A stretch of 64,000 nt of DNA. Source: Fidelibacterota bacterium. GTDB lineage: Bacteria; Fidelibacterota; UBA8477; JABMPR01. Under the pieces are notes generated by a model that saw only the letters and a list, made by a program, of their open reading frames with translations, was not told the origin of the DNA and made no database searches. A program made the position numbers and the translations under genes. The stretch is taken from NCBI GenBank assembly GCA_018650445.1, contig JABIFX010000244.1, forward strand, positions 1 through 64,000, given 5' to 3'. Positions 1 through 64,000 of this stretch are shown here, one piece after another. Every line of letters starts with the position of its first letter. Within the stretch, counting starts at the first letter, position 1.

Positions 1-1
1 C

Positions 2-1258
2 CAGGCCGCCTTTGGCCGAGATGAGATGCATCTGGCTGAAAAAGAGATGCCAGGCCTCATGGAGCTAAGAAAACGGTATGGAGACTCCAAGCCACTTGCT
101 GGTGCCCGAGTCGCAGGTTGTATCCATATGACCATCCAGACGGCTGTCTTAATCGAGACCCTTACTGATTTGGGAGCTGAAGTGCGCTGGTCCAGCTGCA
201 ATATTTATTCAACCCAGGATCATGCCGCAGCAGCTATCGCTGTTACAGGAGTTCCTGTATTCGCCTGGAAGGGTGAGACAGAAGAAGAATACTGGTGGTG
301 TATAGATCAGACCCTGGACTTTGATGGTAAAGGCCCCAACTTACTCTTAGATGATGGTGGTGATCTGACTCAGGTCATCCTGGAACAACATCCTGAGATG
401 CATGCTGAGATCAAGGGTGTCTCTGAAGAGACCACCACTGGTGTTCACCGTCTTTATCAGTTGATGGAAGAGGGTGGCTTACCTTTCCCTGCTATCAATG
501 TGAATGACTCTGTTACCAAATCTAAATTTGATAATAAGTATGGGTGTAGAGAATCTCTGGCTGACGGTATCAAACGTGGTACCGATATCATGCTGGCAGG
601 TAAAAAGATCATCGTTGCTGGTTATGGTGATGTTGGTAAGGGCTCTGCCCAGTCCATGGCTGGATATGGGGCTCAAGTCTTCGTGACTGAAATCGATCCC
701 ATCTGTGCCCTACAGGCCGCTATGGAAGGCTTTTCTGTGGTTACCATGGAAGAGGCTGCCAGCTTTGGTGATATCTTTGTTACCACTACGGGCTGTAAGG
801 ATGTGATCCGCGGTGAGCACATGAGCAAAATGAAGGATAATGCTATTCTGGCCAATATTGGTCACTTTGATCATGAGATTGATGTGAACTGGCTGGAGAC
901 TACTCCTGGTATCATTGAGACCAATATCAAACCTCAGGTTGATAAATTTGAGTTCCCTGATGGCAAATCAATCGTATTGCTTTCCAGAGGTCGTCTTGTG
1001 AATCTGGGTAATGCCACAGGTCACTCATCCTTTGTGATGTCCACTTCGTTTACCAATCAGGTGCTAGCTCAGATGGCGCTGTATGAAGGTAGTGTTGCGG
1101 ATGGTGTTCAGGTACTTTCCAAGGAACTTGATGAAGAAGTAGCCAGACTGCATATTGCTCATCTTGATGTCAAACTGACCAAACTATCTGATGATCAGGC
1201 AGACTATTTAGGCATCTCTGCCAAAGGTCCTTTCAAACCGGAACATTACAGGTATTAG
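2..1258 (+). CDS. ahcY: adenosylhomocysteinase (5' end outside window)
   Basis: Hydrolyses S-adenosylhomocysteine to homocysteine and adenosine, which removes the inhibitory product of methyl transfer; cytosolic and NAD-dependent. The ORF track begins at the ATG at 26, but the frame is open back to base 2 and encodes family sequence ([16 protein letters not shown]), so the true start lies before the window. Near track residues 160-170 is the signature [11 protein letters not shown]. Near 199-206 is the NAD-binding glycine motif GYGDVGKG. The C-terminus ends KPEHYRY, which is typical of the family. Only the N-terminal few residues are missing. Any SAH riboswitch or promoter would also lie upstream, out of view. 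Confidence 0.97.
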
Positions 1259-1324
1259 AAAAGGATTATACCTATCAAATTTCATAAACTTAAAGGACGG
1301 TCAGCAGGATTAGTACTGGCCATA

Positions 1325-4243
1325 TTGTGGGGCATTCTTGTTCTGCAATGTGATTTTGGACTTCCCACCAAGGTGGTATTGCCAACCTGGCAAATGACTC
1401 TGACCATTCCCTTAGTTTCTGAAAATTACCCATTTGATGGTTTGCTCGCATCTGATACCACAGGGACCATTCAGGTTTATGGTGATTCTGTAGATACAGA
1501 TGGTGACGGGATCATGGATATTTTGCTTCCGGATACTCTGGCTGATTATCCAGGTGGTCTGTATATCACACTTGAGAATGATTTACCACCAATAACACTT
1601 CCCGACGATATGTTTGTCATTCCTGGTCAGGATCCTATGGCCCTGGGCGTCGGTCCAATTAATATCGGATCACTCCTACCTGCGGTCCTGGATTCAGGAA
1701 TTCACATAGGACCGGTGGAAACAGTCATAAATATGACTGATATGGGATTTGACTATCCCCCCTACACGAACGATACAATTCCTGCATCAACATGTGGTGA
1801 TCCCAATGCAAGACGTTCTGTGACGGTGAATTTTACTTTTGGTGATGCTGATACGAATATGAATTTTGACCAAGATGTAATGTTACCTGGCTATGTTCAT
1901 GCAATTGAAGTGAGTGTGGCCAGCCCAACTGATCTGGGTGGATGTACTGCCTGCGGTACTATTCCTGAAACATTTATATGTGATGATACTCTTTTTGTCC
2001 CAGCAATTCCAGCTGGTGCTGAGATCGTGATTCCTGAGACAATCCTCCCGGGAATCAGGGAAGCTTATGCTTTGCTTCCAGATCCTGCAACCCTACCACC
2101 AGATGTCCCCATTGAAAGTTTTGAGTCAGTTAAGATTCTTACTGGGTCAATCTCTTCGACTATCAATAGTCAACTACCCTTAACCTCTTCTGATCTTGGA
2201 CTACTTGTCTACACAAAAAGTGCTGCTGGTAGGCTTGACACACTTCATAATCACCTCTTCGATAGCATTTCCGAGTATATGCGAGCTGGCGAGGATAGTG
2301 TCAAAATATCCTCACTTGATGGTATAACTTTATTTGACAGTCTCATTTTTGAATTTGGTGGCACTATTAATGGAAATAATGGTGATACCTTAGAATTCCC
2401 AATGGGTGTGAACCCCTTCTTCCACTATAATTTTTCCCTGGATATTGATGGTTTCGAGAGTTTCCAGATAAATATGCGCGACACCACCATGGCTATATAT
2501 CAGGATATGAACACTTCATCACCAGATGCAGCTTTCAGTGTTCAGATTGTTAAAGCGACTTTTAAAGATAATGTGGATCATGCTGATACCAATCGTCTGA
2601 GTATCTCCCTTGAAAATCAAATGGGTCTGGATATTGATGTTTTGCGTATCAAACTCAGAAACTTTTATGCTCATCAAGACAGTTTGGACGCCGGAGGCTA
2701 TGAAGTTATAACCTTTGCATTGCCTGATGGGCAAACGAGAGATACTGTTGTCGTATTAGATGGTCATATACTAAGTAATCTTACGGGGGATGATACACCT
2801 CTAGATTCATTGCTCATTGAGACTGAAATACAATTTAGCTCAGATGGAGGTCCAACCACCATCCCTTATCCACCACCAGATGAAATGGCCATCGATGTTA
2901 ATGTTCTGATGACTTCACTGAGAATCGAGGATCTGGTTGGACTCTTTGATATCAATTTTGGATTAAGTGATCAAGAACAACCACTGAGTTTACCAGGACT
3001 TGTTGGTGGAATCACATTTGGAGAGGCTATCCTTGCCATCACTATGGAGAATGAGTTTGGTGTTTCACCGGGCTTAGGTTTAGAAGTGAAGGGCTTCAGA
3101 GATGGCGACAGTGTTGTCGTGGCGCTTGATCCGGATTCAGTAAATTTTCAATCAGGATCGCCAGATTTACCAGTATCTACAGAGATTCGCATAAGTCGTG
3201 AATATGTGCGACGAACCGTGGCTGGTGATGCAACCATTGTTCAACACTTCCCTGCAGATAATAACATTGTCAATTTAATGGCTATGATGCCTGATATCGT
3301 TTCGGTGGGCGGCGATGCCAGCATTTCACCTAATGGACTTACATCGATTACCGCGGGGGCCGAGATATCAGGAACCTGGCGCTTTGAAATTCCATTTTAT
3401 CTGTCCATTGCTACAGGTGGAGTTGAATTTATGCCTCCAACATTTTCTAAAATGGCTGCATTGGATTCCAGTACTATCAGACAATTAGTGGGAGCTAATG
3501 GTGTTCCAGATGATTCTGATATGCTGCTTAGTTCCACCATTAACACCATCATTTTTAGTGATATTGGACTTGGCTTCGGGTTGGAAATTCTGGTCTCCGA
3601 TATTCAATATTTCCCATTCTATAGCTCCCTCGAAAACCGAGTGCTGGTTTCGGCTGACCTGGATGATGATGGCTCGGCAGATACACTTGATTTGAACCTG
3701 GATACCCTCATTATGCATCCACTGGTGAAGACACTTCAGCTTGAAATTCCCGCAGGTATCGCTGATCCAAGTACAGGTCTGGTGATTCCGGGTATGGAAG
3801 GTTCAGGCCAGTTTAGTTATTCAGCAGATTTCAATTTGACCGATATGGAGGGTGATTCCACCTATGGCACCCTCAAACACAAGAAATATGCATTTCTCGA
3901 TACCTTTATGTTGGCTCGATCTGATTCAGGATTTGCAGATGTTGCTTCCGCGCTGGCTTTTGTGGAGTTGGATGCGCCTACCGTCCCAGATTCTCTCTAT
4001 AACTTGACCTTAAATAGTAGTGGCACTGAATTATGGCTTATTCAAGATGTGACAGCCTATGGTGAGCTGGGTTGGCTTGTGGAGTCCAAAGATCATTACA
4101 TCGCTACAAAGTTTATCCTGGAAGAGACCCCTAATCCTGCCCTGCTACCCTTCTCTGCTGGAATTGACGTTACCGCATTTATGCAATTCATATTGAATTC
4201 TGGTCCCATGTTTAGCAGCGCTGAAGAGGACACCACGCAATGA
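1325..4243 (+). CDS. large secreted beta-rich protein of unknown family
   Basis: I do not recognise a family. The roughly 970-residue product is acidic and rich in Asp, Gly, Thr and Pro with few Lys, as in extracellular beta-sandwich proteins. Two Asp-rich stretches, DTDGDGIMD near residue 58 and DLDDDGSADTLDLN near 775, resemble calcium-binding thrombospondin type-3 loops. A small cysteine cluster (GGCTACG) could form disulfides. The TTG at 1325 would leave only a stub before the mature protein. Upstream in frame, after the ahcY stop, lies a basic then hydrophobic leader (KFHKLKGRSAGLVLAILWG) ending LVLQC, so translation probably starts near 1274 at a non-ATG codon. It overlaps the next gene by 4 nt, which suggests coupled expression with an outer-membrane partner. 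Confidence 0.75.
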   Translation: MWGILVLQCDFGLPTKVVLPTWQMTLTIPLVSENYPFDGLLASDTTGTIQVYGDSVDTDGDGIMDILLPDTLADYPGGLYITLENDLPPITLPDDMFVIPGQDPMALGVGPINIGSLLPAVLDSGIHIGPVETVINMTDMGFDYPPYTNDTIPASTCGDPNARRSVTVNFTFGDADTNMNFDQDVMLPGYVHAIEVSVASPTDLGGCTACGTIPETFICDDTLFVPAIPAGAEIVIPETILPGIREAYALLPDPATLPPDVPIESFESVKILTGSISSTINSQLPLTSSDLGLLVYTKSAAGRLDTLHNHLFDSISEYMRAGEDSVKISSLDGITLFDSLIFEFGGTINGNNGDTLEFPMGVNPFFHYNFSLDIDGFESFQINMRDTTMAIYQDMNTSSPDAAFSVQIVKATFKDNVDHADTNRLSISLENQMGLDIDVLRIKLRNFYAHQDSLDAGGYEVITFALPDGQTRDTVVVLDGHILSNLTGDDTPLDSLLIETEIQFSSDGGPTTIPYPPPDEMAIDVNVLMTSLRIEDLVGLFDINFGLSDQEQPLSLPGLVGGITFGEAILAITMENEFGVSPGLGLEVKGFRDGDSVVVALDPDSVNFQSGSPDLPVSTEIRISREYVRRTVAGDATIVQHFPADNNIVNLMAMMPDIVSVGGDASISPNGLTSITAGAEISGTWRFEIPFYLSIATGGVEFMPPTFSKMAALDSSTIRQLVGANGVPDDSDMLLSSTINTIIFSDIGLGFGLEILVSDIQYFPFYSSLENRVLVSADLDDDGSADTLDLNLDTLIMHPLVKTLQLEIPAGIADPSTGLVIPGMEGSGQFSYSADFNLTDMEGDSTYGTLKHKKYAFLDTFMLARSDSGFADVASALAFVELDAPTVPDSLYNLTLNSSGTELWLIQDVTAYGELGWLVESKDHYIATKFILEETPNPALLPFSAGIDVTAFMQFILNSGPMFSSAEEDTTQ

Positions 4244-5613
4244 GAAGGTTTATCCACATACTCATTGGCATGTTGGTGCTGGTAGCTTCTGGATTCGGAC
4301 AGGCGCACATCGATGCTAGAGGACTAGGGCTTTGCAATGCATATACGGTATCTTCAAGGGGCATCTCTGCCATTGGATATAACCCTGCCAACCTGGGATA
4401 TACTGAGGATCTAACGTTTAGTGCTGATCTCCTGGATTTCAAAATTACAGCCTTCAACAATTTTATGTCTCTTGCTCTGTTCAACCAATATTTCTCAGGT
4501 GATAAGGATGGCAATCCTTTTGATCTTGAAGAGAAAATGTTAGGCAGCAATAGAACACATAAAGAATTTCTACTTTCTGAAATTTCAGAAGATGGGTTCG
4601 CATTTGGTCTGGGAGTAAGTGTTCCCATTCCAATATTGAATGTTTCGCTTGGAAATTATGCCTTCACATCTGGTGTTGAGTATTACATGCAGAATTCGTT
4701 ACCCTATGGCTTATTTGAAATGGTCATGGAAGGCAATCAGATAGGTAGATCGTTTGATTTATCTCTCCGGCAGGATGTTCTCATGGTGACCAACTTTGGT
4801 TTTTCTTTTGCCATCCCCTTTGAGAAATATAATATTGGAGCCACCTTTAAATATTTAGCCGGGATTGGCTTTGCCGGTGTGGATTCTTCGGGTGGTGCCT
4901 TCAGTACAAACCCCACAGGGCTTGAGTCTGATGGTTTTTATCGATATACCCGGGCAATTGGTGGAAATGGTCTGGCTGTTGATCTAGGTTTTAACACTCG
5001 CAAAATCAACAATTGGCAGTTTGGCTTCGCCATTAATAATGTGATTGGATTCATCAATTGGGGTAACGATAAGAATTTCATAGCCAAGAATATTGGGCTC
5101 ATAGAAGGTCTCGTTCCTATACGTGATCTGCTGCAGATTTCTAGCGACAGCACAACCTTCTCAGCCAGCACCTTATACGCTATGGAGATGGAGGGCGTGA
5201 ATGTGACTGGTGCTCTTGCTGATACCGATAGCCTCTTCAAGTTTGACGAGACAAACGTTCCCAAGCCAGATAGCATACGTATGAATTATCCGGCCATGTT
5301 TCGTCTCGGGGGCAGTTACCAGTACAAGAATGACTTTATCATCATGGCAGATTTATCTGCCGGCTTAGATGACTATTACTTCGCTGATCGATCCTGGAGA
5401 TTGGCCCTCGCAGCTGAGTGGATCCGCTTTGGTATGGTTCCCATCAGGTCTGGTATGGCCTTTGGTGGACCCTATGGGAGGGAAGCATCAATCGGTGCCG
5501 GAGTTCACCTGATCTGGTTTGATGCAGACCTAGCTCTGAAATTATTAGGGGGGATGTCTTTCGCCAATGCTGAGGGCATTGAATTTGGGATCAGTTTTCA
5601 GTTTAAGAGGTAA
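4240..5613 (+). CDS. DUF5723-like outer-membrane protein
   Basis: A signal peptide (MRRFIHILIGMLVLVASGFGQ) is followed by a 430-residue region with alternating aromatic and small residues and the N-terminal motif AIGYNPANLGY. This motif is characteristic of DUF5723-type and FadL/PorV-like barrels of the FCB group. The C-terminus FGISFQFKR has the alternating pattern of a last outer-membrane strand. Function is unknown; a barrel or surface-assembly role is inferred. The start codon overlaps the upstream stop (ATGA), so it is very likely translated together with the large secreted protein before it. The gene converges on the LptF/LptG gene, and only weak hairpin potential is visible in the 45-nt gap. 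Confidence 0.75.
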   Translation: MRRFIHILIGMLVLVASGFGQAHIDARGLGLCNAYTVSSRGISAIGYNPANLGYTEDLTFSADLLDFKITAFNNFMSLALFNQYFSGDKDGNPFDLEEKMLGSNRTHKEFLLSEISEDGFAFGLGVSVPIPILNVSLGNYAFTSGVEYYMQNSLPYGLFEMVMEGNQIGRSFDLSLRQDVLMVTNFGFSFAIPFEKYNIGATFKYLAGIGFAGVDSSGGAFSTNPTGLESDGFYRYTRAIGGNGLAVDLGFNTRKINNWQFGFAINNVIGFINWGNDKNFIAKNIGLIEGLVPIRDLLQISSDSTTFSASTLYAMEMEGVNVTGALADTDSLFKFDETNVPKPDSIRMNYPAMFRLGGSYQYKNDFIIMADLSAGLDDYYFADRSWRLALAAEWIRFGMVPIRSGMAFGGPYGREASIGAGVHLIWFDADLALKLLGGMSFANAEGIEFGISFQFKR

Positions 5614-5658
5614 GTTTCTCAATGCAGAGTGAGAGCATCTGCGGACTTCAAAAAAAAT

Positions 5659-6750
5659 CTATTTTTTAGCTGTTTGAAAAAACAGCCATCCCCCTGCAAT
5701 AAAGAGAACTACATTTCCAAACCAGACAGCGAAAGCTGGATGAAGTGAACTGTTATAGCCTATTTTTTGTCCTCCGATAAGGAGAATATAGTAGACAAAC
5801 AGAGCTATCACGCTCTTGCCCACACCCACAGCCAGATTCTCTCTCGTCCCCTGAAGGGCAAAACTAATTCCCAGAAAAATTACAATAAATCCAGTCATCA
5901 CAAATGCTAGTTTAAAGTGAAAATCCACTACCCAGCGGTGAGGGTTTAGCCCCAGAAGTTTTTTCTTCTCAATAAAATCTACAAGTTGAAAAACATTCAT
6001 TTCGTTGGGTCTAATCTGCTCTTTGACGATATCGGCTGGTGTTAAGGTGATAGGTAGCTCATCGCTGAGACTCATCTCCGAAAACAATAATTTTCCAGCA
6101 GCATCAAAGCGGCGATTCAAGCCTTCTGCTTTATTCCATGTTTGCAAAGAATCAACCCATTCCAGCCTTGCATAATCCCATCGCTCCGTAATCCCGGAGT
6201 CCTGATAGGCCAGGATAGAAACATCCCTGCATTTATTGTTGGGGACGTCGTAGGATTTGATGACCATAATATTGCCATTTACATCCTGACGAACGACTTC
6301 CTTCATTTTCCTGGGACTTTTCTTCGGTTTTAAAATGTTACGAGTAATCTCTTTCTGCTGATGATTGAAAGGCATGACCACCAGATTTTGAAAGATAAAC
6401 TGAAATATGGTGAAGAATAGACCGAGCAGGAGTAAGGGACGTGCAATACGGAGCATACTTATCCCTGAAGCACGCATGGCTGCAATTTCATAGTTCTTGT
6501 TGAGGGTGCCGAGTGAAAAGACCGTGGCCAGAAGCATACTCATGGGAAGGGCCATATCAATAAAGTAGGGCAAGCTATAACCATAATACACCAACATGAG
6601 ATTAGCCCCAGCTCCAGCATCTACAAAATTGTCAATCTTTTCAACAAAATCAGCAATGGTGAAAATACCCACAAGACCAATAAGGACGGTCCACATGGTA
6701 GAAAAAAAGGCTCGGATCAGATATCGATCTATGAGAGAAATTAAACCCAA
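5659..6750 (-). CDS. LptF/LptG-family lipopolysaccharide export permease
   Basis: Permease subunit of the LptB2FG ABC transporter, which extracts LPS from the inner membrane and feeds it to the periplasmic bridge. The N-terminus (LIDRYLIRAFFSTMW) matches the YjgP/YjgQ family. Helices 1-3 lie in residues 1-125, including the conserved coupling-type segment NYEIAAMRASGIS. A periplasmic beta-jellyroll occupies about 130-255, followed by three C-terminal helices. The length of 363 residues is normal. Only one F/G paralogue and no LptB are present here, so F cannot be told from G. It sits 13 nt behind the CNNM gene, probably in one transcript. Confidence 0.9.
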   Translation of the reverse strand: MGLISLIDRYLIRAFFSTMWTVLIGLVGIFTIADFVEKIDNFVDAGAGANLMLVYYGYSLPYFIDMALPMSMLLATVFSLGTLNKNYEIAAMRASGISMLRIARPLLLLGLFFTIFQFIFQNLVVMPFNHQQKEITRNILKPKKSPRKMKEVVRQDVNGNIMVIKSYDVPNNKCRDVSILAYQDSGITERWDYARLEWVDSLQTWNKAEGLNRRFDAAGKLLFSEMSLSDELPITLTPADIVKEQIRPNEMNVFQLVDFIEKKKLLGLNPHRWVVDFHFKLAFVMTGFIVIFLGISFALQGTRENLAVGVGKSVIALFVYYILLIGGQKIGYNSSLHPAFAVWFGNVVLFIAGGWLFFQTAKK

Positions 6751-6763
6751 AAGTGATCGCTAA

Positions 6764-7963
6764 TTAGCGCTCCTGAACAAATATGGTTTCAATACGTGTT
6801 GCAGTTGAAGAAGAGATAACATAGCGGTGTGTTTCTGTTAAAAACTGTTCATTCTTTTGAGGGATATGCCCCAGGCTCTCAATGAGGAATCCAGCCAATG
6901 TTTCGTATTCACCAGGGGGAATGGCAAAATCATATTGCTCATTCAGAAGATCTATCTCAGCATTTCCTTTGATGAGCAGCCCCTTATCAAGTTGCTGGAC
7001 TGCTGAATCATCTTCATCAAAGGCATCTGTAAATTCACCAAATAGCTCTTCAGATAAATCTTCCATAGTGACAAGACCCGCAGTGCCACCATATTCATCA
7101 ATCACGATTGCAATGGATAGACTCTTGGTCTGCATTTCACCCAGCAATTCATCTGCAGCTTTGGTTTCCGGGACAAAATAAACCTCCCGCATAACTTCGC
7201 GGAGCTCAGTGGCTCCCCTGAAAATATCATGGAGGAAAACAATACCTTTGATATCATCGGTAGTATCTTCATATACTGGGAGTTTGGAATATCCAGACTC
7301 CAGAAAGGCTGATTCAACTTCTCCCATACTACTATCAATGGAAATTGAAGTCATATCGGGGCGAGGCGTCATCACTTCGCTGATTGAGGTGTTTTTAAAG
7401 GTGAATATACGGGCAATGGTTTGACGCTCATGGACATCTACTCCACTCTCCTCCCGGGGATCATTGAATAGGAGATGCAGCTCCTCAGAGTCCAGATTGG
7501 TCTGACTCTCAACGTCATCACTTCTCAGGATTATTTGCCGATAAAGACGGAGTAGGATGGTCAGGGGATAGAGAATCACCTCAAATATTTTGACAAAGCG
7601 CCCAAAAAATAACATGGAAGCGTTAGGAAATTCGCGAAAGAGAGTTTTAGGTATAATTTCACCAAATATGAGAACACTCACGGAAATGATCAGCAAAATG
7701 ATCCACTCATTGGGGATAACCTTGATCAGCATCACCGTTGAAAAGGAAGTAGTCAGAATGTTGGCAATATTATTCCCAACCAGTGTGGCTGTGAGAAACT
7801 GTTCCGGGTTTTGACTGGCCTTCAGGGCTGATTTGGCACCGCGCACCTCACGCCTTTGCCAGACCTCAAGTTGAAGTCGGTTTGAAGAGAGTAATGCAAT
7901 TTCTGCTCCGGCAAAAATGAAGCTGAGAATAAGGCCAATGACGGCGAGAATAATCTCGATCAT
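6764..7963 (-). CDS. CNNM/CorC (HlyC-type) transporter with CBS pair
   Basis: Membrane protein of the CNNM/CorC family, linked to magnesium or other divalent-cation transport. Older databases call it hemolysin-like. The order is an N-terminal CNNM (DUF21) membrane domain at about residues 1-180, a CBS pair at about 195-310 (beginning near SEVMTPRPDMTSI, with VIDEYGGTAGLVTMEDL in the second CBS) and a CorC_HlyC domain to the end. The 399-residue length is typical. It is the first gene of a two-gene minus-strand unit with LptF/LptG. Its promoter must lie in the 137-nt divergent gap shared with the gene at 8101. Confidence 0.92.
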   Translation of the reverse strand: MIEIILAVIGLILSFIFAGAEIALLSSNRLQLEVWQRREVRGAKSALKASQNPEQFLTATLVGNNIANILTTSFSTVMLIKVIPNEWIILLIISVSVLIFGEIIPKTLFREFPNASMLFFGRFVKIFEVILYPLTILLRLYRQIILRSDDVESQTNLDSEELHLLFNDPREESGVDVHERQTIARIFTFKNTSISEVMTPRPDMTSISIDSSMGEVESAFLESGYSKLPVYEDTTDDIKGIVFLHDIFRGATELREVMREVYFVPETKAADELLGEMQTKSLSIAIVIDEYGGTAGLVTMEDLSEELFGEFTDAFDEDDSAVQQLDKGLLIKGNAEIDLLNEQYDFAIPPGEYETLAGFLIESLGHIPQKNEQFLTETHRYVISSSTATRIETIFVQER

Positions 7964-7997
7964 TGTTTGGAGCTATTGTCTGGATTGTTGGTACTCA

Positions 7998-8027
7998 TTA
8001 TCACGTTCAACATACAAATAATATAAT
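7998..8027 (+). promoter_or_regulatory. candidate sigma70-type promoter
   Basis: TTATCA (-35, four of six consensus) and a perfect TATAAT (-10) are separated by 18 nt, in the divergent gap between the CNNM gene and the gene at 8101. It would give a leader of about 65 nt that contains the hairpin at 8067-8096. Confidence 0.35.
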
Positions 8028-8066
8028 TCGATTCAAGCTTGAACCATAGGTTGGTCTTTGGCATTA

Positions 8067-8096
8067 CCAACATCTTGAAACAGCAAGATGTGTTGG
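8067..8096 (+). promoter_or_regulatory. leader hairpin just before the start codon
   Basis: CCAACATCTTG and CAAGATGTGTTGG pair through 11 bp with a 2-nt bulge and a 6-nt AAACAG loop. The hairpin ends 4 nt before the ATG at 8101 and is followed by AAAAA instead of T residues. A classic terminator for the plus strand is therefore unlikely. It could control ribosome access. Confidence 0.4.
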
Positions 8097-8100
8097 AAAA

Positions 8101-8850
8101 ATGATCATTCTGCCTCCAACATCGTATCCATTATTTGCCAGATACTCAAAATTCGAGTTTCATCAGGCTTCAACACGATTATCCTATAAGCCTATGGTAT
8201 TCTCAACCAGATACTCAGCCTGCGAATCTCAACTTACCCATTGCTGGAAAGAACTCCAGAGTTCCCATCAGAAGAAAATGTTTCTCCTGGGAGTCATTGT
8301 GACAGCTACGACGCTAAATGATCAGGTCATGTTAAATGTGTGGATACAACGATGCATAGGTGTTTTGGATGAGGAGGCTATTGAAGAGGCTATCCTGCAG
8401 ACACTGCTTTTTGCCGGATTTCCAAAAACTATCGAGGCTCTCAAGCAATTGAGAATCCATTTTCCAGTAAAGCATGCTACCAAACACGTGGGCAATCATA
8501 AGCGAGCCGGTGAAGAGACCAGTCAAATCATCTATGGTAAATATCATTCAAAACTGAAAAAAACTATGGATGAGTTGCACCCGGATTTAACAAGATGGAT
8601 GATTGAAGATGGTTATGGTCGCGTCCTATCCCGTTCTGGGCTTTCCCTTCAGGAGCGGGAAATATCAGTTCTGGCTTCTTTGATGACATCAGGTATGGTC
8701 AATCAGTTTCGAGCTCATGTGCGGGGTGCTTTCTTTGCTGGCGTATCCCGGGTTGATATCATTTGGTTTACAAACATCTTTCAATGTATAATTGCCGCCG
8801 AGTTGAGAGCCGCCTTCAATCAGGTAACGCAAGAGATGTTGAAGACATGA
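8101..8850 (+). CDS. tandem carboxymuconolactone decarboxylase-like protein
   Basis: Two AhpD/CMD-type helical domains are visible. The first is at about residues 55-125 (LLGVIVTATT...EEAILQTLLFAGFPKT). The second is at about 160-245 (GLSLQEREISVLASLMTSGMVNQFRAHVRGAFFAGVS). Members include 4-carboxymuconolactone decarboxylase and AhpD peroxidase partners. No CxxC is present in either domain, so an AhpD-type disulfide reductase role is unlikely and the substrate is unknown. The first 50 residues fit the family poorly and the ATG at 8101 lacks a good Shine-Dalgarno, so a later start (for example the ATG at 8191) is possible. murQ follows 57 nt downstream. Confidence 0.7.
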   Translation: MIILPPTSYPLFARYSKFEFHQASTRLSYKPMVFSTRYSACESQLTHCWKELQSSHQKKMFLLGVIVTATTLNDQVMLNVWIQRCIGVLDEEAIEEAILQTLLFAGFPKTIEALKQLRIHFPVKHATKHVGNHKRAGEETSQIIYGKYHSKLKKTMDELHPDLTRWMIEDGYGRVLSRSGLSLQEREISVLASLMTSGMVNQFRAHVRGAFFAGVSRVDIIWFTNIFQCIIAAELRAAFNQVTQEMLKT

Positions 8851-8907
8851 GTGACAGCCAGAGCCAGAATAGGCAGGATACTATTATAAGTTTTATAGGG
8901 TGGGAGC

Positions 8908-9843
8908 ATGAAGATAATGACATTGAAATTAGGCAACCTTTTAACAGAGCAACGCAACCCAGAGAGTATGAAGCTGGATTCGTCTTCGATTCGTGAAATC
9001 CTTGAAATCATTAACCACGAAGACCATATCATCGCTGGCCAGGTCGCTGAGCAAATGGATGATATTACTCAGGCAACAGAACTGGTAGACCATGCTTTCC
9101 AGAATGATGGGCGCCTGATCTATGTGGGGGCAGGGACTTCAGGACGACTTGGAGTATTAGATGCCTCTGAAATTCCACCCACTTTCAATGCCAGCCCTGA
9201 TAGAGTTCAAGGCTTCATAGCAGGTGGCGACACTGCCTTGCGCACTGCTGTGGAAGGAGCGGAAGATTTCCCAGAAGATGGCCGAAAACTTATTGCTGAT
9301 CTTGCGGTCACGGAAAATGACGTCATCATGGGTATTGCCACAAGTGGAGTCACCCCATACGTGCTAGGTGCCCTGGAACGTGGACGAGAATTGGGAGCAG
9401 CTACAGTATTTTTCACCTGTGCAGACAGAAACCACATCGATATTGATGTTGACGTTCTGATCTCTGTGCCGGTGGGACCAGAAGTGATCACGGGATCAAC
9501 TCGCATGAAATCAGGAACGGCTACTAAGCTGGTCCTCAATATGATTACCACCACAGCCATGGTTAAGAGGGGTAAAGTCTACGAGAATCTCATGGTAGAT
9601 TTAAAGGCTACAAATATCAAATTGGAAGATAGAGCTCGACGTATTGTTTCAACTATCACCTCTTGCAGTTATGAAGAAGCAACTGATCTGCTCGTCAAAT
9701 CAGAAAACTATGTCAAGGTGGCTCTGGTTATGCATAAAAGCCATGCATCCGCAGATGAAAGCCGACTATATTTGGATAGATTTGATGGCAACGTACGCCA
9801 GGCTGTTGATGAACTTGAAAAAACACAGACCCCAAATAAATAG
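8908..9843 (+). CDS. murQ: N-acetylmuramic acid 6-phosphate etherase
   Basis: Cleaves the lactyl ether of MurNAc-6-phosphate to give GlcNAc-6-phosphate and D-lactate, a key step in cytosolic peptidoglycan recycling. The SIS domain carries GAGTSGRLGVLDASEIPPTF near residues 70-90 and the signature GSTRMKSGTATKLVLN near 195-210. The 311-residue length is normal. The N-terminus LLTEQRNPES matches the family. The start could be the ATG at 8908 or at 8917; GGGAG lies better spaced for 8917. No MurNAc kinase (AnmK) or MurNAc transporter is in view. It is the head of a plus-strand run with the phosphohexomutase and isoprenoid genes. Confidence 0.95.
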   Translation: MKIMTLKLGNLLTEQRNPESMKLDSSSIREILEIINHEDHIIAGQVAEQMDDITQATELVDHAFQNDGRLIYVGAGTSGRLGVLDASEIPPTFNASPDRVQGFIAGGDTALRTAVEGAEDFPEDGRKLIADLAVTENDVIMGIATSGVTPYVLGALERGRELGAATVFFTCADRNHIDIDVDVLISVPVGPEVITGSTRMKSGTATKLVLNMITTTAMVKRGKVYENLMVDLKATNIKLEDRARRIVSTITSCSYEEATDLLVKSENYVKVALVMHKSHASADESRLYLDRFDGNVRQAVDELEKTQTPNK

Positions 9844-9864
9844 TGGTCTTAGGAGAATATATAC

Positions 9865-11241
9865 ATGAATGTAAATGATTTTATTTTTAGAGAGTATGAT
9901 ATACGTGGAGAAGTATCAGTCGATTTTCCTGAGGAAGTCGTTGTTGCTCTGGGACGTGCCTTCGCATCAATCGTAAAGCGTCGTGGTGGAAAGAAAATTA
10001 CTCTCTCTGGAGATGTGAGGCTCACAACCCCGCAATTAAAAGAATATTTTAAAGCGGGCGCACTATCTACTGGGATTGATGTCATGGATATTGGCATTCT
10101 GCCTACACCAGGGAATTATTTTAGTGTATTTCATTTTGATGATGTGGATGGTGCCTGTCAGATAACAGGCTCTCATAACCCACCAGAGTTTAATGGATTC
10201 AAATTGACCTTTAATCAGCTTGCCTTTTTTGGTCAGGATATCCAGGACATGCTTACCCTCATAAAAAATGATGATTTTGAGGCGGGCAAAGGTACTGCTT
10301 CAGACTATGATCTATTACCAGAGTATATGGATACAGTCGTCAAGGGTATTGATCTCAAGCGACCCATGCGCATAGTCGTCGATTCAGGAAATGCAGCAGG
10401 TGCACTTTGCGCACCTGAAGTTTATGAGAGAATGGGGTGTGAAGTCACCGCGCTGTATTGCGATGTTGATGGAACCTTCCCTAACCATCATCCTGATCCA
10501 ACGGTTCCCGCCAATCTGAAAGATATCCAGGATGAGGTGAAGCGTGGAGGCTATGATGTCGGTATTGCTTTCGATGGTGACGCTGATCGTCTAGGAGTGA
10601 TTGATGAAAAAGGCCAGGTTGTCTGGGCTGACTATCAGATGATCCTTTTTGCGCAGGATGTGATCAAATCAAAAGATGATAACATTATTTTTGATGTGAA
10701 ATGCTCACAGGCACTTGAGGAAAAAATTCTTGAGTTCGGTGGAACTCCTGTTATGTACAAAACGGGTCACTCACATATCAAATCTCATATGAAAACACTC
10801 AACTCACCGTTCTCTGGGGAGATGAGCGGTCACCTCTTCTTTGCCGATAGATATTATGGTTTCGATGATGCCATTTACAATGGTGGTCGCATGCTGGAAC
10901 TTCTTTCTAAGAGTAATCGACCTCTTTCTGAGATGGTGGATGAACTTCCCAAATACTATTCAACACCTGAGATCAGATTGACATGTAATTCAGACTCTGA
11001 GAAATTTGAAATTGCAGAAAAAGCAGCCAATTATTTCAAAGAGAACTATGATTGCATCGATGTGGATGGGGTGCGTATTCGATTTGGAGATGGATGGGGT
11101 CTGGTGAGAGCATCAAATACACAGCCTGTCCTGGTGGTAAGATTTGAAGCAAAAACATCTGAGCGTATGGAAGAGATTCAAACTTTAGTTATGAATAAAA
11201 TCGGGGAGTTTGGCGAGGTTCGCCTTGACGAGGGACATTGA
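9865..11241 (+). CDS. phosphomannomutase/phosphoglucomutase
   Basis: An alpha-D-phosphohexomutase that interconverts hexose 1- and 6-phosphates for sugar-nucleotide and exopolysaccharide synthesis. All four signature loops are present. The phosphoserine loop is TGSHNPPEFNG (Ser near residue 103). The metal loop is DGDADRLGV near 240, the sugar-binding loop GEMSGH near 318, and the C-terminal phosphate-binding loop ASNTQPVLVVRFEA. The length of 458 residues and the signatures fit the AlgC/ManB type. An AGGAGA Shine-Dalgarno precedes the ATG. The end overlaps the next gene. The substrate, mannose or glucose, cannot be decided; manA at 21-22 kb supports a mannose route. Confidence 0.92.
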   Translation: MNVNDFIFREYDIRGEVSVDFPEEVVVALGRAFASIVKRRGGKKITLSGDVRLTTPQLKEYFKAGALSTGIDVMDIGILPTPGNYFSVFHFDDVDGACQITGSHNPPEFNGFKLTFNQLAFFGQDIQDMLTLIKNDDFEAGKGTASDYDLLPEYMDTVVKGIDLKRPMRIVVDSGNAAGALCAPEVYERMGCEVTALYCDVDGTFPNHHPDPTVPANLKDIQDEVKRGGYDVGIAFDGDADRLGVIDEKGQVVWADYQMILFAQDVIKSKDDNIIFDVKCSQALEEKILEFGGTPVMYKTGHSHIKSHMKTLNSPFSGEMSGHLFFADRYYGFDDAIYNGGRMLELLSKSNRPLSEMVDELPKYYSTPEIRLTCNSDSEKFEIAEKAANYFKENYDCIDVDGVRIRFGDGWGLVRASNTQPVLVVRFEAKTSERMEEIQTLVMNKIGEFGEVRLDEGH

Positions 11242-12259
11242 GCAACGCAAGCGAGATCATCTTGTTCTTGCTCAAAATGATGCTTTAAACTTTTCGATCT
11301 CTGCAGGATTTGATCGCTGGAGATTCATTCATAATGCGCTCCCTGAAATAAACCTCAATGAGATAGATACAGGTACAACATTTTTGGGTAAGGAACTCCA
11401 GTTTCCCCTCCTGATCAGCTCAATGAGCGGCGGGATTGAGGAGAGTTTTAACTTTAATGCGAACCTGGCAACAGCGGCTGAATCTGTGGGCTGTGCTCTG
11501 GGTTTGGGCAGCGTTCGAGCAGGACTTGAAAATGAACAGGCTCGTGACAGCTTTTTAATTGCCAGGGAAAAGGCACCAACAGCCATCATTATGGCTAATC
11601 TGGGAATTGCCCAGATTATGGATTCTCAATCTATGGACAGGGTTGCAACATTTTGCGGTGACTTACAGGCAAATGCGCTGATTATTCATTTGAATTCCCT
11701 CCAAGAGGCTTTTCAGCCTGAAGGGGATACTCAGTTCAAGGGTGCGTTGAATGCCATTAAGACATGGGTGCGTGAATTTCCGCTGCCCCTAATCGTCAAA
11801 GAGGTGGGACAGGGTCTTTCCATTGAAGTGATTCAGAAACTTCAGGAAGCAGGCATAAAGATTATTGATATTGCAGGAGCTGGGGGTAGCAACTGGATAT
11901 CCATTGAACGTGAGCGTTTATCAGAAGATCAATCCATATTGAAACAAACAGCCCATGAATTTGCTAACTGGGGTGAGCCAACTGCTGAAGTATTGGAAAC
12001 CCTGGGTACCGATATGTGTGTCATTGCCAGTGGTGGATTAAAACGACCTCTCGATCTGCCTAAAGCGCTTGCTCTGGGCGCTAATATGGGCGGTATTGCA
12101 GGTGCATTGTTGAAACAGGCCATGGCTACCGATACCGGTCAGCTCATCGAACAATTGCTTGTCTGGAAGAAAACTTTGAAAATGGCTATGTTTGGCGTTG
12201 GAGTCAGCATGATTGATGAATTGATTGGGAATCGCCATCTTTTGCACAAAATTGACTGA
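11225..12259 (+). CDS. fni: type 2 isopentenyl-diphosphate delta-isomerase
   Basis: FMN- and NADPH-dependent isomerase that interconverts IPP and DMAPP, the isoprenoid building blocks. Family features are the N-terminal RKRDHLVLA, SSMSGG, GLGSVRAG, VKEVGQG, GAGGSNW and a C-terminal FMN phosphate region ASGGLKRPLDL. The track starts at a TTG at 11210. A second TTG at 11225 has GAGG at good spacing and gives the usual short N-terminus (MTRDIEQRKRDH), so I prefer it. Either start overlaps the phosphohexomutase end. It is followed by a prenyl diphosphate synthase, so the pair makes an allylic primer and elongates it. Confidence 0.93.
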   Translation: MTRDIEQRKRDHLVLAQNDALNFSISAGFDRWRFIHNALPEINLNEIDTGTTFLGKELQFPLLISSMSGGIEESFNFNANLATAAESVGCALGLGSVRAGLENEQARDSFLIAREKAPTAIIMANLGIAQIMDSQSMDRVATFCGDLQANALIIHLNSLQEAFQPEGDTQFKGALNAIKTWVREFPLPLIVKEVGQGLSIEVIQKLQEAGIKIIDIAGAGGSNWISIERERLSEDQSILKQTAHEFANWGEPTAEVLETLGTDMCVIASGGLKRPLDLPKALALGANMGGIAGALLKQAMATDTGQLIEQLLVWKKTLKMAMFGVGVSMIDELIGNRHLLHKID

Positions 12260-12282
12260 TCATTGGACATCTAGAAGGTATC

Positions 12283-13275
12283 ATGAAGGGAAATATGGAT
12301 ATTAATGTAAAAGCTAGAATTGAAGCATGGCGGATAGCCATATCCCAACATCTCCACAATCCAAGTTTCAATACTGATCCAGTTTATCTCTCTGAGCCTA
12401 TGAATTACGCCCTCAGGGCTGAAGGCAAGATGCTTCGACCAGCACTCTGTCTGGCTGCTGCTGAAGCAGTAGGAGGTGATTGGCACAACGCAGTTACCGT
12501 TGGTGCTGCACTTGAAATATTTCACACTTTTACGCTCGTTCATGATGACATCATGGATGGTGATGAGCTCAGACGAGGAATTCCGACCCTCCACAAAGCA
12601 TTTGGTAACAATCGAGCCCTGTTGAGTGGTGACACTTTGCTTATCTATGTATATCAACTCCTGGCTGATATTGAGGCCTCAAAATTTACCCGCGTCTTCC
12701 GCGTTTTTAATGATGGTGCCATGGATGTGTGCAGGGGCCAAGGATGGGACATGGAGTTTGAGAATAGTGAGCATGTTGAACCCCAGCAATATGAGATGAT
12801 GATAGACCTGAAGACGGGTGCTCTCATCAGGCTTGCCTGCCATCTTGGGGGTATTATGGGTGGTGGAAGCGATGCTGCCATCGAAGCCCTTTCGCGATTT
12901 GGGGTTTTACTAGGAAGGGCCTTTCAGATGCAGGATGATCTCCTGGAAGTAACCTCCTCCTCTGCTACCATGGGCAAAAGTCTGGGTAGTGATGTCCTGA
13001 ACGAAAAAAAAACCTGGATCTGGATCGACTTGAAAAGCAGGCTGACTGAAAGTGAGTTAAAGGAATGGCAAAATGTTCAAAATGGTGGTCAGTTAGCTGA
13101 ACATCATCGAGATCAGGTGAAGCAATGGATGATTGATCATGGTACCATTAAGCGTGCTCAAGATTTGATTGCGTCCTGGATTTCTGAGGCAGACTCCCTG
13201 TTAAGTTCGTCTCTATTTAAGAACACCGATATGCTCAAGGTCTTATCAGACAACATTCTAAACCGACAAAATTGA
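12283..13275 (+). CDS. polyprenyl synthetase, probably GGPP synthase type
   Basis: Trans-prenyltransferase that condenses IPP with allylic diphosphates. The first Asp-rich motif is DDIMD at residues 88-92 and the second is DDLLE near 213. GKMLRPALCLA supplies the diphosphate-binding Lys and Arg. The first motif has no two-residue insertion and carries Phe at the fifth position before it. This pattern is associated with archaeal-type (type I) geranylgeranyl diphosphate synthases rather than bacterial FPP synthases. Chain length is therefore inferred as C20. It follows fni by 23 nt in the same direction. Confidence 0.88.
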   Translation: MKGNMDINVKARIEAWRIAISQHLHNPSFNTDPVYLSEPMNYALRAEGKMLRPALCLAAAEAVGGDWHNAVTVGAALEIFHTFTLVHDDIMDGDELRRGIPTLHKAFGNNRALLSGDTLLIYVYQLLADIEASKFTRVFRVFNDGAMDVCRGQGWDMEFENSEHVEPQQYEMMIDLKTGALIRLACHLGGIMGGGSDAAIEALSRFGVLLGRAFQMQDDLLEVTSSSATMGKSLGSDVLNEKKTWIWIDLKSRLTESELKEWQNVQNGGQLAEHHRDQVKQWMIDHGTIKRAQDLIASWISEADSLLSSSLFKNTDMLKVLSDNILNRQN

Positions 13276-13410
13276 TATCATCCGTCATCTAATCCCCCTA
13301 TATTATTAATAGAAGTGTTAAAGATCACAAGTTTACCACAAAGGGCATATTTATACTGTCAGTGTTTGACATTTGACTGTTTTTGGCGCTAAGTTTATCC
13401 CGGTGACGAA

Positions 13411-14010
13411 ATGATTGAAGTAATAGTCAAGAATATCCTCTTCTTTGCCCAGGCTGCGGCCCCGGGTTATACCCTGTTTCTTCAAACAAGGGATGATGAC
13501 GAACGTAGCCTGCCCATCGTGGTGGGACAGTTCGAGGCTCAGGCTATCGCTCTAGCGCTGGAGCAGATCAATCTGGATCGTCCCATGACACATGATCTTT
13601 TATCACAGGTCATCACCAATATGACTGAAGGATTAGATAGCGTTGTCATTCAGAAATTGAAAGAAGGAACGTTTTACGCCGAATTGAATGTTAAAAATGA
13701 GCAGGGTATTGAAAAAATTGATGCCCGACCCAGTGATGCCATTGCCCTGGCCTTGCGGGCAAGAGTTCCCATCAAGGTTTCAAGGGAGGTCTTTGAGGAG
13801 GCATCCATCTCCATACCAGCTACCAATGAGCAGATGGAAAAATCAGAGCCTACTCTGGCTGAGAATGTGAGTGAAATAACACATCGTGCCGAATTAAGAT
13901 TTGATCTGGAACGTGACCTTAGAGAGGCGATCTCCAGCGAAGATTACGAAAAGGCAGCTTTAATTAGAGACAAATTGAACGCCTTATCTCTATCTGAAAT
14001 GCGTAGTTAA
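13411..14010 (+). CDS. bifunctional nuclease (DUF151) with UVR motif
   Basis: The N-terminal BFN/DUF151 domain (residues about 1-130) shows the typical run LPIVVGQFEAQAIALALE and ARPSDAIALALRARVPI. A C-terminal UVR motif (DLREAISSEDYEKAALIRDKLNAL) follows an acidic linker. DUF151 proteins have been reported as DNases/RNases in plants and occur widely in bacteria, but their bacterial role is unsettled. UVR motifs mediate protein contacts, as in UvrB-UvrC and ClpC-McsA. The 199-residue length is typical for FCB members. The gene converges with the CcmH-like gene with only 2 nt between stop codons. Confidence 0.88.
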   Translation: MIEVIVKNILFFAQAAAPGYTLFLQTRDDDERSLPIVVGQFEAQAIALALEQINLDRPMTHDLLSQVITNMTEGLDSVVIQKLKEGTFYAELNVKNEQGIEKIDARPSDAIALALRARVPIKVSREVFEEASISIPATNEQMEKSEPTLAENVSEITHRAELRFDLERDLREAISSEDYEKAALIRDKLNALSLSEMRS

Positions 14011-14012
14011 GC

Positions 14013-14516
14013 TTAGTCTAAATCTGAAAGTTCAGACTCAATTTTTTTCAGGGTTTCATCTGACAATTGATTCTTGGGGTCTAAATCCTGCTTCTTGGCT
14101 TGTAGCTTTTTAAGCGCGTATCCAAGTATCGCTAATCCAACGAGACTAAAGAGAACCACCATCCAATAGGAGACCTTTCCAACGGTTTCACTGGCTTTGG
14201 GAGAAGCAAGGATGCGATTACCGTATGGCTGCTTGGTTCGGGGATCAATAGAATTTCTGAAATGGTCCAAAACATCATCAGTACTTTTACCTTCAATCAG
14301 TAAACGGCGAATCGTGACTTTGGCCTCTTCTGTCATCTGGTTTTTGCCATGCATGTAGATAGGACCACCAAAACAACAAGTTGCCATGAGATTTTTCTCA
14401 AGGTAAATCGCTTGCTCATTTTGTTTGTCAGTCAGTTTCTGATTGTAAAACTCATAATCTTGAGCACTCAGCATGCTCACCAGGGCTATCAGTAGGATAA
14501 TTGTCTTCATTTTCAT
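14013..14516 (-). CDS. CcmH/CycL-like cytochrome c biogenesis protein
   Basis: A signal peptide (MKMKTIILLIALVSMLSAQ) precedes a CcmH-like domain: LMATCCFGG, then the three-helix region ending GNRILASP, then one transmembrane helix near residues 120-140 and a basic then acidic tail. Classical CcmH proteins use LRCPxC to reduce apocytochrome c haem-site disulfides. Here the first Cys of that pair is replaced and a vicinal CC pair remains, a variant also found in other phyla as far as I recall. No other ccm genes lie in the window. The start could be the Met at 14516 or at 14510. Confidence 0.72.
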   Translation of the reverse strand: MKMKTIILLIALVSMLSAQDYEFYNQKLTDKQNEQAIYLEKNLMATCCFGGPIYMHGKNQMTEEAKVTIRRLLIEGKSTDDVLDHFRNSIDPRTKQPYGNRILASPKASETVGKVSYWMVVLFSLVGLAILGYALKKLQAKKQDLDPKNQLSDETLKKIESELSDLD

Positions 14517-14628
14517 GTGGAGAATCTAGACGAGAAAACAGGGTTCTCAATGGAAATTCATTGTCGGAAGGAGGATTGTATTGCATTTTGCAGACCTGTT
14601 GATTGAAGAGAAAAAATAAGGAAATGTC

Positions 14629-15528
14629 ATGTCACTCATCATTGTTGGATCACTTGCCCTTGATACCATTGAAGCTCCTACCGGATCAGTCTCTGAAGTT
14701 CCTGGTGGATCCAGTAGCTATTGCTCCCTGGCAGCTAGTTATTTTACCCATCCTAGTATTGTTGGTGTCGTTGGGAGCGATTTTCCAGACTCCGTTGTAA
14801 CTCTTTTCAAAGACCACCAGATAAATCTGGAAGGCATGGCTGTGGAAGAGGGTAAGACTTTTCGCTGGGGGGGACGTTATGCTGAAAACTTTGATGACAG
14901 AACTACACTTTTCACCGAATTGAATGTTTTCGAAACCTTTAACCCTGTTTTGCCATCTGCCTACAAAAATGCAGCCTATGTATTACTGGCAAATATCCAT
15001 CCTGGATTGCAGCACAATGTACTTGACCAATTAAACACTGATTCATTTGTTGTGCTTGATACAATGAACCTATGGATTGATACTGCCCTGGATGACCTGC
15101 TTACCCTGATAAAGCGAGTTAATATGCTGGTGATTAATGATGAAGAAGCTCTTATGCTTACAAATGAACGCAACTATAAAAAAGCGGCCAGCAAACTTCA
15201 TGCAATGGGTCCGGAATGGGTGGTAATTAAAAAGGGTCAACATGGAGCACTTCTTTTTCATGAGGGCCAGGTTTTCAGTGTGCCCGGTCTTGTGCTAGAT
15301 GAAGTCAAGGATCCAACTGGTGCAGGTGATACCTTTGTGGGTGCCCTTATAGGATATCTAGATCAATCAAAAGATCATTCATTTGATAACATGAAATTAG
15401 CTGTAGTATTTGGATCCGTTCTCGCATCATTCTGTGTTCAAAATTTTTCAGTGGATGGGATTACCTATCTGGAGGAATCGGATCTGGAAGAGCGCTACGA
15501 TGAATTTGTAATTATGAGTCAATTCTAG
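14629..15528 (+). CDS. PfkB-family carbohydrate kinase
   Basis: Ribokinase/PfkB-fold kinase. The N-terminal region holds PGGSSSYCSLAASYF, as in the sugar-binding glycines of the family. The C-terminal signature DPTGAGDTFVGA near residues 222-233 carries the catalytic Asp and anion hole. The length of 299 residues is normal. The substrate (adenosine, ribose or another sugar) cannot be told from sequence. An AAGGAAA Shine-Dalgarno precedes the ATG. The following lipoprotein hydrolase starts 10 nt after its stop, so the two are probably co-transcribed. Confidence 0.88.
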   Translation: MSLIIVGSLALDTIEAPTGSVSEVPGGSSSYCSLAASYFTHPSIVGVVGSDFPDSVVTLFKDHQINLEGMAVEEGKTFRWGGRYAENFDDRTTLFTELNVFETFNPVLPSAYKNAAYVLLANIHPGLQHNVLDQLNTDSFVVLDTMNLWIDTALDDLLTLIKRVNMLVINDEEALMLTNERNYKKAASKLHAMGPEWVVIKKGQHGALLFHEGQVFSVPGLVLDEVKDPTGAGDTFVGALIGYLDQSKDHSFDNMKLAVVFGSVLASFCVQNFSVDGITYLEESDLEERYDEFVIMSQF

Positions 15529-15537
15529 GAGAAACCA

Positions 15538-16767
15538 ATGAACTCTGAACCTACGATTAAGAGATTCTATCGGCTACTTATCTTAAGCTTCATGCTACTC
15601 AGTCTTTCACTATATATGGGTTGCGAGAAAGATGATGACCCAGTAACCTGTAACACGGTTGATGAAGCAGGTGAACTGGTTGAAGCCACCTTTACAATGT
15701 CTCTCACTCCAGCCCAGGTTGCACCTTTTCTTGAGCTATATGGCGCACCCATTGGTTTCACCTTGACCCATAGCGCTGATGCCTATAAAATCCATTATAT
15801 GACCAGAGACAAAGATGGCGAACTCATTCTTGCTTCGGGGGTCATGTTCCTGCCACAAGGTGTTGAAACCATGGACCTGGTAAGTGTGCAGCACGGGACT
15901 GCCCTAAAAAGAGAGAACACCGGATCTGTGAATCCCTTCTATGCCATGGATGGGATCATGTTTGCCATGAGTGGTTTCATGGCAGTTGCCCCAGACTATA
16001 TCGGCCTGGGTGTTTCAGAGGACATCCACCCCTACCTCCATGCTGAACTGACAGCAAATGCGGTGGTTGATATGCTGCGTGCTGCCAGAATCTATGCCTG
16101 TGAGAATGATCTTGATATAAGCGACCAACTTTTTCTGGCAGGCTATTCCGAAGGTGGATATGCCACCATGGCCGCTCAAAAATATATCGAAACAGATTAT
16201 TCAGATGAATTTCAATTGACTGCAGTAGCCCCCATGTCTGGTCCCTATGATCTCATTGGATCCACTCGTGACCTCTTGAGCAGGGAAACCTTTGATATTC
16301 CAGCCTTTCTAGCTTATGTGGTGGTAGCCTATGATGATATCTACGGATGGAATCGGCTTTCTGATATCTTTAATGAGCCTTATGCATCCATGTTTCCAGG
16401 TCTTTACGATGGTACCCAGGAGTTGGCTGATGTGAATGATCAATTACCTCCAGCCATAGATGCTCTTTTCAAAACAGATTTTACCACGGCTTTTTTTGCA
16501 GGGCAGGAAATAGCCATACAGACAGCCTTGGAAGAAAATACTCTATTGGATTGGGGACCTGTGGCACCTGTCAGATTATATCACGGGACTGCTGATAGCA
16601 CAGTTTCCATTGATAACACCTTAAGTGCCTTTGCTTCATTGCAGGCTCAGGGTGGAACGAGTGTAGAACTGGTTACTCTGTCAGGGGCAGATCATCCTGG
16701 TGGATTTATTCCCTCAATGATCCTTGCTGAAGCCTGGTTCGACAGCCTAAGCATAGCGAGTCAATAG
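15538..16767 (+). CDS. lipoprotein alpha/beta hydrolase
   Basis: A signal peptide ends in a lipobox-like LYMGC near residue 29, followed by an acidic linker, which suggests a periplasmic or surface lipoprotein. The alpha/beta-hydrolase core has the nucleophile elbow GYSEGGYA near residue 202, an acid candidate in HGTADSTVS and a His in GADHPGG near the C-terminus. The triad therefore looks intact. It resembles secreted lipases/esterases and PHB-depolymerase-like hydrolases; the substrate is unknown. GGAG precedes the ATG by 6 nt. The stop is 1 nt from the stop of the convergent DJ-1 gene, leaving no room for a terminator. Confidence 0.8.
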   Translation: MNSEPTIKRFYRLLILSFMLLSLSLYMGCEKDDDPVTCNTVDEAGELVEATFTMSLTPAQVAPFLELYGAPIGFTLTHSADAYKIHYMTRDKDGELILASGVMFLPQGVETMDLVSVQHGTALKRENTGSVNPFYAMDGIMFAMSGFMAVAPDYIGLGVSEDIHPYLHAELTANAVVDMLRAARIYACENDLDISDQLFLAGYSEGGYATMAAQKYIETDYSDEFQLTAVAPMSGPYDLIGSTRDLLSRETFDIPAFLAYVVVAYDDIYGWNRLSDIFNEPYASMFPGLYDGTQELADVNDQLPPAIDALFKTDFTTAFFAGQEIAIQTALEENTLLDWGPVAPVRLYHGTADSTVSIDNTLSAFASLQAQGGTSVELVTLSGADHPGGFIPSMILAEAWFDSLSIASQ

Positions 16768-16768
16768 C

Positions 16769-17317
16769 TTATAGTTTAGCCAGAACTCCAGCATTGATTT
16801 CGGCAACTTTTTCTTTCCCGAAAAGTGTCTCAATCAGTTTGAACGAAAATTCCATCGCACTCCCCGCAGCTTGACCTGTGACCAGGAGATCGGAAGTTTC
16901 GACACGTGCTCCTGTGTGAACAGCTGTGGTCATACGTCCAGCCCATGCTGGGTGGGAAGTAATTTTCTTATCATTGGTGAGACCGGCTTTTTGCAGAACT
17001 GCTGGTGCAGCACAAATGGCAGCAGAAGTCTTACTGGCTGCGGCTTGATCTTTCAGAAGTTTGATAATTCGAGGGTCACCCATGAGATTTGTAGCTCCAG
17101 GAACACCTCCAGGTAGTACAACCATCTCAAAGTCATCGTTGAGGACTTCATCTAGAACCGTATCGGCAATGACTTTGAGTCCGTGGAATCCCTGGACATT
17201 TCGCTTTTCAAGTGAGGCAATGATTACCTCTGCTCCGGCTCGACGTAGTAGATCAATAATAGTGATGGCTTCAATTTCTTCAAATCCTTCAGCCAGGGGT
17301 ACCAAAATCTTCTTCAT
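16769..17317 (-). CDS. DJ-1/PfpI family protein
   Basis: The class I glutamine amidotransferase-like fold of DJ-1/YajL proteins, proposed to act as deglycases, chaperones or redox sensors. It has LAEGFEEIEAITIIDLLRRAGAEV at the N-terminus with the conserved Glu, and the nucleophile elbow AAICAAP with the reactive Cys near residue 100. The track start at 17356 adds 13 residues unlike the family. The Met at 17317 has GGGAG 9 nt upstream and gives the normal DJ-1 start, so I use it. It is the last gene of a three-gene minus-strand unit, 10 nt after the lipoprotein gene. Confidence 0.92.
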   Translation of the reverse strand: MKKILVPLAEGFEEIEAITIIDLLRRAGAEVIIASLEKRNVQGFHGLKVIADTVLDEVLNDDFEMVVLPGGVPGATNLMGDPRIIKLLKDQAAASKTSAAICAAPAVLQKAGLTNDKKITSHPAWAGRMTTAVHTGARVETSDLLVTGQAAGSAMEFSFKLIETLFGKEKVAEINAGVLAKL

Positions 17318-17327
17318 CTTAAACTCC

Positions 17328-18245
17328 CTAAAGTCCCGGTGTCCTGAATGTTTCAAGAATACGGGGCTGCATATATTTTGAAGTCTGCACTAATTGTCCG
17401 GCCTTGTTGTACACGTGTACTAATTTTGGTTGCTGCTTATCATCGTATTCATAGACTGTCTTTTTCATCAGCTCAAGATGCCGATCTTTCTCAACTTCGA
17501 TGAGCAGCTGTCCATATTCATTATACCTACGAGAAATAAATTTCCCGCGGTCCTCATCCAGAATTTCCTCATGCTCCCGATAACTCTTAACGGGGTGATA
17601 ACTATATCGATAGAAAGCGATAAGCGAATTGTCAGGGAGATAATGATCCTCATTTACAATCTGAATTTCATCGTTATAAATGGTTAGCCAGTAATCCCGT
17701 AATTCACCACTGGGAAGAAAAAAATTGCGCCGTGATTTGTCAAGCCGGTGTTTATAGTCATAGTGGAATTCAGTTGAACTCTCAATCTTATGCCCTAAAC
17801 CCCAGGTTTCTTCCAGATAGGCTTTTTGATTCAGATCGTAATAAATAGTCAGTTTCTTTTCAAGGGTGTGAGACCGAGTGAACCACTTTTCTTCACGTTT
17901 TGTTACTAGACCCTTTTCATAATGCCATTCTCGTGATATTCTGGGCGGACCATAGTCAAAAAACTCCGTTTCTTGATGCCTCAGCAGGTGCCCCTTGCGG
18001 GTGTAAGTATAATTGCTTCTTTCAACCAGATTTTTCCCGGAAGAAAAATATTTGGCCGAGATGATCTGACCCTCGTCGTTGCGCTTTACTTCAAAGTAAT
18101 CCCCCCGTATTGACTTGCGCTCTTTGACGTGATTTAGAAACTCACGCGTGTGGGGATCACCTTTCTTGTAGTAGGAAATTTTGCCACCACTGCATCCGCT
18201 GATGAGCAGGGTAATTACAATTATGCTAGAGAGTCTAGTGATCAC
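17328..18245 (-). CDS. lipoprotein with RHS-like beta repeats
   Basis: No family recognised with confidence. The signal peptide ends LLISGC, a good lipobox. The mature part is rich in Tyr and charged residues and has repeated units such as YNEYGQLLIE and YDDKQQPKLVHVYNKAGQL. These resemble the [YF]-x-[DE]-x2-G repeats of RHS/YD proteins or MORN-like antitoxins. The start is a GTG that overlaps the stop of the upstream coiled-coil gene (GTGA), so the two are translationally coupled. The protein at 40220 contains a similar segment (YDEYGNHLSSKLFDATGRL) and may be a distant relative. Confidence 0.65.
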   Translation of the reverse strand: MITRLSSIIVITLLISGCSGGKISYYKKGDPHTREFLNHVKERKSIRGDYFEVKRNDEGQIISAKYFSSGKNLVERSNYTYTRKGHLLRHQETEFFDYGPPRISREWHYEKGLVTKREEKWFTRSHTLEKKLTIYYDLNQKAYLEETWGLGHKIESSTEFHYDYKHRLDKSRRNFFLPSGELRDYWLTIYNDEIQIVNEDHYLPDNSLIAFYRYSYHPVKSYREHEEILDEDRGKFISRRYNEYGQLLIEVEKDRHLELMKKTVYEYDDKQQPKLVHVYNKAGQLVQTSKYMQPRILETFRTPGL

Positions 18246-18922
18246 TTGGTAAACAGATAGAAATAAATAGCTGATCGACGGGCATCAACGAGTTCAATTT
18301 TGTCAGAGCTTACTATTTCGTCAGCGATATCATACAACTCGTAGCGTGCCGCTTTATCTAAATTCTGATAGAAAGCCAGAACCTGTTCATCGCTAAGGGT
18401 GTCGATGGTAAGGAGACGAGCCTGGTCCAGGGATTTACCCACACGAACCAGTTTTACAGCTGATAAATCTATTGAGCGGGCACTGATCACCAGTGGAACT
18501 TCAGTTGTGTCAGGCTCTCCTTCTGGACTTACAACTTTCTGGGTCACCTTGGGTTGTTGTATCCGTTTGGCCAGAGCATACCGCCTACCGGGGTCTTCTA
18601 ATTGTTTGCTGATTTTAATAATCTCTAAGGTGATTTGATCAATCTTAACTCGGGATTCTGCCTGTTTTCTCTTCAAACGATCCAATCTTTGGCTATCACG
18701 TTTGCCAAAGTCAGCATGGGGTGATTTAATTTCAGCTCCAATGCTGTAAGATCTGGCCTGTTCTGCTTTGAGCTTTGTCACCATTTCACTGAGTTTATCA
18801 ATTTCACGGTGAAGGGCTCTGACGTCAGAATCTTTTGATTGTGACTGAACAATCAATGGTGAAAGCATGATAACTATTAGTAAAATTGATCTGATGGTAT
18901 TGTTTCTATTCATATTTAACAT
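18242..18922 (-). CDS. secreted coiled-coil protein of unknown function
   Basis: The signal peptide (IRSILLIVIMLSPLIVQSQS) is followed by heptad-like Leu/Glu/Lys sequence at residues 35-110 and a mixed C-terminal domain ending in DARRSAIYFYLFTK. GAGGAGA lies 9 nt before the ATG. It is the first gene of an operon with the RHS-like lipoprotein (4-nt overlap) and DJ-1. A periplasmic structural or scaffold role is only a guess. Confidence 0.6.
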   Translation of the reverse strand: MLNMNRNNTIRSILLIVIMLSPLIVQSQSKDSDVRALHREIDKLSEMVTKLKAEQARSYSIGAEIKSPHADFGKRDSQRLDRLKRKQAESRVKIDQITLEIIKISKQLEDPGRRYALAKRIQQPKVTQKVVSPEGEPDTTEVPLVISARSIDLSAVKLVRVGKSLDQARLLTIDTLSDEQVLAFYQNLDKAARYELYDIADEIVSSDKIELVDARRSAIYFYLFTK

Positions 18923-19025
18923 AACCCAATTCTCCTCAATGCGATGCCTTTAAACTAACCCAACAGATAAAACTGAGAAAGTATGAAATGTCTCTGAATG
19001 TATGAGATATCCAGTGGGATCTGAA

Positions 19026-19481
19026 CTAGATAAGTTGTTTTTCGAACCAGTATTTTTTCTCGCCACTATCCATAGCTGTCTTCACCAGGATATAGTTATT
19101 TTTCCTCCCCAGCTGAATCATTGCCGGAAATCTATCGAAGCTTGTAAAATATATGGCAGCAATTCCCATTGCTTTAACGTGATGCTCCTGAGAATCCAGA
19201 AGGGCTTGAGCTATCCCCTGTCGACGATAGTTCTCATGTACACCCCCTAACCAGGAAAAGAAAGTTTGGGCACCTTCTACAGCATATCCCAGTTTAAAGC
19301 CAATTTGCCTATCACCGTCATAAGCTACTAAAAGCAGTGCATTCTGTTGTCGAATCTTCTCCAACCTTGATTCAGTAGCTCTGGCTTTGCCAAAAATCAT
19401 CCTTTCAAGTGAATTAACGGTATTGAGTTCAACCGCTTCAAGACGTATTTTGATGGGAGGTGAAATTTTGGCTATCTCCAA
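19026..19481 (-). CDS. GNAT-family N-acetyltransferase
   Basis: The acetyl-CoA binding motif A region reads GGVHENYRRQGIAQALLDSQE, matching the Q/R-x-x-G-x-G/A loop of GNAT enzymes. The preceding strand AYDGDRQIGFKLGYA is also typical. The length of 151 residues is normal. The first codon in the track is TTG, with no clear Shine-Dalgarno, so the start is uncertain. Substrate unknown. It is isolated, divergent from the DUF3667 gene. Confidence 0.8.
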   Translation of the reverse strand: MEIAKISPPIKIRLEAVELNTVNSLERMIFGKARATESRLEKIRQQNALLLVAYDGDRQIGFKLGYAVEGAQTFFSWLGGVHENYRRQGIAQALLDSQEHHVKAMGIAAIYFTSFDRFPAMIQLGRKNNYILVKTAMDSGEKKYWFEKQLI

Positions 19482-19547
19482 TAATAGTTGCTAATATGAA
19501 AAAAGACTTACCCTGTCCAGATTTCTATCTAAATTTAGACTTTAGAT

Positions 19548-20468
19548 ATGAGTAATCAAAAGCCAAGAATACCGCAACGTACTGAATGTCTAAACTGTGG
19601 CACACCCCTCAGCTCACATTTCTGTCCAGAGTGCGGACAGAAGAACAAGGAATACAACCTCACTTTCAAGGATTTTTTCTCAGTTTTTTTTGAAGAACTG
19701 CTGGATGTTGATTCTCGCGTGTTGAGATCTCTGAGACTTCTTTTTACCAAACCTGGGTTTTTAACCAATGAGTATGTGCAAGGGCGAAGAGTCAGGTATC
19801 TACCGCCCGTTCGAATATATCTGGTCGCAAGTGTGGTCTTTTTTGTGATTTTCTCATTAAAAACGATCATTCCTGATGTCAAAAACAATCAATTTTTAAA
19901 GGAATATCAGGAGACCGGTGGAATTGAAGAATCCATTAATCAGGTCATTGGAAAACCTGCTGCTTCCAATGACGAAAGCCTGATTGCCCTTGAGGACATA
20001 GGTATAGTTGCTATCGATCCGGACAGTTCTGAATCCAGCATGACAGTTACCGTTGGCAACCAACCTTTCGAGCTTCAGGAAGGGGATTTATTAAGTAATT
20101 TTACTGATAATTTCGCCAAAATGATGTTTTTGCTCCTACCCGTGGCAGCGCTACAACTGAAGATGCTCTATTGGCGCAGGAAAAAACTCTACATTGAGCA
20201 TCTTGTTTTCAGCCTCCATGTGCATGCCTTTATTTTCAGTCTACTTATTTTGACCATCATTCTGGATTATAAGCTGATCATGTGGCTGGTGATACTATCA
20301 AGTTTGTTATACTTATATATCGCCATGAAGCAATTTTATGAGCAATCCTATTCGAAAACTGCCACGAAGATGGTGTTGCTGCTCCTTAGCTATGGAGTAA
20401 CAACCATTTTGGTTATGACACTCACCATGGTTGTCACGGCGGTTGGTCTGGTCATGGGCAATTCTTGA
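19548..20468 (+). CDS. DUF3667 zinc-ribbon membrane protein
   Basis: An N-terminal zinc ribbon of two CxxC pairs (CLNCG and CPECG) is followed by the DUF3667 signature (FKDFFSVFFEELLDVDSRVLRSLRLLFTKPG, with GRRVRYLPPVRIY). Several transmembrane helices follow. The central loop at residues 110-180 is hydrophilic and probably outside the membrane. DUF3667 is common in Bacteroidota and marine relatives; function unknown. The gene precedes the DUF4390-like gene by 6 nt. Confidence 0.82.
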   Translation: MSNQKPRIPQRTECLNCGTPLSSHFCPECGQKNKEYNLTFKDFFSVFFEELLDVDSRVLRSLRLLFTKPGFLTNEYVQGRRVRYLPPVRIYLVASVVFFVIFSLKTIIPDVKNNQFLKEYQETGGIEESINQVIGKPAASNDESLIALEDIGIVAIDPDSSESSMTVTVGNQPFELQEGDLLSNFTDNFAKMMFLLLPVAALQLKMLYWRRKKLYIEHLVFSLHVHAFIFSLLILTIILDYKLIMWLVILSSLLYLYIAMKQFYEQSYSKTATKMVLLLLSYGVTTILVMTLTMVVTAVGLVMGNS

Positions 20469-20474
20469 TGCATC

Positions 20475-21053
20475 ATGTTTGAATTCTTAACTCAGACCTT
20501 TAATGCTTCCCTCATAGCAGTTACCCAATTGTTTTTGTCCTCGGTGGCTACCTCAAATCCGTGGTTTGAAGGGCTTGATCTTCAATACTCCGGTGTAAAA
20601 CATGAGATCGTATGTAGTACCAAACTAGCGGATTCATTTACTGAGACCCTGGATGATGTGTTGCTATCCGGAGAAAATATTACCCTCCATTTTCGCTTTG
20701 AACTCTTTGCTCCAGGCGTAGCTAGACCCCTTCAGATGAAAGAAGTCGTAAATGGTTTCCGTTTTGACAAGGAGACAGAGAGCTATTACTTGGTTAACTC
20801 AGAGAGCGGCGAGTTGGAGCGGTTCTTTACAATTGAGGCTGCAAAAGATACGTATATTTCTGTGAGCAATGTTGTTATTGTGAATACCGAAAATCTGTCA
20901 GGTGAGCAAGATTATTTTGTGCAGGTAACCGCATTTCTTGATCCAATTAAGCTGGAGGATATGAGTGAATCGGTAAATCTCATGTTACGCTGGGCCAGTG
21001 TAAAACCCACCATTGTATCAGACAAATTCAGGATTCAAGCCAAGGCCACCTAG
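20475..21053 (+). CDS. DUF4390-like envelope protein
   Basis: A short hydrophobic N-terminus is followed by a beta-rich domain. Its pattern (DDVLLSGENITLHFRFELF, then FRFDKETESYYLV, then YFVQVTAFLDPIKLED) resembles DUF4390, a family often found near two-component or NtrY-like genes. The match is from memory of the pattern and should be treated as tentative. The stop lies 7 nt from the convergent manA stop, and the shared sequence CCTAG-TTAAGAG-CTAGG could form a small bidirectional hairpin. Confidence 0.55.
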   Translation: MFEFLTQTFNASLIAVTQLFLSSVATSNPWFEGLDLQYSGVKHEIVCSTKLADSFTETLDDVLLSGENITLHFRFELFAPGVARPLQMKEVVNGFRFDKETESYYLVNSESGELERFFTIEAAKDTYISVSNVVIVNTENLSGEQDYFVQVTAFLDPIKLEDMSESVNLMLRWASVKPTIVSDKFRIQAKAT

Positions 21054-21060
21054 TTAAGAG

Positions 21061-22275
21061 CTAGGGGATTTCAACCAAATAAAGTTTCGCATCCATGCGA
21101 GCTAGCATATCGAATTCACTTAAATTTGCCGGTGTGATAAATGAGTGACCTCGTTTCAATATGCAGGTACAGGAGTTGTTTTTCCCACCCCAGAGTAAGC
21201 TGATCTCACCTTCAAGTAGCAAGAACATGGTCAGATTGGTTCGGGATGTAAATGATTCAAATTGTCCCTTAGCAAGTTCAACTGATTTTATTCTGAATTC
21301 AGATACAGGTGACACATACTCACTCAGATGGCCGCGCTTGGATTGGGGGATTCGAAAATCGGAATTACCATCATAGACAAGAATATCTTGAAGAGCTTTG
21401 GCATCGCAAAATTTACTCGTCAATCCCAAGCGAACGACATTATCAGAATTTGCCATGCACTCGAGGATATTCCCCTTTAAGTAGGCATGGGGGACACCAG
21501 GAGCCAGAAAAACTGCTTCACCGGGTCCAAGTTTGACTCTCTTCAGAAAGAAGAGAAATAGGAGCCCAATATCCTCAGGACCACGCTTCTCAAACTGGTC
21601 AAGGAAAAGCATCTCAGTTTCATCTGAGTTATTTATTTTGCTGAGACGTTGGTGAATCTGCTTTGTGGTAACGGCGATAGATTTTCCGTCATGCTCCCAA
21701 ATATGAAACAGCTCCTGTACACCTTCCTTTAGATTTCCAATGGGTCTGGAATGGCGATTTAGAAATGATTTAAGCTCAGGGCAAGCTTCCAACAACGCAG
21801 CAAATTCCTGATCAGAGATAAAGCCAATGAGCGCATCCAGATAATCAATAGCAATGGCAATTTCTGGCTTGTGATTACTATCAGGATAGTGCTCCGGATC
21901 GAGTTGGTGTAGATTTTCAGCCTGAAGCTTGTTTGGGTGAGCTTGAATACTCAGAGCTTCTCCAGCAGACAGCACCTTAAAGAGATAAGGTAGAGTGGAT
22001 TGCTTCCCCTCTGTCGACAACCTTTCCTGCGGACTCTCCGAAATCCATTTGGAGAGACTCAGGGGACCTTCTTCCAGGTCAATAATGGATGAAGGTGCAT
22101 TTGGGTGAACTCCCATCCATAACTCAGCATAAGCTTGACCAGGTTCCGGATTGATCCCAAGCAGCTCTGTGATATAAGCATCATGGTTCCGCGTGCCCCA
22201 ATCATAGTGCTGAATAGTGTTCTCTAGTCGATAAGGTCTTGAGAATTGACAGTCGGAATTTTTCTCATTTAGCAT
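21061..22275 (-). CDS. manA: mannose-6-phosphate isomerase, class I
   Basis: Zinc enzyme that interconverts mannose-6-phosphate and fructose-6-phosphate, linking glycolysis to GDP-mannose synthesis. The cupin fold shows zinc-site sequence LSIQAHPNKLQAENLH and later NHKPEIAIAID. EAVFLAPGVPHAYLKGNILECMANSDNVVRLGLTSK is the family's second signature region. The track begins at a TTG; the ATG two codons later at 22275 is the better start. Together with the phosphohexomutase at 9.9 kb it would supply mannose-1-phosphate. Confidence 0.94.
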   Translation of the reverse strand: MLNEKNSDCQFSRPYRLENTIQHYDWGTRNHDAYITELLGINPEPGQAYAELWMGVHPNAPSSIIDLEEGPLSLSKWISESPQERLSTEGKQSTLPYLFKVLSAGEALSIQAHPNKLQAENLHQLDPEHYPDSNHKPEIAIAIDYLDALIGFISDQEFAALLEACPELKSFLNRHSRPIGNLKEGVQELFHIWEHDGKSIAVTTKQIHQRLSKINNSDETEMLFLDQFEKRGPEDIGLLFLFFLKRVKLGPGEAVFLAPGVPHAYLKGNILECMANSDNVVRLGLTSKFCDAKALQDILVYDGNSDFRIPQSKRGHLSEYVSPVSEFRIKSVELAKGQFESFTSRTNLTMFLLLEGEISLLWGGKNNSCTCILKRGHSFITPANLSEFDMLARMDAKLYLVEIP

Positions 22276-22441
22276 GATCAAAATTATTCAGTAGCCATGC
22301 AGTCTACAACGACAAATCGTGGTAACGCAGATTTTTGAATTTCTCAGAATCCTTTATCGGGACACACAATAAATACTATATAATTAATATAATATTAAAT
22401 TAATCATAAATAATACTTGCAAAAACAAGTGGGGATATTAT

Positions 22442-22458
22442 TTTTGATTAAATCAAAA
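22442..22458. promoter_or_regulatory. 17-bp perfect palindrome in AT-rich divergent region
   Basis: TTTTGATT-A-AATCAAAA is a perfect palindrome in the 240-nt gap between manA (minus) and the PilM-like gene (plus). The same gap holds a long A/T stretch (about 22370-22440) and a second small inverted repeat (CTTG-CAAAAA-CAAG). This looks like an operator in a divergent promoter region; the regulator is not visible. Confidence 0.4.
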
Positions 22459-22518
22459 GCACAATCGGATGCACCAATTACAACCCTGTTATGAACACAC
22501 AAAACATGGGAAAGCCAT

Positions 22519-23427
22519 ATGATTCATTCACAAAAAACCAAAGCCCGCTTATTTTTCACTTATCTAAAGGACAAGACTGAGCTCTTCCTTTACGTGAAAC
22601 CACACGGAACCTCCGGAAGTGAAATGACATATAGGCGGGCTCCTGGAGATGCAGCAATGAATTTGCGCATCCAGGCGATTCTTGATCATGCAAAAGTACG
22701 TATTTCTGATACTGAAATCTGGATACTACTATATCCACCTGAAATTTACACAACAACAATGTACATCCCATCTCATGTCTCCCGTAGTGAGGTGATAGCG
22801 TTGATTCATGAACAAATATTCTCCACCCTATCATACCCAATCAACTATGATTGGGTAAATTATCATATTACAGTACATGAAAATGGGTATAATGAGAATA
22901 TGGTGACGGTAACCATTCTGGGTAAAGATGTACTCCCCAGAATTCAAGAATTATTGGATGACAACTATGATAGGGTGAGATTTATTGGGGATGGGCTGCA
23001 ATTTCTGAATATTGAAAGTACTTTTTTCCAACAGTTACGTGGACAAACCTATAAGATGATACTGCCATATGATGAAATGTATTATACCGCAGCTTTTCGG
23101 TCAGGGATTCATGTTGAAAGCTCGGTCCTCACCCACGCCTGCTCATCATCATTTGGAGATTATGAATTGAATCAACAACAGGTTTATCTGGATATTCGGC
23201 AGAAGAAAAATCTCATTCATCAACCTGGAATTCAACCCGTCGTACCTTCCTCAGAATGGAAGAGCGCACATTTGACATCAGCTGCTTTTCCAACCTGGTT
23301 TATCGCTAGAAACAGTCTGCATAAAGGTGAAAAAGTAAATTTTGTCAGGCAGATTCAGGACACCGAAGAACTGTCGAAGAGGAAGCGTTCAATCAAGAAA
23401 TCGGTGGCTATCCACCTACTGGACTGA
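22519..23427 (+). CDS. PilM/GspL-like protein, orphan
   Basis: Residues about 70-170 follow the pattern of PilM/ComA-type actin-like proteins. There is a IWILLYPPEIYTTTMYIPS strand, then SEVIALIHEQIFSTLSYPINYDWVNYHI, then a VTVTILGKDVLPRIQELL segment. PilM couples to PilN on the cytoplasmic face of type IV pili. No pilN, pilO, pilP or pilQ gene follows and no nucleotide-binding GSS motif is visible at the N-terminus. The role is therefore unclear; it may be a relic or a component of another machine. It overlaps the convergent membrane gene by 12 nt. Confidence 0.45.
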   Translation: MIHSQKTKARLFFTYLKDKTELFLYVKPHGTSGSEMTYRRAPGDAAMNLRIQAILDHAKVRISDTEIWILLYPPEIYTTTMYIPSHVSRSEVIALIHEQIFSTLSYPINYDWVNYHITVHENGYNENMVTVTILGKDVLPRIQELLDDNYDRVRFIGDGLQFLNIESTFFQQLRGQTYKMILPYDEMYYTAAFRSGIHVESSVLTHACSSSFGDYELNQQQVYLDIRQKKNLIHQPGIQPVVPSSEWKSAHLTSAAFPTWFIARNSLHKGEKVNFVRQIQDTEELSKRKRSIKKSVAIHLLD

Positions 23428-24174
23428 AGCAGGATTGGATCGACTCTTTTCTATCAGATCTTTCAGTGCAAAAGGGGAGTAGTAAAGATAGAAAGAAATC
23501 ACTGCCACTACTTCAAGTGATAGAATGTACCAGGGCCAGGGACCCAGGACATCAATAAGTGACCCGCTCACCGGTTTATGGCAAATGAACAAGTAGTTCC
23601 CATCCGTTAGATAGTTAAATCCTGCAATGAAAACCAAGTAGATGTTGGTGATCCCCATGACCTTCCAAATGGAACGGTGGGTAGGTCGCATTCCACCTAT
23701 CCAGGTCATATATAGACTGGCAAAAATTAAGGCTCCATGTGAAATAAAGAATTGAAAAAAGCGATAATGTGGATATCCATAAGCCCCAATATCAGGAGTG
23801 AGTAGCGCTTGAATCGCACCTCCAAGCCCCCAGAAATACACCAGCTCATACAATAAGTAGTTACGATTAATCAAGAGAAAGGCAGCCAGCACAATTCCAA
23901 CACCACACAGGTGTAAAGGAAGGGTAGAACCTGCATCCCAGTCTCCAATACTGATATGCCAGATGTTCAAACTAATTTCCTGGACCAGGAGCAGAATCGC
24001 AATGATCCAGCGAGTTCGAAGATCTCTCTTAGGAGTGGAAAACCAATCTCGCTTTAGCCACAAAGCACCAAAAATGCCGAAAAGAATGAGAAGTGCTATC
24101 CAATGAGGTGGAGAGAAAAAGACAAAAGTATGACCGGGGTATTCCAGTGAGAATGGTCCGGTTGTCGAAGTCAT
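23416..24174 (-). CDS. TIGR02206/YwaF-type integral membrane protein
   Basis: Seven-helix membrane protein. Characteristic segments are FVFFSPPHWIALL at the N-terminus, LPLHLCGVGIVLAAF, YFWGLGGAIQALLTPDIG and a C-terminal LGPWPWYILSLEVVAVISFYLYY. The family function is unknown. The track start at 24207 runs into glpK. The Met at 24174 forms an ATGA overlap with the glpK stop and gives the normal N-terminus, so I use it. Translational coupling to glpK suggests a role with glycerol or its products, but that is inference. Confidence 0.85.
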   Translation of the reverse strand: MTSTTGPFSLEYPGHTFVFFSPPHWIALLILFGIFGALWLKRDWFSTPKRDLRTRWIIAILLLVQEISLNIWHISIGDWDAGSTLPLHLCGVGIVLAAFLLINRNYLLYELVYFWGLGGAIQALLTPDIGAYGYPHYRFFQFFISHGALIFASLYMTWIGGMRPTHRSIWKVMGITNIYLVFIAGFNYLTDGNYLFICHKPVSGSLIDVLGPWPWYILSLEVVAVISFYLYYSPFALKDLIEKSRSNPASVQ

Positions 24175-25619
24175 CTTGTAACCGCCTGTTTGATTGCGGC
24201 ATTCCATCCAACAATCAGGGAATCCCGTTTATTCTTGGTTATTTCTGGCGTAAAAATGGTTTTCTGGGAAGCAAATGATTTCAATGTGTCCTTATCCCAG
24301 ATACCAATTCCCAGCCCTGCTAAATAAGCCACCCCGAGAGCGGTCGTTTCAACATAGTGGACTCTTTGAACCTCAATTTGTAGCATATCCGCCTGAAATT
24401 GCATAAGGAACTTGTTTTGTGTGGCTCCACCATCTACAGCAAGGGAAGTGATGCTGGCTCCAGTCTCTTTCTCCAGAGTCTGAATCACATCATAGGTCTG
24501 GTAAGCCATTGCTTCCAGGCTGGCCCGGATGATATGATTTTTGTTGGACCCACGAGTGAGCCCTGTGAGCAACCCCCGGGCGTCCATATTCCAGTGGGGT
24601 GCTCCCAGTCCAGTAAAAGCTGGCACCAGATAAACACCATCATTGTCAGTCACCGATAAAGCCGCCGCTTCACTCTCAGCTGCCGTCTTGATGAGACCCA
24701 ATTCATCCCTGAGCCATTGAATGGCTGCCCCGGCAATAAAAATCGAACCCTCAAGTGCGTAACATGGTTTACCATCAGGATCCGCCGCCAGCGTAGTGAT
24801 TAGTCCATACTCTGATTTTATAGCTTCAGAACCCGTATTCATCATGATGAAACAACCCGTGCCATAAGTATTTTTGGTCTCACCCTTTTGAAAACATTGC
24901 TGCCCGTACAGTGAGGCTTGCTGATCTCCAGCCACGCCACGAATGGGAACCCCATTCAATTCTGAGAGTGCCGAAACGACCCCATAATCGTCTGCTGAAT
25001 TTTTTACCTCAGGTAGGATGTTTGCAGGGACACCCAAAAGATTGCAGAGCTCTGCATCCCATGATTTCTCATGAATATTATAAAGCATGGTTCGTGAGGC
25101 GTTGGAATAGTCTGTCGCATGAACTTTTCCAGTCGTGAGCTTCCAGATTAACCACGTATCGATGGTCCCAAACTTCAAATTTTGATCAGGTTGAATTGAG
25201 GCATGATTCAAAATCCATTGAGCTTTTGTGCCACTAAAGTAGGCATCCAGTGGCAACCCGGTCTTTTCTTTAATTAGACTCCTTTGTGGCGCCAAACTCT
25301 CACAAATGGATGCTGTTCGTCGACATTGCCAGACGATGGCATTGTAAACAGGTATACCGGTGTCAGTATCCCAGATGATAGTGGTCTCTCTCTGATTGGT
25401 GATACCGACGGCATCTATAGTTTCTGAACGGGAAGAACAAATTTCCCCGACGCATTCAACCACGGTTTCCCAGATTTCTTCTGGATCATGCTCCACCCAC
25501 CCACGTTGAGGGTAAATTTGCTTAAACTCATGGTAGGTTTTTGCGAGAATCTGTCCTTCAGAACCTACCAGAATGACAGTTGTGCCCGTGGTGCCTTGAT
25601 CTATGGAAAGTATGGCCAT
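24171..25619 (-). CDS. glpK: glycerol kinase
   Basis: ATP-dependent phosphorylation of glycerol to glycerol-3-phosphate. The FGGY-kinase signatures are intact: SIDQGTTGTTVILV at the N-terminus, GITNQRETTIIWD, and the C-terminal LAVDGGATQNKFLMQFQADML. VRGVAGDQQASLYGQ and SIFIAGAAIQWLRDEL are also typical. The length of 482 residues is slightly short. It begins directly after the stop of the lipase gene, and the three genes (lipase, glpK, TIGR02206 protein) form one minus-strand unit. No glycerol facilitator or glycerol-3-phosphate dehydrogenase is in view. Confidence 0.97.
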   Translation of the reverse strand: MAILSIDQGTTGTTVILVGSEGQILAKTYHEFKQIYPQRGWVEHDPEEIWETVVECVGEICSSRSETIDAVGITNQRETTIIWDTDTGIPVYNAIVWQCRRTASICESLAPQRSLIKEKTGLPLDAYFSGTKAQWILNHASIQPDQNLKFGTIDTWLIWKLTTGKVHATDYSNASRTMLYNIHEKSWDAELCNLLGVPANILPEVKNSADDYGVVSALSELNGVPIRGVAGDQQASLYGQQCFQKGETKNTYGTGCFIMMNTGSEAIKSEYGLITTLAADPDGKPCYALEGSIFIAGAAIQWLRDELGLIKTAAESEAAALSVTDNDGVYLVPAFTGLGAPHWNMDARGLLTGLTRGSNKNHIIRASLEAMAYQTYDVIQTLEKETGASITSLAVDGGATQNKFLMQFQADMLQIEVQRVHYVETTALGVAYLAGLGIGIWDKDTLKSFASQKTIFTPEITKNKRDSLIVGWNAAIKQAVTR

Positions 25620-26462
25620 TTATATATGCGTGTTTAGCCAATTGATGATATCTGTTTTCACCTCATCCTGCTCTGGCTCATTCAAGATTTCATGATATAG
25701 ACCTTCATAAATTTTAAGTGTTTTATCTTTTGAACTCACATTCGCATACAGCATTTCACTTCCGCTCACATCTGTAAGCTTATCTGAGGATCCATGCATG
25801 ATCAGAATTGGTAGATCAATAACTCCAGCCCTGGCAGTAATGGTTTTTGTGGTATTGAGTATCTCTGCGCCAGTTCTGGCAAGAATTCCACCTCGATAAT
25901 TGAGAGGATCCTCGTCATATGAATTAATGACAGCAGGATCTTTTGAAATATCGCCGCTCTCCAATTTAACTGCGGGTAGTTTGGGAAGAATAGCACTGAT
26001 CAGACCTGATATTTTTTGGAGAAATGGAGACAGATCATCGTTTATCTTCACCGTTGGTGCACTCAAGAGTACACCTTTTGCTTCAGTGCCTCTTTCGATG
26101 AGGAACATTGCAATAATCTCACCTCCCATACTATGCCCAAATAGGAAAAGAGGTAAGTCAGGATAATGGGCCTTGGTTCGATTAAGAACCTCTTGAAAAT
26201 CATTCAAGTAGTCCTGGAAAGAGTTGATGTAATTTCGTTTCCCTGAGGATTTCCCATGGCCACGCAAATCAAATCCTACAACGGTATAGCCTGCATCCAC
26301 CAAGGATTGAGCAACATGTGCGTAGCGCCCTGAATGTTCAGCCACTCCATGCGTTATCAGGACCACGCCTTTGGCTTCCTTACAGGACCAGGTTTGTTGA
26401 AAAATATCAAAATTATCTGCCGTTGTAAAAGTTGCCTCGGATGGAATAGATAACACAGTCAT
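25620..26462 (-). CDS. monoacylglycerol lipase-type alpha/beta hydrolase
   Basis: Serine hydrolase of the monoglyceride lipase/lysophospholipase family. It has the nucleophile elbow GHSMGG near residue 118, Asp in IMHGSSDKLTD and His in YEGLYHEILNE. The oxyanion region is ITHGVAEHSGRY and FDLRGHGKSSG is conserved. There is no signal peptide, so it acts in the cytosol. Placement directly before glpK, with no gap, fits release of glycerol from monoacylglycerol followed by its phosphorylation. GAGGGGA lies 5 nt before the ATG, and a small AATACC-GGTATT hairpin lies just upstream of that. Confidence 0.88.
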   Translation of the reverse strand: MTVLSIPSEATFTTADNFDIFQQTWSCKEAKGVVLITHGVAEHSGRYAHVAQSLVDAGYTVVGFDLRGHGKSSGKRNYINSFQDYLNDFQEVLNRTKAHYPDLPLFLFGHSMGGEIIAMFLIERGTEAKGVLLSAPTVKINDDLSPFLQKISGLISAILPKLPAVKLESGDISKDPAVINSYDEDPLNYRGGILARTGAEILNTTKTITARAGVIDLPILIMHGSSDKLTDVSGSEMLYANVSSKDKTLKIYEGLYHEILNEPEQDEVKTDIINWLNTHI

Positions 26463-26628
26463 GATGTCCCCTCAATACCCCTCGGTATTAGTTAAGTCGA
26501 ATTTTTTGTGCAAATAGATGGTACCGCAAAAAAGTAAGCCGACCGGTGGAGAAAAATAATTAAAAAATTTGAACTCGGTTCACAGTTTAATCATCAAGGA
26601 TCGGACGGTATGTGCCACGGATAAATTT

Positions 26629-26650
26629 ATTCCACCTGGAGTGGTGGAAT
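26629..26650 (-). terminator. candidate terminator after carB
   Basis: ATTCCACC and GGTGGAAT form a perfect 8-bp stem with a 6-nt loop 4 nt beyond the carB stop. Read on the minus strand it is followed by AAATTTAT, a weak T tail. It sits well as the end of the carAB transcript. Confidence 0.5.
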
Positions 26651-26653
26651 AAT

Positions 26654-29600
26654 TCAAACAAAAATATCTTGAAGACTGTTCACCGATAAATCATCAAGTG
26701 CCAGTCTGCGTATGCCGCGGATGGCAGTTTTCGCACCTGAGAGGGTGGTAATGACTGGAATTTTATATCTGACAGCGGCCCGCCCAATTGAGTACTCATC
26801 CTCACGGGCCAGAGCACCCATGGGTGTATTGATGACAAGCTGAATTTCTCCATTTTTTATATGATCCGCCACATGGGGTCTACCCTCATTGACCTTATGA
26901 ATGGCCTGGACAATTAAACCATTCTCTCTGAGAACTTCTGTTGTACCCTGAGTGGCCATGATCTGGAAGCCTATTTCCTGAAAATCAAGGGCAATATCGA
27001 TGGCATTTTGCTTGTCATGGTCATTGACCGAGATAAACACGGTTCCTTTGGTGGGTAAATGATTACCGGCGCCAATTTCCGCTTTTGCGAACGCGGCACC
27101 TAATCTTGAATCAAGACCGATAACCTCACCAGTGGATTTCATTTCAGGTGAAAGAAACACATTTTGGCGAGGGAATTTATTAAAGGGGAACACGGGTTTT
27201 TTCACTGCTATCAAGGAGTGTTTTTCCCTTTGCAGATCAAGATCCCTGAGTTTTTTTCCCGCAGCCAATTGAGCTGCATATTTGGCCATTGGAACATCAG
27301 TCACCTTACTTACAAAGGGTACAGTTCTACTCGCGCGTGGATTGACTTCCAGGACATAGACGATCCCATCCTTCATGGCGAACTGGATGTTGATCAAGCC
27401 AATTGTTTTGAGTGATAGGGCAAGATTCCGTGTGTATTCTTCAATACGTTTCCGGTGACTGGGAAGCAGCTGATAGGGTGGAATCACACAGGCGGAATCA
27501 CCAGAGTGTATGCCGGCCTCTTCTATATGCTGAAGAATGCCTCCGATGTAAACTTCTTCTCCATCACAGAGTGCATCAACGTCGAATTCAAAGGCATCTT
27601 CCAAAAAAGCATCAATCAGGACAGGATGCTCACCACTGACTAAAGCTGCCTTAGCCACATACTTTTTGAGTGACTCTTCAGTATAGACAATCTCCATTCC
27701 TCGACCGCCCAGGACATAAGAGGGTCTCACCAGAACAGGGTAACCGATTTCTGTAGCCACCAGAGATGCTTCTTCAATAGTGAATGCGGTTCCATAGGCC
27801 GGAGCAGGAATTTTTAATTTATCGAGGATTGCACCGAACTTCTTACGGTCTTCAGCCAGATCAATAGCTGATGGGTTGGTGCCAATGATCTTCACGCCAG
27901 CTTCCTGGAGCCTATTCGCAATATTTAGGGGAGTTTGACCACCAAATTGTACCAGGACACCATCGGGATTTTCCAAATCCACAATGTTCATCACATTTTC
28001 GAAAGTCAAGGGTTCAAAATAGAGACGGTCCGAGATATCGAAATCGGTGGAAACCGTCTCAGGATTACAATTTACCATAATGGTTTTATAGCCCATCTCA
28101 TTCAAACCAAAAACAGCCTGTACACAACAATAGTCAAATTCCAATCCTTGTCCAATTCGGTTTGGACCACCACCAAGAATCATCACCTTTTTCCCGGAGA
28201 GAGCAGTGACTTCATTTTCGGTTTCATAGGTTGAATAAACATAGGAGGTCCTGGCTGGAAATTCAGCTGCACAGGTATCTACTTCTTTAAAGGTCGGCAA
28301 TATCCCTTCAGCTATTCTGAAAGCTCTGATCTCCGACTCTTTTATATCCAGACGTTGGGATAATTGCACATCTGAATAACCCCGTCGTTTATACTCCCGG
28401 ATTTCCTCAGCCCCAAATTTTGGAGTTGGGTCTAAGGCTAATTCTTGAATCTGATAGAGGAACCATGGATCGATTTGAGTGATTTCATGTAGGGTTTCAA
28501 GGTCTACACCATCCTGGAACGCTTTCCAGATTTTCACCAATCGAAAAGCAGTGGCGAAGCGCATTTTCTTCAAGTCCAGGTCTCTACCCACAACCTTTTT
28601 GGGTTCCAGACCCACTAAGCCAACCTCCAAAGAGCGAAAAGCCTTCTGTAAACTCTCCTTAAAAGTGCGTCCAATGGCCATAACTTCACCCACGGATTGC
28701 ATCTGAACACCGAGGATCCCATCAGCTGTGGGGAATTTTTCAAAATCAAAGCGGGGTACTTTAGTGACGATATAATCAATGCTGGGTTCAAACGCGGCCA
28801 ATGTTTTGCCAGTAATCTCGTTAGGGAGCTCATCAAGCAGATAACCAACAGCCAATTTTGCAGCAATTTTGGCTATGGGGAAACCCGTAGCTTTGGAGGC
28901 CAGCGCAGAGGATCGACTCACCCTGGGATTCATCTCGATAACAATCATACGTCCAGTCGTTGGATCAACTGCGAATTGTACGTTTGATCCACCTGTCTCA
29001 ACGCCAATGGCCCGCAGACACTCAATGGACCAATTGCGCATCTTCTGATATTCTTTATCAGTAAGAGTCAGAGCCGGGGCGACGGTGACTGAATCACCAG
29101 TATGCACACCCATGGGGTCAATATTTTCAATGGAACAAATGATAATGGCGTTGTCATTTTTGTCCCGCACCACCTCCATCTCAAATTCCTTCCAACCCAG
29201 CAGGGATTCTTCAATCAAAACTTCCCCAATGGGGCTGGCAGATAGTCCCTTTTCGACTAATTCATGAAATTCTTCATTATTGTATGCCGTGGCTCCACCA
29301 GTGCCACCCATGGTAAAGGAGGGACGAATAATGGCTGGGAAACCAGTATTTTGTACCATTTCAAGAGCAGATTCAATATTTCGGGCAAATCCGCCCCTGG
29401 CAGTATTAATTCCCACGCTATCCATGACAGCTTTGAACTTTTCTCTATCCTCAGCCTTGTTGATGGCCTCTACATCAGCACCAATGAGTTGAACGCCATA
29501 CTTCTTCAATGTCCCGCGTTCATCCAGTTTGATTGCCAGGTCCAGAGCGGTTTGTCCACCCACCGTGGGCAGAATAGCATCGGGTTTTTCTTTCTCAATG

Positions 29601-29830
29601 ATAGCTGTAACAATGCCGGGGGTTAGCGGTTCGAGATAGGTTGCATCGGCCAATGCTCTATCGGTCATGATGGTGGCAGGATTAGAATTCACCAGAATAA
29701 TTCGGTAGCCTTCTTCCCTAAGTGCCCGACAGGCTTGAGTCCCAGAATAATCAAACTCGCAGGCTTGTCCAATGACGATAGGACCTGCGCCCAGGATGAG
29801 GATGGATTTAATATCAGTTCTTTTTGGCAT
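26654..29830 (-). CDS. carB: carbamoyl-phosphate synthase large subunit
   Basis: Makes carbamoyl phosphate from bicarbonate, ammonia and two ATP for pyrimidines and arginine. The 1058-residue chain shows both ATP-grasp halves with duplicated motifs. [17 protein letters not shown] opens the first and [16 protein letters not shown] the second. [18 protein letters not shown] and [17 protein letters not shown] are the paired metal-site motifs. The C-terminal MGS-like regulatory domain includes [13 protein letters not shown]. It overlaps carA by 17 nt. Confidence 0.98.
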
Positions 29831-30914
29831 GGGTATCCATCATAGAGATAAAGTCTTTAAACAAGTAACGCGAGTCGTGGGGACCAGGACTGGCTTCAGG
29901 GTGGTACTGTACCGAGAACGCCGGAATATTTTTACAGCGCACCCCTTCCAGGGTTCCGTCATTCAAATTTACATGAGTTATTTCCAGGTGTTCCGGAAGG
30001 CTTGATGGCTTAACGGCAAAGCCATGATTTTGGCTAGTGATTTCAACCTTACCATTGAGCTGATTCCTGACGGGATGATTTCCTCCACGGTGCCCGAATT
30101 TCAGTTTGTAGGTGCTGGCACCCAGGGACAGAGACAGGATTTGGTGACCGAGACAAATTCCAAAGATTGGTTTTTTACCCAACAAAGATTTTACAGTTTC
30201 AATTGCATAATCCACAGGTTCTGGATCACCAGGACCATTTGAAAGGAAAACCCCGTCAGGTTCAAGCGCCAAAATCTCTTCAGCAGAAGTTGTGGCCGGG
30301 ACGATAGTCACTTCACAACCATTTTCAGAAAGTTGTCTGATAATGTTATGCTTGATACCCAGATCGAGGGCAATAACGCGATAGGAATGTTCAGTCTTTC
30401 GGCTTGGCCAGGTCCAGGTTCTTTGGCAGGTAACCTCCTGAACCAGATCCTGACCGGTCATTTCAGGTACGAGTTCCAATTTCCGCCTTAATGAAGACAA
30501 ATCAAGGTCATCACTACTGATGATACCGTTCATGGCGCCTTCATCACGAAGGATACGTGTCAATGACCGTGTGTCTATTCCCTGAATTCCAACAATTTCC
30601 GACTGATTTAGATAATCGTGCAGACCCTGATTTGCACGGTAGTTGGAGTGGATCGGACTCGCTTCCCGTACAATAAATCCTCTGGCCTGAATTTTGTCAC
30701 TTTCGATATCTTCAGGATTAACACCATAGTTCCCAACTTGGGGAGTAGTCATGGTAATGATTTGACCACTGTAAGAGGGGTCTGTCAGAATCTCTTGATA
30801 GCCGGTCATGCTCGTATTAAAACAGACTTCACCACCGGAGGTACCGATAGCGCCTAAAGAAAATCCTTTAAAGTGGTGTCCGTTTTCCAGAAATAGGATG
30901 GCGGGCTTTTTCAT
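29814..30914 (-). CDS. carA: carbamoyl-phosphate synthase small subunit
   Basis: Glutaminase subunit that feeds ammonia to CarB. The N-terminal CPSase_sm domain has [21 protein letters not shown]. The class I amidotransferase domain carries the nucleophile in [15 protein letters not shown] and the His/Glu in [12 protein letters not shown]. The 366-residue length is normal. No clear Shine-Dalgarno lies next to the ATG; instead a long hairpin (30926-30963) covers the leader. It is the first gene of a carA-carB operon that is not linked to pyr genes here. Confidence 0.97.
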
Positions 30915-30925
30915 TAAAGCTTAAT

Positions 30926-30963
30926 CTCACTTTTTATCCTCGATCTGCAACCCCAAAAGTGAG
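30926..30963 (-). promoter_or_regulatory. inverted repeat in the carA leader
   Basis: CTCACTTTT and AAAAGTGAG form a perfect 9-bp stem with a loop of 20 nt, 12 nt before the carA ATG. On the carA strand the loop contains GAGGAT, the best Shine-Dalgarno-like sequence in the leader. A repressor site or a leader structure controlling carAB is possible. Confidence 0.4.
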
Positions 30964-31106
30964 TAATCCAGACATATTGAGTAAAATTTTTGTGGAGTAC
31001 GCAGATATTGCTTAAAATTTTTAAGGTCAGATACGTTGAAAACATCTGGATGAAGGCTGAACTCAAGTTAATATGAAATGCGATGAAGACCATTTTGAGG
31101 AATGAA

Positions 31107-31649
31107 ATGAAAGTATATCTCAAAACCCCGCGCTTGATTCTGAGGGAATTTACGAAAGCGGATATAGACAATCTGGTTGACTTGGATTCTGATCCCAAGG
31201 TTACCCTTTATATCAATGGTGGCAAACCCACACCCCGTAGCTATGTGGCGGAGCAGGTTATACCCAGGATTATGCAATATTATGAAAACTTGGATGGACT
31301 GGGAATCTGGGCTGCAATTGAGAGGACGAGTGGTGCATTTATGGGTTGGTTTCATCTTCGTCCAAACCGAGCGATGAATACAGAAACAGAATTGGGTTAT
31401 CGCCTGAAGCAAAAATATTGGAGTCAGGGAATAGCCACAGAGGGTTCTGTAGCTCTGGTAAAAAAAGGCTTTGAGGAACTGGGTCTTAATGTCATCATAG
31501 CTGCTGCTGACCCTGCTAATGGTGCTTCGAGGCGGGTCATGGAAAAAGTTGGTCTGATATATGAAAAAGAAATGGTGGAACCAGATGGCTTCGTCATCGT
31601 GAGATACAGACTTGATCGTGTTGATTATTTCAAGAAAAAGGATAATTGA
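31107..31649 (+). CDS. RimJ/RimL-type N-acetyltransferase
   Basis: GNAT acetyltransferase (Acetyltransf_3 type). LKTPRLILREFTKAD at the N-terminus and LGYRLKQKYWSQGIATEGSVALVKKGF, which holds the acetyl-CoA loop, are typical of ribosomal-protein or small-molecule acetylases. The track starts at 31083; the ATG at 31107 has TGAGGAA at about 8 nt and gives the canonical short N-terminus, so I chose it. It is followed 9 nt later by the YgbA_NO gene. Target unknown. Confidence 0.88.
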   Translation: MKVYLKTPRLILREFTKADIDNLVDLDSDPKVTLYINGGKPTPRSYVAEQVIPRIMQYYENLDGLGIWAAIERTSGAFMGWFHLRPNRAMNTETELGYRLKQKYWSQGIATEGSVALVKKGFEELGLNVIIAAADPANGASRRVMEKVGLIYEKEMVEPDGFVIVRYRLDRVDYFKKKDN

Positions 31650-31658
31650 GAAAATTTA

Positions 31659-32051
31659 ATGTCCATATTTACTAATAGAATTGAACGTGAAGCCAGAACC
31701 GTCGAAGTGATGATACAGTTATACTGTAAAAATCAGCATGGGTTAACAGTTCAGGATTGCCCGAATTGCTCCGAACTGCAAAATTATGCATTGGACAGGC
31801 TCAATCATTGCCCTTTTCATGAAGGTAAGACATCCTGTAAGAACTGCCCGATTCATTGCTACAAACCGGGGATCAAAGATGATATCAAGCAAGTCATGCG
31901 TTATTCCGGTCCTAGAATGATGTTGAGACATCCCATATTAACGGTTTTCCACTTCATCGATAATACACGCAAAGAACCTTTGACCGTCCTGGGTCAAAAC
32001 CGGGTAAAAAATCTAGATCTAGCTGAGGATTGCAACGGTCCCGTTGACTAG
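31659..32051 (+). CDS. YgbA_NO family cysteine-rich protein
   Basis: Matches the family named for the nitrous-oxide-stimulated promoter (YgbA_NO). It has the N-terminal RIEREARTVEVMIQLYCKNQH and the cysteine-rich core CPNCSEL, HCPFHEGKTSCKNCPIHCY. It ends with RYSGPRMMLRHPILTVFHFID. E. coli ygbA is controlled by the nitric-oxide sensor NsrR; the spacing of Cys residues suggests a metal or Fe-S site, which is inference. The length of 130 residues is normal. It is likely co-transcribed with the upstream acetyltransferase. Confidence 0.85.
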   Translation: MSIFTNRIEREARTVEVMIQLYCKNQHGLTVQDCPNCSELQNYALDRLNHCPFHEGKTSCKNCPIHCYKPGIKDDIKQVMRYSGPRMMLRHPILTVFHFIDNTRKEPLTVLGQNRVKNLDLAEDCNGPVD

Positions 32052-32082
32052 TCTCACTAGCACAGAAACACAATAGGGGATG

Positions 32083-32155
<73 letters not shown>

Positions 32156-32191
32156 ATTAAAAAAACAGTTTGTGTTGTCGCCCTTCGCGAG

Positions 32192-32215
32192 CACTTCGAT
32201 GGGCTCAGTGTGACA
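32192..32215 (-). repeat. dispersed intergenic repeat unit, copy 1
   Basis: The minus strand reads CACTGAGCCCATCGAAGT, which matches 16 of 18 bases of the unit at 55510-55527. It is a single arm here with no clear partner arm. Confidence 0.5.
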
Positions 32216-32313
32216 CCTCGGGAAGACACACAATAACTTCGCTACCAACTGCTTGTCACGTCGTAGCCCTATGGCAAAGACGATCGCTATAAACCCGCCA
32301 ACAGCGGCGAGTG

Positions 32314-32328
32314 GGGTGGCATTAAAAA
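32314..32328 (-). repeat. 15-bp direct repeat of the tRNA-Thr 5' end
   Basis: GGGTGGCATTAAAAA occurs here and at 32149-32163, where it spans the first seven bases of the tRNA acceptor stem and upstream flank. The copies are 165 bp apart in the same orientation. Confidence 0.55.
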
Positions 32329-32459
32329 GCGCGTGAATATAGATTTTGCTCAAACGCTTGGCAAGCAATGCTGAGAGCTTCGATTGGCTTTCATTCTCCA
32401 CCAAGTTGACATTTTAAAAAGACTGACATCACTGTTTGAGACCATTACTTTAAAAGACT

Positions 32460-32960
32460 ATGGAAATTTTAACTTTATTCCTGATTATTACCATTACAGC
32501 CATCTCAGCTGTCACGATCTGGATGAATCTGCCTGGAAGTTTCCTCATGCTCATATTTATCTTTGTCTGGGCTTGGTTTGGTGATTTTGTTCTCATCTCA
32601 CTCCCTGAAATATTTATCATATTGGGACTCCTGGTTTTGCTCGAAATACTTGAGTTTGCCCTGGGTGGTCTGGCAGCCCAATACAGTGGGGCTGAAAAAC
32701 GCTCAGCTTTTCTTGCCCTTTTGGGTGGAGTTCTGGGAACAATCGTTTTAGGAAGTTTGTTCTTTATTGTAGGTGCAATACTTGGCTTGTTGATAGGATC
32801 CTATCTGGGGGCCTATTTAGGTGAACTCCAGGCAGGCAAATCTCCTGCGGAAGCAAGACGAGCTGCTCTTGCTGCCCTTATGGGAAGTATTGCAGGGAAG
32901 CTGTTAAAAAGTGCCACTACGGTGATAATTGGAGTCTGGATGATCCAGGAAATTCTATGA
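32460..32960 (+). CDS. DUF456 membrane protein
   Basis: Small, very hydrophobic protein (166 residues) with the DUF456 pattern. There are two N-terminal helices, then LVLLEILEFALGGLAAQYSGAEKRSAFLALLGGVLGTIV, a glycine-rich helix pair and GELQAGKSPAEARRAALAALMG. Function unknown. It leads a five-gene plus-strand run with overlapping or near-touching genes; the DUF4159 start overlaps its stop (ATGA). No good Shine-Dalgarno is seen before its own ATG. Confidence 0.85.
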   Translation: MEILTLFLIITITAISAVTIWMNLPGSFLMLIFIFVWAWFGDFVLISLPEIFIILGLLVLLEILEFALGGLAAQYSGAEKRSAFLALLGGVLGTIVLGSLFFIVGAILGLLIGSYLGAYLGELQAGKSPAEARRAALAALMGSIAGKLLKSATTVIIGVWMIQEIL

Positions 32961-33616
32961 ATATGAAGACTAAAATGGCCTGTCTTTTATACCTGGCTGT
33001 GGGGCTTACATCGCTCACTGCTCAGGACCTGCATATAACGCGCTTACATTATAATGGTGGTGGTGACTGGTATGCAAATCCCAGCTCACTCCCCAACCTT
33101 ATTCACTTTATCAGTAGTGAAACCAACATTCGTGTGGATCCTGAAGAATCGAGAGTCAAGATCACGGATACAGACCTGTATAATCATCCCTTCCTGTACA
33201 TGACGGGACACGGTAATGTGAATTTCAGTAAAGAAGAGGTACATAAACTTCGGGACTATCTGACTGGAGGTGGCTTCTTGCATGCCGATGATAACTATGG
33301 CATGGATGCATCGTTCCGCAGGGAGATGAAAAAGGTGTTTCCCAAAAAGGAATGGGTTGAGTTACCACATGATCATCCGCTTTTCAGCTCATATTTTTCT
33401 ATCAATAACGGTTTACCAAAGATTCATAAGCATGATGAAAAAGCCCCTCAAGCCCTGGCACTCTTTCATCATGGTCGTATCATTGCTCTCTATACCTATG
33501 AAAGTGATCTGGGAGATGGCTGGGAAGACATTGAAGTTCACAAAGATGGGGAAAAGAAGCACCGCGCTGCCCTGGAGATGGGCACGAATATTCTAATTTA
33601 TGCGTTTACCCATTAA
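32957..33616 (+). CDS. DUF4159 domain protein, secreted
   Basis: Signal peptide MKTKMACLLYLAVGLTSLTAQ, then a DUF4159 domain with the family's RLHYNGGGDWYANPSSLPNL start, PFLYMTGHGNVNF and LRDYLTGGGFLHADDNYGMD. The fold is related to class I amidotransferase-like or ThuA-like domains, but no catalytic triad can be assigned. A late motif HPLFSSYF is typical of the family. DUF4159 genes commonly sit with large von Willebrand/BatA-like or DUF4175 genes in FCB bacteria. Here the DUF4175-like gene begins 3 nt after the stop. Confidence 0.87.
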   Translation: MNMKTKMACLLYLAVGLTSLTAQDLHITRLHYNGGGDWYANPSSLPNLIHFISSETNIRVDPEESRVKITDTDLYNHPFLYMTGHGNVNFSKEEVHKLRDYLTGGGFLHADDNYGMDASFRREMKKVFPKKEWVELPHDHPLFSSYFSINNGLPKIHKHDEKAPQALALFHHGRIIALYTYESDLGDGWEDIEVHKDGEKKHRAALEMGTNILIYAFTH

Positions 33617-33619
33617 GAC

Positions 33620-36600
33620 ATGACTCACCCGATCAATTCTCCAGCAGCACAGGCTGCAACTGCCACTCCAGAGCTCCTGCAACTGGCTCAACATGCCCGG
33701 AGTGAAGCCCGGGGAAAAGGTGCCCTATTGGGAGTTGCTGGATTTACTCTCATTTCAATTTTGGTGGCTCTTTTTGTGTGGTTGGAAAGCTTTCGCTACT
33801 TCTCTCCAGAATTTAAAACATTTTTTCTCAGCGTATTAGGTGGCCTGGGTCTGCTTTTAGTGGGAGGGATTCTGGGGATATATTGGCTGTTAAAAAGACA
33901 GCAAATTGAATCCACCAAACCAGAAAATCTGGCTCTCCAAATCGGCGAAAAACTCCCTGAAATTGGGGATCGGATTCTAAATGCAGTTCAACTGAGTAAC
34001 AGGGAAACCCCTGATGGTATTTCTGATAGTCTGCATCAAGCAGCTGTTCAATCAGGTATTAAGGTCATTGAACAGGTTCCTGGTGGTCTATTATTCCCAA
34101 CCGACAAAATCTACTACTACCTGAAGAGAACTGGCATTGGCATCGCTATACTTCTCTTGCTGTACGTTATTAATTTTCAGGATACAAATGCTGCCATTAC
34201 TCGTCTGAGTCAACCTGAAGTCGCCTTTGAATATCCATTACCCCTTCAATTGAATCTAAACACAACGACACATCAGGTATTAGCAGGTGATAGCCTCATT
34301 TTAACAGGGCTTATTAGCGGACGAGCAATAAATAAAGTTGAGTTGATTATCCAAACTCGGAAAGACACTAGCATTTTCCCTCTGGATGTAACGGATAAAA
34401 ATTTCAAGCTGCCCATGAATCATTTGCTGAATAGTTTTACAGCGATTGCCCGGGTTGCTAACAATCGCTCATGGGAACCCTGGGAAGAGATCCTCTCAAA
34501 TGAGGTGAATATCCAGGTTATCAATCGTCCATTGGTCCAGGATTTAACTGTTCGCATTCGACCTCCTTCATATACAAGGCTACCAACAGAAATATTTACC
34601 CGCAACATCATGGACATGAGCGGATTTAGAGGCTCTCGTATAAGTATTGAGGGACTGGCTTCGAAAGATATCGCCTCTGGAGTACTTCATTTCGAAAATT
34701 CGAAATCAATCCCACTTGAGATGATGGGAACTCGTTTTAAGGCCGCGTTTACCCTCAATAAGGCTGACCAGGTCTGGATTGAGCTGGTAGATCATGAGGA
34801 TGTCAATAATCTGGACCCATTGGTCTATCCCATTTATGTCGCCACAGATATTGCACCCATTATCAGAGTTTTAGTTCCTGGCCAGGATGTGATCATTGGT
34901 GATAAGATGATTCTGCCTACCCGTTTGAAATTGGATGATGATTTTGGCTTCTCCAGCCTGGAGCTAAACTACCAGATACAACATCCTGATTATCTCATGG
35001 TAGACACATCAGTCTATAAAGTGAAGATTGATTTACCCAGAACCGATCTGAGCTCTCTGGAATTTAACTTTCCCTGGGACTTGAATGATGTGAGTATGAT
35101 GCCCGAAGATGCCATACAATATTGGTATACCGTTTGGGATAACAATAGTGTGGATGGGTATCAAAAGGCATCCTCCCAAAAATGGTTAGCTCGATTGCCT
35201 TCCCTGGATGAGATGTTTGAGGAAATTGCTCAGGGTAACGAACAGGTCAAGCAAGAGCAGGAAGATATCCTTGAAGTCGTTAAGGAAATCAAAGAAAAGG
35301 TGAGCGAATTAGCCCTGGAAGTACAAAAGGATCCTAATCTTTCCTGGGAACAACAACAGGAAGCCAGTGAGGCCATTGAGCAGGTCAAAGACCTGAAAGA
35401 ACAATTGGATAACATCAGTGAACAGTTAGATCAGATGATGACCTCCGCCGAAGAGCAGAACCTTTTTAGCGATGAGACCCTGGATAAGTATGCAGAACTC
35501 CAACAACTTATGGAGCAACTCATTACTCCAGAACTTCAGGAAGCCATGGAACGTCTCCAGGAAGCCATGGAAAAAGACAATCCCAGGGAGATGGAAGCTG
35601 CCCTTGAGGATTTTCAGGCTGCCATGGAAAATTTTCAGAAAAGCGTGGAGCGTACACTGGAGATATTCAAACAGGTTGAGATTGAGCAAAAAATCGATGA
35701 GCTGGCTACCCGCTTGAATGATCTGGCCGAAAGACAGGAAACTTTAAACTCCGATATTCAGGATGGTGACACAGCTGATGCAGCTATGCAGGAAGAGAAA
35801 ATATCAAATGATTTTGATGAAGCTCAAGAATTAGCAGAGACTTTAGAGGATCTTCTAAACCAATCTGAAGGCCTCTCTTCTGAATCTGTTCAGGAATTAC
35901 AGGATCAAATGGAGCAGGAGCAAATTAGTCAAAATTTGGATGAAGCGGCTTCGCTCATGGAATCCGGTCAAATGTCCAAAGCTATGCCTCCTTCAGAGCA
36001 AGCCGAGAAGTCATTGAAAAAGATGGCAGCTCAATCAAGCGAGATGCAAGCGGGATTGCAGCAGCAAATGATGGAAGATGTAATGTCTGAATTTCGATCA
36101 GCCTTGCTAAAGACCTTAAGACTTTCGCAGTCCCAGGAGGATTTGGAAGGACCTACCGCCAGGACCTCACGCCAGAGTTCACTGCTCAGGGATTATGCCG
36201 ATTCACAGATGGGTCTCATGCAGGGTCTGCAGCAATTGGCTGCAGAACTTCAGGATTTGGGTAACAAAACATTTGCCGTTTCACCTTCAATGGGTCGATC
36301 CATGGGTGTCATACAAGCCCATATGCAGGAAGCTATCAGAGGTCTTGAAGCGAGAAATCCCCGGCAATCCTCACAATCACAGGCTGCTGCACGAGAAAGC
36401 TTGAATCGCATGGCCCGACAATTGGCCAATTCCATGGAATCACTCCAGCAATCTGGGGAATCCAGTGGTTTTAGCGAATATATGCAGCAATTGCAGCAAA
36501 TGGCCGGACAACAACAGGGTCTCAATCAGCAAACCATGATGCAAATGGGTGCTGGAAGTCCCTCCATGATGCAACAACTCGCCCGCCAACAAATGCAACT

Positions 36601-37000
36601 GCGTGAGGCACTCAAACAGATTGAGAATGGCATGGGCTCAGATTCCCGCATGCTTGGAGATCTGGGTAAAATTGGTGATGAAATGGAAGAGGTCGCTAAA
36701 AAGCTGCAGGGGAAAAGACCCTCTCAAAAGATTCACGAGCAACAGGAGCGCATACTTAGTAGACTCCTGGATGCCCAGCGATCTGCTACCAAGAAAGATT
36801 TCAGCAAGAAGAGGAAATCCGAGACAGCTGGGTCGAATCCATTCTGGACTGGTAGGGATGAACTACCTGAAGATCTCGGTGAAACTCGTAATCAGCTCTA
36901 CGAGGAATTGATATTTAGCCTTAAACAGGATTACACGCGGGAAGAGCAAGCTCTGATCCGCGAATACTTCAATCGGCTGGAGGCTGAAATCAATGAATAG
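33620..37000 (+). CDS. DUF4175-like giant coiled-coil membrane protein
   Basis: 1126 residues. Two N-terminal helices (about 35-56 and 67-92) and a third near 168-185 anchor it. Then come a beta-rich region (about 200-510) and long acidic coiled coils from about 535 to 790 (repeated EQ/LE heptads). A Met/Gln-rich low-complexity tail holds many SMMQQ and QQQG runs. It ends in a short domain whose last residues are EYFNRLEAEINE. The architecture fits DUF4175 family proteins of Bacteroidota and relatives; function unknown. It overlaps the TPR gene by 8 nt. Confidence 0.8.
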   Translation: MTHPINSPAAQAATATPELLQLAQHARSEARGKGALLGVAGFTLISILVALFVWLESFRYFSPEFKTFFLSVLGGLGLLLVGGILGIYWLLKRQQIESTKPENLALQIGEKLPEIGDRILNAVQLSNRETPDGISDSLHQAAVQSGIKVIEQVPGGLLFPTDKIYYYLKRTGIGIAILLLLYVINFQDTNAAITRLSQPEVAFEYPLPLQLNLNTTTHQVLAGDSLILTGLISGRAINKVELIIQTRKDTSIFPLDVTDKNFKLPMNHLLNSFTAIARVANNRSWEPWEEILSNEVNIQVINRPLVQDLTVRIRPPSYTRLPTEIFTRNIMDMSGFRGSRISIEGLASKDIASGVLHFENSKSIPLEMMGTRFKAAFTLNKADQVWIELVDHEDVNNLDPLVYPIYVATDIAPIIRVLVPGQDVIIGDKMILPTRLKLDDDFGFSSLELNYQIQHPDYLMVDTSVYKVKIDLPRTDLSSLEFNFPWDLNDVSMMPEDAIQYWYTVWDNNSVDGYQKASSQKWLARLPSLDEMFEEIAQGNEQVKQEQEDILEVVKEIKEKVSELALEVQKDPNLSWEQQQEASEAIEQVKDLKEQLDNISEQLDQMMTSAEEQNLFSDETLDKYAELQQLMEQLITPELQEAMERLQEAMEKDNPREMEAALEDFQAAMENFQKSVERTLEIFKQVEIEQKIDELATRLNDLAERQETLNSDIQDGDTADAAMQEEKISNDFDEAQELAETLEDLLNQSEGLSSESVQELQDQMEQEQISQNLDEAASLMESGQMSKAMPPSEQAEKSLKKMAAQSSEMQAGLQQQMMEDVMSEFRSALLKTLRLSQSQEDLEGPTARTSRQSSLLRDYADSQMGLMQGLQQLAAELQDLGNKTFAVSPSMGRSMGVIQAHMQEAIRGLEARNPRQSSQSQAAARESLNRMARQLANSMESLQQSGESSGFSEYMQQLQQMAGQQQGLNQQTMMQMGAGSPSMMQQLARQQMQLREALKQIENGMGSDSRMLGDLGKIGDEMEEVAKKLQGKRPSQKIHEQQERILSRLLDAQRSATKKDFSKKRKSETAGSNPFWTGRDELPEDLGETRNQLYEELIFSLKQDYTREEQALIREYFNRLEAEINE

Positions 37001-38897
37001 AGTCATCACAGGACTTTTGCTTGTTATTCTATCCATACCTTTACTGGTATTGGATACTGCAAATGCACAAAGCTTACCAGGTCGAACCAGGTCAAAGGAT
37101 CAGATATTAGAGCAGCGGGCATCGTCTCTTGCCCGGCTTGGTAGAACTGAAGAAGCAGTGGATATCTATCTCGAAATCTTGTATAAAAATCCACGCAATT
37201 ATAATGTCTATTTCCGAGTAAGCAATCTCATGCCAGGTCCGGAGAATGCTCTGGTTCTGCTTGAAATCCTGGAGGATATTCTCAAAACCCAATCAAAGAA
37301 TACACGTCTTTTGGCTGAGAAGGGCCGTTTGCTCTATTTACTTGATCGGAAAGAGGAAGCTGTACAGGATTGGCAACGGATTATTCAGAAAAGCCGGAAT
37401 GACAAATTTACATATACCTCCCTTACCAATGCTATGCTTCAAGCTGGTGCAACTACTGAAGCCATTGAGCTATTAAATGAGAGCAGAATTACTTTAAATG
37501 ACCCTCAGGCTTTTGCCTTTGATCTGGCACGCATATATGCTGCAGCGCATGATTATGATCTGGCCAGCAGGGAATACCTCGCCCATCTTGACAAAAATCC
37601 AGGCATGTTGGACCACATAAGCAATCAACTCATCCGACTTCTTGAAAATGACGGCGCCTTTGAGCTGATAAATGCCAATATGAAGCAGAGAATGGCACTA
37701 CCTGGGGAACATCAAACTCTGGTTTTGGCTCAGGCAAAAATTCTTCTCCATGAACAGCACTATGCAGAATGTGCCCGGACCATTCTTGCTTCCGATGTAA
37801 GTCGTTCCATGAAACATGTCATGGCAATCGCCAACGATCTAATGGCTGAGCAGGCCTGGGTTCCTGCCGCTGATTTATTTCTATTTATCTCTGCAAACAG
37901 TAGGGATAAGCGTCAAATTGGTGAAGCACTTCTTAACCTGGCATCCACCTATGAAAACCGACTCCATCGAGAGGAAAGCTATAAATCCTTGAGTGGTTAT
38001 TTCCAGGGGAATCAATTTTTGGATCTTGATGTTAGATTCCCCAGTGATGAGGATGCCTCGCTGGGAAGGACATTGAAGCTTTATGATAGTTTGCAAACGT
38101 TGCTCCCTCGCACCCATGAGGCGTTTCAAGCTTCGTTTCACATAGCCGAAATTCAATTGATGGTGAGCGGTGATGTGGATCGCGCCATTCGTGGCTTTCA
38201 AAACATTTTTTCCAATGCCCCTCGCAATGATATTCGACTGGCAGGGGGTAGAAGATTGGTGGATGCCTGGCTGGTAAAGGGTGATACTTCCGCTGCCATC
38301 CGTACTCTCGATGAGATTGTGGGTAAATTGAACCTCGATGAGGATGCACCACAAATTGTTGCCTCCAGAATCAAAATCAGAATTCATCAAGGTGACCTTC
38401 CTCGCTTAAAAAAGGAATTACTCAATTTGAGCGGTGCCGCATCTCCTGCAGACCCAATATTTAATGACGGTCTTGAATTGATGGCACTGCTGGAAGGCAA
38501 CGGTGAGGAAAATGACCCTCAACTACAAAGTTATCTGAAAGCAGAAAGATTTGTGAGCCAGCACAAACTCACAGAAGCTATCAAAACTCTCGGGGACATT
38601 CGAGGTGGGTCAACTTCCATTGCAGATGAAGCCGGTGTGAGATCAATTCAGATCCTCCTGGCTCTGGGTAATTCAAACGATGCAGTCAAAGCGATGGACA
38701 ACTTTTTGAGTACCTATTCCGATTCACCGTGGAGAGCGCATGTCCTGGTCTGGCGAGGAGAAGATCTTCAATTCACACAAAATAACCCTCAGGCTGCTAT
38801 TCCATTCTATGAGGAAGTGATCATCAATCACCCTCAATATCTTGGTATTCAAGAGCTGAGAATCAGGTTAAGAAGTCTAATAGGTGGTGGTTCATGA
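36993..38897 (+). CDS. secreted TPR-repeat protein
   Basis: An N-terminal signal sequence ends near TANAQS, followed by about 600 residues of helical repeats. Units such as LARLGRTEEAVDIYLEILYKNP, LLYLLDRKEEAVQDWQRIIQKS and DVDRAIRGFQNIFSNAP follow the TPR pattern. TPR arrays usually scaffold protein complexes. The gene overlaps its DUF4175-like neighbour and its own downstream partner (4 nt), so all are probably made together as parts of one envelope complex; the partner is unknown. Confidence 0.8.
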   Translation: MNRVITGLLLVILSIPLLVLDTANAQSLPGRTRSKDQILEQRASSLARLGRTEEAVDIYLEILYKNPRNYNVYFRVSNLMPGPENALVLLEILEDILKTQSKNTRLLAEKGRLLYLLDRKEEAVQDWQRIIQKSRNDKFTYTSLTNAMLQAGATTEAIELLNESRITLNDPQAFAFDLARIYAAAHDYDLASREYLAHLDKNPGMLDHISNQLIRLLENDGAFELINANMKQRMALPGEHQTLVLAQAKILLHEQHYAECARTILASDVSRSMKHVMAIANDLMAEQAWVPAADLFLFISANSRDKRQIGEALLNLASTYENRLHREESYKSLSGYFQGNQFLDLDVRFPSDEDASLGRTLKLYDSLQTLLPRTHEAFQASFHIAEIQLMVSGDVDRAIRGFQNIFSNAPRNDIRLAGGRRLVDAWLVKGDTSAAIRTLDEIVGKLNLDEDAPQIVASRIKIRIHQGDLPRLKKELLNLSGAASPADPIFNDGLELMALLEGNGEENDPQLQSYLKAERFVSQHKLTEAIKTLGDIRGGSTSIADEAGVRSIQILLALGNSNDAVKAMDNFLSTYSDSPWRAHVLVWRGEDLQFTQNNPQAAIPFYEEVIINHPQYLGIQELRIRLRSLIGGGS

Positions 38898-40153
38898 TGT
38901 GGTTGAAACAATTATTAGGAATATTTCTACTGGTGGGTACGCTGTGTTCACAAAAGATTTTGATCCCAATGGACGAAACCCAAACCGATCATCTCAAAGC
39001 GTATGGCGTCGCTTTTTGGGTTCTGGAGCGCGATATCGACATCGAATGGTTGTTGAATTATCGTGGCGGGAGTTTTCTTATCGATAATTATTCAGATATC
39101 GTTCGAGAATTGAGATTAAGGGATGTGAAATTTGAGACAGCCCCCCCTGGCGCCGAGATTAATATTTATGCAACTATTGAAGCCAATAATATGGATATTG
39201 TCCTCCTGGAAAAGGCACCAAAGGTTGCCGTTTATTCACCACCTGGGAAACAGCCTTGGGATGATGCAGTCACATTAGCACTGGAATATGCTGAAGTTGA
39301 ATATGAGGTGATCTGGGATGCCGAGGTTCTGGATGGGAAACTCAGTGATTATGACTGGCTGCACCTGCACCATGAAGATTTTACAGGGCAGTATGGAAAA
39401 TTCTATCGCAATTATCGTAATGCTGCCTGGTACCGAAAACAACAAATTGAATATGAAGCTTTTGCCACTCTGAGAGGCTACTCCAGTGTCTCTGAGGAGA
39501 AAAAAGCGGTTGCTCGAAGAATTCGGGACTATGTGTTCAATGGAGGTTTTCTGTTTGCCATGTGTAGTGCGACGGATGCCCTGGACATAGCTTTATCTGC
39601 AGAGGGAGTGGATATAGTAGCTACACCTTATGATCATGATCCAGTTGATCCTCATGCTCAGTCTAAACTGGCATTTGGGAAAACCATGGCGTTTGAGAAT
39701 TATCAACTGATTACCGATCCCATGGTATATGAGTATAGTAATATTGATGAACCACCCAGCGATCGACCACGAACTAGAGGAGCTGAGGCTGACTATTTCA
39801 CCCTCTTTGAGTTCTCTGCAAAATGGGATCCTGTACCCACCATGCTCACCCAGAATCATGTCGCTGTGATTAAAGGCTTCATGGGGCAAACAACAGGTTT
39901 TCGAAGATCCACGATTAAAAAGCATGTGGTGGTTATGGGTGATGTCCCGGGCCAGGAACAGGTAAAATACATCCACGGGGCTCTGGGAAAGGGAACCTTC
40001 ACTTTTCTTGGTGGTCATGATCCAGAAGACTATCAACACTTTGTGGGGGATCCTCCAACACAGCTATCCTTGCATCGGAATTCACCGGGTTATCGATTAA
40101 TCCTCAATAATATCCTTTTTCCAGCAGCCAAGAAGAAGGAACGCAAAACCTAG
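38894..40153 (+). CDS. 'asparagine synthetase B-like' secreted protein (ThuA-like fold)
   Basis: Signal peptide (MWLKQLLGIFLLVGTLCSQ), then a 390-residue family often labelled asparagine synthetase B in FCB genomes. I see no Asn-synthetase motifs. The sequence instead shows VAVYSPPGKQPWDDAVTLALEYAEV and DYVFNGGFLFAMCSATDALDIAL, which resemble class I amidotransferase/ThuA-like Rossmann strands with a Cys after the elbow. LKAYGVAFWVLERDIDIEWLLNYRGGSFL is the family's N-terminal signature. Its operon position after DUF4159 and TPR genes is typical in relatives, and the function is unknown. Confidence 0.72.
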   Translation: MMWLKQLLGIFLLVGTLCSQKILIPMDETQTDHLKAYGVAFWVLERDIDIEWLLNYRGGSFLIDNYSDIVRELRLRDVKFETAPPGAEINIYATIEANNMDIVLLEKAPKVAVYSPPGKQPWDDAVTLALEYAEVEYEVIWDAEVLDGKLSDYDWLHLHHEDFTGQYGKFYRNYRNAAWYRKQQIEYEAFATLRGYSSVSEEKKAVARRIRDYVFNGGFLFAMCSATDALDIALSAEGVDIVATPYDHDPVDPHAQSKLAFGKTMAFENYQLITDPMVYEYSNIDEPPSDRPRTRGAEADYFTLFEFSAKWDPVPTMLTQNHVAVIKGFMGQTTGFRRSTIKKHVVVMGDVPGQEQVKYIHGALGKGTFTFLGGHDPEDYQHFVGDPPTQLSLHRNSPGYRLILNNILFPAAKKKERKT

Positions 40154-40219
40154 GTCCATCCCATCCAATTCACATAGTACTTTGTATTTTTAACAGGAGG
40201 TGTAGTTTTTAAGCCAGAC

Positions 40220-40876
40220 ATGAAAACGTTTATCGGATTTATTATTACACTCGTTTGCTTAAGTGTCCAGGCACAGGACTCAAGCTATAGCTATGCAGGT
40301 TGGGGCAAACCCGGGTCAGGGCAGGCCGTACCTTTGAAGGTCTTGAAAGATAAATCATTTACTCAGGTTATCCTCACTGATGAAAACCCGGTATTAATCA
40401 AACGATTCGACGAAAAGCATGCTCTCCATGAACACATAGAGAATGAATATGATGAATATGGAAATCATCTATCCAGCAAACTGTTTGATGCCACAGGACG
40501 TCTCCGAGAGGAAAGCAAATTCCAGAATGACCCCACTGAGATGGCTCTATTCCGGACTATTTTCGGCAACACTTTTGTCCCTGCCAATTCTAATTTTATG
40601 ATTCGCAGGGAATACAACGAATTTGAACGCGAAACAGGTTATTTCATCGTAGGCGTGATGGGACAAACACTTTTCTCCCGAGTTACTCTGTATCGGGAAG
40701 ATCGACGCAAAGATCATGAAATCCTCAGAGATGATCTGGCAGACAAAATTCTAACTGAGCGTCGCTACAAATACATTGATTCTGAGAATCGTACCGTGCT
40801 GGCAGAGTTTGACGGCACAGGCAAGATGGTGCAGCGAGTAGTGCTCTTTGATCACCATGATATTATCCAGGAATAA
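40220..40876 (+). CDS. secreted protein of unknown family
   Basis: Signal peptide MKTFIGFIITLVCLSVQAQ, then a charged domain with YDEYGNHLSSKLFDATGRLREE. This resembles the YD-type repeats of the lipoprotein at 17328. No family recognised. AGGAGG lies about 22 nt upstream of the ATG, farther than usual, so the start is somewhat uncertain. The stop (TAA) abuts the coding region of the RMD-like TPR gene. Confidence 0.6.
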   Translation: MKTFIGFIITLVCLSVQAQDSSYSYAGWGKPGSGQAVPLKVLKDKSFTQVILTDENPVLIKRFDEKHALHEHIENEYDEYGNHLSSKLFDATGRLREESKFQNDPTEMALFRTIFGNTFVPANSNFMIRREYNEFERETGYFIVGVMGQTLFSRVTLYREDRRKDHEILRDDLADKILTERRYKYIDSENRTVLAEFDGTGKMVQRVVLFDHHDIIQE

Positions 40877-40893
40877 TGAATAAGGAGGATAGT

Positions 40894-41679
40894 GTGATAA
40901 GAAGTATTTCAATATTGTTGATCCTGAGTTTGGCCGTGTTTGGTGTCGCCCAGGATGCTGTAGAAGACACTGAAGTTCTAGTAGATCCCATTGCTGACTT
41001 GCTGATGCAGGCAGAAGTTGCTCACGATGCTAAGGATTTCGAAGCCACCATGAAGCTCCTCGAAGCAGCTGAGCAGCTCGATGGTCAAAATGAAGAAGTA
41101 TTGTGGAAGATCAGTCGCGGATTTTTTGATTTTGCTGATCGTAAACCCAACGATGCTGAATATAAAAAACAGTACATCTATGATGGTAGGACCTATGCAG
41201 AAAAAGCACTTGCCCTGAATGATAAGAGTGCTGGTGGACATAAATGGTATGCCATTCATCATGGTCAGATTGGTGAAGCCGAAGGCACCGAACAGAAAAT
41301 TAAAAATTCCTATGGTATGCGAGATCATACCCTGTTGGCAATCAAGTATGATCCTTCAAATGCTGGGAATTACCATGTCATGGGTCGCTGGCATTATGCC
41401 CTGTCCGACTTATCATGGATTGAACGCCAGATTGCCAGTATAATTTACGCCACACCCCCAGAAGCTTCATTTGAGGAAGCCCTGGAATTTTTTAAGAAAG
41501 CTCATGATCTGGATAAAAAAGATATCCGCAATATGCTTTACATCGGATACTGTTACGATGAGCTTGACGATGAAAAAGCCGCTGCTGATTGGCTCAATAT
41601 GGCTATCAATACCAATGCATCAAGTGAAAGCGATCGTGGTTTGCAAGCGGAGGCCAAAAAAGCTCTAAACGATCTATAA
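40894..41679 (+). CDS. TPR protein resembling eukaryotic RMD/FAM82 family
   Basis: A signal peptide (MIRSISILLILSLAVFGVAQ) precedes TPR-like helices. Segments WYAIHHGQIGEAEGTEQKIKNSY, AIKYDPSNAGNYHVMGRWHYAL, LSWIERQIASIIYATPPEASFEEALEFFKKA and MLYIGYCYDELDDEKAAADWLNMAI follow the pattern of regulator-of-microtubule-dynamics (RMDN) proteins. In those proteins TPRs bind microtubules or membranes, but the bacterial role is unknown. The track starts at 40876; TAAGGAGGATA is placed 5 nt before the GTG at 40894, so I use the GTG. Confidence 0.72.
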   Translation: MIRSISILLILSLAVFGVAQDAVEDTEVLVDPIADLLMQAEVAHDAKDFEATMKLLEAAEQLDGQNEEVLWKISRGFFDFADRKPNDAEYKKQYIYDGRTYAEKALALNDKSAGGHKWYAIHHGQIGEAEGTEQKIKNSYGMRDHTLLAIKYDPSNAGNYHVMGRWHYALSDLSWIERQIASIIYATPPEASFEEALEFFKKAHDLDKKDIRNMLYIGYCYDELDDEKAAADWLNMAINTNASSESDRGLQAEAKKALNDL

Positions 41680-41691
41680 AAACATTTTGAA

Positions 41692-41724
41692 AAGGGCACT
41701 CCCTGTGAGTGCCCTTCTTTTTTT
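41692..41724 (+). terminator. rho-independent terminator after the TPR gene
   Basis: AAGGGCACTC and GAGTGCCCTT form a perfect 10-bp stem with a 5-nt loop, then CTTTTTTT. It lies 12 nt after the stop at 41679 and ends the 40.2-41.7 kb unit. Confidence 0.9.
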
Positions 41725-41740
41725 GAAGTAAGGAAGTTCC

Positions 41741-42670
41741 ATGATTACCCCTGATCCTATTCAGCCCGGTGCCACTTTTGCCGTAATCTCACCAGCCTCA
41801 ACCCCAAAAGCTGAAAGGCTTGACCGTGGGCTGGACTATCTCCGTTCCAGGGGATTCAAAATCAAAGAAGGTCCCAACCTCCGCGGTAAGAATAAGTATC
41901 TTGCTGGACATGGTCCTGAACAGCTGGCTGATATCCACTGGGCCTTTGAGGATGATGAAATTGATGCTATCATTTGTAGCAGGGGAGGCTATGGCACCCC
42001 GCGCTTTCTTGATGACCTGAACTATGAACTCATTGCTCGGCATCCCAAGTTTTTCATTGGTTATTCTGATATAACCGCTTTGCAATGCGCGCTCGCAGTG
42101 GAGACAGGGCTGGTAGGAATATCTGGTGTGATGGCAGCAGTTGAAATGGCCGCTGAAGAAGGTATTGATCCCTATACTGAACAGGTCTTTTGGGATTTGA
42201 TCAGTAAGCCAATGCCAGGACAGGTTCTTAAAAACCCCGGTGATATGCCCCATTCAATTCTATCCGAGGGACTGGGTGAGGGAACCCTGGTAGGTGGTTG
42301 CTTGTCATTGTTCAACAATCTCATGGGAACCCCATATTTTCCAGATGTAGCAGGTGGCATCATGGTTCTGGAAGATATTGGCGAGAATGTACAACATCTG
42401 GATCGCATGCTCAGTCAATTCAAAATGGCTGGCTTTTTCCACGGGGAAGATCGAATTAACGGACTCATGTTGGGTCAGTTTATTGATACCTGGGAAAATA
42501 GTGATGATGATGATTTTCTTCTGGAGGAACTTGTCCAGGATATTATCGGCGAAGTAGACTTTCCCATCGTGTCAGATATGGCCTATGGGCACGGGATGCG
42601 CAAAATGACCCTGCCGCTGGGTGCCAATGTAAAATTGAATGGAAATGATGGGAGCCTGACACTATTATGA
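41741..42670 (+). CDS. ldcA: S66 family muramoyltetrapeptide LD-carboxypeptidase
   Basis: Releases the terminal D-Ala from muropeptide tetrapeptides in murein recycling. The LdcA fold shows the nucleophile-type motif GYSDITALQCAL with Ser near residue 107. Nearby SRGGYGTPRFLDDL, the pocket GGCLSLFNNLMGTPY, MVLEDIGENVQHLDRML and a C-terminal His in YGHGMRKMTLPLG complete the pattern. The length of 309 residues is normal. There is no signal peptide, so it is cytosolic. AAGGAAG precedes the ATG, and the stop overlaps the next gene (ATGA). Confidence 0.93.
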   Translation: MITPDPIQPGATFAVISPASTPKAERLDRGLDYLRSRGFKIKEGPNLRGKNKYLAGHGPEQLADIHWAFEDDEIDAIICSRGGYGTPRFLDDLNYELIARHPKFFIGYSDITALQCALAVETGLVGISGVMAAVEMAAEEGIDPYTEQVFWDLISKPMPGQVLKNPGDMPHSILSEGLGEGTLVGGCLSLFNNLMGTPYFPDVAGGIMVLEDIGENVQHLDRMLSQFKMAGFFHGEDRINGLMLGQFIDTWENSDDDDFLLEELVQDIIGEVDFPIVSDMAYGHGMRKMTLPLGANVKLNGNDGSLTLL

Positions 42671-43296
42671 TAATCGAGTGGACAGAATGGCTAGGATATA
42701 TTGCCTCTGTTGTCGTGGCCGTATCGCTGACCATGACAAACATCCGTCGTTTAAGATGGATAAATATGGTTGGCGCCATAGCTTTTACCATTTATGGAGC
42801 AATCCTGCAACTATATCCGATTTTGGTCGTGAATGGCTTTATCGTCGGCGTGAATATCTACTATCTCGTGCGGATTGCCCTTACAAAGGAGCATTTCCAT
42901 CTCATTCCCATCTCCTGGGATACGAGTATATTTTTACCTCGTTTTATCGAATTTTATTTACATGATATACGAAAACATTTCCCTGATGTAGTTGTTGACG
43001 ATTTAAAACAATTCCGATCTGTATTTATTACCAGAAATGTGGTCCCCGTAGGCCTTTTTATTTATGAGCGACTGGAGCAAGGTATTATTCAAATTCATCT
43101 CGATTATGAAATACCCATGTATCGTGATTATGAAAGTGCGCGCTATTTTTTCCGGGAGTTCCGTGAAATGGTACAGGAAAAAGGATTTCATACTTATGTT
43201 GCCTATTGCAACGTGCCTGTTCATCAGCGTTACTTGCGGCGCATGAAATTCACTGAGGATACCAGCGAACCCGGTCGATTCATTCGTAAAATGTAG
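42667..43296 (+). CDS. YgjV-like membrane segment fused to a GNAT-like domain
   Basis: The first 70 residues have three helices: LGYIASVVVAVSLTMTNIRRLRWIN, then GAIAFTIYGAILQ, then YPILVVNGFIVGVNIYYL. This is the pattern of YgjV-type inner-membrane proteins. Residues 75-209 form a soluble domain (HIDIRKHFPD-like helix, FITRNVVPVGLFIYERLEQGI, YESARYFFREFREMVQEKG, PVHQRYLRRMKF) with a GNAT-like shape but no clear acetyl-CoA loop. It overlaps ldcA by 4 nt, so it is likely linked to the murein-recycling step. The C-terminal fold is inference. Confidence 0.65.
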   Translation: MIIEWTEWLGYIASVVVAVSLTMTNIRRLRWINMVGAIAFTIYGAILQLYPILVVNGFIVGVNIYYLVRIALTKEHFHLIPISWDTSIFLPRFIEFYLHDIRKHFPDVVVDDLKQFRSVFITRNVVPVGLFIYERLEQGIIQIHLDYEIPMYRDYESARYFFREFREMVQEKGFHTYVAYCNVPVHQRYLRRMKFTEDTSEPGRFIRKM

Positions 43297-43323
43297 ATTA
43301 ACTAATTAACATAGGAGAAACGC

Positions 43324-43980
43324 ATGTTTCATAAAATCGTCTGTCTCACTATAATACTCAGTACATTCATCACAGCTCAAAATTTTCAGCTTCACTATGA
43401 AGCATCTGGTGATAGGGAGTACTTTGTTACCACCCTTGAGATGTTTAAACCAGACCAATACGGTTCCACTTTCTGGTTTGTAGATATGGAATACGCAGCT
43501 CCAGGTGTTAGAGGTGTCTCACTCTCATACTGGGAAATTGCCAGAGCTTTCACGCTACCGATTAATAACCTTTCCGCTACCGTACAGTATAATGATGGTG
43601 TGGCTAACTTTGGCTCGCTGGGTCAAGTTTGGCTTGCAGGAATCAATTACTATCTAGACCTGGGTTTTATTGCGATGCCAATCGATATTCTCTATCGTGC
43701 CTCCCAGGGAGCAGATTCACCTGATTTTCAGCTGACCACAACCTGGTTTGTACCCCTCATGGATGGGAATATTGAATTTTCGGGATTTATTGATGTCTTT
43801 TCGCAAGATGAATTTGGAACAGATGATAAGCAAATAGTGGTTCTGAGCGAACCTCAAATCTGGTATAATGCTAACGAGCATCTTTCCATCGGAGGTGAAG
43901 TGGAGATCAGTAATAATTTTGTTTTTGGGGCAGATGGAGTTCAGGCACTTCCTACCCTTGGTTTACGCTGGACCTTTTAA
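43324..43980 (+). CDS. DUF5020-like outer-membrane protein
   Basis: Signal peptide ending ITAQ, then a 200-residue barrel pattern: alternating FQLHYEASGDREYFVTTLEMF, STFWFVDMEY and ANFGSLGQVWLAGINYYL. The C-terminal strand LPTLGLRWTF ends in Phe, the outer-membrane assembly signal. Family DUF5020 resembles nucleoside-specific (Tsx-like) channels. AGGAGAAACGC is well placed before the ATG. Downstream of ldcA and the YgjV-like gene, it might pass muropeptides or nucleosides, but that is speculation. Confidence 0.78.
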   Translation: MFHKIVCLTIILSTFITAQNFQLHYEASGDREYFVTTLEMFKPDQYGSTFWFVDMEYAAPGVRGVSLSYWEIARAFTLPINNLSATVQYNDGVANFGSLGQVWLAGINYYLDLGFIAMPIDILYRASQGADSPDFQLTTTWFVPLMDGNIEFSGFIDVFSQDEFGTDDKQIVVLSEPQIWYNANEHLSIGGEVEISNNFVFGADGVQALPTLGLRWTF

Positions 43981-44005
43981 ACTAAGTTTAAATTAAGTTT
44001 GATTG

Positions 44006-44038
44006 AAAGAGTCGAATTTTATCGGCTCTTTTTATTTA
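44006..44038 (+). terminator. terminator after the DUF5020 gene
   Basis: AAAGAGTCGA and TCGGCTCTTT pair over 10 bp (one G-U) with a 6-nt loop, followed by TTATTT. It lies between the convergent DUF5020 and amidohydrolase-like genes. Confidence 0.8.
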
Positions 44039-44051
44039 AAGAGGTTTTGGT

Positions 44052-45221
44052 TCAGGATACCTGACGAAGTTGTTCGTTGGTAAACAGAATGATATCGTAG
44101 GGATCAGAAATAGTGGTGGTAGAGGGAATGGAAAAAATCTTGGCATCCTTCCCCGTCTCAATACTTCCGATTTTATCAACCAGACCAAGCGCTTTGGCTC
44201 CATTGAGAGTTGCCATCTTAATTATTTCTTCAGGTCGGAAACCATATTCAGCTGAAGCGGATCTCATCTCAGCTCGAATATCCATATGCTCTGCAAAAGT
44301 GCCCAGACAAATATTAAAACCCTTATTCTGTATCAATTGACCAGGTGCAGTCCCTAGCTCCCATTGACGATCGAAACGTGGATGTAGGCACATATGGAAA
44401 ACCTCAGATCGGGCTTTGAGCAGATCCAATTCATCCTCTTCCAGCATGATTACTTGACTTAAAATGGTTTCTTTGGCAGCGAAGGCGTTATTCACAAAAT
44501 ATCTGAGTGGAGAAGTGCGTGGTGGTTGCCATCTGTAGTCCATATCCGCTTTACCCAGGAGATATTGATATATGCGGCCCTGTCCCTTTAGGAAAAAGAT
44601 ATCCTCCTCTTTCATAAAGGACATGGGCAAGGCAGTACGTTCTTCGGATCGGGATATTTGCCTGAAAACTTCTGGTCCCAGATTAAATAAAAATTCCCCG
44701 GCGTGATGGAAGCGGGTTAAAGCAGTGTTGGTAAATTGACCTCGATTACTCCAGATTTCAAAGGCATTACCATCCCGAAAACCATGTAACATTTCAAAAA
44801 CGACTGAATAGAGTCCTGAATTCTCGAGGTGCTGACTGATTTCAGGGTGCCTCGTACGGATACCAATGGCGGCGGTTCCATAGTCATAACCTCGCTTGAT
44901 GGCGCTGAGAAGTTCGCTTTCCACTTCAAGTTTTGAACTAAGCCGCGAAGCATTTTTGCCTGAATGAAGCCAATTCAAAAAAGAACCTCGAGGTGTTGAT
45001 TGTGGATCGGCTACAGGGTAATCCGGGTGGAATAGGGCATTCACCAGAGAAGGACAAACTACAGAATGACCAAGATCATGAGCCAGCTTCTTATCTCCAG
45101 TAAAATCGCTCTGTTTACCAACAGCGATAATTTTTCCATCAGCGATGGAGATATAGCCGTCTCGGATAGGCTCAGAGACAATGGGGAGTATCCATTCAGC
45201 AAAAAAAGTACGTTTAACCAT
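44052..45221 (-). CDS. degenerate amidohydrolase-superfamily protein (likely non-catalytic)
   Basis: The fold and length (389 residues) match the ATZ/TRZ and aminofutalosine-deaminase-like amidohydrolases: N-terminal composite sandwich, then the NALFHPDYP segment, and the C-terminal ATLNGAKALGLVDKIGSIETGKDA signature. The metal ligands are mostly missing. The usual N-A-H-x-H is N-A-L-F-H at residues 61-65, the usual LLAHxxHL is ILSQVIML, and the usual LGTDxxxS is LGTFAEHMD. The DNA at 44281-44310 confirms F in the last. It is intact as an ORF, so it looks like a pseudoenzyme, not a pseudogene. It is head-to-head with chorismate mutase. Confidence 0.8.
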   Translation of the reverse strand: MVKRTFFAEWILPIVSEPIRDGYISIADGKIIAVGKQSDFTGDKKLAHDLGHSVVCPSLVNALFHPDYPVADPQSTPRGSFLNWLHSGKNASRLSSKLEVESELLSAIKRGYDYGTAAIGIRTRHPEISQHLENSGLYSVVFEMLHGFRDGNAFEIWSNRGQFTNTALTRFHHAGEFLFNLGPEVFRQISRSEERTALPMSFMKEEDIFFLKGQGRIYQYLLGKADMDYRWQPPRTSPLRYFVNNAFAAKETILSQVIMLEEDELDLLKARSEVFHMCLHPRFDRQWELGTAPGQLIQNKGFNICLGTFAEHMDIRAEMRSASAEYGFRPEEIIKMATLNGAKALGLVDKIGSIETGKDAKIFSIPSTTTISDPYDIILFTNEQLRQVS

Positions 45222-45309
45222 GGTTACAATGTAATTAGGATTTATGAATTACGAATTAGGAATTGAAAATGAGTCTCGGCTAGTGAGCTTTTCGTCTATA
45301 TTAGCATCC

Positions 45310-45582
45310 ATGACACAGAAAATATCCGAACATCGGAAAAAAATAGATGACCTCGATTTAAAAATATTGAATCTGATTCAGGACAGAATCGACCAGGCTA
45401 TTATTATTAGAGGCCTAAAAACGGAGCAAGACATTCCTTTATTTACGCCTGAGCGGGAAAAAGATTTGATAAATCGACTCATTGAAAAATCAGCCGGACA
45501 ACTTCCAGCTGAAGTGATCGAAGATATCTGGGAAACTATTATCAAGGGAGGAAAGCGGACAGGGGACAGCCAATCACCTTGA
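45310..45582 (+). CDS. chorismate mutase (AroQ-type) domain protein
   Basis: Catalyses chorismate to prephenate in Phe/Tyr synthesis. The AroQ helix pattern is present: HRKKIDDLDLKILNLIQDR, then GLKTEQDIPLFTPEREKDLINRL, which holds the conserved Lys and Arg-Glu, then the last helix AEVIEDIWETII. The track start at 45244 adds residues unlike the family and lies in an A/T-rich repeat-like stretch; the ATG at 45310 gives the usual 90-residue enzyme. No prephenate dehydratase or dehydrogenase is fused. No Shine-Dalgarno is evident. Confidence 0.85.
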   Translation: MTQKISEHRKKIDDLDLKILNLIQDRIDQAIIIRGLKTEQDIPLFTPEREKDLINRLIEKSAGQLPAEVIEDIWETIIKGGKRTGDSQSP

Positions 45583-45608
45583 CAATACTTGCGAAAGTAC
45601 GCTATTCT
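45579..45608 (+). promoter_or_regulatory. sigma70-type promoter for mdh
   Basis: TTGACA and TATTCT with 18-nt spacing lie at the end of the chorismate mutase gene. The expected transcription start is about 45615, giving a leader of about 60 nt to the mdh ATG. Confidence 0.6.
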
Positions 45609-45673
45609 GGCATAAGAATTGAACCATTTTAACAATCAAGAATTTATTTCTAACCTGTCATAAGGAGTTGCAA

Positions 45674-46609
45674 ATGAGTAGAAAAAAAATATCACTTATC
45701 GGTGGTGGACAGATCGGCCAGATTTTGGCACTTATCTCTGCCCAGAAACAATTGGGTGATGTTGTTATTTTAGATATCCCTGACTTTGAAGGATCGGTTA
45801 AGGGAAAAGCCCTGGATCTAATGGAAATGCGTCCCCTGGAAGGCTATGATGTCAATATTACTGGAACCAGTGATTATGCAGATATAGCTGATTCAGATGT
45901 GATTATTATTACTGCAGGCGTCCCTCGCAAGCCAGGTATGTCTCGCGATGATTTGCTGGGAATCAATCTTAAAATCATTTCGAATGTCGCTGAGAATGTT
46001 AAAAAATATGCCCCCAATGCATTTGTGATTGTTGTATCCAACCCCTTGGATGCCATTGTCTACGCATTTTACAAAGTCTCCGGTTTTTCAAAGAATAAAA
46101 TTATTGGTATGGCTGGCGCATTAGACTCCTCACGCTTCAAAGCTTTTATTGCTATGGAAACTGGTTACTCAACACAGGATGTCTCCTGCCTCGTTCTTGG
46201 TGGACATGGTGATACCATGGTTCCCCTGACTCGTCTGGCAACGGTGGGTGGTGTTCCGGTAACAGAATTATTGGATGCCGAGACTTTGGAAGCTATTGAA
46301 AAACGAACCAGAATGGCCGGTGGTGAGATTGTCAAGCTGCTGGGCAACGGCTCCGCATTCTTTAGCCCCGCTCAGTCTGCCATCGAAATGGCTGAATCCT
46401 ACATATTGGACAAAAAACGTGTCATCCCAAGCGCAGCATTGTGCGAGGGTGAATACGATATTGATGGCTTATTTATCGGTGTTCCCTGTGTTATTGGCGC
46501 AGGCGGAATCGAAAAAGTTATCGAAGTCAAACTGAATGATAATGAAAAAGCAGCTCTTAAAGTAACTGCTGAACATGTCTCAAGTGTGGTTGCTGAAACT
46601 AAACTCTAG
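45674..46609 (+). CDS. mdh: malate dehydrogenase (LDH-like type)
   Basis: NAD-dependent oxidation of malate in the TCA cycle. Rossmann motif GGGQIGQI near residue 11, the active-site loop GVPRKPGMSRDDLL, NPLDAIVYAFYKVSGF, and the catalytic His motif LGGHGDTMVPL near 175. The length of 311 residues fits the LDH-like MDH group of the FCB and other phyla. The track starts at a TTG at 45668; the ATG at 45674 has AAGGAG 6 nt upstream. A strong promoter candidate and a strong hairpin flank it. Confidence 0.95.
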   Translation: MSRKKISLIGGGQIGQILALISAQKQLGDVVILDIPDFEGSVKGKALDLMEMRPLEGYDVNITGTSDYADIADSDVIIITAGVPRKPGMSRDDLLGINLKIISNVAENVKKYAPNAFVIVVSNPLDAIVYAFYKVSGFSKNKIIGMAGALDSSRFKAFIAMETGYSTQDVSCLVLGGHGDTMVPLTRLATVGGVPVTELLDAETLEAIEKRTRMAGGEIVKLLGNGSAFFSPAQSAIEMAESYILDKKRVIPSAALCEGEYDIDGLFIGVPCVIGAGGIEKVIEVKLNDNEKAALKVTAEHVSSVVAETKL

Positions 46610-46623
46610 ACATCTGACTATAT

Positions 46624-46660
46624 GGGAAAAGGGAGTGCAACCGCGCTCCCTTTTCCATTT
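46624..46660 (+). terminator. hairpin terminator after mdh, inside the next gene's start region
   Basis: GGAAAAGGGAG and CTCCCTTTTCC pair perfectly over 11 bp, extended by one G-U and one G-C pair, loop CAACCG, then ATTTATAT. The tail is weak in T. The hairpin contains the GTG proposed as the start of the downstream lipoprotein. Confidence 0.75.
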
Positions 46661-47846
46661 ATATGCAAAGTTGCTGTCGGTCCTTGTCGTCCTGACCCTC
46701 GCAGGGTGCGATACTGATCTTGTCCCAGATATTAACAAAGCATTAAGCCCGCAGGCACAAGCTCTCGTTGATAGTGCCTTCGCTCCTTTTCAGGGTGACA
46801 CACTTGTGGACCACCATGTTCATATCCTGGGATTGGGAAATACTTCGAGTGGCATCGAAGTACATCCTGATACACGATCCTATTTGCACCCCTTCAAGCT
46901 TACTCGATTCAATTATTTCATGGATGCTGGAAGTGTTACAAATGAGGCATTGGCCGATGAACAATATATGCAGTATCTCCTGGCGCAAATCGGAAAAATC
47001 CCTGGCGAATTTCGTGTCAATAGCCTGGCTTTAGACCATTTCTACAAGGAAAATGGAGAGCAAGATCCAGATAACTATGAAATTTACGTTCCCAATGAAT
47101 ATGTCGTGAGATTGGGGCAAAATCACCCTGACAAAATTGTCCCTGTAATATCCATCCACCCCTATCGACTGGATGCTGTCGCTGAGCTTAAGAAGTGGGC
47201 AAATCAAGGCATCCGGGTTGTTAAATGGTTACCAAATGCACAGGGAATTGACCCATCTTCACCCCTGTGTGACCCTTTCTATGCCGCGATGAAGCGTCTG
47301 GATATGGTGCTCCTAAGTCATGCTGGCACAGAACTAGCTCTGGATTCTCAGGGTAGACAGCATCTTGGTAATCCACTGTTATTGCGCCGAGCACTTGATG
47401 CACAGGTAAAAGTCATCGTCTGCCATTGCGCAACATCCGGGACATCTCAGGATCTGGATGAATCCCATCTTCCAGAAGTTGACAATTTCTCACTTTTTAT
47501 GCGTCTGTTTGATGACCCTGTTTATGAAGGGTTGCTATTTGCTGATATTTCTGGAATGACCCTGGTCAACCAAGTTGGAAATTCTTTGAAGGGGATTCTT
47601 GCACGCCAGGATCTACATCCCAGGCTGTTGTATGGCAGTGACTATCCGCTACCCGCTGTTGATATTTTAAATCAAAACTATGCTCTTGGTTTGTTAGGAT
47701 ATCTAGATGAAGAGATTATCGCGGCTTTGGATGAGATCCAGGAGATTAATCCACTTCTCTACAGTTTTGTCCTCATGAGATCATTGAAACATCCTGATAG
47801 TGGCGCCAAATTCTCCAAGGATCTTTTTAGGAATAAAATTCCCTAG
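46635..47846 (+). CDS. lipoprotein amidohydrolase (Amidohydro_2 type)
   Basis: A TIM-barrel amidohydrolase with apparently intact metal ligands: HHVHILGLG (HxH) near residue 60, LLSHAGTEL, VIVCHCATSGTSQDLDESHLP and a late LLYGSDYPLPAVDI with the catalytic Asp. Its signal peptide is KLLSVLVVLTLAGC with a good lipobox. The track start at 46575 lies in mdh. The GTG at 46635 gives the short lipoprotein leader MQPRSLFHLYAKLL, so I prefer it. It may act in the periplasm on a carboxylate or lactone; the substrate is unknown. Confidence 0.75.
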   Translation: MQPRSLFHLYAKLLSVLVVLTLAGCDTDLVPDINKALSPQAQALVDSAFAPFQGDTLVDHHVHILGLGNTSSGIEVHPDTRSYLHPFKLTRFNYFMDAGSVTNEALADEQYMQYLLAQIGKIPGEFRVNSLALDHFYKENGEQDPDNYEIYVPNEYVVRLGQNHPDKIVPVISIHPYRLDAVAELKKWANQGIRVVKWLPNAQGIDPSSPLCDPFYAAMKRLDMVLLSHAGTELALDSQGRQHLGNPLLLRRALDAQVKVIVCHCATSGTSQDLDESHLPEVDNFSLFMRLFDDPVYEGLLFADISGMTLVNQVGNSLKGILARQDLHPRLLYGSDYPLPAVDILNQNYALGLLGYLDEEIIAALDEIQEINPLLYSFVLMRSLKHPDSGAKFSKDLFRNKIP

Positions 47847-47850
47847 ATAA

Positions 47851-48252
47851 CTAACTTACTACCTTCACACGAATTTTTCGTTCACGCGGTCCATCAAATT
47901 CACAAAAATAGATTCCCTGCCAAGTCCCGAGCTGTAATCGACCTTCCTCAACAATAATCTGAGTGGAATTGCCCATGAGAGACGCTTTCATGTGAGCTGC
48001 AGTGTTTCCCTCAAAATGTTTATAATCGGAGTGATCCCAGGGAATGGTTCGGTCGAGAATATTGATGAGGTCTCTTGTTACATCAGGATCAGCATTTTCG
48101 TTGATTGTAATACCCGCAGTTGTGTGTGAAACAAAGACTGTCAGGATTCCGGATTTTACACCACTCTCAGCCAATGCTTCCATAACCAGGGAAGTGATGT
48201 TGAAAAATTGGCTTCGGTGTGTGGTGGATAATGTTTTGGTTATCATGTTCAT
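47851..48252 (-). CDS. YjbQ family (secondary thiamine-phosphate synthase-type) protein
   Basis: Small beta-sandwich protein of the UPF0047/YjbQ family. It shows the conserved ESGVKSGILTVFVSHTTAGITINENADPDV, DHSDYKHFEGNTAAHMKASLMG and a LQLGTWQGIYFCEFDGPRERKI ending. The E. coli homologue has weak thiamine-phosphate synthase activity, though the physiological role is uncertain. The track starts at a TTG; the ATG at 48252 has TTGGGGAAC upstream and is preferred. It converges with the lipoprotein amidohydrolase with a 4-nt gap. Confidence 0.92.
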   Translation of the reverse strand: MNMITKTLSTTHRSQFFNITSLVMEALAESGVKSGILTVFVSHTTAGITINENADPDVTRDLINILDRTIPWDHSDYKHFEGNTAAHMKASLMGNSTQIIVEEGRLQLGTWQGIYFCEFDGPRERKIRVKVVS

Positions 48253-48270
48253 AAGGTTCCCCAAATATTA

Positions 48271-49116
48271 TTAGCTATTTTCTTTAAATTCAAAAATCAT
48301 GATACCACCAAAAAACGGACCTTCTTCAGGGAAGTAATACTTCAGGAACTCCAGCTTTACTGTTGCACCTGCGCTTTGTGAGGCATGGACAAGATATTTT
48401 CCATCAATTATCATCCCCTCATGCCCCATGACGATTCCCATTTTAAAGTAATTTGGTTTTACAAAAGTAACACCTGCCATAGTGGGTAATTTGGCCATGA
48501 GTTCTGGTGTGATCTCATTGTTGGGTATATAGTAGGCAGTCATATTACGATTCCAGCCCAGGTCAAGAAATTCCTCTCCGTCTTCCTTTTGATTCAAAGT
48601 GATAGTCACTGAATCAAGTGCTGTTTTGGGGAGCAAAGTCTGGGTTATGTCCACTGTATTGGGATTCATAGTAATTCGATCAACAGTATAGTGCCATCTC
48701 GATCTGTATGTGGGCTGTTTGATGCCATTGGAATCTGCCTTGTAATGCAGCTGGATCATGTTTTTCCGGGTTTCTTCCCAGGTTGAACTTTTTGCTGCAG
48801 CCAGCGATGTAAGATTGTGACCAGTACAGTCGGAAACGTCATACCGGATAATCGGGTCAAGATCTGGCTCGACTTCTTCACCTAACTTAAAGATTTCATA
48901 AGGGGTGCCAACCCGCCACAAGGCAATATGTTTAAGACGTTGTTGAAAATCAGGAAAGCGTTGTTGAAATTGTGGTAGTGTTTCGCTCATCTGTTCAGGA
49001 GTCAATGTCCAGGGGGAGGGTAATGTGGCCAACCATTCATCATTTGTGAGTGCATCCTGACAGCTAATTAGACTAATTAACAAGTTCATTATCAAGAGTG
49101 ATTTGATCAGTCTCAT
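48271..49116 (-). CDS. DUF1460 lipoprotein (NlpC/P60-like amidase)
   Basis: A signal peptide ends LISLISC, a lipobox. The DUF1460 core has RYDVSDCTGHNLTSLAA, the Asp-Cys catalytic pair near residue 96. It also has the IVMGHEGMIIDGKYLVHASQSAG segment, which supplies the His. DUF1460 proteins are related to NlpC/P60 peptidases; those studied act as N-acetylmuramoyl-L-alanine amidases or on peptide side chains. Lipid anchoring places it at the membrane facing the periplasm. It overlaps the upstream acetyltransferase by 4 nt. Confidence 0.82.
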   Translation of the reverse strand: MRLIKSLLIMNLLISLISCQDALTNDEWLATLPSPWTLTPEQMSETLPQFQQRFPDFQQRLKHIALWRVGTPYEIFKLGEEVEPDLDPIIRYDVSDCTGHNLTSLAAAKSSTWEETRKNMIQLHYKADSNGIKQPTYRSRWHYTVDRITMNPNTVDITQTLLPKTALDSVTITLNQKEDGEEFLDLGWNRNMTAYYIPNNEITPELMAKLPTMAGVTFVKPNYFKMGIVMGHEGMIIDGKYLVHASQSAGATVKLEFLKYYFPEEGPFFGGIMIFEFKENS

Positions 49117-49643
49117 CCAATGTTCTCCTCTATTGGTGCGTCAATTCCGAAAAGCATCAATTCCTCATCATCATCGGGTAATTCTATCATTTTTTTGTAA
49201 TGCATCCCCAGCTTTTTTAACAAATGCTGCGAACGATGATTTTCGCTTGTTACAATAGCCTCGAGATGGTCCAACTTATGGGTTTCAAAACCGTAATTCA
49301 ATACTGCACTGGCCGCTTCATAGGCATAACCCTGTCCCTCATATTGCTCAAGGAGGGAATAACCAATATCTGCATGTTCCATGCCAGCCCGATGCGTGAG
49401 GCCACAATTTCCAATCCGAATTTGATCAGTCAGCCTTTCAATGATGTAAAACCCAAATCCCAGAGCTTCGTAGTTCGGTATAACACGAGACTCCAGATAA
49501 TCTCTGGCTTGCTCAAGTGTGTCAATATCGCGGCTACCGATATACTTAATCCACTTTGGACTATTTAGCAGATCGAGGATAAAATCATTGTCATCCAGAG
49601 TCATCCTCCGAAGCAAGAGACGCTTGGTTTTTAGAATAATCAT
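49113..49643 (-). CDS. RimJ/RimL-type N-acetyltransferase
   Basis: GNAT enzyme. LKTKRLLLRRMTLDDNDFILDLLNSP at the N-terminus, AGMEHADIGYSLLEQYEGQGYAYEAASAVLNYGFE with the acetyl-CoA loop, and the C-terminal NHRSQHLLKKLGMHY are typical. Length of 176 residues is normal. The stop overlaps the DUF1460 start (ATGA), so the two are co-translated, possibly by chance. No good Shine-Dalgarno precedes its ATG. Substrate unknown. Confidence 0.88.
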   Translation of the reverse strand: MIILKTKRLLLRRMTLDDNDFILDLLNSPKWIKYIGSRDIDTLEQARDYLESRVIPNYEALGFGFYIIERLTDQIRIGNCGLTHRAGMEHADIGYSLLEQYEGQGYAYEAASAVLNYGFETHKLDHLEAIVTSENHRSQHLLKKLGMHYKKMIELPDDDEELMLFGIDAPIEENIG

Positions 49644-49694
49644 ATGATAAAGGAGGTGAAAAGAAGTAAAGGTGAGGCTGCTGCCATAGTTGCT

Positions 49695-50525
49695 TTACCA
49701 GTCAATCAAGATCTGATCATAATGATCGCGATGATCCTCATCGGCTCTACTCAGTCGCTGTAAATAGGAAACTTCACCGACTTCATATAGGAAGCTTGCT
49801 AATTCCTCGTGCTTGGCATTTAGAAAATTTTTAGTAATGATGCGTGAATCTAGCAGTTTGATACTGGACTCCAAATTTTGCATCAATTCGATCAGGGTTT
49901 CGCGAGCCTCATCTTTGTTTCCTGAATCCCACTGATCAATAGTTTCATAATAAGCGAATTTCATTTTTCTGAAATTCTGGCTTCGACTCAATTTTTCGAT
50001 GTCTTCCAATCGGTCTTTCCATCCAAGGGAAAACGAATCATTGGAGCCATTGCGAGCAACCTGGCGTGCTTCTGTATAGAGTTGACTACCACCAAACTGA
50101 CTCCAGGTGTCCAGGTCCCCGCCCAGTATTGTCAGCACCCAATAATCCAAAAATGAGGTGAGAGAATTAAAACTTCTCGAACGTATAAGCGCATCACCCT
50201 GGTTAAAAGTGAACTGCCAGCTTTTATCAAAGTACTTTTGGTCATCACCATTTCCCCAGAAAGCTTTACCTGTATAAATTTTCTGGGAACCCGACTCGAT
50301 GTAACTATCCAGATAAATCGTTGCCTGGATGGTAAAGTCAGTTGGCAAATCTTCAAATGTCCATTCAGTATTTTCAATGTAATAGGCAATATCAGAGTCC
50401 AGTTGGGAGACAGCCTGGCGTGGAACATCATCAAGATTTTTTACATCAAGTTTGATTTCTGCATTAATTCCCTGTGCAGATAGCGATACGGCCCATATTA
50501 GGAGCATGCATAAATATTTATTCAT
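49695..50525 (-). CDS. DUF4835 family secreted protein
   Basis: Signal peptide MNKYLCMLLIWAVSLSAQ, then a DUF4835 domain with AEIKLDVKNLDDVPRQAVSQLDSDIAYYIENTEW. Later parts include FGGSQLYTEARQVARNGSNDSFSLGWKDRLEDIEKLSRSQNFRKMKFAYYE, which match the family. In Bacteroidota this family sits near coaBC and recN and is unexplained; here it stands alone. The track start at 50567 is replaced by the Met at 50525, which begins the signal peptide. Confidence 0.85.
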   Translation of the reverse strand: MNKYLCMLLIWAVSLSAQGINAEIKLDVKNLDDVPRQAVSQLDSDIAYYIENTEWTFEDLPTDFTIQATIYLDSYIESGSQKIYTGKAFWGNGDDQKYFDKSWQFTFNQGDALIRSRSFNSLTSFLDYWVLTILGGDLDTWSQFGGSQLYTEARQVARNGSNDSFSLGWKDRLEDIEKLSRSQNFRKMKFAYYETIDQWDSGNKDEARETLIELMQNLESSIKLLDSRIITKNFLNAKHEELASFLYEVGEVSYLQRLSRADEDHRDHYDQILIDW

Positions 50526-50613
50526 ATGTATGTAAATATAAAAACAAGATATTTGTTTCCAAATCAAATGGGAAATTAAGTAATATCCTTATACAGAATA
50601 AAGTAGCAACAAA

Positions 50614-50642
50614 TTGACACACTGTTATATATGTGCTACATT
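50614..50642 (+). promoter_or_regulatory. sigma70-type promoter with extended -10
   Basis: TTGACA and TACATT lie exactly 17 nt apart, with TGC directly before the -10. Expected start is near 50649, 60 nt before the TTG start of the TPR kinase. Confidence 0.65.
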
Positions 50643-50709
50643 GAAGCTCGATTAATTTTTGTAAGGTTTATGTGAACCTTGGGATAGTAAAAAATTTAGT
50701 GGAGTCATA

Positions 50710-52893
50710 TTGATTATCAAAGTGCTGGTCAGATTACTAACTGCGAGTCTCTTCATATTCATGGTCTCAGGACTTTACGCTGATGAATCTGCTGAAATTG
50801 ACAGTCTCAAAAAAATACTTCGTAGCACCACAGAGGGAGAGACTGTTGATTTAATGAATCAACTCTCAGAGGCACATGCCGGCAAGGAATGGGGCAAAAG
50901 CCAACGCTATGCAAACCTGGCCTTAGATTTAGCTATTTCTTTGCAGGATCAGTATGGTCAGGCCGTCGCACATACCAACCTGACTCTCTTTTACATCGAG
51001 CAGGCAAATTATAGGGAAGCTCTTGATCACGCCATGCTGGCGTTAAATATCTTTGAATCAGTTTCTGATGATTATCAGCTCGCTATTACACTCAGGACGA
51101 TTGGTCGAACCTACAGCCTGCTGAACCAAAGTGACCAGAGCCTGGATTATTTTTTACGAGCCCTCATGATATTTGAAGATATCAGTAAAGAGGAAGAAGT
51201 CGCGTCCACAGTAATGATGATCGGTGATGTTTTTTCCCAGTGGGGTCAGACCGATAAAGCCCTTCGTTTCTTCGAACGCTCCCTCGGAATTCATGAAAAG
51301 CTAAATGATCATGAAGGTGTACTCCGTAGTGAGAACAAACTTGCACAAACCTTGATGGCTTTACGCCGTTTTGAAGAAGCTCAGACTCATCTTGAACGGG
51401 CCTTGGTGATCGCTGATGAAAATGACGCCTTCAATCTTCTGGCGAACCTGTATACAAGTTTGGGTGAACTTCACTACCATCAATTCCAACTCAGCACAGC
51501 TCAAGAATATTTCCTGGATGCCCTGGAAATGAAACGAACTATTGGAAATCAGGGTGATATTGCCCTGGCCTTAAGCGATGTCGCCAGAGTCTATCAGGAA
51601 TCGGGTGATACCCCCAAGGGGATCTTTTACTACGAACAGGGTCAGGAACTGGCAGAATCCATGGGTGAAGATGCCATTTCCGCTGAGATATATTTGCAAA
51701 TGGGTGATCTTTACATGCAGCAGGCTGATCAAACCAAGGCAATTCAATCCCTGTCAGCAGGATTAAACATTGCAGAGCAAATTCAAGACTTCCTGACCAT
51801 TGAGAGGGCAAATCATCTGCTGACCGTGGCTTATTCGAGATTTGGTCAACCAGGTCAAGCTCTGGTTTATCAGAAAGCACTTCAGCTGACTCGAGATGAG
51901 ATTAACCGGCAACAGAGTAATCGTCGTGTTGCTGAGCTTGAAATTCGCTACGAGCTGGATAAACGTGATCGAGAGCTGGATGAGCTCAAGGGTGAAGCGT
52001 TTATAAAAGATATTGAATACCAGAGAACCTTTACGGTTATGTGGGTCGTATTTGGATTTTCATTTGCCATTCTAGCTCTTTTCCTGGGCTTCGTTTTCTA
52101 CCGTAGTCGGCTTATTCGAAAAGCCGAGCAAGAAAAAATGGAGCAGGCTTTACGTATTAAGGCCGACTTTACGGCCATGTTGGTCCACGATCTGAAAAGC
52201 CCTCTCACATCAGTATTTGGCTTTGCTGAATTGTTAAAAATGGGTGAAAAACCTTATGATCGCATCAAAGAAATTGCCGTAACCATTCGCAAAACCAGCC
52301 AAAAAATGTTACAGCTTGTGAATGAGATGCTTGATCTTTCTAAATTTGAAGCTGGCAAGATGGTCCTCAATAAAACTGAGACACCTCTCAAGCCCATCAT
52401 CAGGACATCAATTGAAATGTTGGGGCCAGTAGCTGACCTGAATGAAACTGAAGTCAGCTTTGGAGCTCCAGATGGACTGCCCTCTTGTCACTGTGATGCA
52501 TTGAAAATTGAACAGGTCATTACCAATTTTATTGGAAATGCTATCGAGCACACGCCCAATGGAACAAAGATCAATGTGAAGCTTGAGGAAATAAAGAAGA
52601 GTGGTGAACCCTTTCTCTATTTCTCAGTGACTGATAATGGACCTGGTGTTGATAAAGATCAACAGGATAAATTATTCGATAAATATGCCCAGTTGAGTTC
52701 TCGGAAAACTGCCAAAGGTCTCGGATCAGGGCTGGGGTTGGCTGTTTCCCAGATGACCATAGAGCAACATGGCGGAAAAGTGGGCTACAAGGACGCGGAG
52801 CCAATAGGAAGCGTCTTCTATTTTACGATTCCTTGTAAGAATCAGGATATTCCAAAAGTTCAGCCATTGAATAATATTCAAGCTCAAGCCTGA
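50710..52893 (+). CDS. TPR-domain sensor histidine kinase
   Basis: Order: signal anchor or signal peptide (residues 1-25), a TPR array (about 55-410), a short coiled coil, one transmembrane helix (about 440-465), a HisKA domain with His in LVHDLKSPLTSVFGFAELL (near residue 490) and an HATPase_c domain with EQVITNFIGNAIEHTPNG, DNGPGVD and GLGSGLGLAVSQ. This design (extracytoplasmic TPRs, membrane helix, kinase) is common in the FCB group. It starts at TTG with GGAG 5 nt upstream. No response regulator is adjacent, so its partner is elsewhere. Confidence 0.93.
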   Translation: MIIKVLVRLLTASLFIFMVSGLYADESAEIDSLKKILRSTTEGETVDLMNQLSEAHAGKEWGKSQRYANLALDLAISLQDQYGQAVAHTNLTLFYIEQANYREALDHAMLALNIFESVSDDYQLAITLRTIGRTYSLLNQSDQSLDYFLRALMIFEDISKEEEVASTVMMIGDVFSQWGQTDKALRFFERSLGIHEKLNDHEGVLRSENKLAQTLMALRRFEEAQTHLERALVIADENDAFNLLANLYTSLGELHYHQFQLSTAQEYFLDALEMKRTIGNQGDIALALSDVARVYQESGDTPKGIFYYEQGQELAESMGEDAISAEIYLQMGDLYMQQADQTKAIQSLSAGLNIAEQIQDFLTIERANHLLTVAYSRFGQPGQALVYQKALQLTRDEINRQQSNRRVAELEIRYELDKRDRELDELKGEAFIKDIEYQRTFTVMWVVFGFSFAILALFLGFVFYRSRLIRKAEQEKMEQALRIKADFTAMLVHDLKSPLTSVFGFAELLKMGEKPYDRIKEIAVTIRKTSQKMLQLVNEMLDLSKFEAGKMVLNKTETPLKPIIRTSIEMLGPVADLNETEVSFGAPDGLPSCHCDALKIEQVITNFIGNAIEHTPNGTKINVKLEEIKKSGEPFLYFSVTDNGPGVDKDQQDKLFDKYAQLSSRKTAKGLGSGLGLAVSQMTIEQHGGKVGYKDAEPIGSVFYFTIPCKNQDIPKVQPLNNIQAQA

Positions 52894-52911
52894 GTTTAAT
52901 TCAACTTATAT

Positions 52912-53622
52912 ATGTCTCATTCTCCATCTGAGTTTGGACCCCTCACATATATATCCCGTGGGTATGGGTATAGCGAAAAGGGTTTAGCGCTGGAGATTTA
53001 TGAGCCGCTCTCAGGCTCACCAAAACTTTTGATTATGGGCTCCATCCATGGCGATGAGTCATTTTCCACCGTACTCCTTTCAGAGTGTCTTCGTTCTATT
53101 CAAGATCAGGAATTAAAATCCTCAATCATTCTTACTGCTAATCCGGACGGAGTTTTGGCAGGCACGCGCTGTAATTCACGGGGGGTTGATCTCAACCGAA
53201 ATTACCCTACAGCCAATTGGTCTCCTGATCCTGTTTTTTACCGCAATCGTCCAGATACTCCCCAAAATATTGCACTGAGCCCAGGAGATGGAGCTGCCTC
53301 AGAGTCTGAGACCAAAGCGCTCATAAAACTGATACAGGATATAAGGCCAAAACTTATTGTTTCAATTCATGGCTTTCTTGGTTGCATCGATGACCCTGAC
53401 ATCTCACCCATAGCCAAAGATATTGCACTGCGAAGTGGTTTGGAGTTGGTGCCAGATGTTGGTTACGCCACACCTGGTTCTTTTGGTTCCTGGTGCAAGG
53501 AACAAGCTATCCCCATTATTACTTATGAACTTCCCGCTCAGGATATAGCCGAGATGAAGCGCATTCATACTCCCATATTGAAAGACCTGATGACGGGTCA
53601 CTATCATAAGATGCTTCTTTAA
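52912..53622 (+). CDS. MpaA-like murein peptide amidase (M14 family)
   Basis: Zinc carboxypeptidase fold. Metal motif HGDES near residue 44, then TANPDG, NSRGVDLNRNYPTANW (substrate-binding Arg-Asn), VSIHGFLGCID with the third zinc His, and the catalytic Glu in IITYELPAQD. This arrangement matches MpaA, which removes L-Ala from muropeptide tripeptides by cleaving the gamma-D-Glu-Dap bond. There is no signal peptide, so it is cytosolic. It lies directly before an Asp/Glu racemase, also a murein precursor enzyme. No Shine-Dalgarno visible. Confidence 0.82.
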   Translation: MSHSPSEFGPLTYISRGYGYSEKGLALEIYEPLSGSPKLLIMGSIHGDESFSTVLLSECLRSIQDQELKSSIILTANPDGVLAGTRCNSRGVDLNRNYPTANWSPDPVFYRNRPDTPQNIALSPGDGAASESETKALIKLIQDIRPKLIVSIHGFLGCIDDPDISPIAKDIALRSGLELVPDVGYATPGSFGSWCKEQAIPIITYELPAQDIAEMKRIHTPILKDLMTGHYHKMLL

Positions 53623-53628
53623 TTTCTC

Positions 53629-54507
53629 ATGCGCTGGATGGTTACAGATTCGGGGCTGGGTGGTTTGTCAGTATGCGCTGGATTGGAACAGTCATTGTCT
53701 CAGAAAAACATGGCGCGAGGCATAGAATTGCTCTACGTCAATGCTACCCCAGATGACCGTATTGGCTATAATTCGCTTAAAACGCAAAAAGAGCGAATAG
53801 ATCTCTTTGATCAATTCCTAAAAGCAGCATTTAATCGTTATGCTCCTGATAAAATAGCTATCGCCTGCAACACGCTTAGTGTCATCTATGATGCTACCGA
53901 TTTTGCCTCCCAATCTACCGTTGAGGTGAGGGGCATAGTCGATGCCGGAGTTGATCTGATCAATGCCGGGATGGAAAAATATCCCCAACATAAGCTGATC
54001 ATTTTTGCTACAGAAACCACCACAGAGGCCGACTCATATCCACGACTAATCTCAGCCAATGCATCTGCTATATCCGCTCAGGCATGTCCAGCATTAGCTC
54101 ACGCCATATCCAATGATGCCAGTGGCGAGGAGTGTAGAAAACTGCTAAGCGGATATGTAGACGAGGCACTACAGCGGTTTGAGGACGAGCCCAAAAAGGT
54201 ATTCGCCTTCCTTGGTTGCACTCACTATGGATATCAGTCTGAAGTTTTTAAGACCTTATTGGAGGATCGGGGCTATTCAACTAGGATACTTAATCCCAAT
54301 GATCTGTTGGTTGAGGAACTTGTCGCCGACAATCAGACGACCACTTCAGCTGAAGATTCACCTTTCAGTATCAAATTCGTGAGTCGATATGCCATTCCCC
54401 AGGCCGAGATAACGTCAATGGAAAGCTATCTCAAAGATACAGCGCCACTCACGCTGGCAGCATTGCACAATCAGATAGTTTTACCAGATTTGTTTAAACT
54501 TGAATAG
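53629..54507 (+). CDS. Asp/Glu racemase family protein (MurI-like)
   Basis: Racemase fold with both Cys motifs: VTDSGLGGLSVCAG at the N-terminus, IACNTLSVIYDA (first Cys) and AFLGCTHYGYQS (second Cys). Glutamate racemases supply D-Glu for peptidoglycan. The usual PYGxK motif is replaced by RIGYNSLK, so it may not be a standard MurI. The length of 292 residues is somewhat long. It is 6 nt behind the MpaA-like gene, which releases Glu-containing peptides, so a role in recycling them is a reasonable inference. Confidence 0.75.
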   Translation: MRWMVTDSGLGGLSVCAGLEQSLSQKNMARGIELLYVNATPDDRIGYNSLKTQKERIDLFDQFLKAAFNRYAPDKIAIACNTLSVIYDATDFASQSTVEVRGIVDAGVDLINAGMEKYPQHKLIIFATETTTEADSYPRLISANASAISAQACPALAHAISNDASGEECRKLLSGYVDEALQRFEDEPKKVFAFLGCTHYGYQSEVFKTLLEDRGYSTRILNPNDLLVEELVADNQTTTSAEDSPFSIKFVSRYAIPQAEITSMESYLKDTAPLTLAALHNQIVLPDLFKLE

Positions 54508-54735
54508 TTATTCCCCAAAAACAATAGCTCGCTTATATCACGATGATATGGTGACATATCATTATGATGACTTTTGGACCTGATCACGGCCCTAAAAAGC
54601 ATTGGAATACTATATGTATAATCATTATTAACAATTATTTATGGGTATGGTATTTTCAGGTGGCATAGCACTTGGTTATATAAAAGCACCATGATGAGTA
54701 ATTTACAAAAAAAAAAGACCTGGGAGATTAGACTT

Positions 54736-55434
54736 ATGAAACACACTGCTTTAGTAGCCTTAGCAACTGTGATGTTGGCGTGTGGCGCATCTTCAGACAC
54801 TCATATCAATAAAAGCATTAAAGTTGGCGATGGAGAACACAGGAAGGGAAGTTTACGCTCTGTAAATGGTACCATAAATGTAGGCAATGAAGCGGTTGTT
54901 GATGGAAACTGCACCACCGTGAATGGTGAAATACATGTAGGTGAGAACAGTGAAGTCGGTGAAGTCTCCTGCGTAAATGGAAGTATAAGTTTGGATCGAA
55001 ACTCGAAGGCCCGCGAGGTCTCTTGTGTAAATGGCTCTATTCGGCTTGGTGGAGAAGTAAGAGTTGATGGCGATGTTTCAACTGTAAATGGAGAAATTCG
55101 CTGCAAAAGTGAAGTTCAAATTGCTGGTAATTTGGAAACAGTAAATGGTGATATGAAGGTTACTCGAACCATCATTACTGGAGATTTGAGTACGGTGAAC
55201 GGCGATGTATCTCTCCTCGAGAAGAGTACTGTGAGGGGGAATATCATCATTGATAGAGACAACAGGAAACCAAGATATAAAGAGCATAAGGAATTGGTCA
55301 TTACCATTGACGGAAAATCAAAGGTAAAAGGCAATATTGAAGTTAGAGGCGATGAACCGAATGTAACGGTGATCCTCGCAGGTGGCGGCGAAGTCCTGGG
55401 AGAAATCATCAACGCTGAGGTCGTCCGCAAATAA
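54736..55434 (+). CDS. lipoprotein with seven VNG beta-repeats
   Basis: The lipobox is VMLACGA after a short signal peptide. About seven 18-19-residue units follow, beginning (S/T/C)VNG(T/E/S/D), for example SVNGTINVGNEAVVDGNC, TVNGEIHVGENSEVGEVS and CVNGSISLDRNSKAREVS. Each has alternating hydrophobic positions, as in a beta-helix or bactofilin-like polymer. The start at 54691 in the track is extended; the ATG at 54736 begins the signal peptide and has GGGAGA upstream. A structural surface or periplasmic role is inferred. It is followed by a strong terminator. Confidence 0.75.
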   Translation: MKHTALVALATVMLACGASSDTHINKSIKVGDGEHRKGSLRSVNGTINVGNEAVVDGNCTTVNGEIHVGENSEVGEVSCVNGSISLDRNSKAREVSCVNGSIRLGGEVRVDGDVSTVNGEIRCKSEVQIAGNLETVNGDMKVTRTIITGDLSTVNGDVSLLEKSTVRGNIIIDRDNRKPRYKEHKELVITIDGKSKVKGNIEVRGDEPNVTVILAGGGEVLGEIINAEVVRK

Positions 55435-55463
55435 CAGATCCCCAAAGTGGGTGTCATACAATG

Positions 55464-55490
55464 AAGGGCCTACGGGCCCTTTGTTGTTTA
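55464..55490 (+). terminator. rho-independent terminator with a UACG tetraloop
   Basis: AAGGGCC and GGCCCTT flank a loop TACG, giving C(UACG)G, a known extra-stable tetraloop. TTGTTGTTT follows. It lies 30 nt after the repeat lipoprotein. Confidence 0.85.
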
Positions 55491-55509
55491 TACTACTTTC
55501 AACGAAGGA

Positions 55510-55579
55510 CACTGAGCTCGTCGAAGTCTCCAGGCATTAAATTTCTCATTAGAAATGTCGACAAGTTCAGCCTCTGAAC
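55510..55579. repeat. dispersed intergenic hairpin repeat, copy 2
   Basis: One arm is CACTGAGCTCGTCGAAGT (55510-55527). The other, GTCGACAAGTTCAGCC at 55557-55572, is its inverted relative: CTGAGCTCGTCGA pairs with the complement of TCGACAAGTTCAG at 11 of 13 positions. The arms are separated by about 30 nt, so the unit can form a long hairpin. A single arm of the same family is at 32192-32215. This resembles REP/BIME-like elements. Confidence 0.55.
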
Positions 55580-55627
55580 ACGCCGCGACGAGCCCAATCT
55601 CCACAATAAAGTTTGAATCATTCCCAT

Positions 55628-55655
55628 TTGTCACAGCCTCGATTTGTGCTATCCT
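55628..55655 (+). promoter_or_regulatory. candidate promoter for the aminotransferase operon
   Basis: TTGTCA and TATCCT are 16 nt apart with TGC before the -10. The implied start is about 18 nt upstream of the ATG at 55680. Confidence 0.35.
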
Positions 55656-55679
55656 ATATGGCATGGAGGTTCAAACACA

Positions 55680-56519
55680 ATGCTAATCTACGCAAATGGA
55701 TCCTGGGTTGAAGCCCATAAGGCAGTAGTGCCATTTAATGATCAGGGCTTTCTATACGGGGACAGTCTATTTGAGACTATCCGGGTCAATCATGGACGCG
55801 CTTTCCGACTGGAAAAGCACATGGATCGCATGCGTAGTGGAATGGAAACTATTCACATGGCAGGCACTGACCTGCTAGCAGAAATTCCAGGGATTTTAAG
55901 AACATACATCTCAAGAAATGATCTGGACAATGCCTTAACTCGCATCATAATAACAAGGGGAATTAGTCAGGGCTCACCCTGGCGCTCAAAATCAGATCCA
56001 ACTCTTTATATGACCTCGCGACCCATTAATGAACCAGAACAATGGCCAGTAGAGGTCGTTTTCCTTGAAGAAAAGAATTATCCCATATTGCGTTTTCATC
56101 CAGCTATCAAATCAGGCAATTATTTAGGGAATATGCTCGCTAAAAAAGATGCTGAGGATGCAGGTGCTTTTGAGCCCGTGTTTGTCAATCGAGATGGCTA
56201 TGTCACAGAATGCGCCATCAGAAATGTTTTTTTTATCAAAGATGATATTTTGCTAACGCCCTCCCTTGAGTTGGGTGTATTGCCGGGTGTCATCAGAGAT
56301 ACTATCATGGAGTTGGCAGAAAGACGTCATCTTAAAGTACGGGAAACCTTAATAATTAAGGATGATGTACAGGAGATGGATGAGGCTTTTATATCCAGTA
56401 CAGGCGTTGGCGTGTTGCCCGTAACCTGGGATGGATATCAGTCTAATTATCACTACAGTCAAATCCTCAGAGAGGATTTACATAAGCTTTTTGAATCAGG
56501 AGAGATGAATGTCACATAA
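55680..56519 (+). CDS. class IV PLP aminotransferase
   Basis: Fold-type IV PLP enzyme (IlvE, D-amino-acid aminotransferase or aminodeoxychorismate lyase). N-terminal VVPFNDQGFLYGDSLFETIRV, catalytic Lys in PAIKSGNYLGNMLAKKDAED, and ELGVLPGVIRDTIMELA near the PLP phosphate site are characteristic. The track start at 55644 is TTG; the ATG at 55680 with GGAGG 10 nt upstream gives the normal N-terminus. Its subtype cannot be told from the sequence alone. The methyltransferase gene overlaps its end by 11 nt. Confidence 0.87.
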   Translation: MLIYANGSWVEAHKAVVPFNDQGFLYGDSLFETIRVNHGRAFRLEKHMDRMRSGMETIHMAGTDLLAEIPGILRTYISRNDLDNALTRIIITRGISQGSPWRSKSDPTLYMTSRPINEPEQWPVEVVFLEEKNYPILRFHPAIKSGNYLGNMLAKKDAEDAGAFEPVFVNRDGYVTECAIRNVFFIKDDILLTPSLELGVLPGVIRDTIMELAERRHLKVRETLIIKDDVQEMDEAFISSTGVGVLPVTWDGYQSNYHYSQILREDLHKLFESGEMNVT

Positions 56520-57081
56520 AAAATTTGATCCCAGTCGAGCAGAACGACTGATTGCGCCAGAACGATACCAGGAACTGAAACCAGATGTAATACTAAAACA
56601 TTTGGGTATAGCTCCTGGGAGCACCATTCTGGATTTGGGATGCGGAAATGGCTTTTTCACTTTTCCTGCTGCCGTTGCCATGGGCGAGGGTATGGTCATC
56701 GCCGCCGATATGTCTGAGGAGATGCTATCTCTACTCAGGCAGAGAAACACACCTGACAATATTCAGATCCTTCAGGTTGAAGAAGTCAAAATGGATATTG
56801 AGGACGATGAAGTTGATGCAGCCGTCCTGATTGCTTTATACCATGAGTTTAAGCATCCCATGGAAAACCTCGCTGAGCTTAAACGTACTCTGAAACCTGG
56901 TGGGAAGGTGCTCATTTTAGATTGGGATCCTCAAGCAGACAAGGAACGTGGACCTGCAAAAGTACATCGCGTTGCAAAGGATAAGGCGATCAAGAACCTG
57001 GAAGCCGCTGACTTTTCTGTAGACAGCCACGAGAATTACACACAAGATATGTGGATGATCATCGCCCACTCTAATACATAG
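56509..57081 (+). CDS. class I SAM-dependent methyltransferase
   Basis: Small methyltransferase (190 residues) with motif I ILDLGCGNGFFTFPAA, an acidic residue in IAADMSEEMLSLL and post-motif EVDAAVLIALYHEF, and motif IV-like LKPGGKVLILDW. No domain marks a substrate; it could methylate a small molecule or lipid. The start overlaps the aminotransferase by 11 nt. It is the second of a three- or four-gene plus-strand unit with tgt. Confidence 0.9.
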   Translation: MSHKKFDPSRAERLIAPERYQELKPDVILKHLGIAPGSTILDLGCGNGFFTFPAAVAMGEGMVIAADMSEEMLSLLRQRNTPDNIQILQVEEVKMDIEDDEVDAAVLIALYHEFKHPMENLAELKRTLKPGGKVLILDWDPQADKERGPAKVHRVAKDKAIKNLEAADFSVDSHENYTQDMWMIIAHSNT

Positions 57082-57105
57082 TTATCATGTGAATGGGGGG
57101 TGAAT

Positions 57106-57687
57106 ATGCGGAAATTAAACCTTTATTATATCGTCAGTATAATCACTCTGGCGTTCATGATGTTTATCCTCTTCAGAACCTTGCAGGTCACTGGCTGGTT
57201 TGAGGAGCATCAGGGCAAGAGTCCGGCTGAGCGAATACTTCAGAACTATCCAGGGATCTATCAACTCAAAATGCCTGGAGATGATGTAGCAAATTCACGT
57301 GTGAGGGTAGAACCTCATAAAGTCTCGGGAGAAGCAGGTTGGCTCATGATTCGCCTGGACTCATTACCACGTTACCTTATTGAGGTCAGTGATTTTGAGG
57401 ATGAGCAAATCCTGATTGAAATCTACAATTTTGATTCAACTGGGCGCCAAACACGCCTGGAAGGATGTGAACTTCTGTTGAAAGAGGATGATGCAGAAAA
57501 TTTTGTGGGGAATACAATAGGTGATTTTTGTGGGCTCAAGGAGCAGTCCTCGGAGTATCTTGCACTGGATCTATTGCTAAGTGGTCCCATCGTGTCACTA
57601 AAGATTCAGATGCGTGTGTTAGGTCAGGCAGACAGTCCTGAAGCAAAGAAATATTTGTTAGAGAGGTTGATTCATGGTAGAGAGTAA
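57106..57687 (+). CDS. membrane-anchored protein of unknown function
   Basis: One N-terminal transmembrane helix (LYYIVSIITLAFMMFILFRTL) is followed by a 150-residue hydrophilic domain with no recognised family. The track start is GTG at 57100; the ATG at 57106 has GGGGGG 5 nt upstream. The end overlaps tgt by 14 nt, which suggests a tightly coupled unit. A link to tRNA modification is only positional. Confidence 0.6.
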   Translation: MRKLNLYYIVSIITLAFMMFILFRTLQVTGWFEEHQGKSPAERILQNYPGIYQLKMPGDDVANSRVRVEPHKVSGEAGWLMIRLDSLPRYLIEVSDFEDEQILIEIYNFDSTGRQTRLEGCELLLKEDDAENFVGNTIGDFCGLKEQSSEYLALDLLLSGPIVSLKIQMRVLGQADSPEAKKYLLERLIHGRE

Positions 57688-58813
57688 AAAAGATATAAAA
57701 TTTAAGCTGACACGTACTGATCCTTCAGGTGCTCGACGTGGTCATTTTTTCACCGAGCACGGCAAGGTTGAGACTCCTACCTTTATGCCAGTTGGAACCG
57801 CCGGTTATGTGCGTTCCACACCCATGCGCGATGTGGCTGAATCTGGTGCACAAGTGGTTCTGGGAAACACATATCACCTCTCCCTGGGAGAAAGACTTCA
57901 AACAGTGAAACGTGCCGGAGGATTACATCGTTTTATGGGTTGGGAAGGTACCATTCTCACTGATTCCGGTGGCTTCCAGGTATTTTCCCTGGAAGGTCGA
58001 GAGATTTCAGAGAAGGGTGTCTCCTTCCAATTTGAAGAAGATGGAGAAAAACTCTTTCTTGGACCAGAACAATCCATGGCGATCCAACGTGATCTTGGTT
58101 CAGATATCGTGATGGCTTTTGATGAATGTGTCGATTACAAGGCCCCGCAGGAATATATCCAGAAATCGGTGGAACGTACAACGCGTTGGGCTGAGAGAAG
58201 TCGCGAATATCCCCTTCAGGATCATCAATTTATGTTTGGGATTGTCCAGGGTGGCATTTTCCAATCGTTAAGACGCCAAAGTGCCACAGAGATTACTAAT
58301 ATTCCTTTTGATGGCTTTGCCATTGGTGGGGTTAGTGTAGGCGAGGGTCTGGATCTACTCAAAGAAGTTGTTGGCTATACAACTCCATTGCTGCCGCCAA
58401 TGAAACCTCGCTATCTCATGGGTGTCGGTTTACCTGAAGATATTCTGGCCTCTGTTGAGCGCGGAATTGATATGTTTGATTGTGTGATTCCTACACGCTA
58501 TGCCAGACAGGGGACCTTGTTTACCAGAATGGGCAAGTTGCGCATCATGGACAAAGTCTTCCGTAAGGATAAATATCCTCTGGATACCGCCTGCCGCTGC
58601 TATACCTGCCAGACCTATTCACGGATGGTCCTTCGATATCTCTTTTTCTCAAAAGATCCACTGGCAGAAACCCTGGCAACCATTCATAATCTGACCTTCT
58701 ATCAAGACCTCATGGCGGATATTCGACGTGCCATTGAAAAGGGTAATTATGACAATTTTCAAAGGGGTTGGCTGAATAGCTATTTTCGGAAGAATAGTCC
58801 CCGTAAGAAATAA
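57674..58813 (+). CDS. tgt: tRNA-guanine transglycosylase
   Basis: Exchanges guanine 34 for preQ1 in tRNAs with GUN anticodons, for queuosine. The catalytic Asp motif DSGGFQVFSL, GIVQGG, the nucleophile region DCVIPTR and the zinc site CRCYTCQTYSRMVLRYLFFS with a later His (IHNL) are all present. The length of 379 residues is standard. It overlaps the upstream gene by 14 nt and is the last gene of the unit. No queA or queuosine biosynthesis genes are nearby. Confidence 0.97.
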   Translation: MVESKKDIKFKLTRTDPSGARRGHFFTEHGKVETPTFMPVGTAGYVRSTPMRDVAESGAQVVLGNTYHLSLGERLQTVKRAGGLHRFMGWEGTILTDSGGFQVFSLEGREISEKGVSFQFEEDGEKLFLGPEQSMAIQRDLGSDIVMAFDECVDYKAPQEYIQKSVERTTRWAERSREYPLQDHQFMFGIVQGGIFQSLRRQSATEITNIPFDGFAIGGVSVGEGLDLLKEVVGYTTPLLPPMKPRYLMGVGLPEDILASVERGIDMFDCVIPTRYARQGTLFTRMGKLRIMDKVFRKDKYPLDTACRCYTCQTYSRMVLRYLFFSKDPLAETLATIHNLTFYQDLMADIRRAIEKGNYDNFQRGWLNSYFRKNSPRKK

Positions 58814-58906
58814 TTCACATCAAAGTTCAACATCTGAATGTGCCCTTGCTTTGACAGGGGTGGTCTTTTAAATTCGGAATCAATTTTTGTTAGAACCGGA
58901 GGAATA

Positions 58907-59410
58907 ATGGGCGACATTGATTTTGCAAATCCTGATAGCAGGATGACATACCTGAAAGACAATCTTTCACATCTCATGAATGGGATTGATTCAAATTATG
59001 GCCAGGTCCTCATGGATGAATTGATGCGCCGTATGGAAACCACAGTCAGTGAGTTTAATGACGAAGTTAAAGCTATGCTGGGACAATTGCAGGGGATAAA
59101 ACCAACTCCTCGAGACAATATCCTGACCTCAGCACCTCGACCTGAACCACAAGCTCCTTCAACACCAAAAGCTGCACCAGCAGCCCCAGCGCCCCCTCCA
59201 CCAACCACAGATTTAAAACCAGCACCAGCAGTTGAAGAACCGCAGAGTGCTCCTGAGCTACCTCAATTTAGTGAGGACCTTGACGAACCAATAGTTTTCA
59301 AGGAAGATTCAGAATCATCTGGATCGATAAATGAAGTTGAGATTGAAGTTGATCTGGAAGGCGAGGAACTATCAGACTTCGAAAAGAAACTGAGGTCACT
59401 CGGCAAATAA
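58907..59410 (+). CDS. small protein with Pro/Ala-rich linker and acidic tail
   Basis: 167 residues. A helical N-terminal part (about 1-60) holds heptad-like sequence (LKDNLSHLMNGIDSNYGQVLMDELMRRM). A low-complexity Pro/Ala-rich linker (PSTPKAAPAAPAPPPPTT) follows, then an acidic C-terminus (EVEIEVDLEGEELSDFEKKLRSLGK). No family recognised; it looks like a soluble adaptor or scaffold. The ATG at 58907 has GGAGGA 5 nt upstream and is clearly better than the track start at 58838. A strong terminator follows. Confidence 0.65.
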   Translation: MGDIDFANPDSRMTYLKDNLSHLMNGIDSNYGQVLMDELMRRMETTVSEFNDEVKAMLGQLQGIKPTPRDNILTSAPRPEPQAPSTPKAAPAAPAPPPPTTDLKPAPAVEEPQSAPELPQFSEDLDEPIVFKEDSESSGSINEVEIEVDLEGEELSDFEKKLRSLGK

Positions 59411-59435
59411 TTTTTCGAGACATTTGATATTTTTT

Positions 59436-59467
59436 AAAGCGACGACTTGGTTCGTCGCTTTTTTTTT
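59436..59467 (+). terminator. rho-independent terminator
   Basis: AAAGCGACGA and TCGTCGCTTT pair over 10 bp with a 6-nt loop, followed by TTTTTT. A run of T before the stem also makes it usable from the other strand. Confidence 0.92.
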
Positions 59468-59629
59468 ATCCGCTCTCGCGAGCTTGATGTGCAAGTTTAC
59501 GAACAGAAGCCCCGGGGTGTGCACGGGATTGAATGATGGCCAAACCCCAACGCCGGAAGTTGCCATTTCCAACGGGCAGATCACCACGGCCAAGCCTCCT
59601 GGAAGCGCTGACGGGTTATGGATTCGGAA
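59468..59629. other. GC-rich intergenic stretch of unknown origin
   Basis: About 160 nt clearly richer in G and C than the surrounding genes. Contains palindromes CTCGCGAG (about 59476) and CACGGGTTTACCCGTG (59631-59646, which covers the stop of the next gene). A minus-strand frame reads VNLHIKLARADKKK and a plus-strand frame reads MCKFTNRSPGVC; neither is recognisable. Nothing supports a gene, and the stretch may be a mobile or transferred fragment or an RNA. Confidence 0.45.
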
Positions 59630-60427
59630 TCACGGGTTTACCCGTGGGATGCTAGATCTAAAATGAAGTAGTTGGGGCCGATGATCTGAGGCTGTCGAAA
59701 TCTCAGGATGTTTGAATTCACCAGAATTTATTACACTGATCCCACGGCCAATAAAAATGTAATCAATACGCCGTTCAGGTTTGTCTGCCGGGAAGGTAGC
59801 CAGGGGAGTGGAGCTGGTCTTTTTAATACCATCTCTCATATATTTTGTCAGCCTGATATAATTATCCGAATCTGATTCAAAATTAAAATCGCCTGCTAAT
59901 ATCAGCCTATCCAAGTCAGGCATCACCTTTATGATGCGTTCGACCTGCACCCGTCTTTCCTCCGCGCTTAAACCAAGATGAGTCCCCATAAAAGTGAGAG
60001 TGTCACCTCTGATGTCAATTCGGCTTAAAAAGACACTCCTGCCCTCCAAAAGACTATCCGTGGATAAATCAACGATACGAAAATCAACAATGGGATACCG
60101 GGATAGGAGAGCATTTCCATATTGGCCACCACCGTATTCTATGGATCGACCAAATACAGCAAACAATTCTAACAGGCTCCCAAGACTATCGGCTTGATGT
60201 ACCCCAAATGATCGTGTAGTGCCTTCATCAACTTCATTCAGAATAACAATATCTGGATTGGCAGCGCTGATAACACGAGCCGTACGCTCCAGATCCAGAA
60301 CGCCATCCATGCCAACTCCATGCCTGATATTGTAGGTCATAATGCTGTGGCTATCAATTTGTGCTGAACAATTACACAGGATAATGCTCGCCAGGAGCAA
60401 CACTGAGATGAAGAAGCTGCGAGTCAT
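59630..60427 (-). CDS. endonuclease/exonuclease/phosphatase family lipoprotein
   Basis: EEP-fold hydrolase with a signal peptide (MTRSFFISVLLLASIILCNC) that may be a lipoprotein. Metal and catalytic motifs: NIRHGVGMDG, NEVDEGT (Glu), GDFNFESDS (Asp/Asn) and SDHRPQLLHF (His). Family members hydrolyse phosphodiesters such as sphingomyelin, inositol phosphates or nucleic acids; the substrate is not predictable. The track start at 60499 overlaps the NlpC gene; the Met at 60427 begins the signal peptide. The C-terminus lies inside the GC-rich stretch. Confidence 0.85.
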   Translation of the reverse strand: MTRSFFISVLLLASIILCNCSAQIDSHSIMTYNIRHGVGMDGVLDLERTARVISAANPDIVILNEVDEGTTRSFGVHQADSLGSLLELFAVFGRSIEYGGGQYGNALLSRYPIVDFRIVDLSTDSLLEGRSVFLSRIDIRGDTLTFMGTHLGLSAEERRVQVERIIKVMPDLDRLILAGDFNFESDSDNYIRLTKYMRDGIKKTSSTPLATFPADKPERRIDYIFIGRGISVINSGEFKHPEISTASDHRPQLLHFRSSIPRVNP

Positions 60428-60434
60428 CAGCTTC

Positions 60435-61541
60435 CTATTCAAAAATGCGTTTTGCAAAAACGAATCTTCGTTCCAGACTTGATGAATAGTCCGGATCATC
60501 AGGATTCATGCTCTGAATCTGCACGCCTTTACCCAGGCTATGAATCACCTTGCCCTCACCCATATAAATTGCTGTGTGAGTGATCATGCGCCGACTACCA
60601 GCAAAAAACAAGATATCTCCTGGGAGCATGGCTTCCATCCAGCCTGGATATCCAACCATGCGACCTACATTGGCGATTTCATCTGAATCTCTGGGCAAGT
60701 AGATATTATTAAGGGCATAACTCTGCATAACAAGTCCTGAGCAATCCACACCTTCGGCGGATCGTCCACCCCAAACATAGGGTAAATCAAGATATTGCTC
60801 TGCTGAATTAAGAATCTCCTGACGTAGAGGGTTATTTGCAGGGTCAATAAGTTTGTAATGATCTGGAGATAGTTGCAGCTCATTTCCATCAGCCAGAAGC
60901 AGCAGATCATTCCCCAAATAGGGGAGGCGGGTTCCCATCAAGATGATCAGCCCGTTCTCGAGGGTGACGTTTTTAGTGAATATGGCTTGTTCGCCAACAT
61001 GGTAGCGGTTCCATTCCTCAAGTTTTACACGACGCAGGGCATCTTTGGGAATATATCCTAGATAACCAATGGCGGACTGAACTTGTAGATAGTCACCTTT
61101 TTCACGGATAAGGCGCACCGGTTCACCCCACAGCATTTCGGTGCCTTCCTGTTTATGGCCAACAGGTTTATAGCGACCCATGACGTAGGGCTCTGAAATT
61201 ATACCGTAAGCCAGATCATCTGGAAATGTTTCAGGTAGATAGTGAACAGAATCAATAAATTCAAATTTAAATCCAGCCTGCTTCAGTTTGCGTGCAATGC
61301 CCTTGACGGGTATCGAATAGAATGCTTCACCAGTGAGTAGGATGGTTTGTCCGTTTATTTCTGCATGGACGTCCTGATACCAGATTCGTTGATCCAGATA
61401 GAACTCAGCATTGGCCTTATCAATAATGGCATGAATCTCAGCGTGCTTATTATTTGGGGGGAGGTGGATGCAACTGCTCAATGTGATTATCCCGAACATG
61501 AGTATCAGGATTACATTTGTCCGTATTGAAGTAATGCCCAT
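60435..61541 (-). CDS. NlpC/P60 family lipoprotein peptidase
   Basis: Lipobox SSC after ITSIRTNVILILMFGII, then an SH3-like region (about 100-190) and a C-terminal NlpC/P60 domain (about 255-365). The domain has the Cys nucleophile in GGRSAEGVDCSGLVMQSY and His in RMITHTAIYMGEGKVIHSLG. Such enzymes cleave gamma-D-Glu-Dap bonds in peptidoglycan stems. The track start at 61571 is replaced by the Met at 61541 because GGGG lies 8 nt before it and the lipobox then fits. It precedes the EEP gene by 7 nt; the pair is likely co-transcribed. Confidence 0.9.
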   Translation of the reverse strand: MGITSIRTNVILILMFGIITLSSCIHLPPNNKHAEIHAIIDKANAEFYLDQRIWYQDVHAEINGQTILLTGEAFYSIPVKGIARKLKQAGFKFEFIDSVHYLPETFPDDLAYGIISEPYVMGRYKPVGHKQEGTEMLWGEPVRLIREKGDYLQVQSAIGYLGYIPKDALRRVKLEEWNRYHVGEQAIFTKNVTLENGLIILMGTRLPYLGNDLLLLADGNELQLSPDHYKLIDPANNPLRQEILNSAEQYLDLPYVWGGRSAEGVDCSGLVMQSYALNNIYLPRDSDEIANVGRMVGYPGWMEAMLPGDILFFAGSRRMITHTAIYMGEGKVIHSLGKGVQIQSMNPDDPDYSSSLERRFVFAKRIFE

Positions 61542-61722
61542 GTAATTTCCCCTTATCTGGCTGCCTGTCATTTAAGCGGTGAAAGTAATTTTATTCAGGG
61601 GCGCTCTGCAACCCTTCATCTGTTCATTGAATGGTAAAATCATGCTGAATAATTGATGTAATTAAATTTAAAGACTGGATATTTGCTTGGAGTGAGATAC
61701 GTTATGTCAAAGGAACTTATCC

Positions 61723-62433
61723 ATGAATTATGACAAAGCCTATCTCATCAGCCTTGAACGCAGCCCGGCTCGACGAAAAAATTTCTATCGCTATGCCAGG
61801 AAGGCTGGTATCGATGTAGAATGGTTCCCTGCCCTTTATGGTCTAGATGTAAATACGGTCGATTACCAGAAGCGAGGGTATTTGAGTGAAGACTTCAAAT
61901 TGAAACTGGCTGGTAGTCTGGGGACTCTTTTAAGTCATGTCCATGTCTGGGAAAAGATCGCTGAGGATCCTCAGTGTGAGGTGGGTCTGGTATTTGAAGA
62001 TGATGCTGATTTCAATCGTCGATTTTTGACAGATCTCTCCGCTATCAACAGGAGTGATGTTCCAGCGGACTGGGATATGCTCTGGTTGGGCTGGCATAAG
62101 TTGGATTGTGATCCAGTGAACGAGGTTATTGGTACACCACGCAAAACAGAAGGTAAGAGTGTCAATTCAGGTCATTTTGCCTATATGATCAAATCTTCAA
62201 GTGTTGAAAAGCTGAAAGCGTTGCTGCTGCCATATGACAATAAACGATCCAAGGATGTGTTGCTAAGGCAAAATTTTGAGGCCTTCAATGCGTATTTTCT
62301 ACTGGAAAAAATCGTTAAAACACCAGTGATCGGTTTTGATTCGGTTCGCAAGAATATAAATAACCCCAATAGGATCGAAGGGCGGCCCATCAAAAAACTG
62401 GTTCAGAAGATCAGGAAAATGTTTCTGGAGTAG
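61723..62433 (+). CDS. glycosyltransferase family 25
   Basis: LPS or oligosaccharide glycosyltransferase of family 25. N-terminal AYLISLERSPARRKNFYRYA, then SLGTLLSHVHVWEKIAEDP and the metal motif VFEDDADFN near residue 90 match LgtB/LpsA-type enzymes. WLGWHKLDCD and HFAYMIKSSSVEKL are also in the family pattern. The acceptor is unknown. AAAGGAAC lies 6 nt before the ATG. No other LPS genes are next to it, so it may decorate a surface sugar as a single addition. Confidence 0.9.
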   Translation: MNYDKAYLISLERSPARRKNFYRYARKAGIDVEWFPALYGLDVNTVDYQKRGYLSEDFKLKLAGSLGTLLSHVHVWEKIAEDPQCEVGLVFEDDADFNRRFLTDLSAINRSDVPADWDMLWLGWHKLDCDPVNEVIGTPRKTEGKSVNSGHFAYMIKSSSVEKLKALLLPYDNKRSKDVLLRQNFEAFNAYFLLEKIVKTPVIGFDSVRKNINNPNRIEGRPIKKLVQKIRKMFLE

Positions 62434-62561
62434 AACTCCCATCCAACAGCATGAAATTTGAATACTTGATTCTGGCACCATAGACCTTGGATGCCAGTGG
62501 TCTTCTTAATATATTGTTCTTCCATTTCAGATGTGTCTCAAAGACCCAAATCAATAAATTT

Positions 62562-64000
62562 ATGTCACTGAAAAAATATATTATCACTGTCAACCTATGT
62601 AGCCAATTCCTTAGAGTATTACTCTTCACTACTTTATTAATACCTGTTATTCCCCTGGAGGCTGGAACAAATAATTCTGCTCAACTCGATTTGAGACAGG
62701 GCGCATTATCCGAGGGAGATAGAGTAACATTGGACACTGAATGGGATTTTTATTGGGGATCGTTCGTTTCTGCTGACACCAGTAAATGGCCAGAGCCAGA
62801 TGTCCTCATGACAGGACAATATTGGAACGATCTGGAAGTCGATGGCCAATTCTTTCCCCCTAGGGGTTTTGCTACCTATAAACTACAGATTCTCCTCCCA
62901 CCGGAATTACCCGGTAATATGTTAGGCTTTCTTGTCCGCGAGAATAATATCGCCAGCAATTATTTTGTAAATGGACGCTATATCGGTGGTGTAGGCAGGG
63001 CACATTTAAACCCGGAAGAGGAGCAGGGATCCTGGTTGCCTACTGTGTTGCCGTTCATGGCTTATAGTGATACACTGGAATTAGTCATTCATACCTCAAA
63101 CCATCGCTTCAGGAATGGTGGGCTTGGTCGACCCATTATTTTTGGACATATTGAGACTGTCCAGGGTCATTTGAGAAATTTATTGAACAGAGACTTATTT
63201 CTAATTGGTCTTTATATAGCATTGGCCTTATATCACCTGGGTATTTTTATCCTGAGACCCACAGACCGATATTCACTCTGGTTGTTCGTGATTTTTTTAC
63301 TCTGGGCATTTAAGCCCATGTTCTCAGTTAATTATGTCGCGTTTCTTCTTTTTGAGCCCCCTTCCTGGCATATACAGATGAAGCTTGAGTATTTAAGTCT
63401 CTTCTTAGTCGTTCCTATAACGGTCCTATATTTTATATACCGATATAAAGCGTATACATATAGGTATGTTGACCGGATCATCTGGGGAATCCTTGCAGTG
63501 TTCTGTATCAGTTTGCTCAGTTCAAATACCTACTTCATCTCGAAATTTGCTCAAACGTTTATTTACCTGGTTATCCCAATTTCGTTTATACCACTCATGG
63601 CCATTTGGCAAGCTGCTCGTGATGGAAAAATGGATGCTAAAATCATTCTTGCAGGTACTCTAATCCTTTTCGTTGCAGTCATAAATGACGTACTATTTAC
63701 ATTAGACATTATCTCGACCACGTTTATGGCACCCAATGCTTTACTCCTTTTCATGTTTGGACAGGCTTTCCTGGTAGCTAAGGAATATTCAGATGCATTT
63801 AATGCCCTCGAGACTGAAGTAGTCCTGCGAGCTGAGGCTGAGGAGCAACTGAGAGATAACCAGCAGCATCTTGAGCAAATAGTTGGACAACGAACTTCTG
63901 AGTTGGCAGAAACAAATCAACAATTGGAACTAGAAAATCGGGAGAAGGAAAAACGAGAATTAGTACTTAATGAGTTGCTTGAGACTAAAAATCGATTCTT
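62562..64000 (+). CDS. 7TMR-DISM sensor kinase, cut at right edge (not in ORF track)
   Basis: The frame from the ATG at 62562 stays open to base 64000, about 479 codons; the ORF track omits it because it runs off the end. A signal peptide (MSLKKYIITVNLCSQFLRVLLF) is followed by an extracytoplasmic sandwich domain. That domain carries LDTEWDFYWGSF, GQYWNDL and GFATYKLQILLPPELPG, typical 7TMR-DISM extracellular signals. Seven transmembrane helices (about residues 215-415) follow. A coiled coil (VETRAEAEEQLRDNQQHLEQIVGQRTSELAETN-like) ends in LETKNRFF, where a HisKA domain normally begins. The output domain lies beyond the window. Confidence 0.85.
   Translation, partial: MSLKKYIITVNLCSQFLRVLLFTTLLIPVIPLEAGTNNSAQLDLRQGALSEGDRVTLDTEWDFYWGSFVSADTSKWPEPDVLMTGQYWNDLEVDGQFFPPRGFATYKLQILLPPELPGNMLGFLVRENNIASNYFVNGRYIGGVGRAHLNPEEEQGSWLPTVLPFMAYSDTLELVIHTSNHRFRNGGLGRPIIFGHIETVQGHLRNLLNRDLFLIGLYIALALYHLGIFILRPTDRYSLWLFVIFLLWAFKPMFSVNYVAFLLFEPPSWHIQMKLEYLSLFLVVPITVLYFIYRYKAYTYRYVDRIIWGILAVFCISLLSSNTYFISKFAQTFIYLVIPISFIPLMAIWQAARDGKMDAKIILAGTLILFVAVINDVLFTLDIISTTFMAPNALLLFMFGQAFLVAKEYSDAFNALETEVVLRAEAEEQLRDNQQHLEQIVGQRTSELAETNQQLELENREKEKRELVLNELLETKNRF

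Follow-up and report, generated by a model that had tools for sequence, protein, structure and literature searches.

Systems of the MoxR-DUF58-BatA kind are already known and poorly understood. The canonical example is the Bat operon of Bacteroides aerotolerance, with the order MoxR-DUF58-BatA-BatB-BatC-BatD. In R. leguminosarum, the MoxR protein RL3499 plays an important part in keeping the membrane intact and in cell morphology (PMC3893208), and mutants of cmdA-D have an altered envelope and cell shape (PMC5700661); defects of this sort upon loss are known for this species only. The families DUF4159 and DUF4175, both encoded at the locus described here, receive almost no mention in the literature: of 5.39 million papers searched, one names either of them.

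Gene orders in other bacteria connect these families with the MoxR-DUF58-BatA kind. Sinorhizobium meliloti Ak57 (L174) carries MoxR, DUF58 and a 937-aa fusion protein, with a BatA domain at its N-terminus and a DUF4159 domain at its C-terminus. From the gene order, we take this arrangement to be equivalent to the cmdABCD operon of R. leguminosarum (RL3499-RL3502); the cmd type would then have MoxR, DUF58 and a BatA::DUF4159 fusion in one operon. The 18.8 kb of Sinorhizobium DNA around the cmd-like operon has no annotated DUF4175 gene, and none from alphaproteobacteria was found in plasmids by tblastn. On plasmid L080 of Gemmatirosa kalamazoonensis (Gemmatimonadota), a contiguous run on one strand has the order TPR/peptidase-MA, DUF4159, MoxR (8701-9741), DUF58 (9824-10786), BatA (10959-13010) and DUF4175 (13033 on). 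The Gemmatirosa DUF4175 was matched at E 1e-56 by residues 1-525 of the window DUF4175 profile, from which the helical region was excluded, indicating that the similarity does not stem from coiled-coil composition. On the Planctomyces plasmid pPL62-3, DUF58, BatA and VWA genes stand in a row, with no DUF4159 or DUF4175 annotated.

The window (the whole 64,000-nucleotide stretch analysed, from a Neomarinimicrobiota MAG) contains five plus-strand open reading frames, which were confirmed at the coordinates assigned to them in an earlier, sequence-only reading: a DUF456 gene (32460..32960, 166 aa), a DUF4159 gene (32957..33616, 219 aa), a DUF4175 gene (33620..37000, 1126 aa), a TPR gene (36993..38897, 634 aa) and a fifth gene, whose product has a GATase1/ThuA-like fold (38894..40153, 419 aa). 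Their successive junctions are −4, +3, −8 and −4 nt, and the tight same-strand coupling claimed by that reading, with gaps of 3 nt or overlaps, was borne out. Upstream of the run lies a minus-strand tRNA-Thr (32082-32155), and a promoter scan gave no signal above shuffles. The description as a five-gene operon was too narrow at the 3′ end. After a 66-nt gap, in which no plus-strand terminator-like site was found, follows a plus-strand gene for a 218-aa exported protein of no recognised family (40220..40876), which among the loci read in two phyla is present only in family f1. It is overlapped by a plus-strand gene for an RMD1-3/TPR-like exported protein (40876..41679, Pfam RMD1-3 E 1e-33), and then comes a strong plus-strand hairpin resembling an intrinsic terminator (41692..41716, 10 pairs, then a T-run). 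The two additional genes and the hairpin, which is likely to be the end of the transcription unit, make a seven-gene unit probable in the window genus, with 40876-41679 as its last gene.

Conservation of the locus was measured in 60 Neomarinimicrobiota relatives and 60 Zixibacteria genomes. At the Pfam cut-off, DUF4159 was found in 55/60 of the former, and DUF4175 (profile A1) in 52/60. Three of the 55 DUF4159 matches belong to a different gene, being a longer paralogue in G020 and G022 (open frame 426-434 aa, adjoining ExbB and ExbD in G020) and a weak match in G027. Counting only the true form, 52/60 genomes have both genes and 8/60 have neither. The two genes are adjacent on one strand in 51 of the 52 carriers, which argues that the layout is not due to chance; in the one exception they fall on two separate contigs. 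DUF4159 is present in 57/60 Zixibacteria genomes, and at all 21 Zixibacteria loci read it is followed by DUF4175. A TPR gene is found downstream of DUF4175 at most loci of both phyla; in Zixibacteria it follows directly at 18 of the 21, and in truncated form at one more. The trees of the three proteins each split Neomarinimicrobiota from Zixibacteria, so the cluster seems to be of old, vertical descent. The pairwise distances of the proteins correlate at 0.71-0.89, which would be expected from vertical descent alone as well. The functional unit has three genes, DUF4159-DUF4175-TPR, not five: conserved order holds for these and fails for DUF456 and the fifth gene, and the conserved envelope unit proposed earlier survives as the three core genes across two phyla, not as one fixed five-gene machine.

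Several loci differ in detail around the core. In family f2 (L062), a gene for a CotH-kinase/lamin-tail/Por-secretion protein (1346-3709) is inserted between DUF4175 and TPR, and a 710-aa gene before TPR in L140 is possibly related to it. Many Zixibacteria loci (L101-L121) have a large gene after the core; at one (L010:15545-18250) a TMEM260-like O-mannosyltransferase/TPR gene lies about 430 nt downstream, and at several, the genes ahead of the core have the sizes of the SecD-SecF pair that was recognised in L108. Order-level relatives (L072:5839-8373, L073) also carry a DUF4159 protein of another type (426-456 aa), which in L072 adjoins ExbB, ExbD and a 1037-aa TPR protein.

The window DUF4159 protein matches its Pfam family over the complete profile (229.3 bits against a cut-off of 25.9, E 4e-68, profile 1-202 of 202). 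It belongs to a GATase-like family and lacks the catalytic Cys. It has a Lys-rich start and a hydrophobic run ending in TAQ, and is predicted to be exported; the hydropathy window flagged the N-terminus of the TPR protein and not this one, so the call rests on our reading of the sequence. The TPR protein, which matched Pfam TPR families, is likewise predicted to be exported from its signal-like, hydrophobic N-terminus. DUF4175 matched profile positions 185-755 of 825 (43.3 bits, cut-off 27.3). Its predicted transmembrane helices lie at about 32-60, 65-92 and 165-185, the second and third being separated by a loop of ~70 residues that is predicted to be cytosolic. Three predicted Ig/FN3-like domains (about 209-525) and a long predicted helical region (about 529-1057) follow. 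The AlphaFold model has a mean pLDDT of 81; Foldseek returned only generic Ig tandems, and a PDB profile search only designed coiled coils. DUF4175 identity is 72-95% to close 'Candidatus Neomarinimicrobiota' MAGs and 26% to a more distant relative from Zixibacteriota, and was 27-33% to other families and 23-26% to Zixibacteria. Acinetobacter AdvA, from the one paper found for DUF4175, was set aside as a comparator, being a cell-division protein whose architecture as described is not comparable.

Compared with the known systems, the window core shares with the cmd type a membrane/periplasmic design and, as seen in Sinorhizobium, the DUF4159 domain, but has a free, exported DUF4159 protein with DUF4175 and TPR, and MoxR-DUF58 at another locus. 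It resembles the Gemmatirosa run in its homologous DUF4159, full-length DUF4175 and TPR gene, the last lying upstream in Gemmatirosa; unlike the window core, that run is unsplit, its ATPase half interleaved with the membrane/periplasmic half. Its likeness to the Bat operon lies in an envelope location, exported parts with TPR and Ig-like domains, and a MoxR-DUF58 partner. BatA, BatB, BatC and BatD are not in the window operon, the Bat genes of this genome forming a separate BatA-BatB-TPR-BatD cluster (L046), and the operon contains no MoxR, DUF58 or vWA gene, with no MoxR or DUF58 gene found close by either. The locus had been put forward as the best candidate for an undescribed system, which is too strong, because DUF4159 (and in Gemmatirosa also DUF4175) sits with MoxR-DUF58-BatA in the Gemmatirosa and Sinorhizobium orders.

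Two MoxR-DUF58 pairs were found elsewhere in the window genome. One (L044) is of a subtype that we call A and adjoins ABC/GldG-like genes. The other (L045, on contig G000:C28) has a 1004-aa PD40 protein between its members and is assigned to subtype B by the two trees as well as by score. In MoxR and DUF58 trees covering both phyla, A and B form separate clades, with a support of 1.0 for A. Zixibacteria subtype A stands with canonical BatA/BatB genes (L170, L172, L173); at two other Zixibacteria loci (L157, L160), subtype B lies near a Gemmatirosa-type BatA. The Gemmatirosa pair itself scores higher against B than against A (367 vs 274 bits for MoxR, 178 vs 99 bits for DUF58), its tree position relative to the two clades depending on midpoint rooting. 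Being nearer B, it indicates that FCB genomes carry, at a locus apart from the core, the subtype that in Gemmatirosa is embedded with DUF4159/DUF4175. Two MoxR-DUF58 subtypes can in this way be told apart, one going with Bat and one with DUF4159/DUF4175.

The occurrence of the core was compared with that of subtype B in the 60 Neomarinimicrobiota genomes, where A and B were told apart by how high unbroken matches scored (about 236-290 vs 142-173 bits). Both were found in 48 genomes, neither in five, and seven were discordant (48/4/3/5, Fisher p 0.001). The five that lack both and keep A are G007, G008, G027, G045 and G051. Three of them are streamlined 1-Mb genomes of one family, f7, and G008 is 63% complete, so the co-absence, which rests on about two independent events, carries modest weight. 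The core was found without subtype B in G016, G038, G042 and G055, and subtype B without the core in G010, G020 and G022. In G022, TPR and the fifth gene are still there, on a contig that begins a little upstream, and the absence of the core there may therefore be an assembly effect. Zixibacteria gave no co-loss signal, the three genomes without DUF4159 keeping subtype B.

The explanation we favour, with modest confidence, is that the core is the inner-membrane/periplasmic half of a MoxR-DUF58 envelope-maintenance system of the cmd/Bat-like kind, whose operon was split in Neomarinimicrobiota and Zixibacteria. Since MoxR-DUF58 is not in the operon, as it is in the one-operon cmd and Bat gene orders, the core is classed as a variant of that system, and the split, two-locus form with DUF4175 and TPR is best read in this way. 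We infer a physical complex, ATPase coupling in trans and an envelope function. The cytosolic MoxR AAA+ ATPase of subtype B (contig G000:C28), together with DUF58, would remodel or load a membrane complex anchored by DUF4175, whose short cytosolic loop could face DUF58/MoxR. The Ig domains and long helical region of DUF4175 would extend into the periplasm, where exported DUF4159, as a ligand-binding component, and TPR, as a scaffold, may dock on them. The complex would support assembly or upkeep of the cell wall or outer membrane, with DUF456 and the fifth, GATase-fold protein as probable accessory passengers. The link gives the DUF4159 and DUF4175 families a testable role, and a likely ATPase partner can be named in the window genome itself.

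An alternative that we regard as unlikely is a self-contained periplasmic complex operating without MoxR, with DUF4175 as a rod, DUF4159 as a ligand- or metal-binding enzyme and TPR as a scaffold, for which the Gemmatirosa and rhizobial links would be ancestral only. This is consistent with the absence of MoxR from the core operon at all loci read in two phyla. It is also consistent with the residues of the FCB DUF4159 proteins, in which G84-H85-G86, D112, H157, H159 and D160 are invariant (alignment A3), the last three within an HxHD motif. The window protein aligns over its whole domain with the solved structure 4i66 (Hoch_4089) of the same family (E 4e-18), which is without the GHG and HxHD residues, and by sequence reading the His residues were not seen in the Gemmatirosa and Sinorhizobium domains either. 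However, subtype B is kept almost wherever the core is, and is lost along with it in five genomes.

The same residues would allow a combination of the two readings, in which FCB DUF4159 is a periplasmic enzyme or a metal/ligand sensor (GHG, D112, HxHD) on the DUF4175 rod and TPR scaffold, and is driven in trans by MoxR-DUF58. Such an ATPase-powered complex has not been described before, and we consider this version rather doubtful.

One trans-envelope machine of five proteins, including DUF456 and the fifth protein, was the proposal of the sequence-only reading. It is favoured by the tight coupling in the window and by the position of the fifth gene, which in 37 Neomarinimicrobiota genomes follows DUF4175 at a distance of 1-4 kb. 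The three-gene core does stay together, but the outer two members do not stay with it. DUF456 is a small glycine-zipper membrane protein (78.1 bits against a Pfam cut-off of 29.4, E 1e-21), and nothing indicates that it forms the pore once suggested. At the loci read it precedes DUF4159 only in families f1, f2, f3 and f8 of Neomarinimicrobiota, it is missing from most families, and it is absent from the Zixibacteria core loci read; it is an optional accessory passenger of the operon. The fifth gene lies on another contig or strand, apart from the core, in family f6, and in Zixibacteria 59/60 genomes carry it, yet it is absent from all 21 core loci that were read. As a general rule the five-protein machine is largely refuted, and we judge it quite improbable overall; within family f1 it could hold.

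The fifth protein had been labelled 'asparagine synthetase B', which is wrong. It matched no Pfam or NCBIfam family, including the Asn synthase and GATase2 domains, and a GATase1-like fold is predicted. The likeness to ThuA stands at the level of the fold of GATase1-like proteins and does not extend to PF06283, which gave no match up to E 1. A PDB profile search gave no match. The AlphaFold model (pLDDT 75) has low-confidence insertions, and with it Foldseek returned 2gk3, 3soz, a GH42 domain and the IFT52 N-domain at low TM-scores. Among the best of these are the GATase1-like proteins 2gk3 and 3soz (STM3548, STM1381), to which identity is about 13-14%, with TM-scores no higher than 0.47; from these the fifth protein differs in its ~420-aa length with those insertions and in its predicted export. 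The top match, 8aa2_G, was rejected for its poor superposition (rmsd 16). Identity is 63-90% across families and 63-72% beyond family f1, so that the fifth protein is far better conserved between families than DUF4175, and it has an invariant C224 in the motif FAMCSATD and also 'HLHHEDFTGQYGKF'. The misleading label is thereby removed from a very conserved protein of no known family, which from sequence and model looks like an enzyme with its own role, accessory to the core. In Zixibacteria, 6 of 13 fifth-gene loci have a RarA-like ATPase gene one or two places away, and these 13 loci have no functionally telling consistent neighbour.

Energisation of the complex by an ExbB/ExbD-type proton channel in place of MoxR is highly improbable. 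In order-level relatives the other type of DUF4159-domain protein does adjoin ExbB and ExbD, along with a large TPR protein. However, this 426-aa protein is a divergent paralogue (95 vs 229 bits), and the core loci read, whose neighbours are partly annotated, have no conserved pair of ExbB/ExbD size next to them.

The C-terminal tail of the fifth protein is conserved and rich in Lys and Arg (KKKERKT), with its final Lys-Thr invariant in all families aligned, which would be odd in an exported protein. Two extra partial copies lie on contigs G000:C259 and G000:C204 of the window MAG (contamination 4.6%), perhaps foreign contigs. Plasmid pCRULAC1 of Corynebacterium crudilactis carries a solitary DUF4159 gene (L079:8983-9600), which shares 53% identity with that of the window and keeps its invariant residues. 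The gene sits in a multidrug-resistance region near ISVsa3, between aminoglycoside-resistance genes and dihydrofolate reductase; no other full copy was found in the plasmid collection, and the gene is probably captured environmental DNA.
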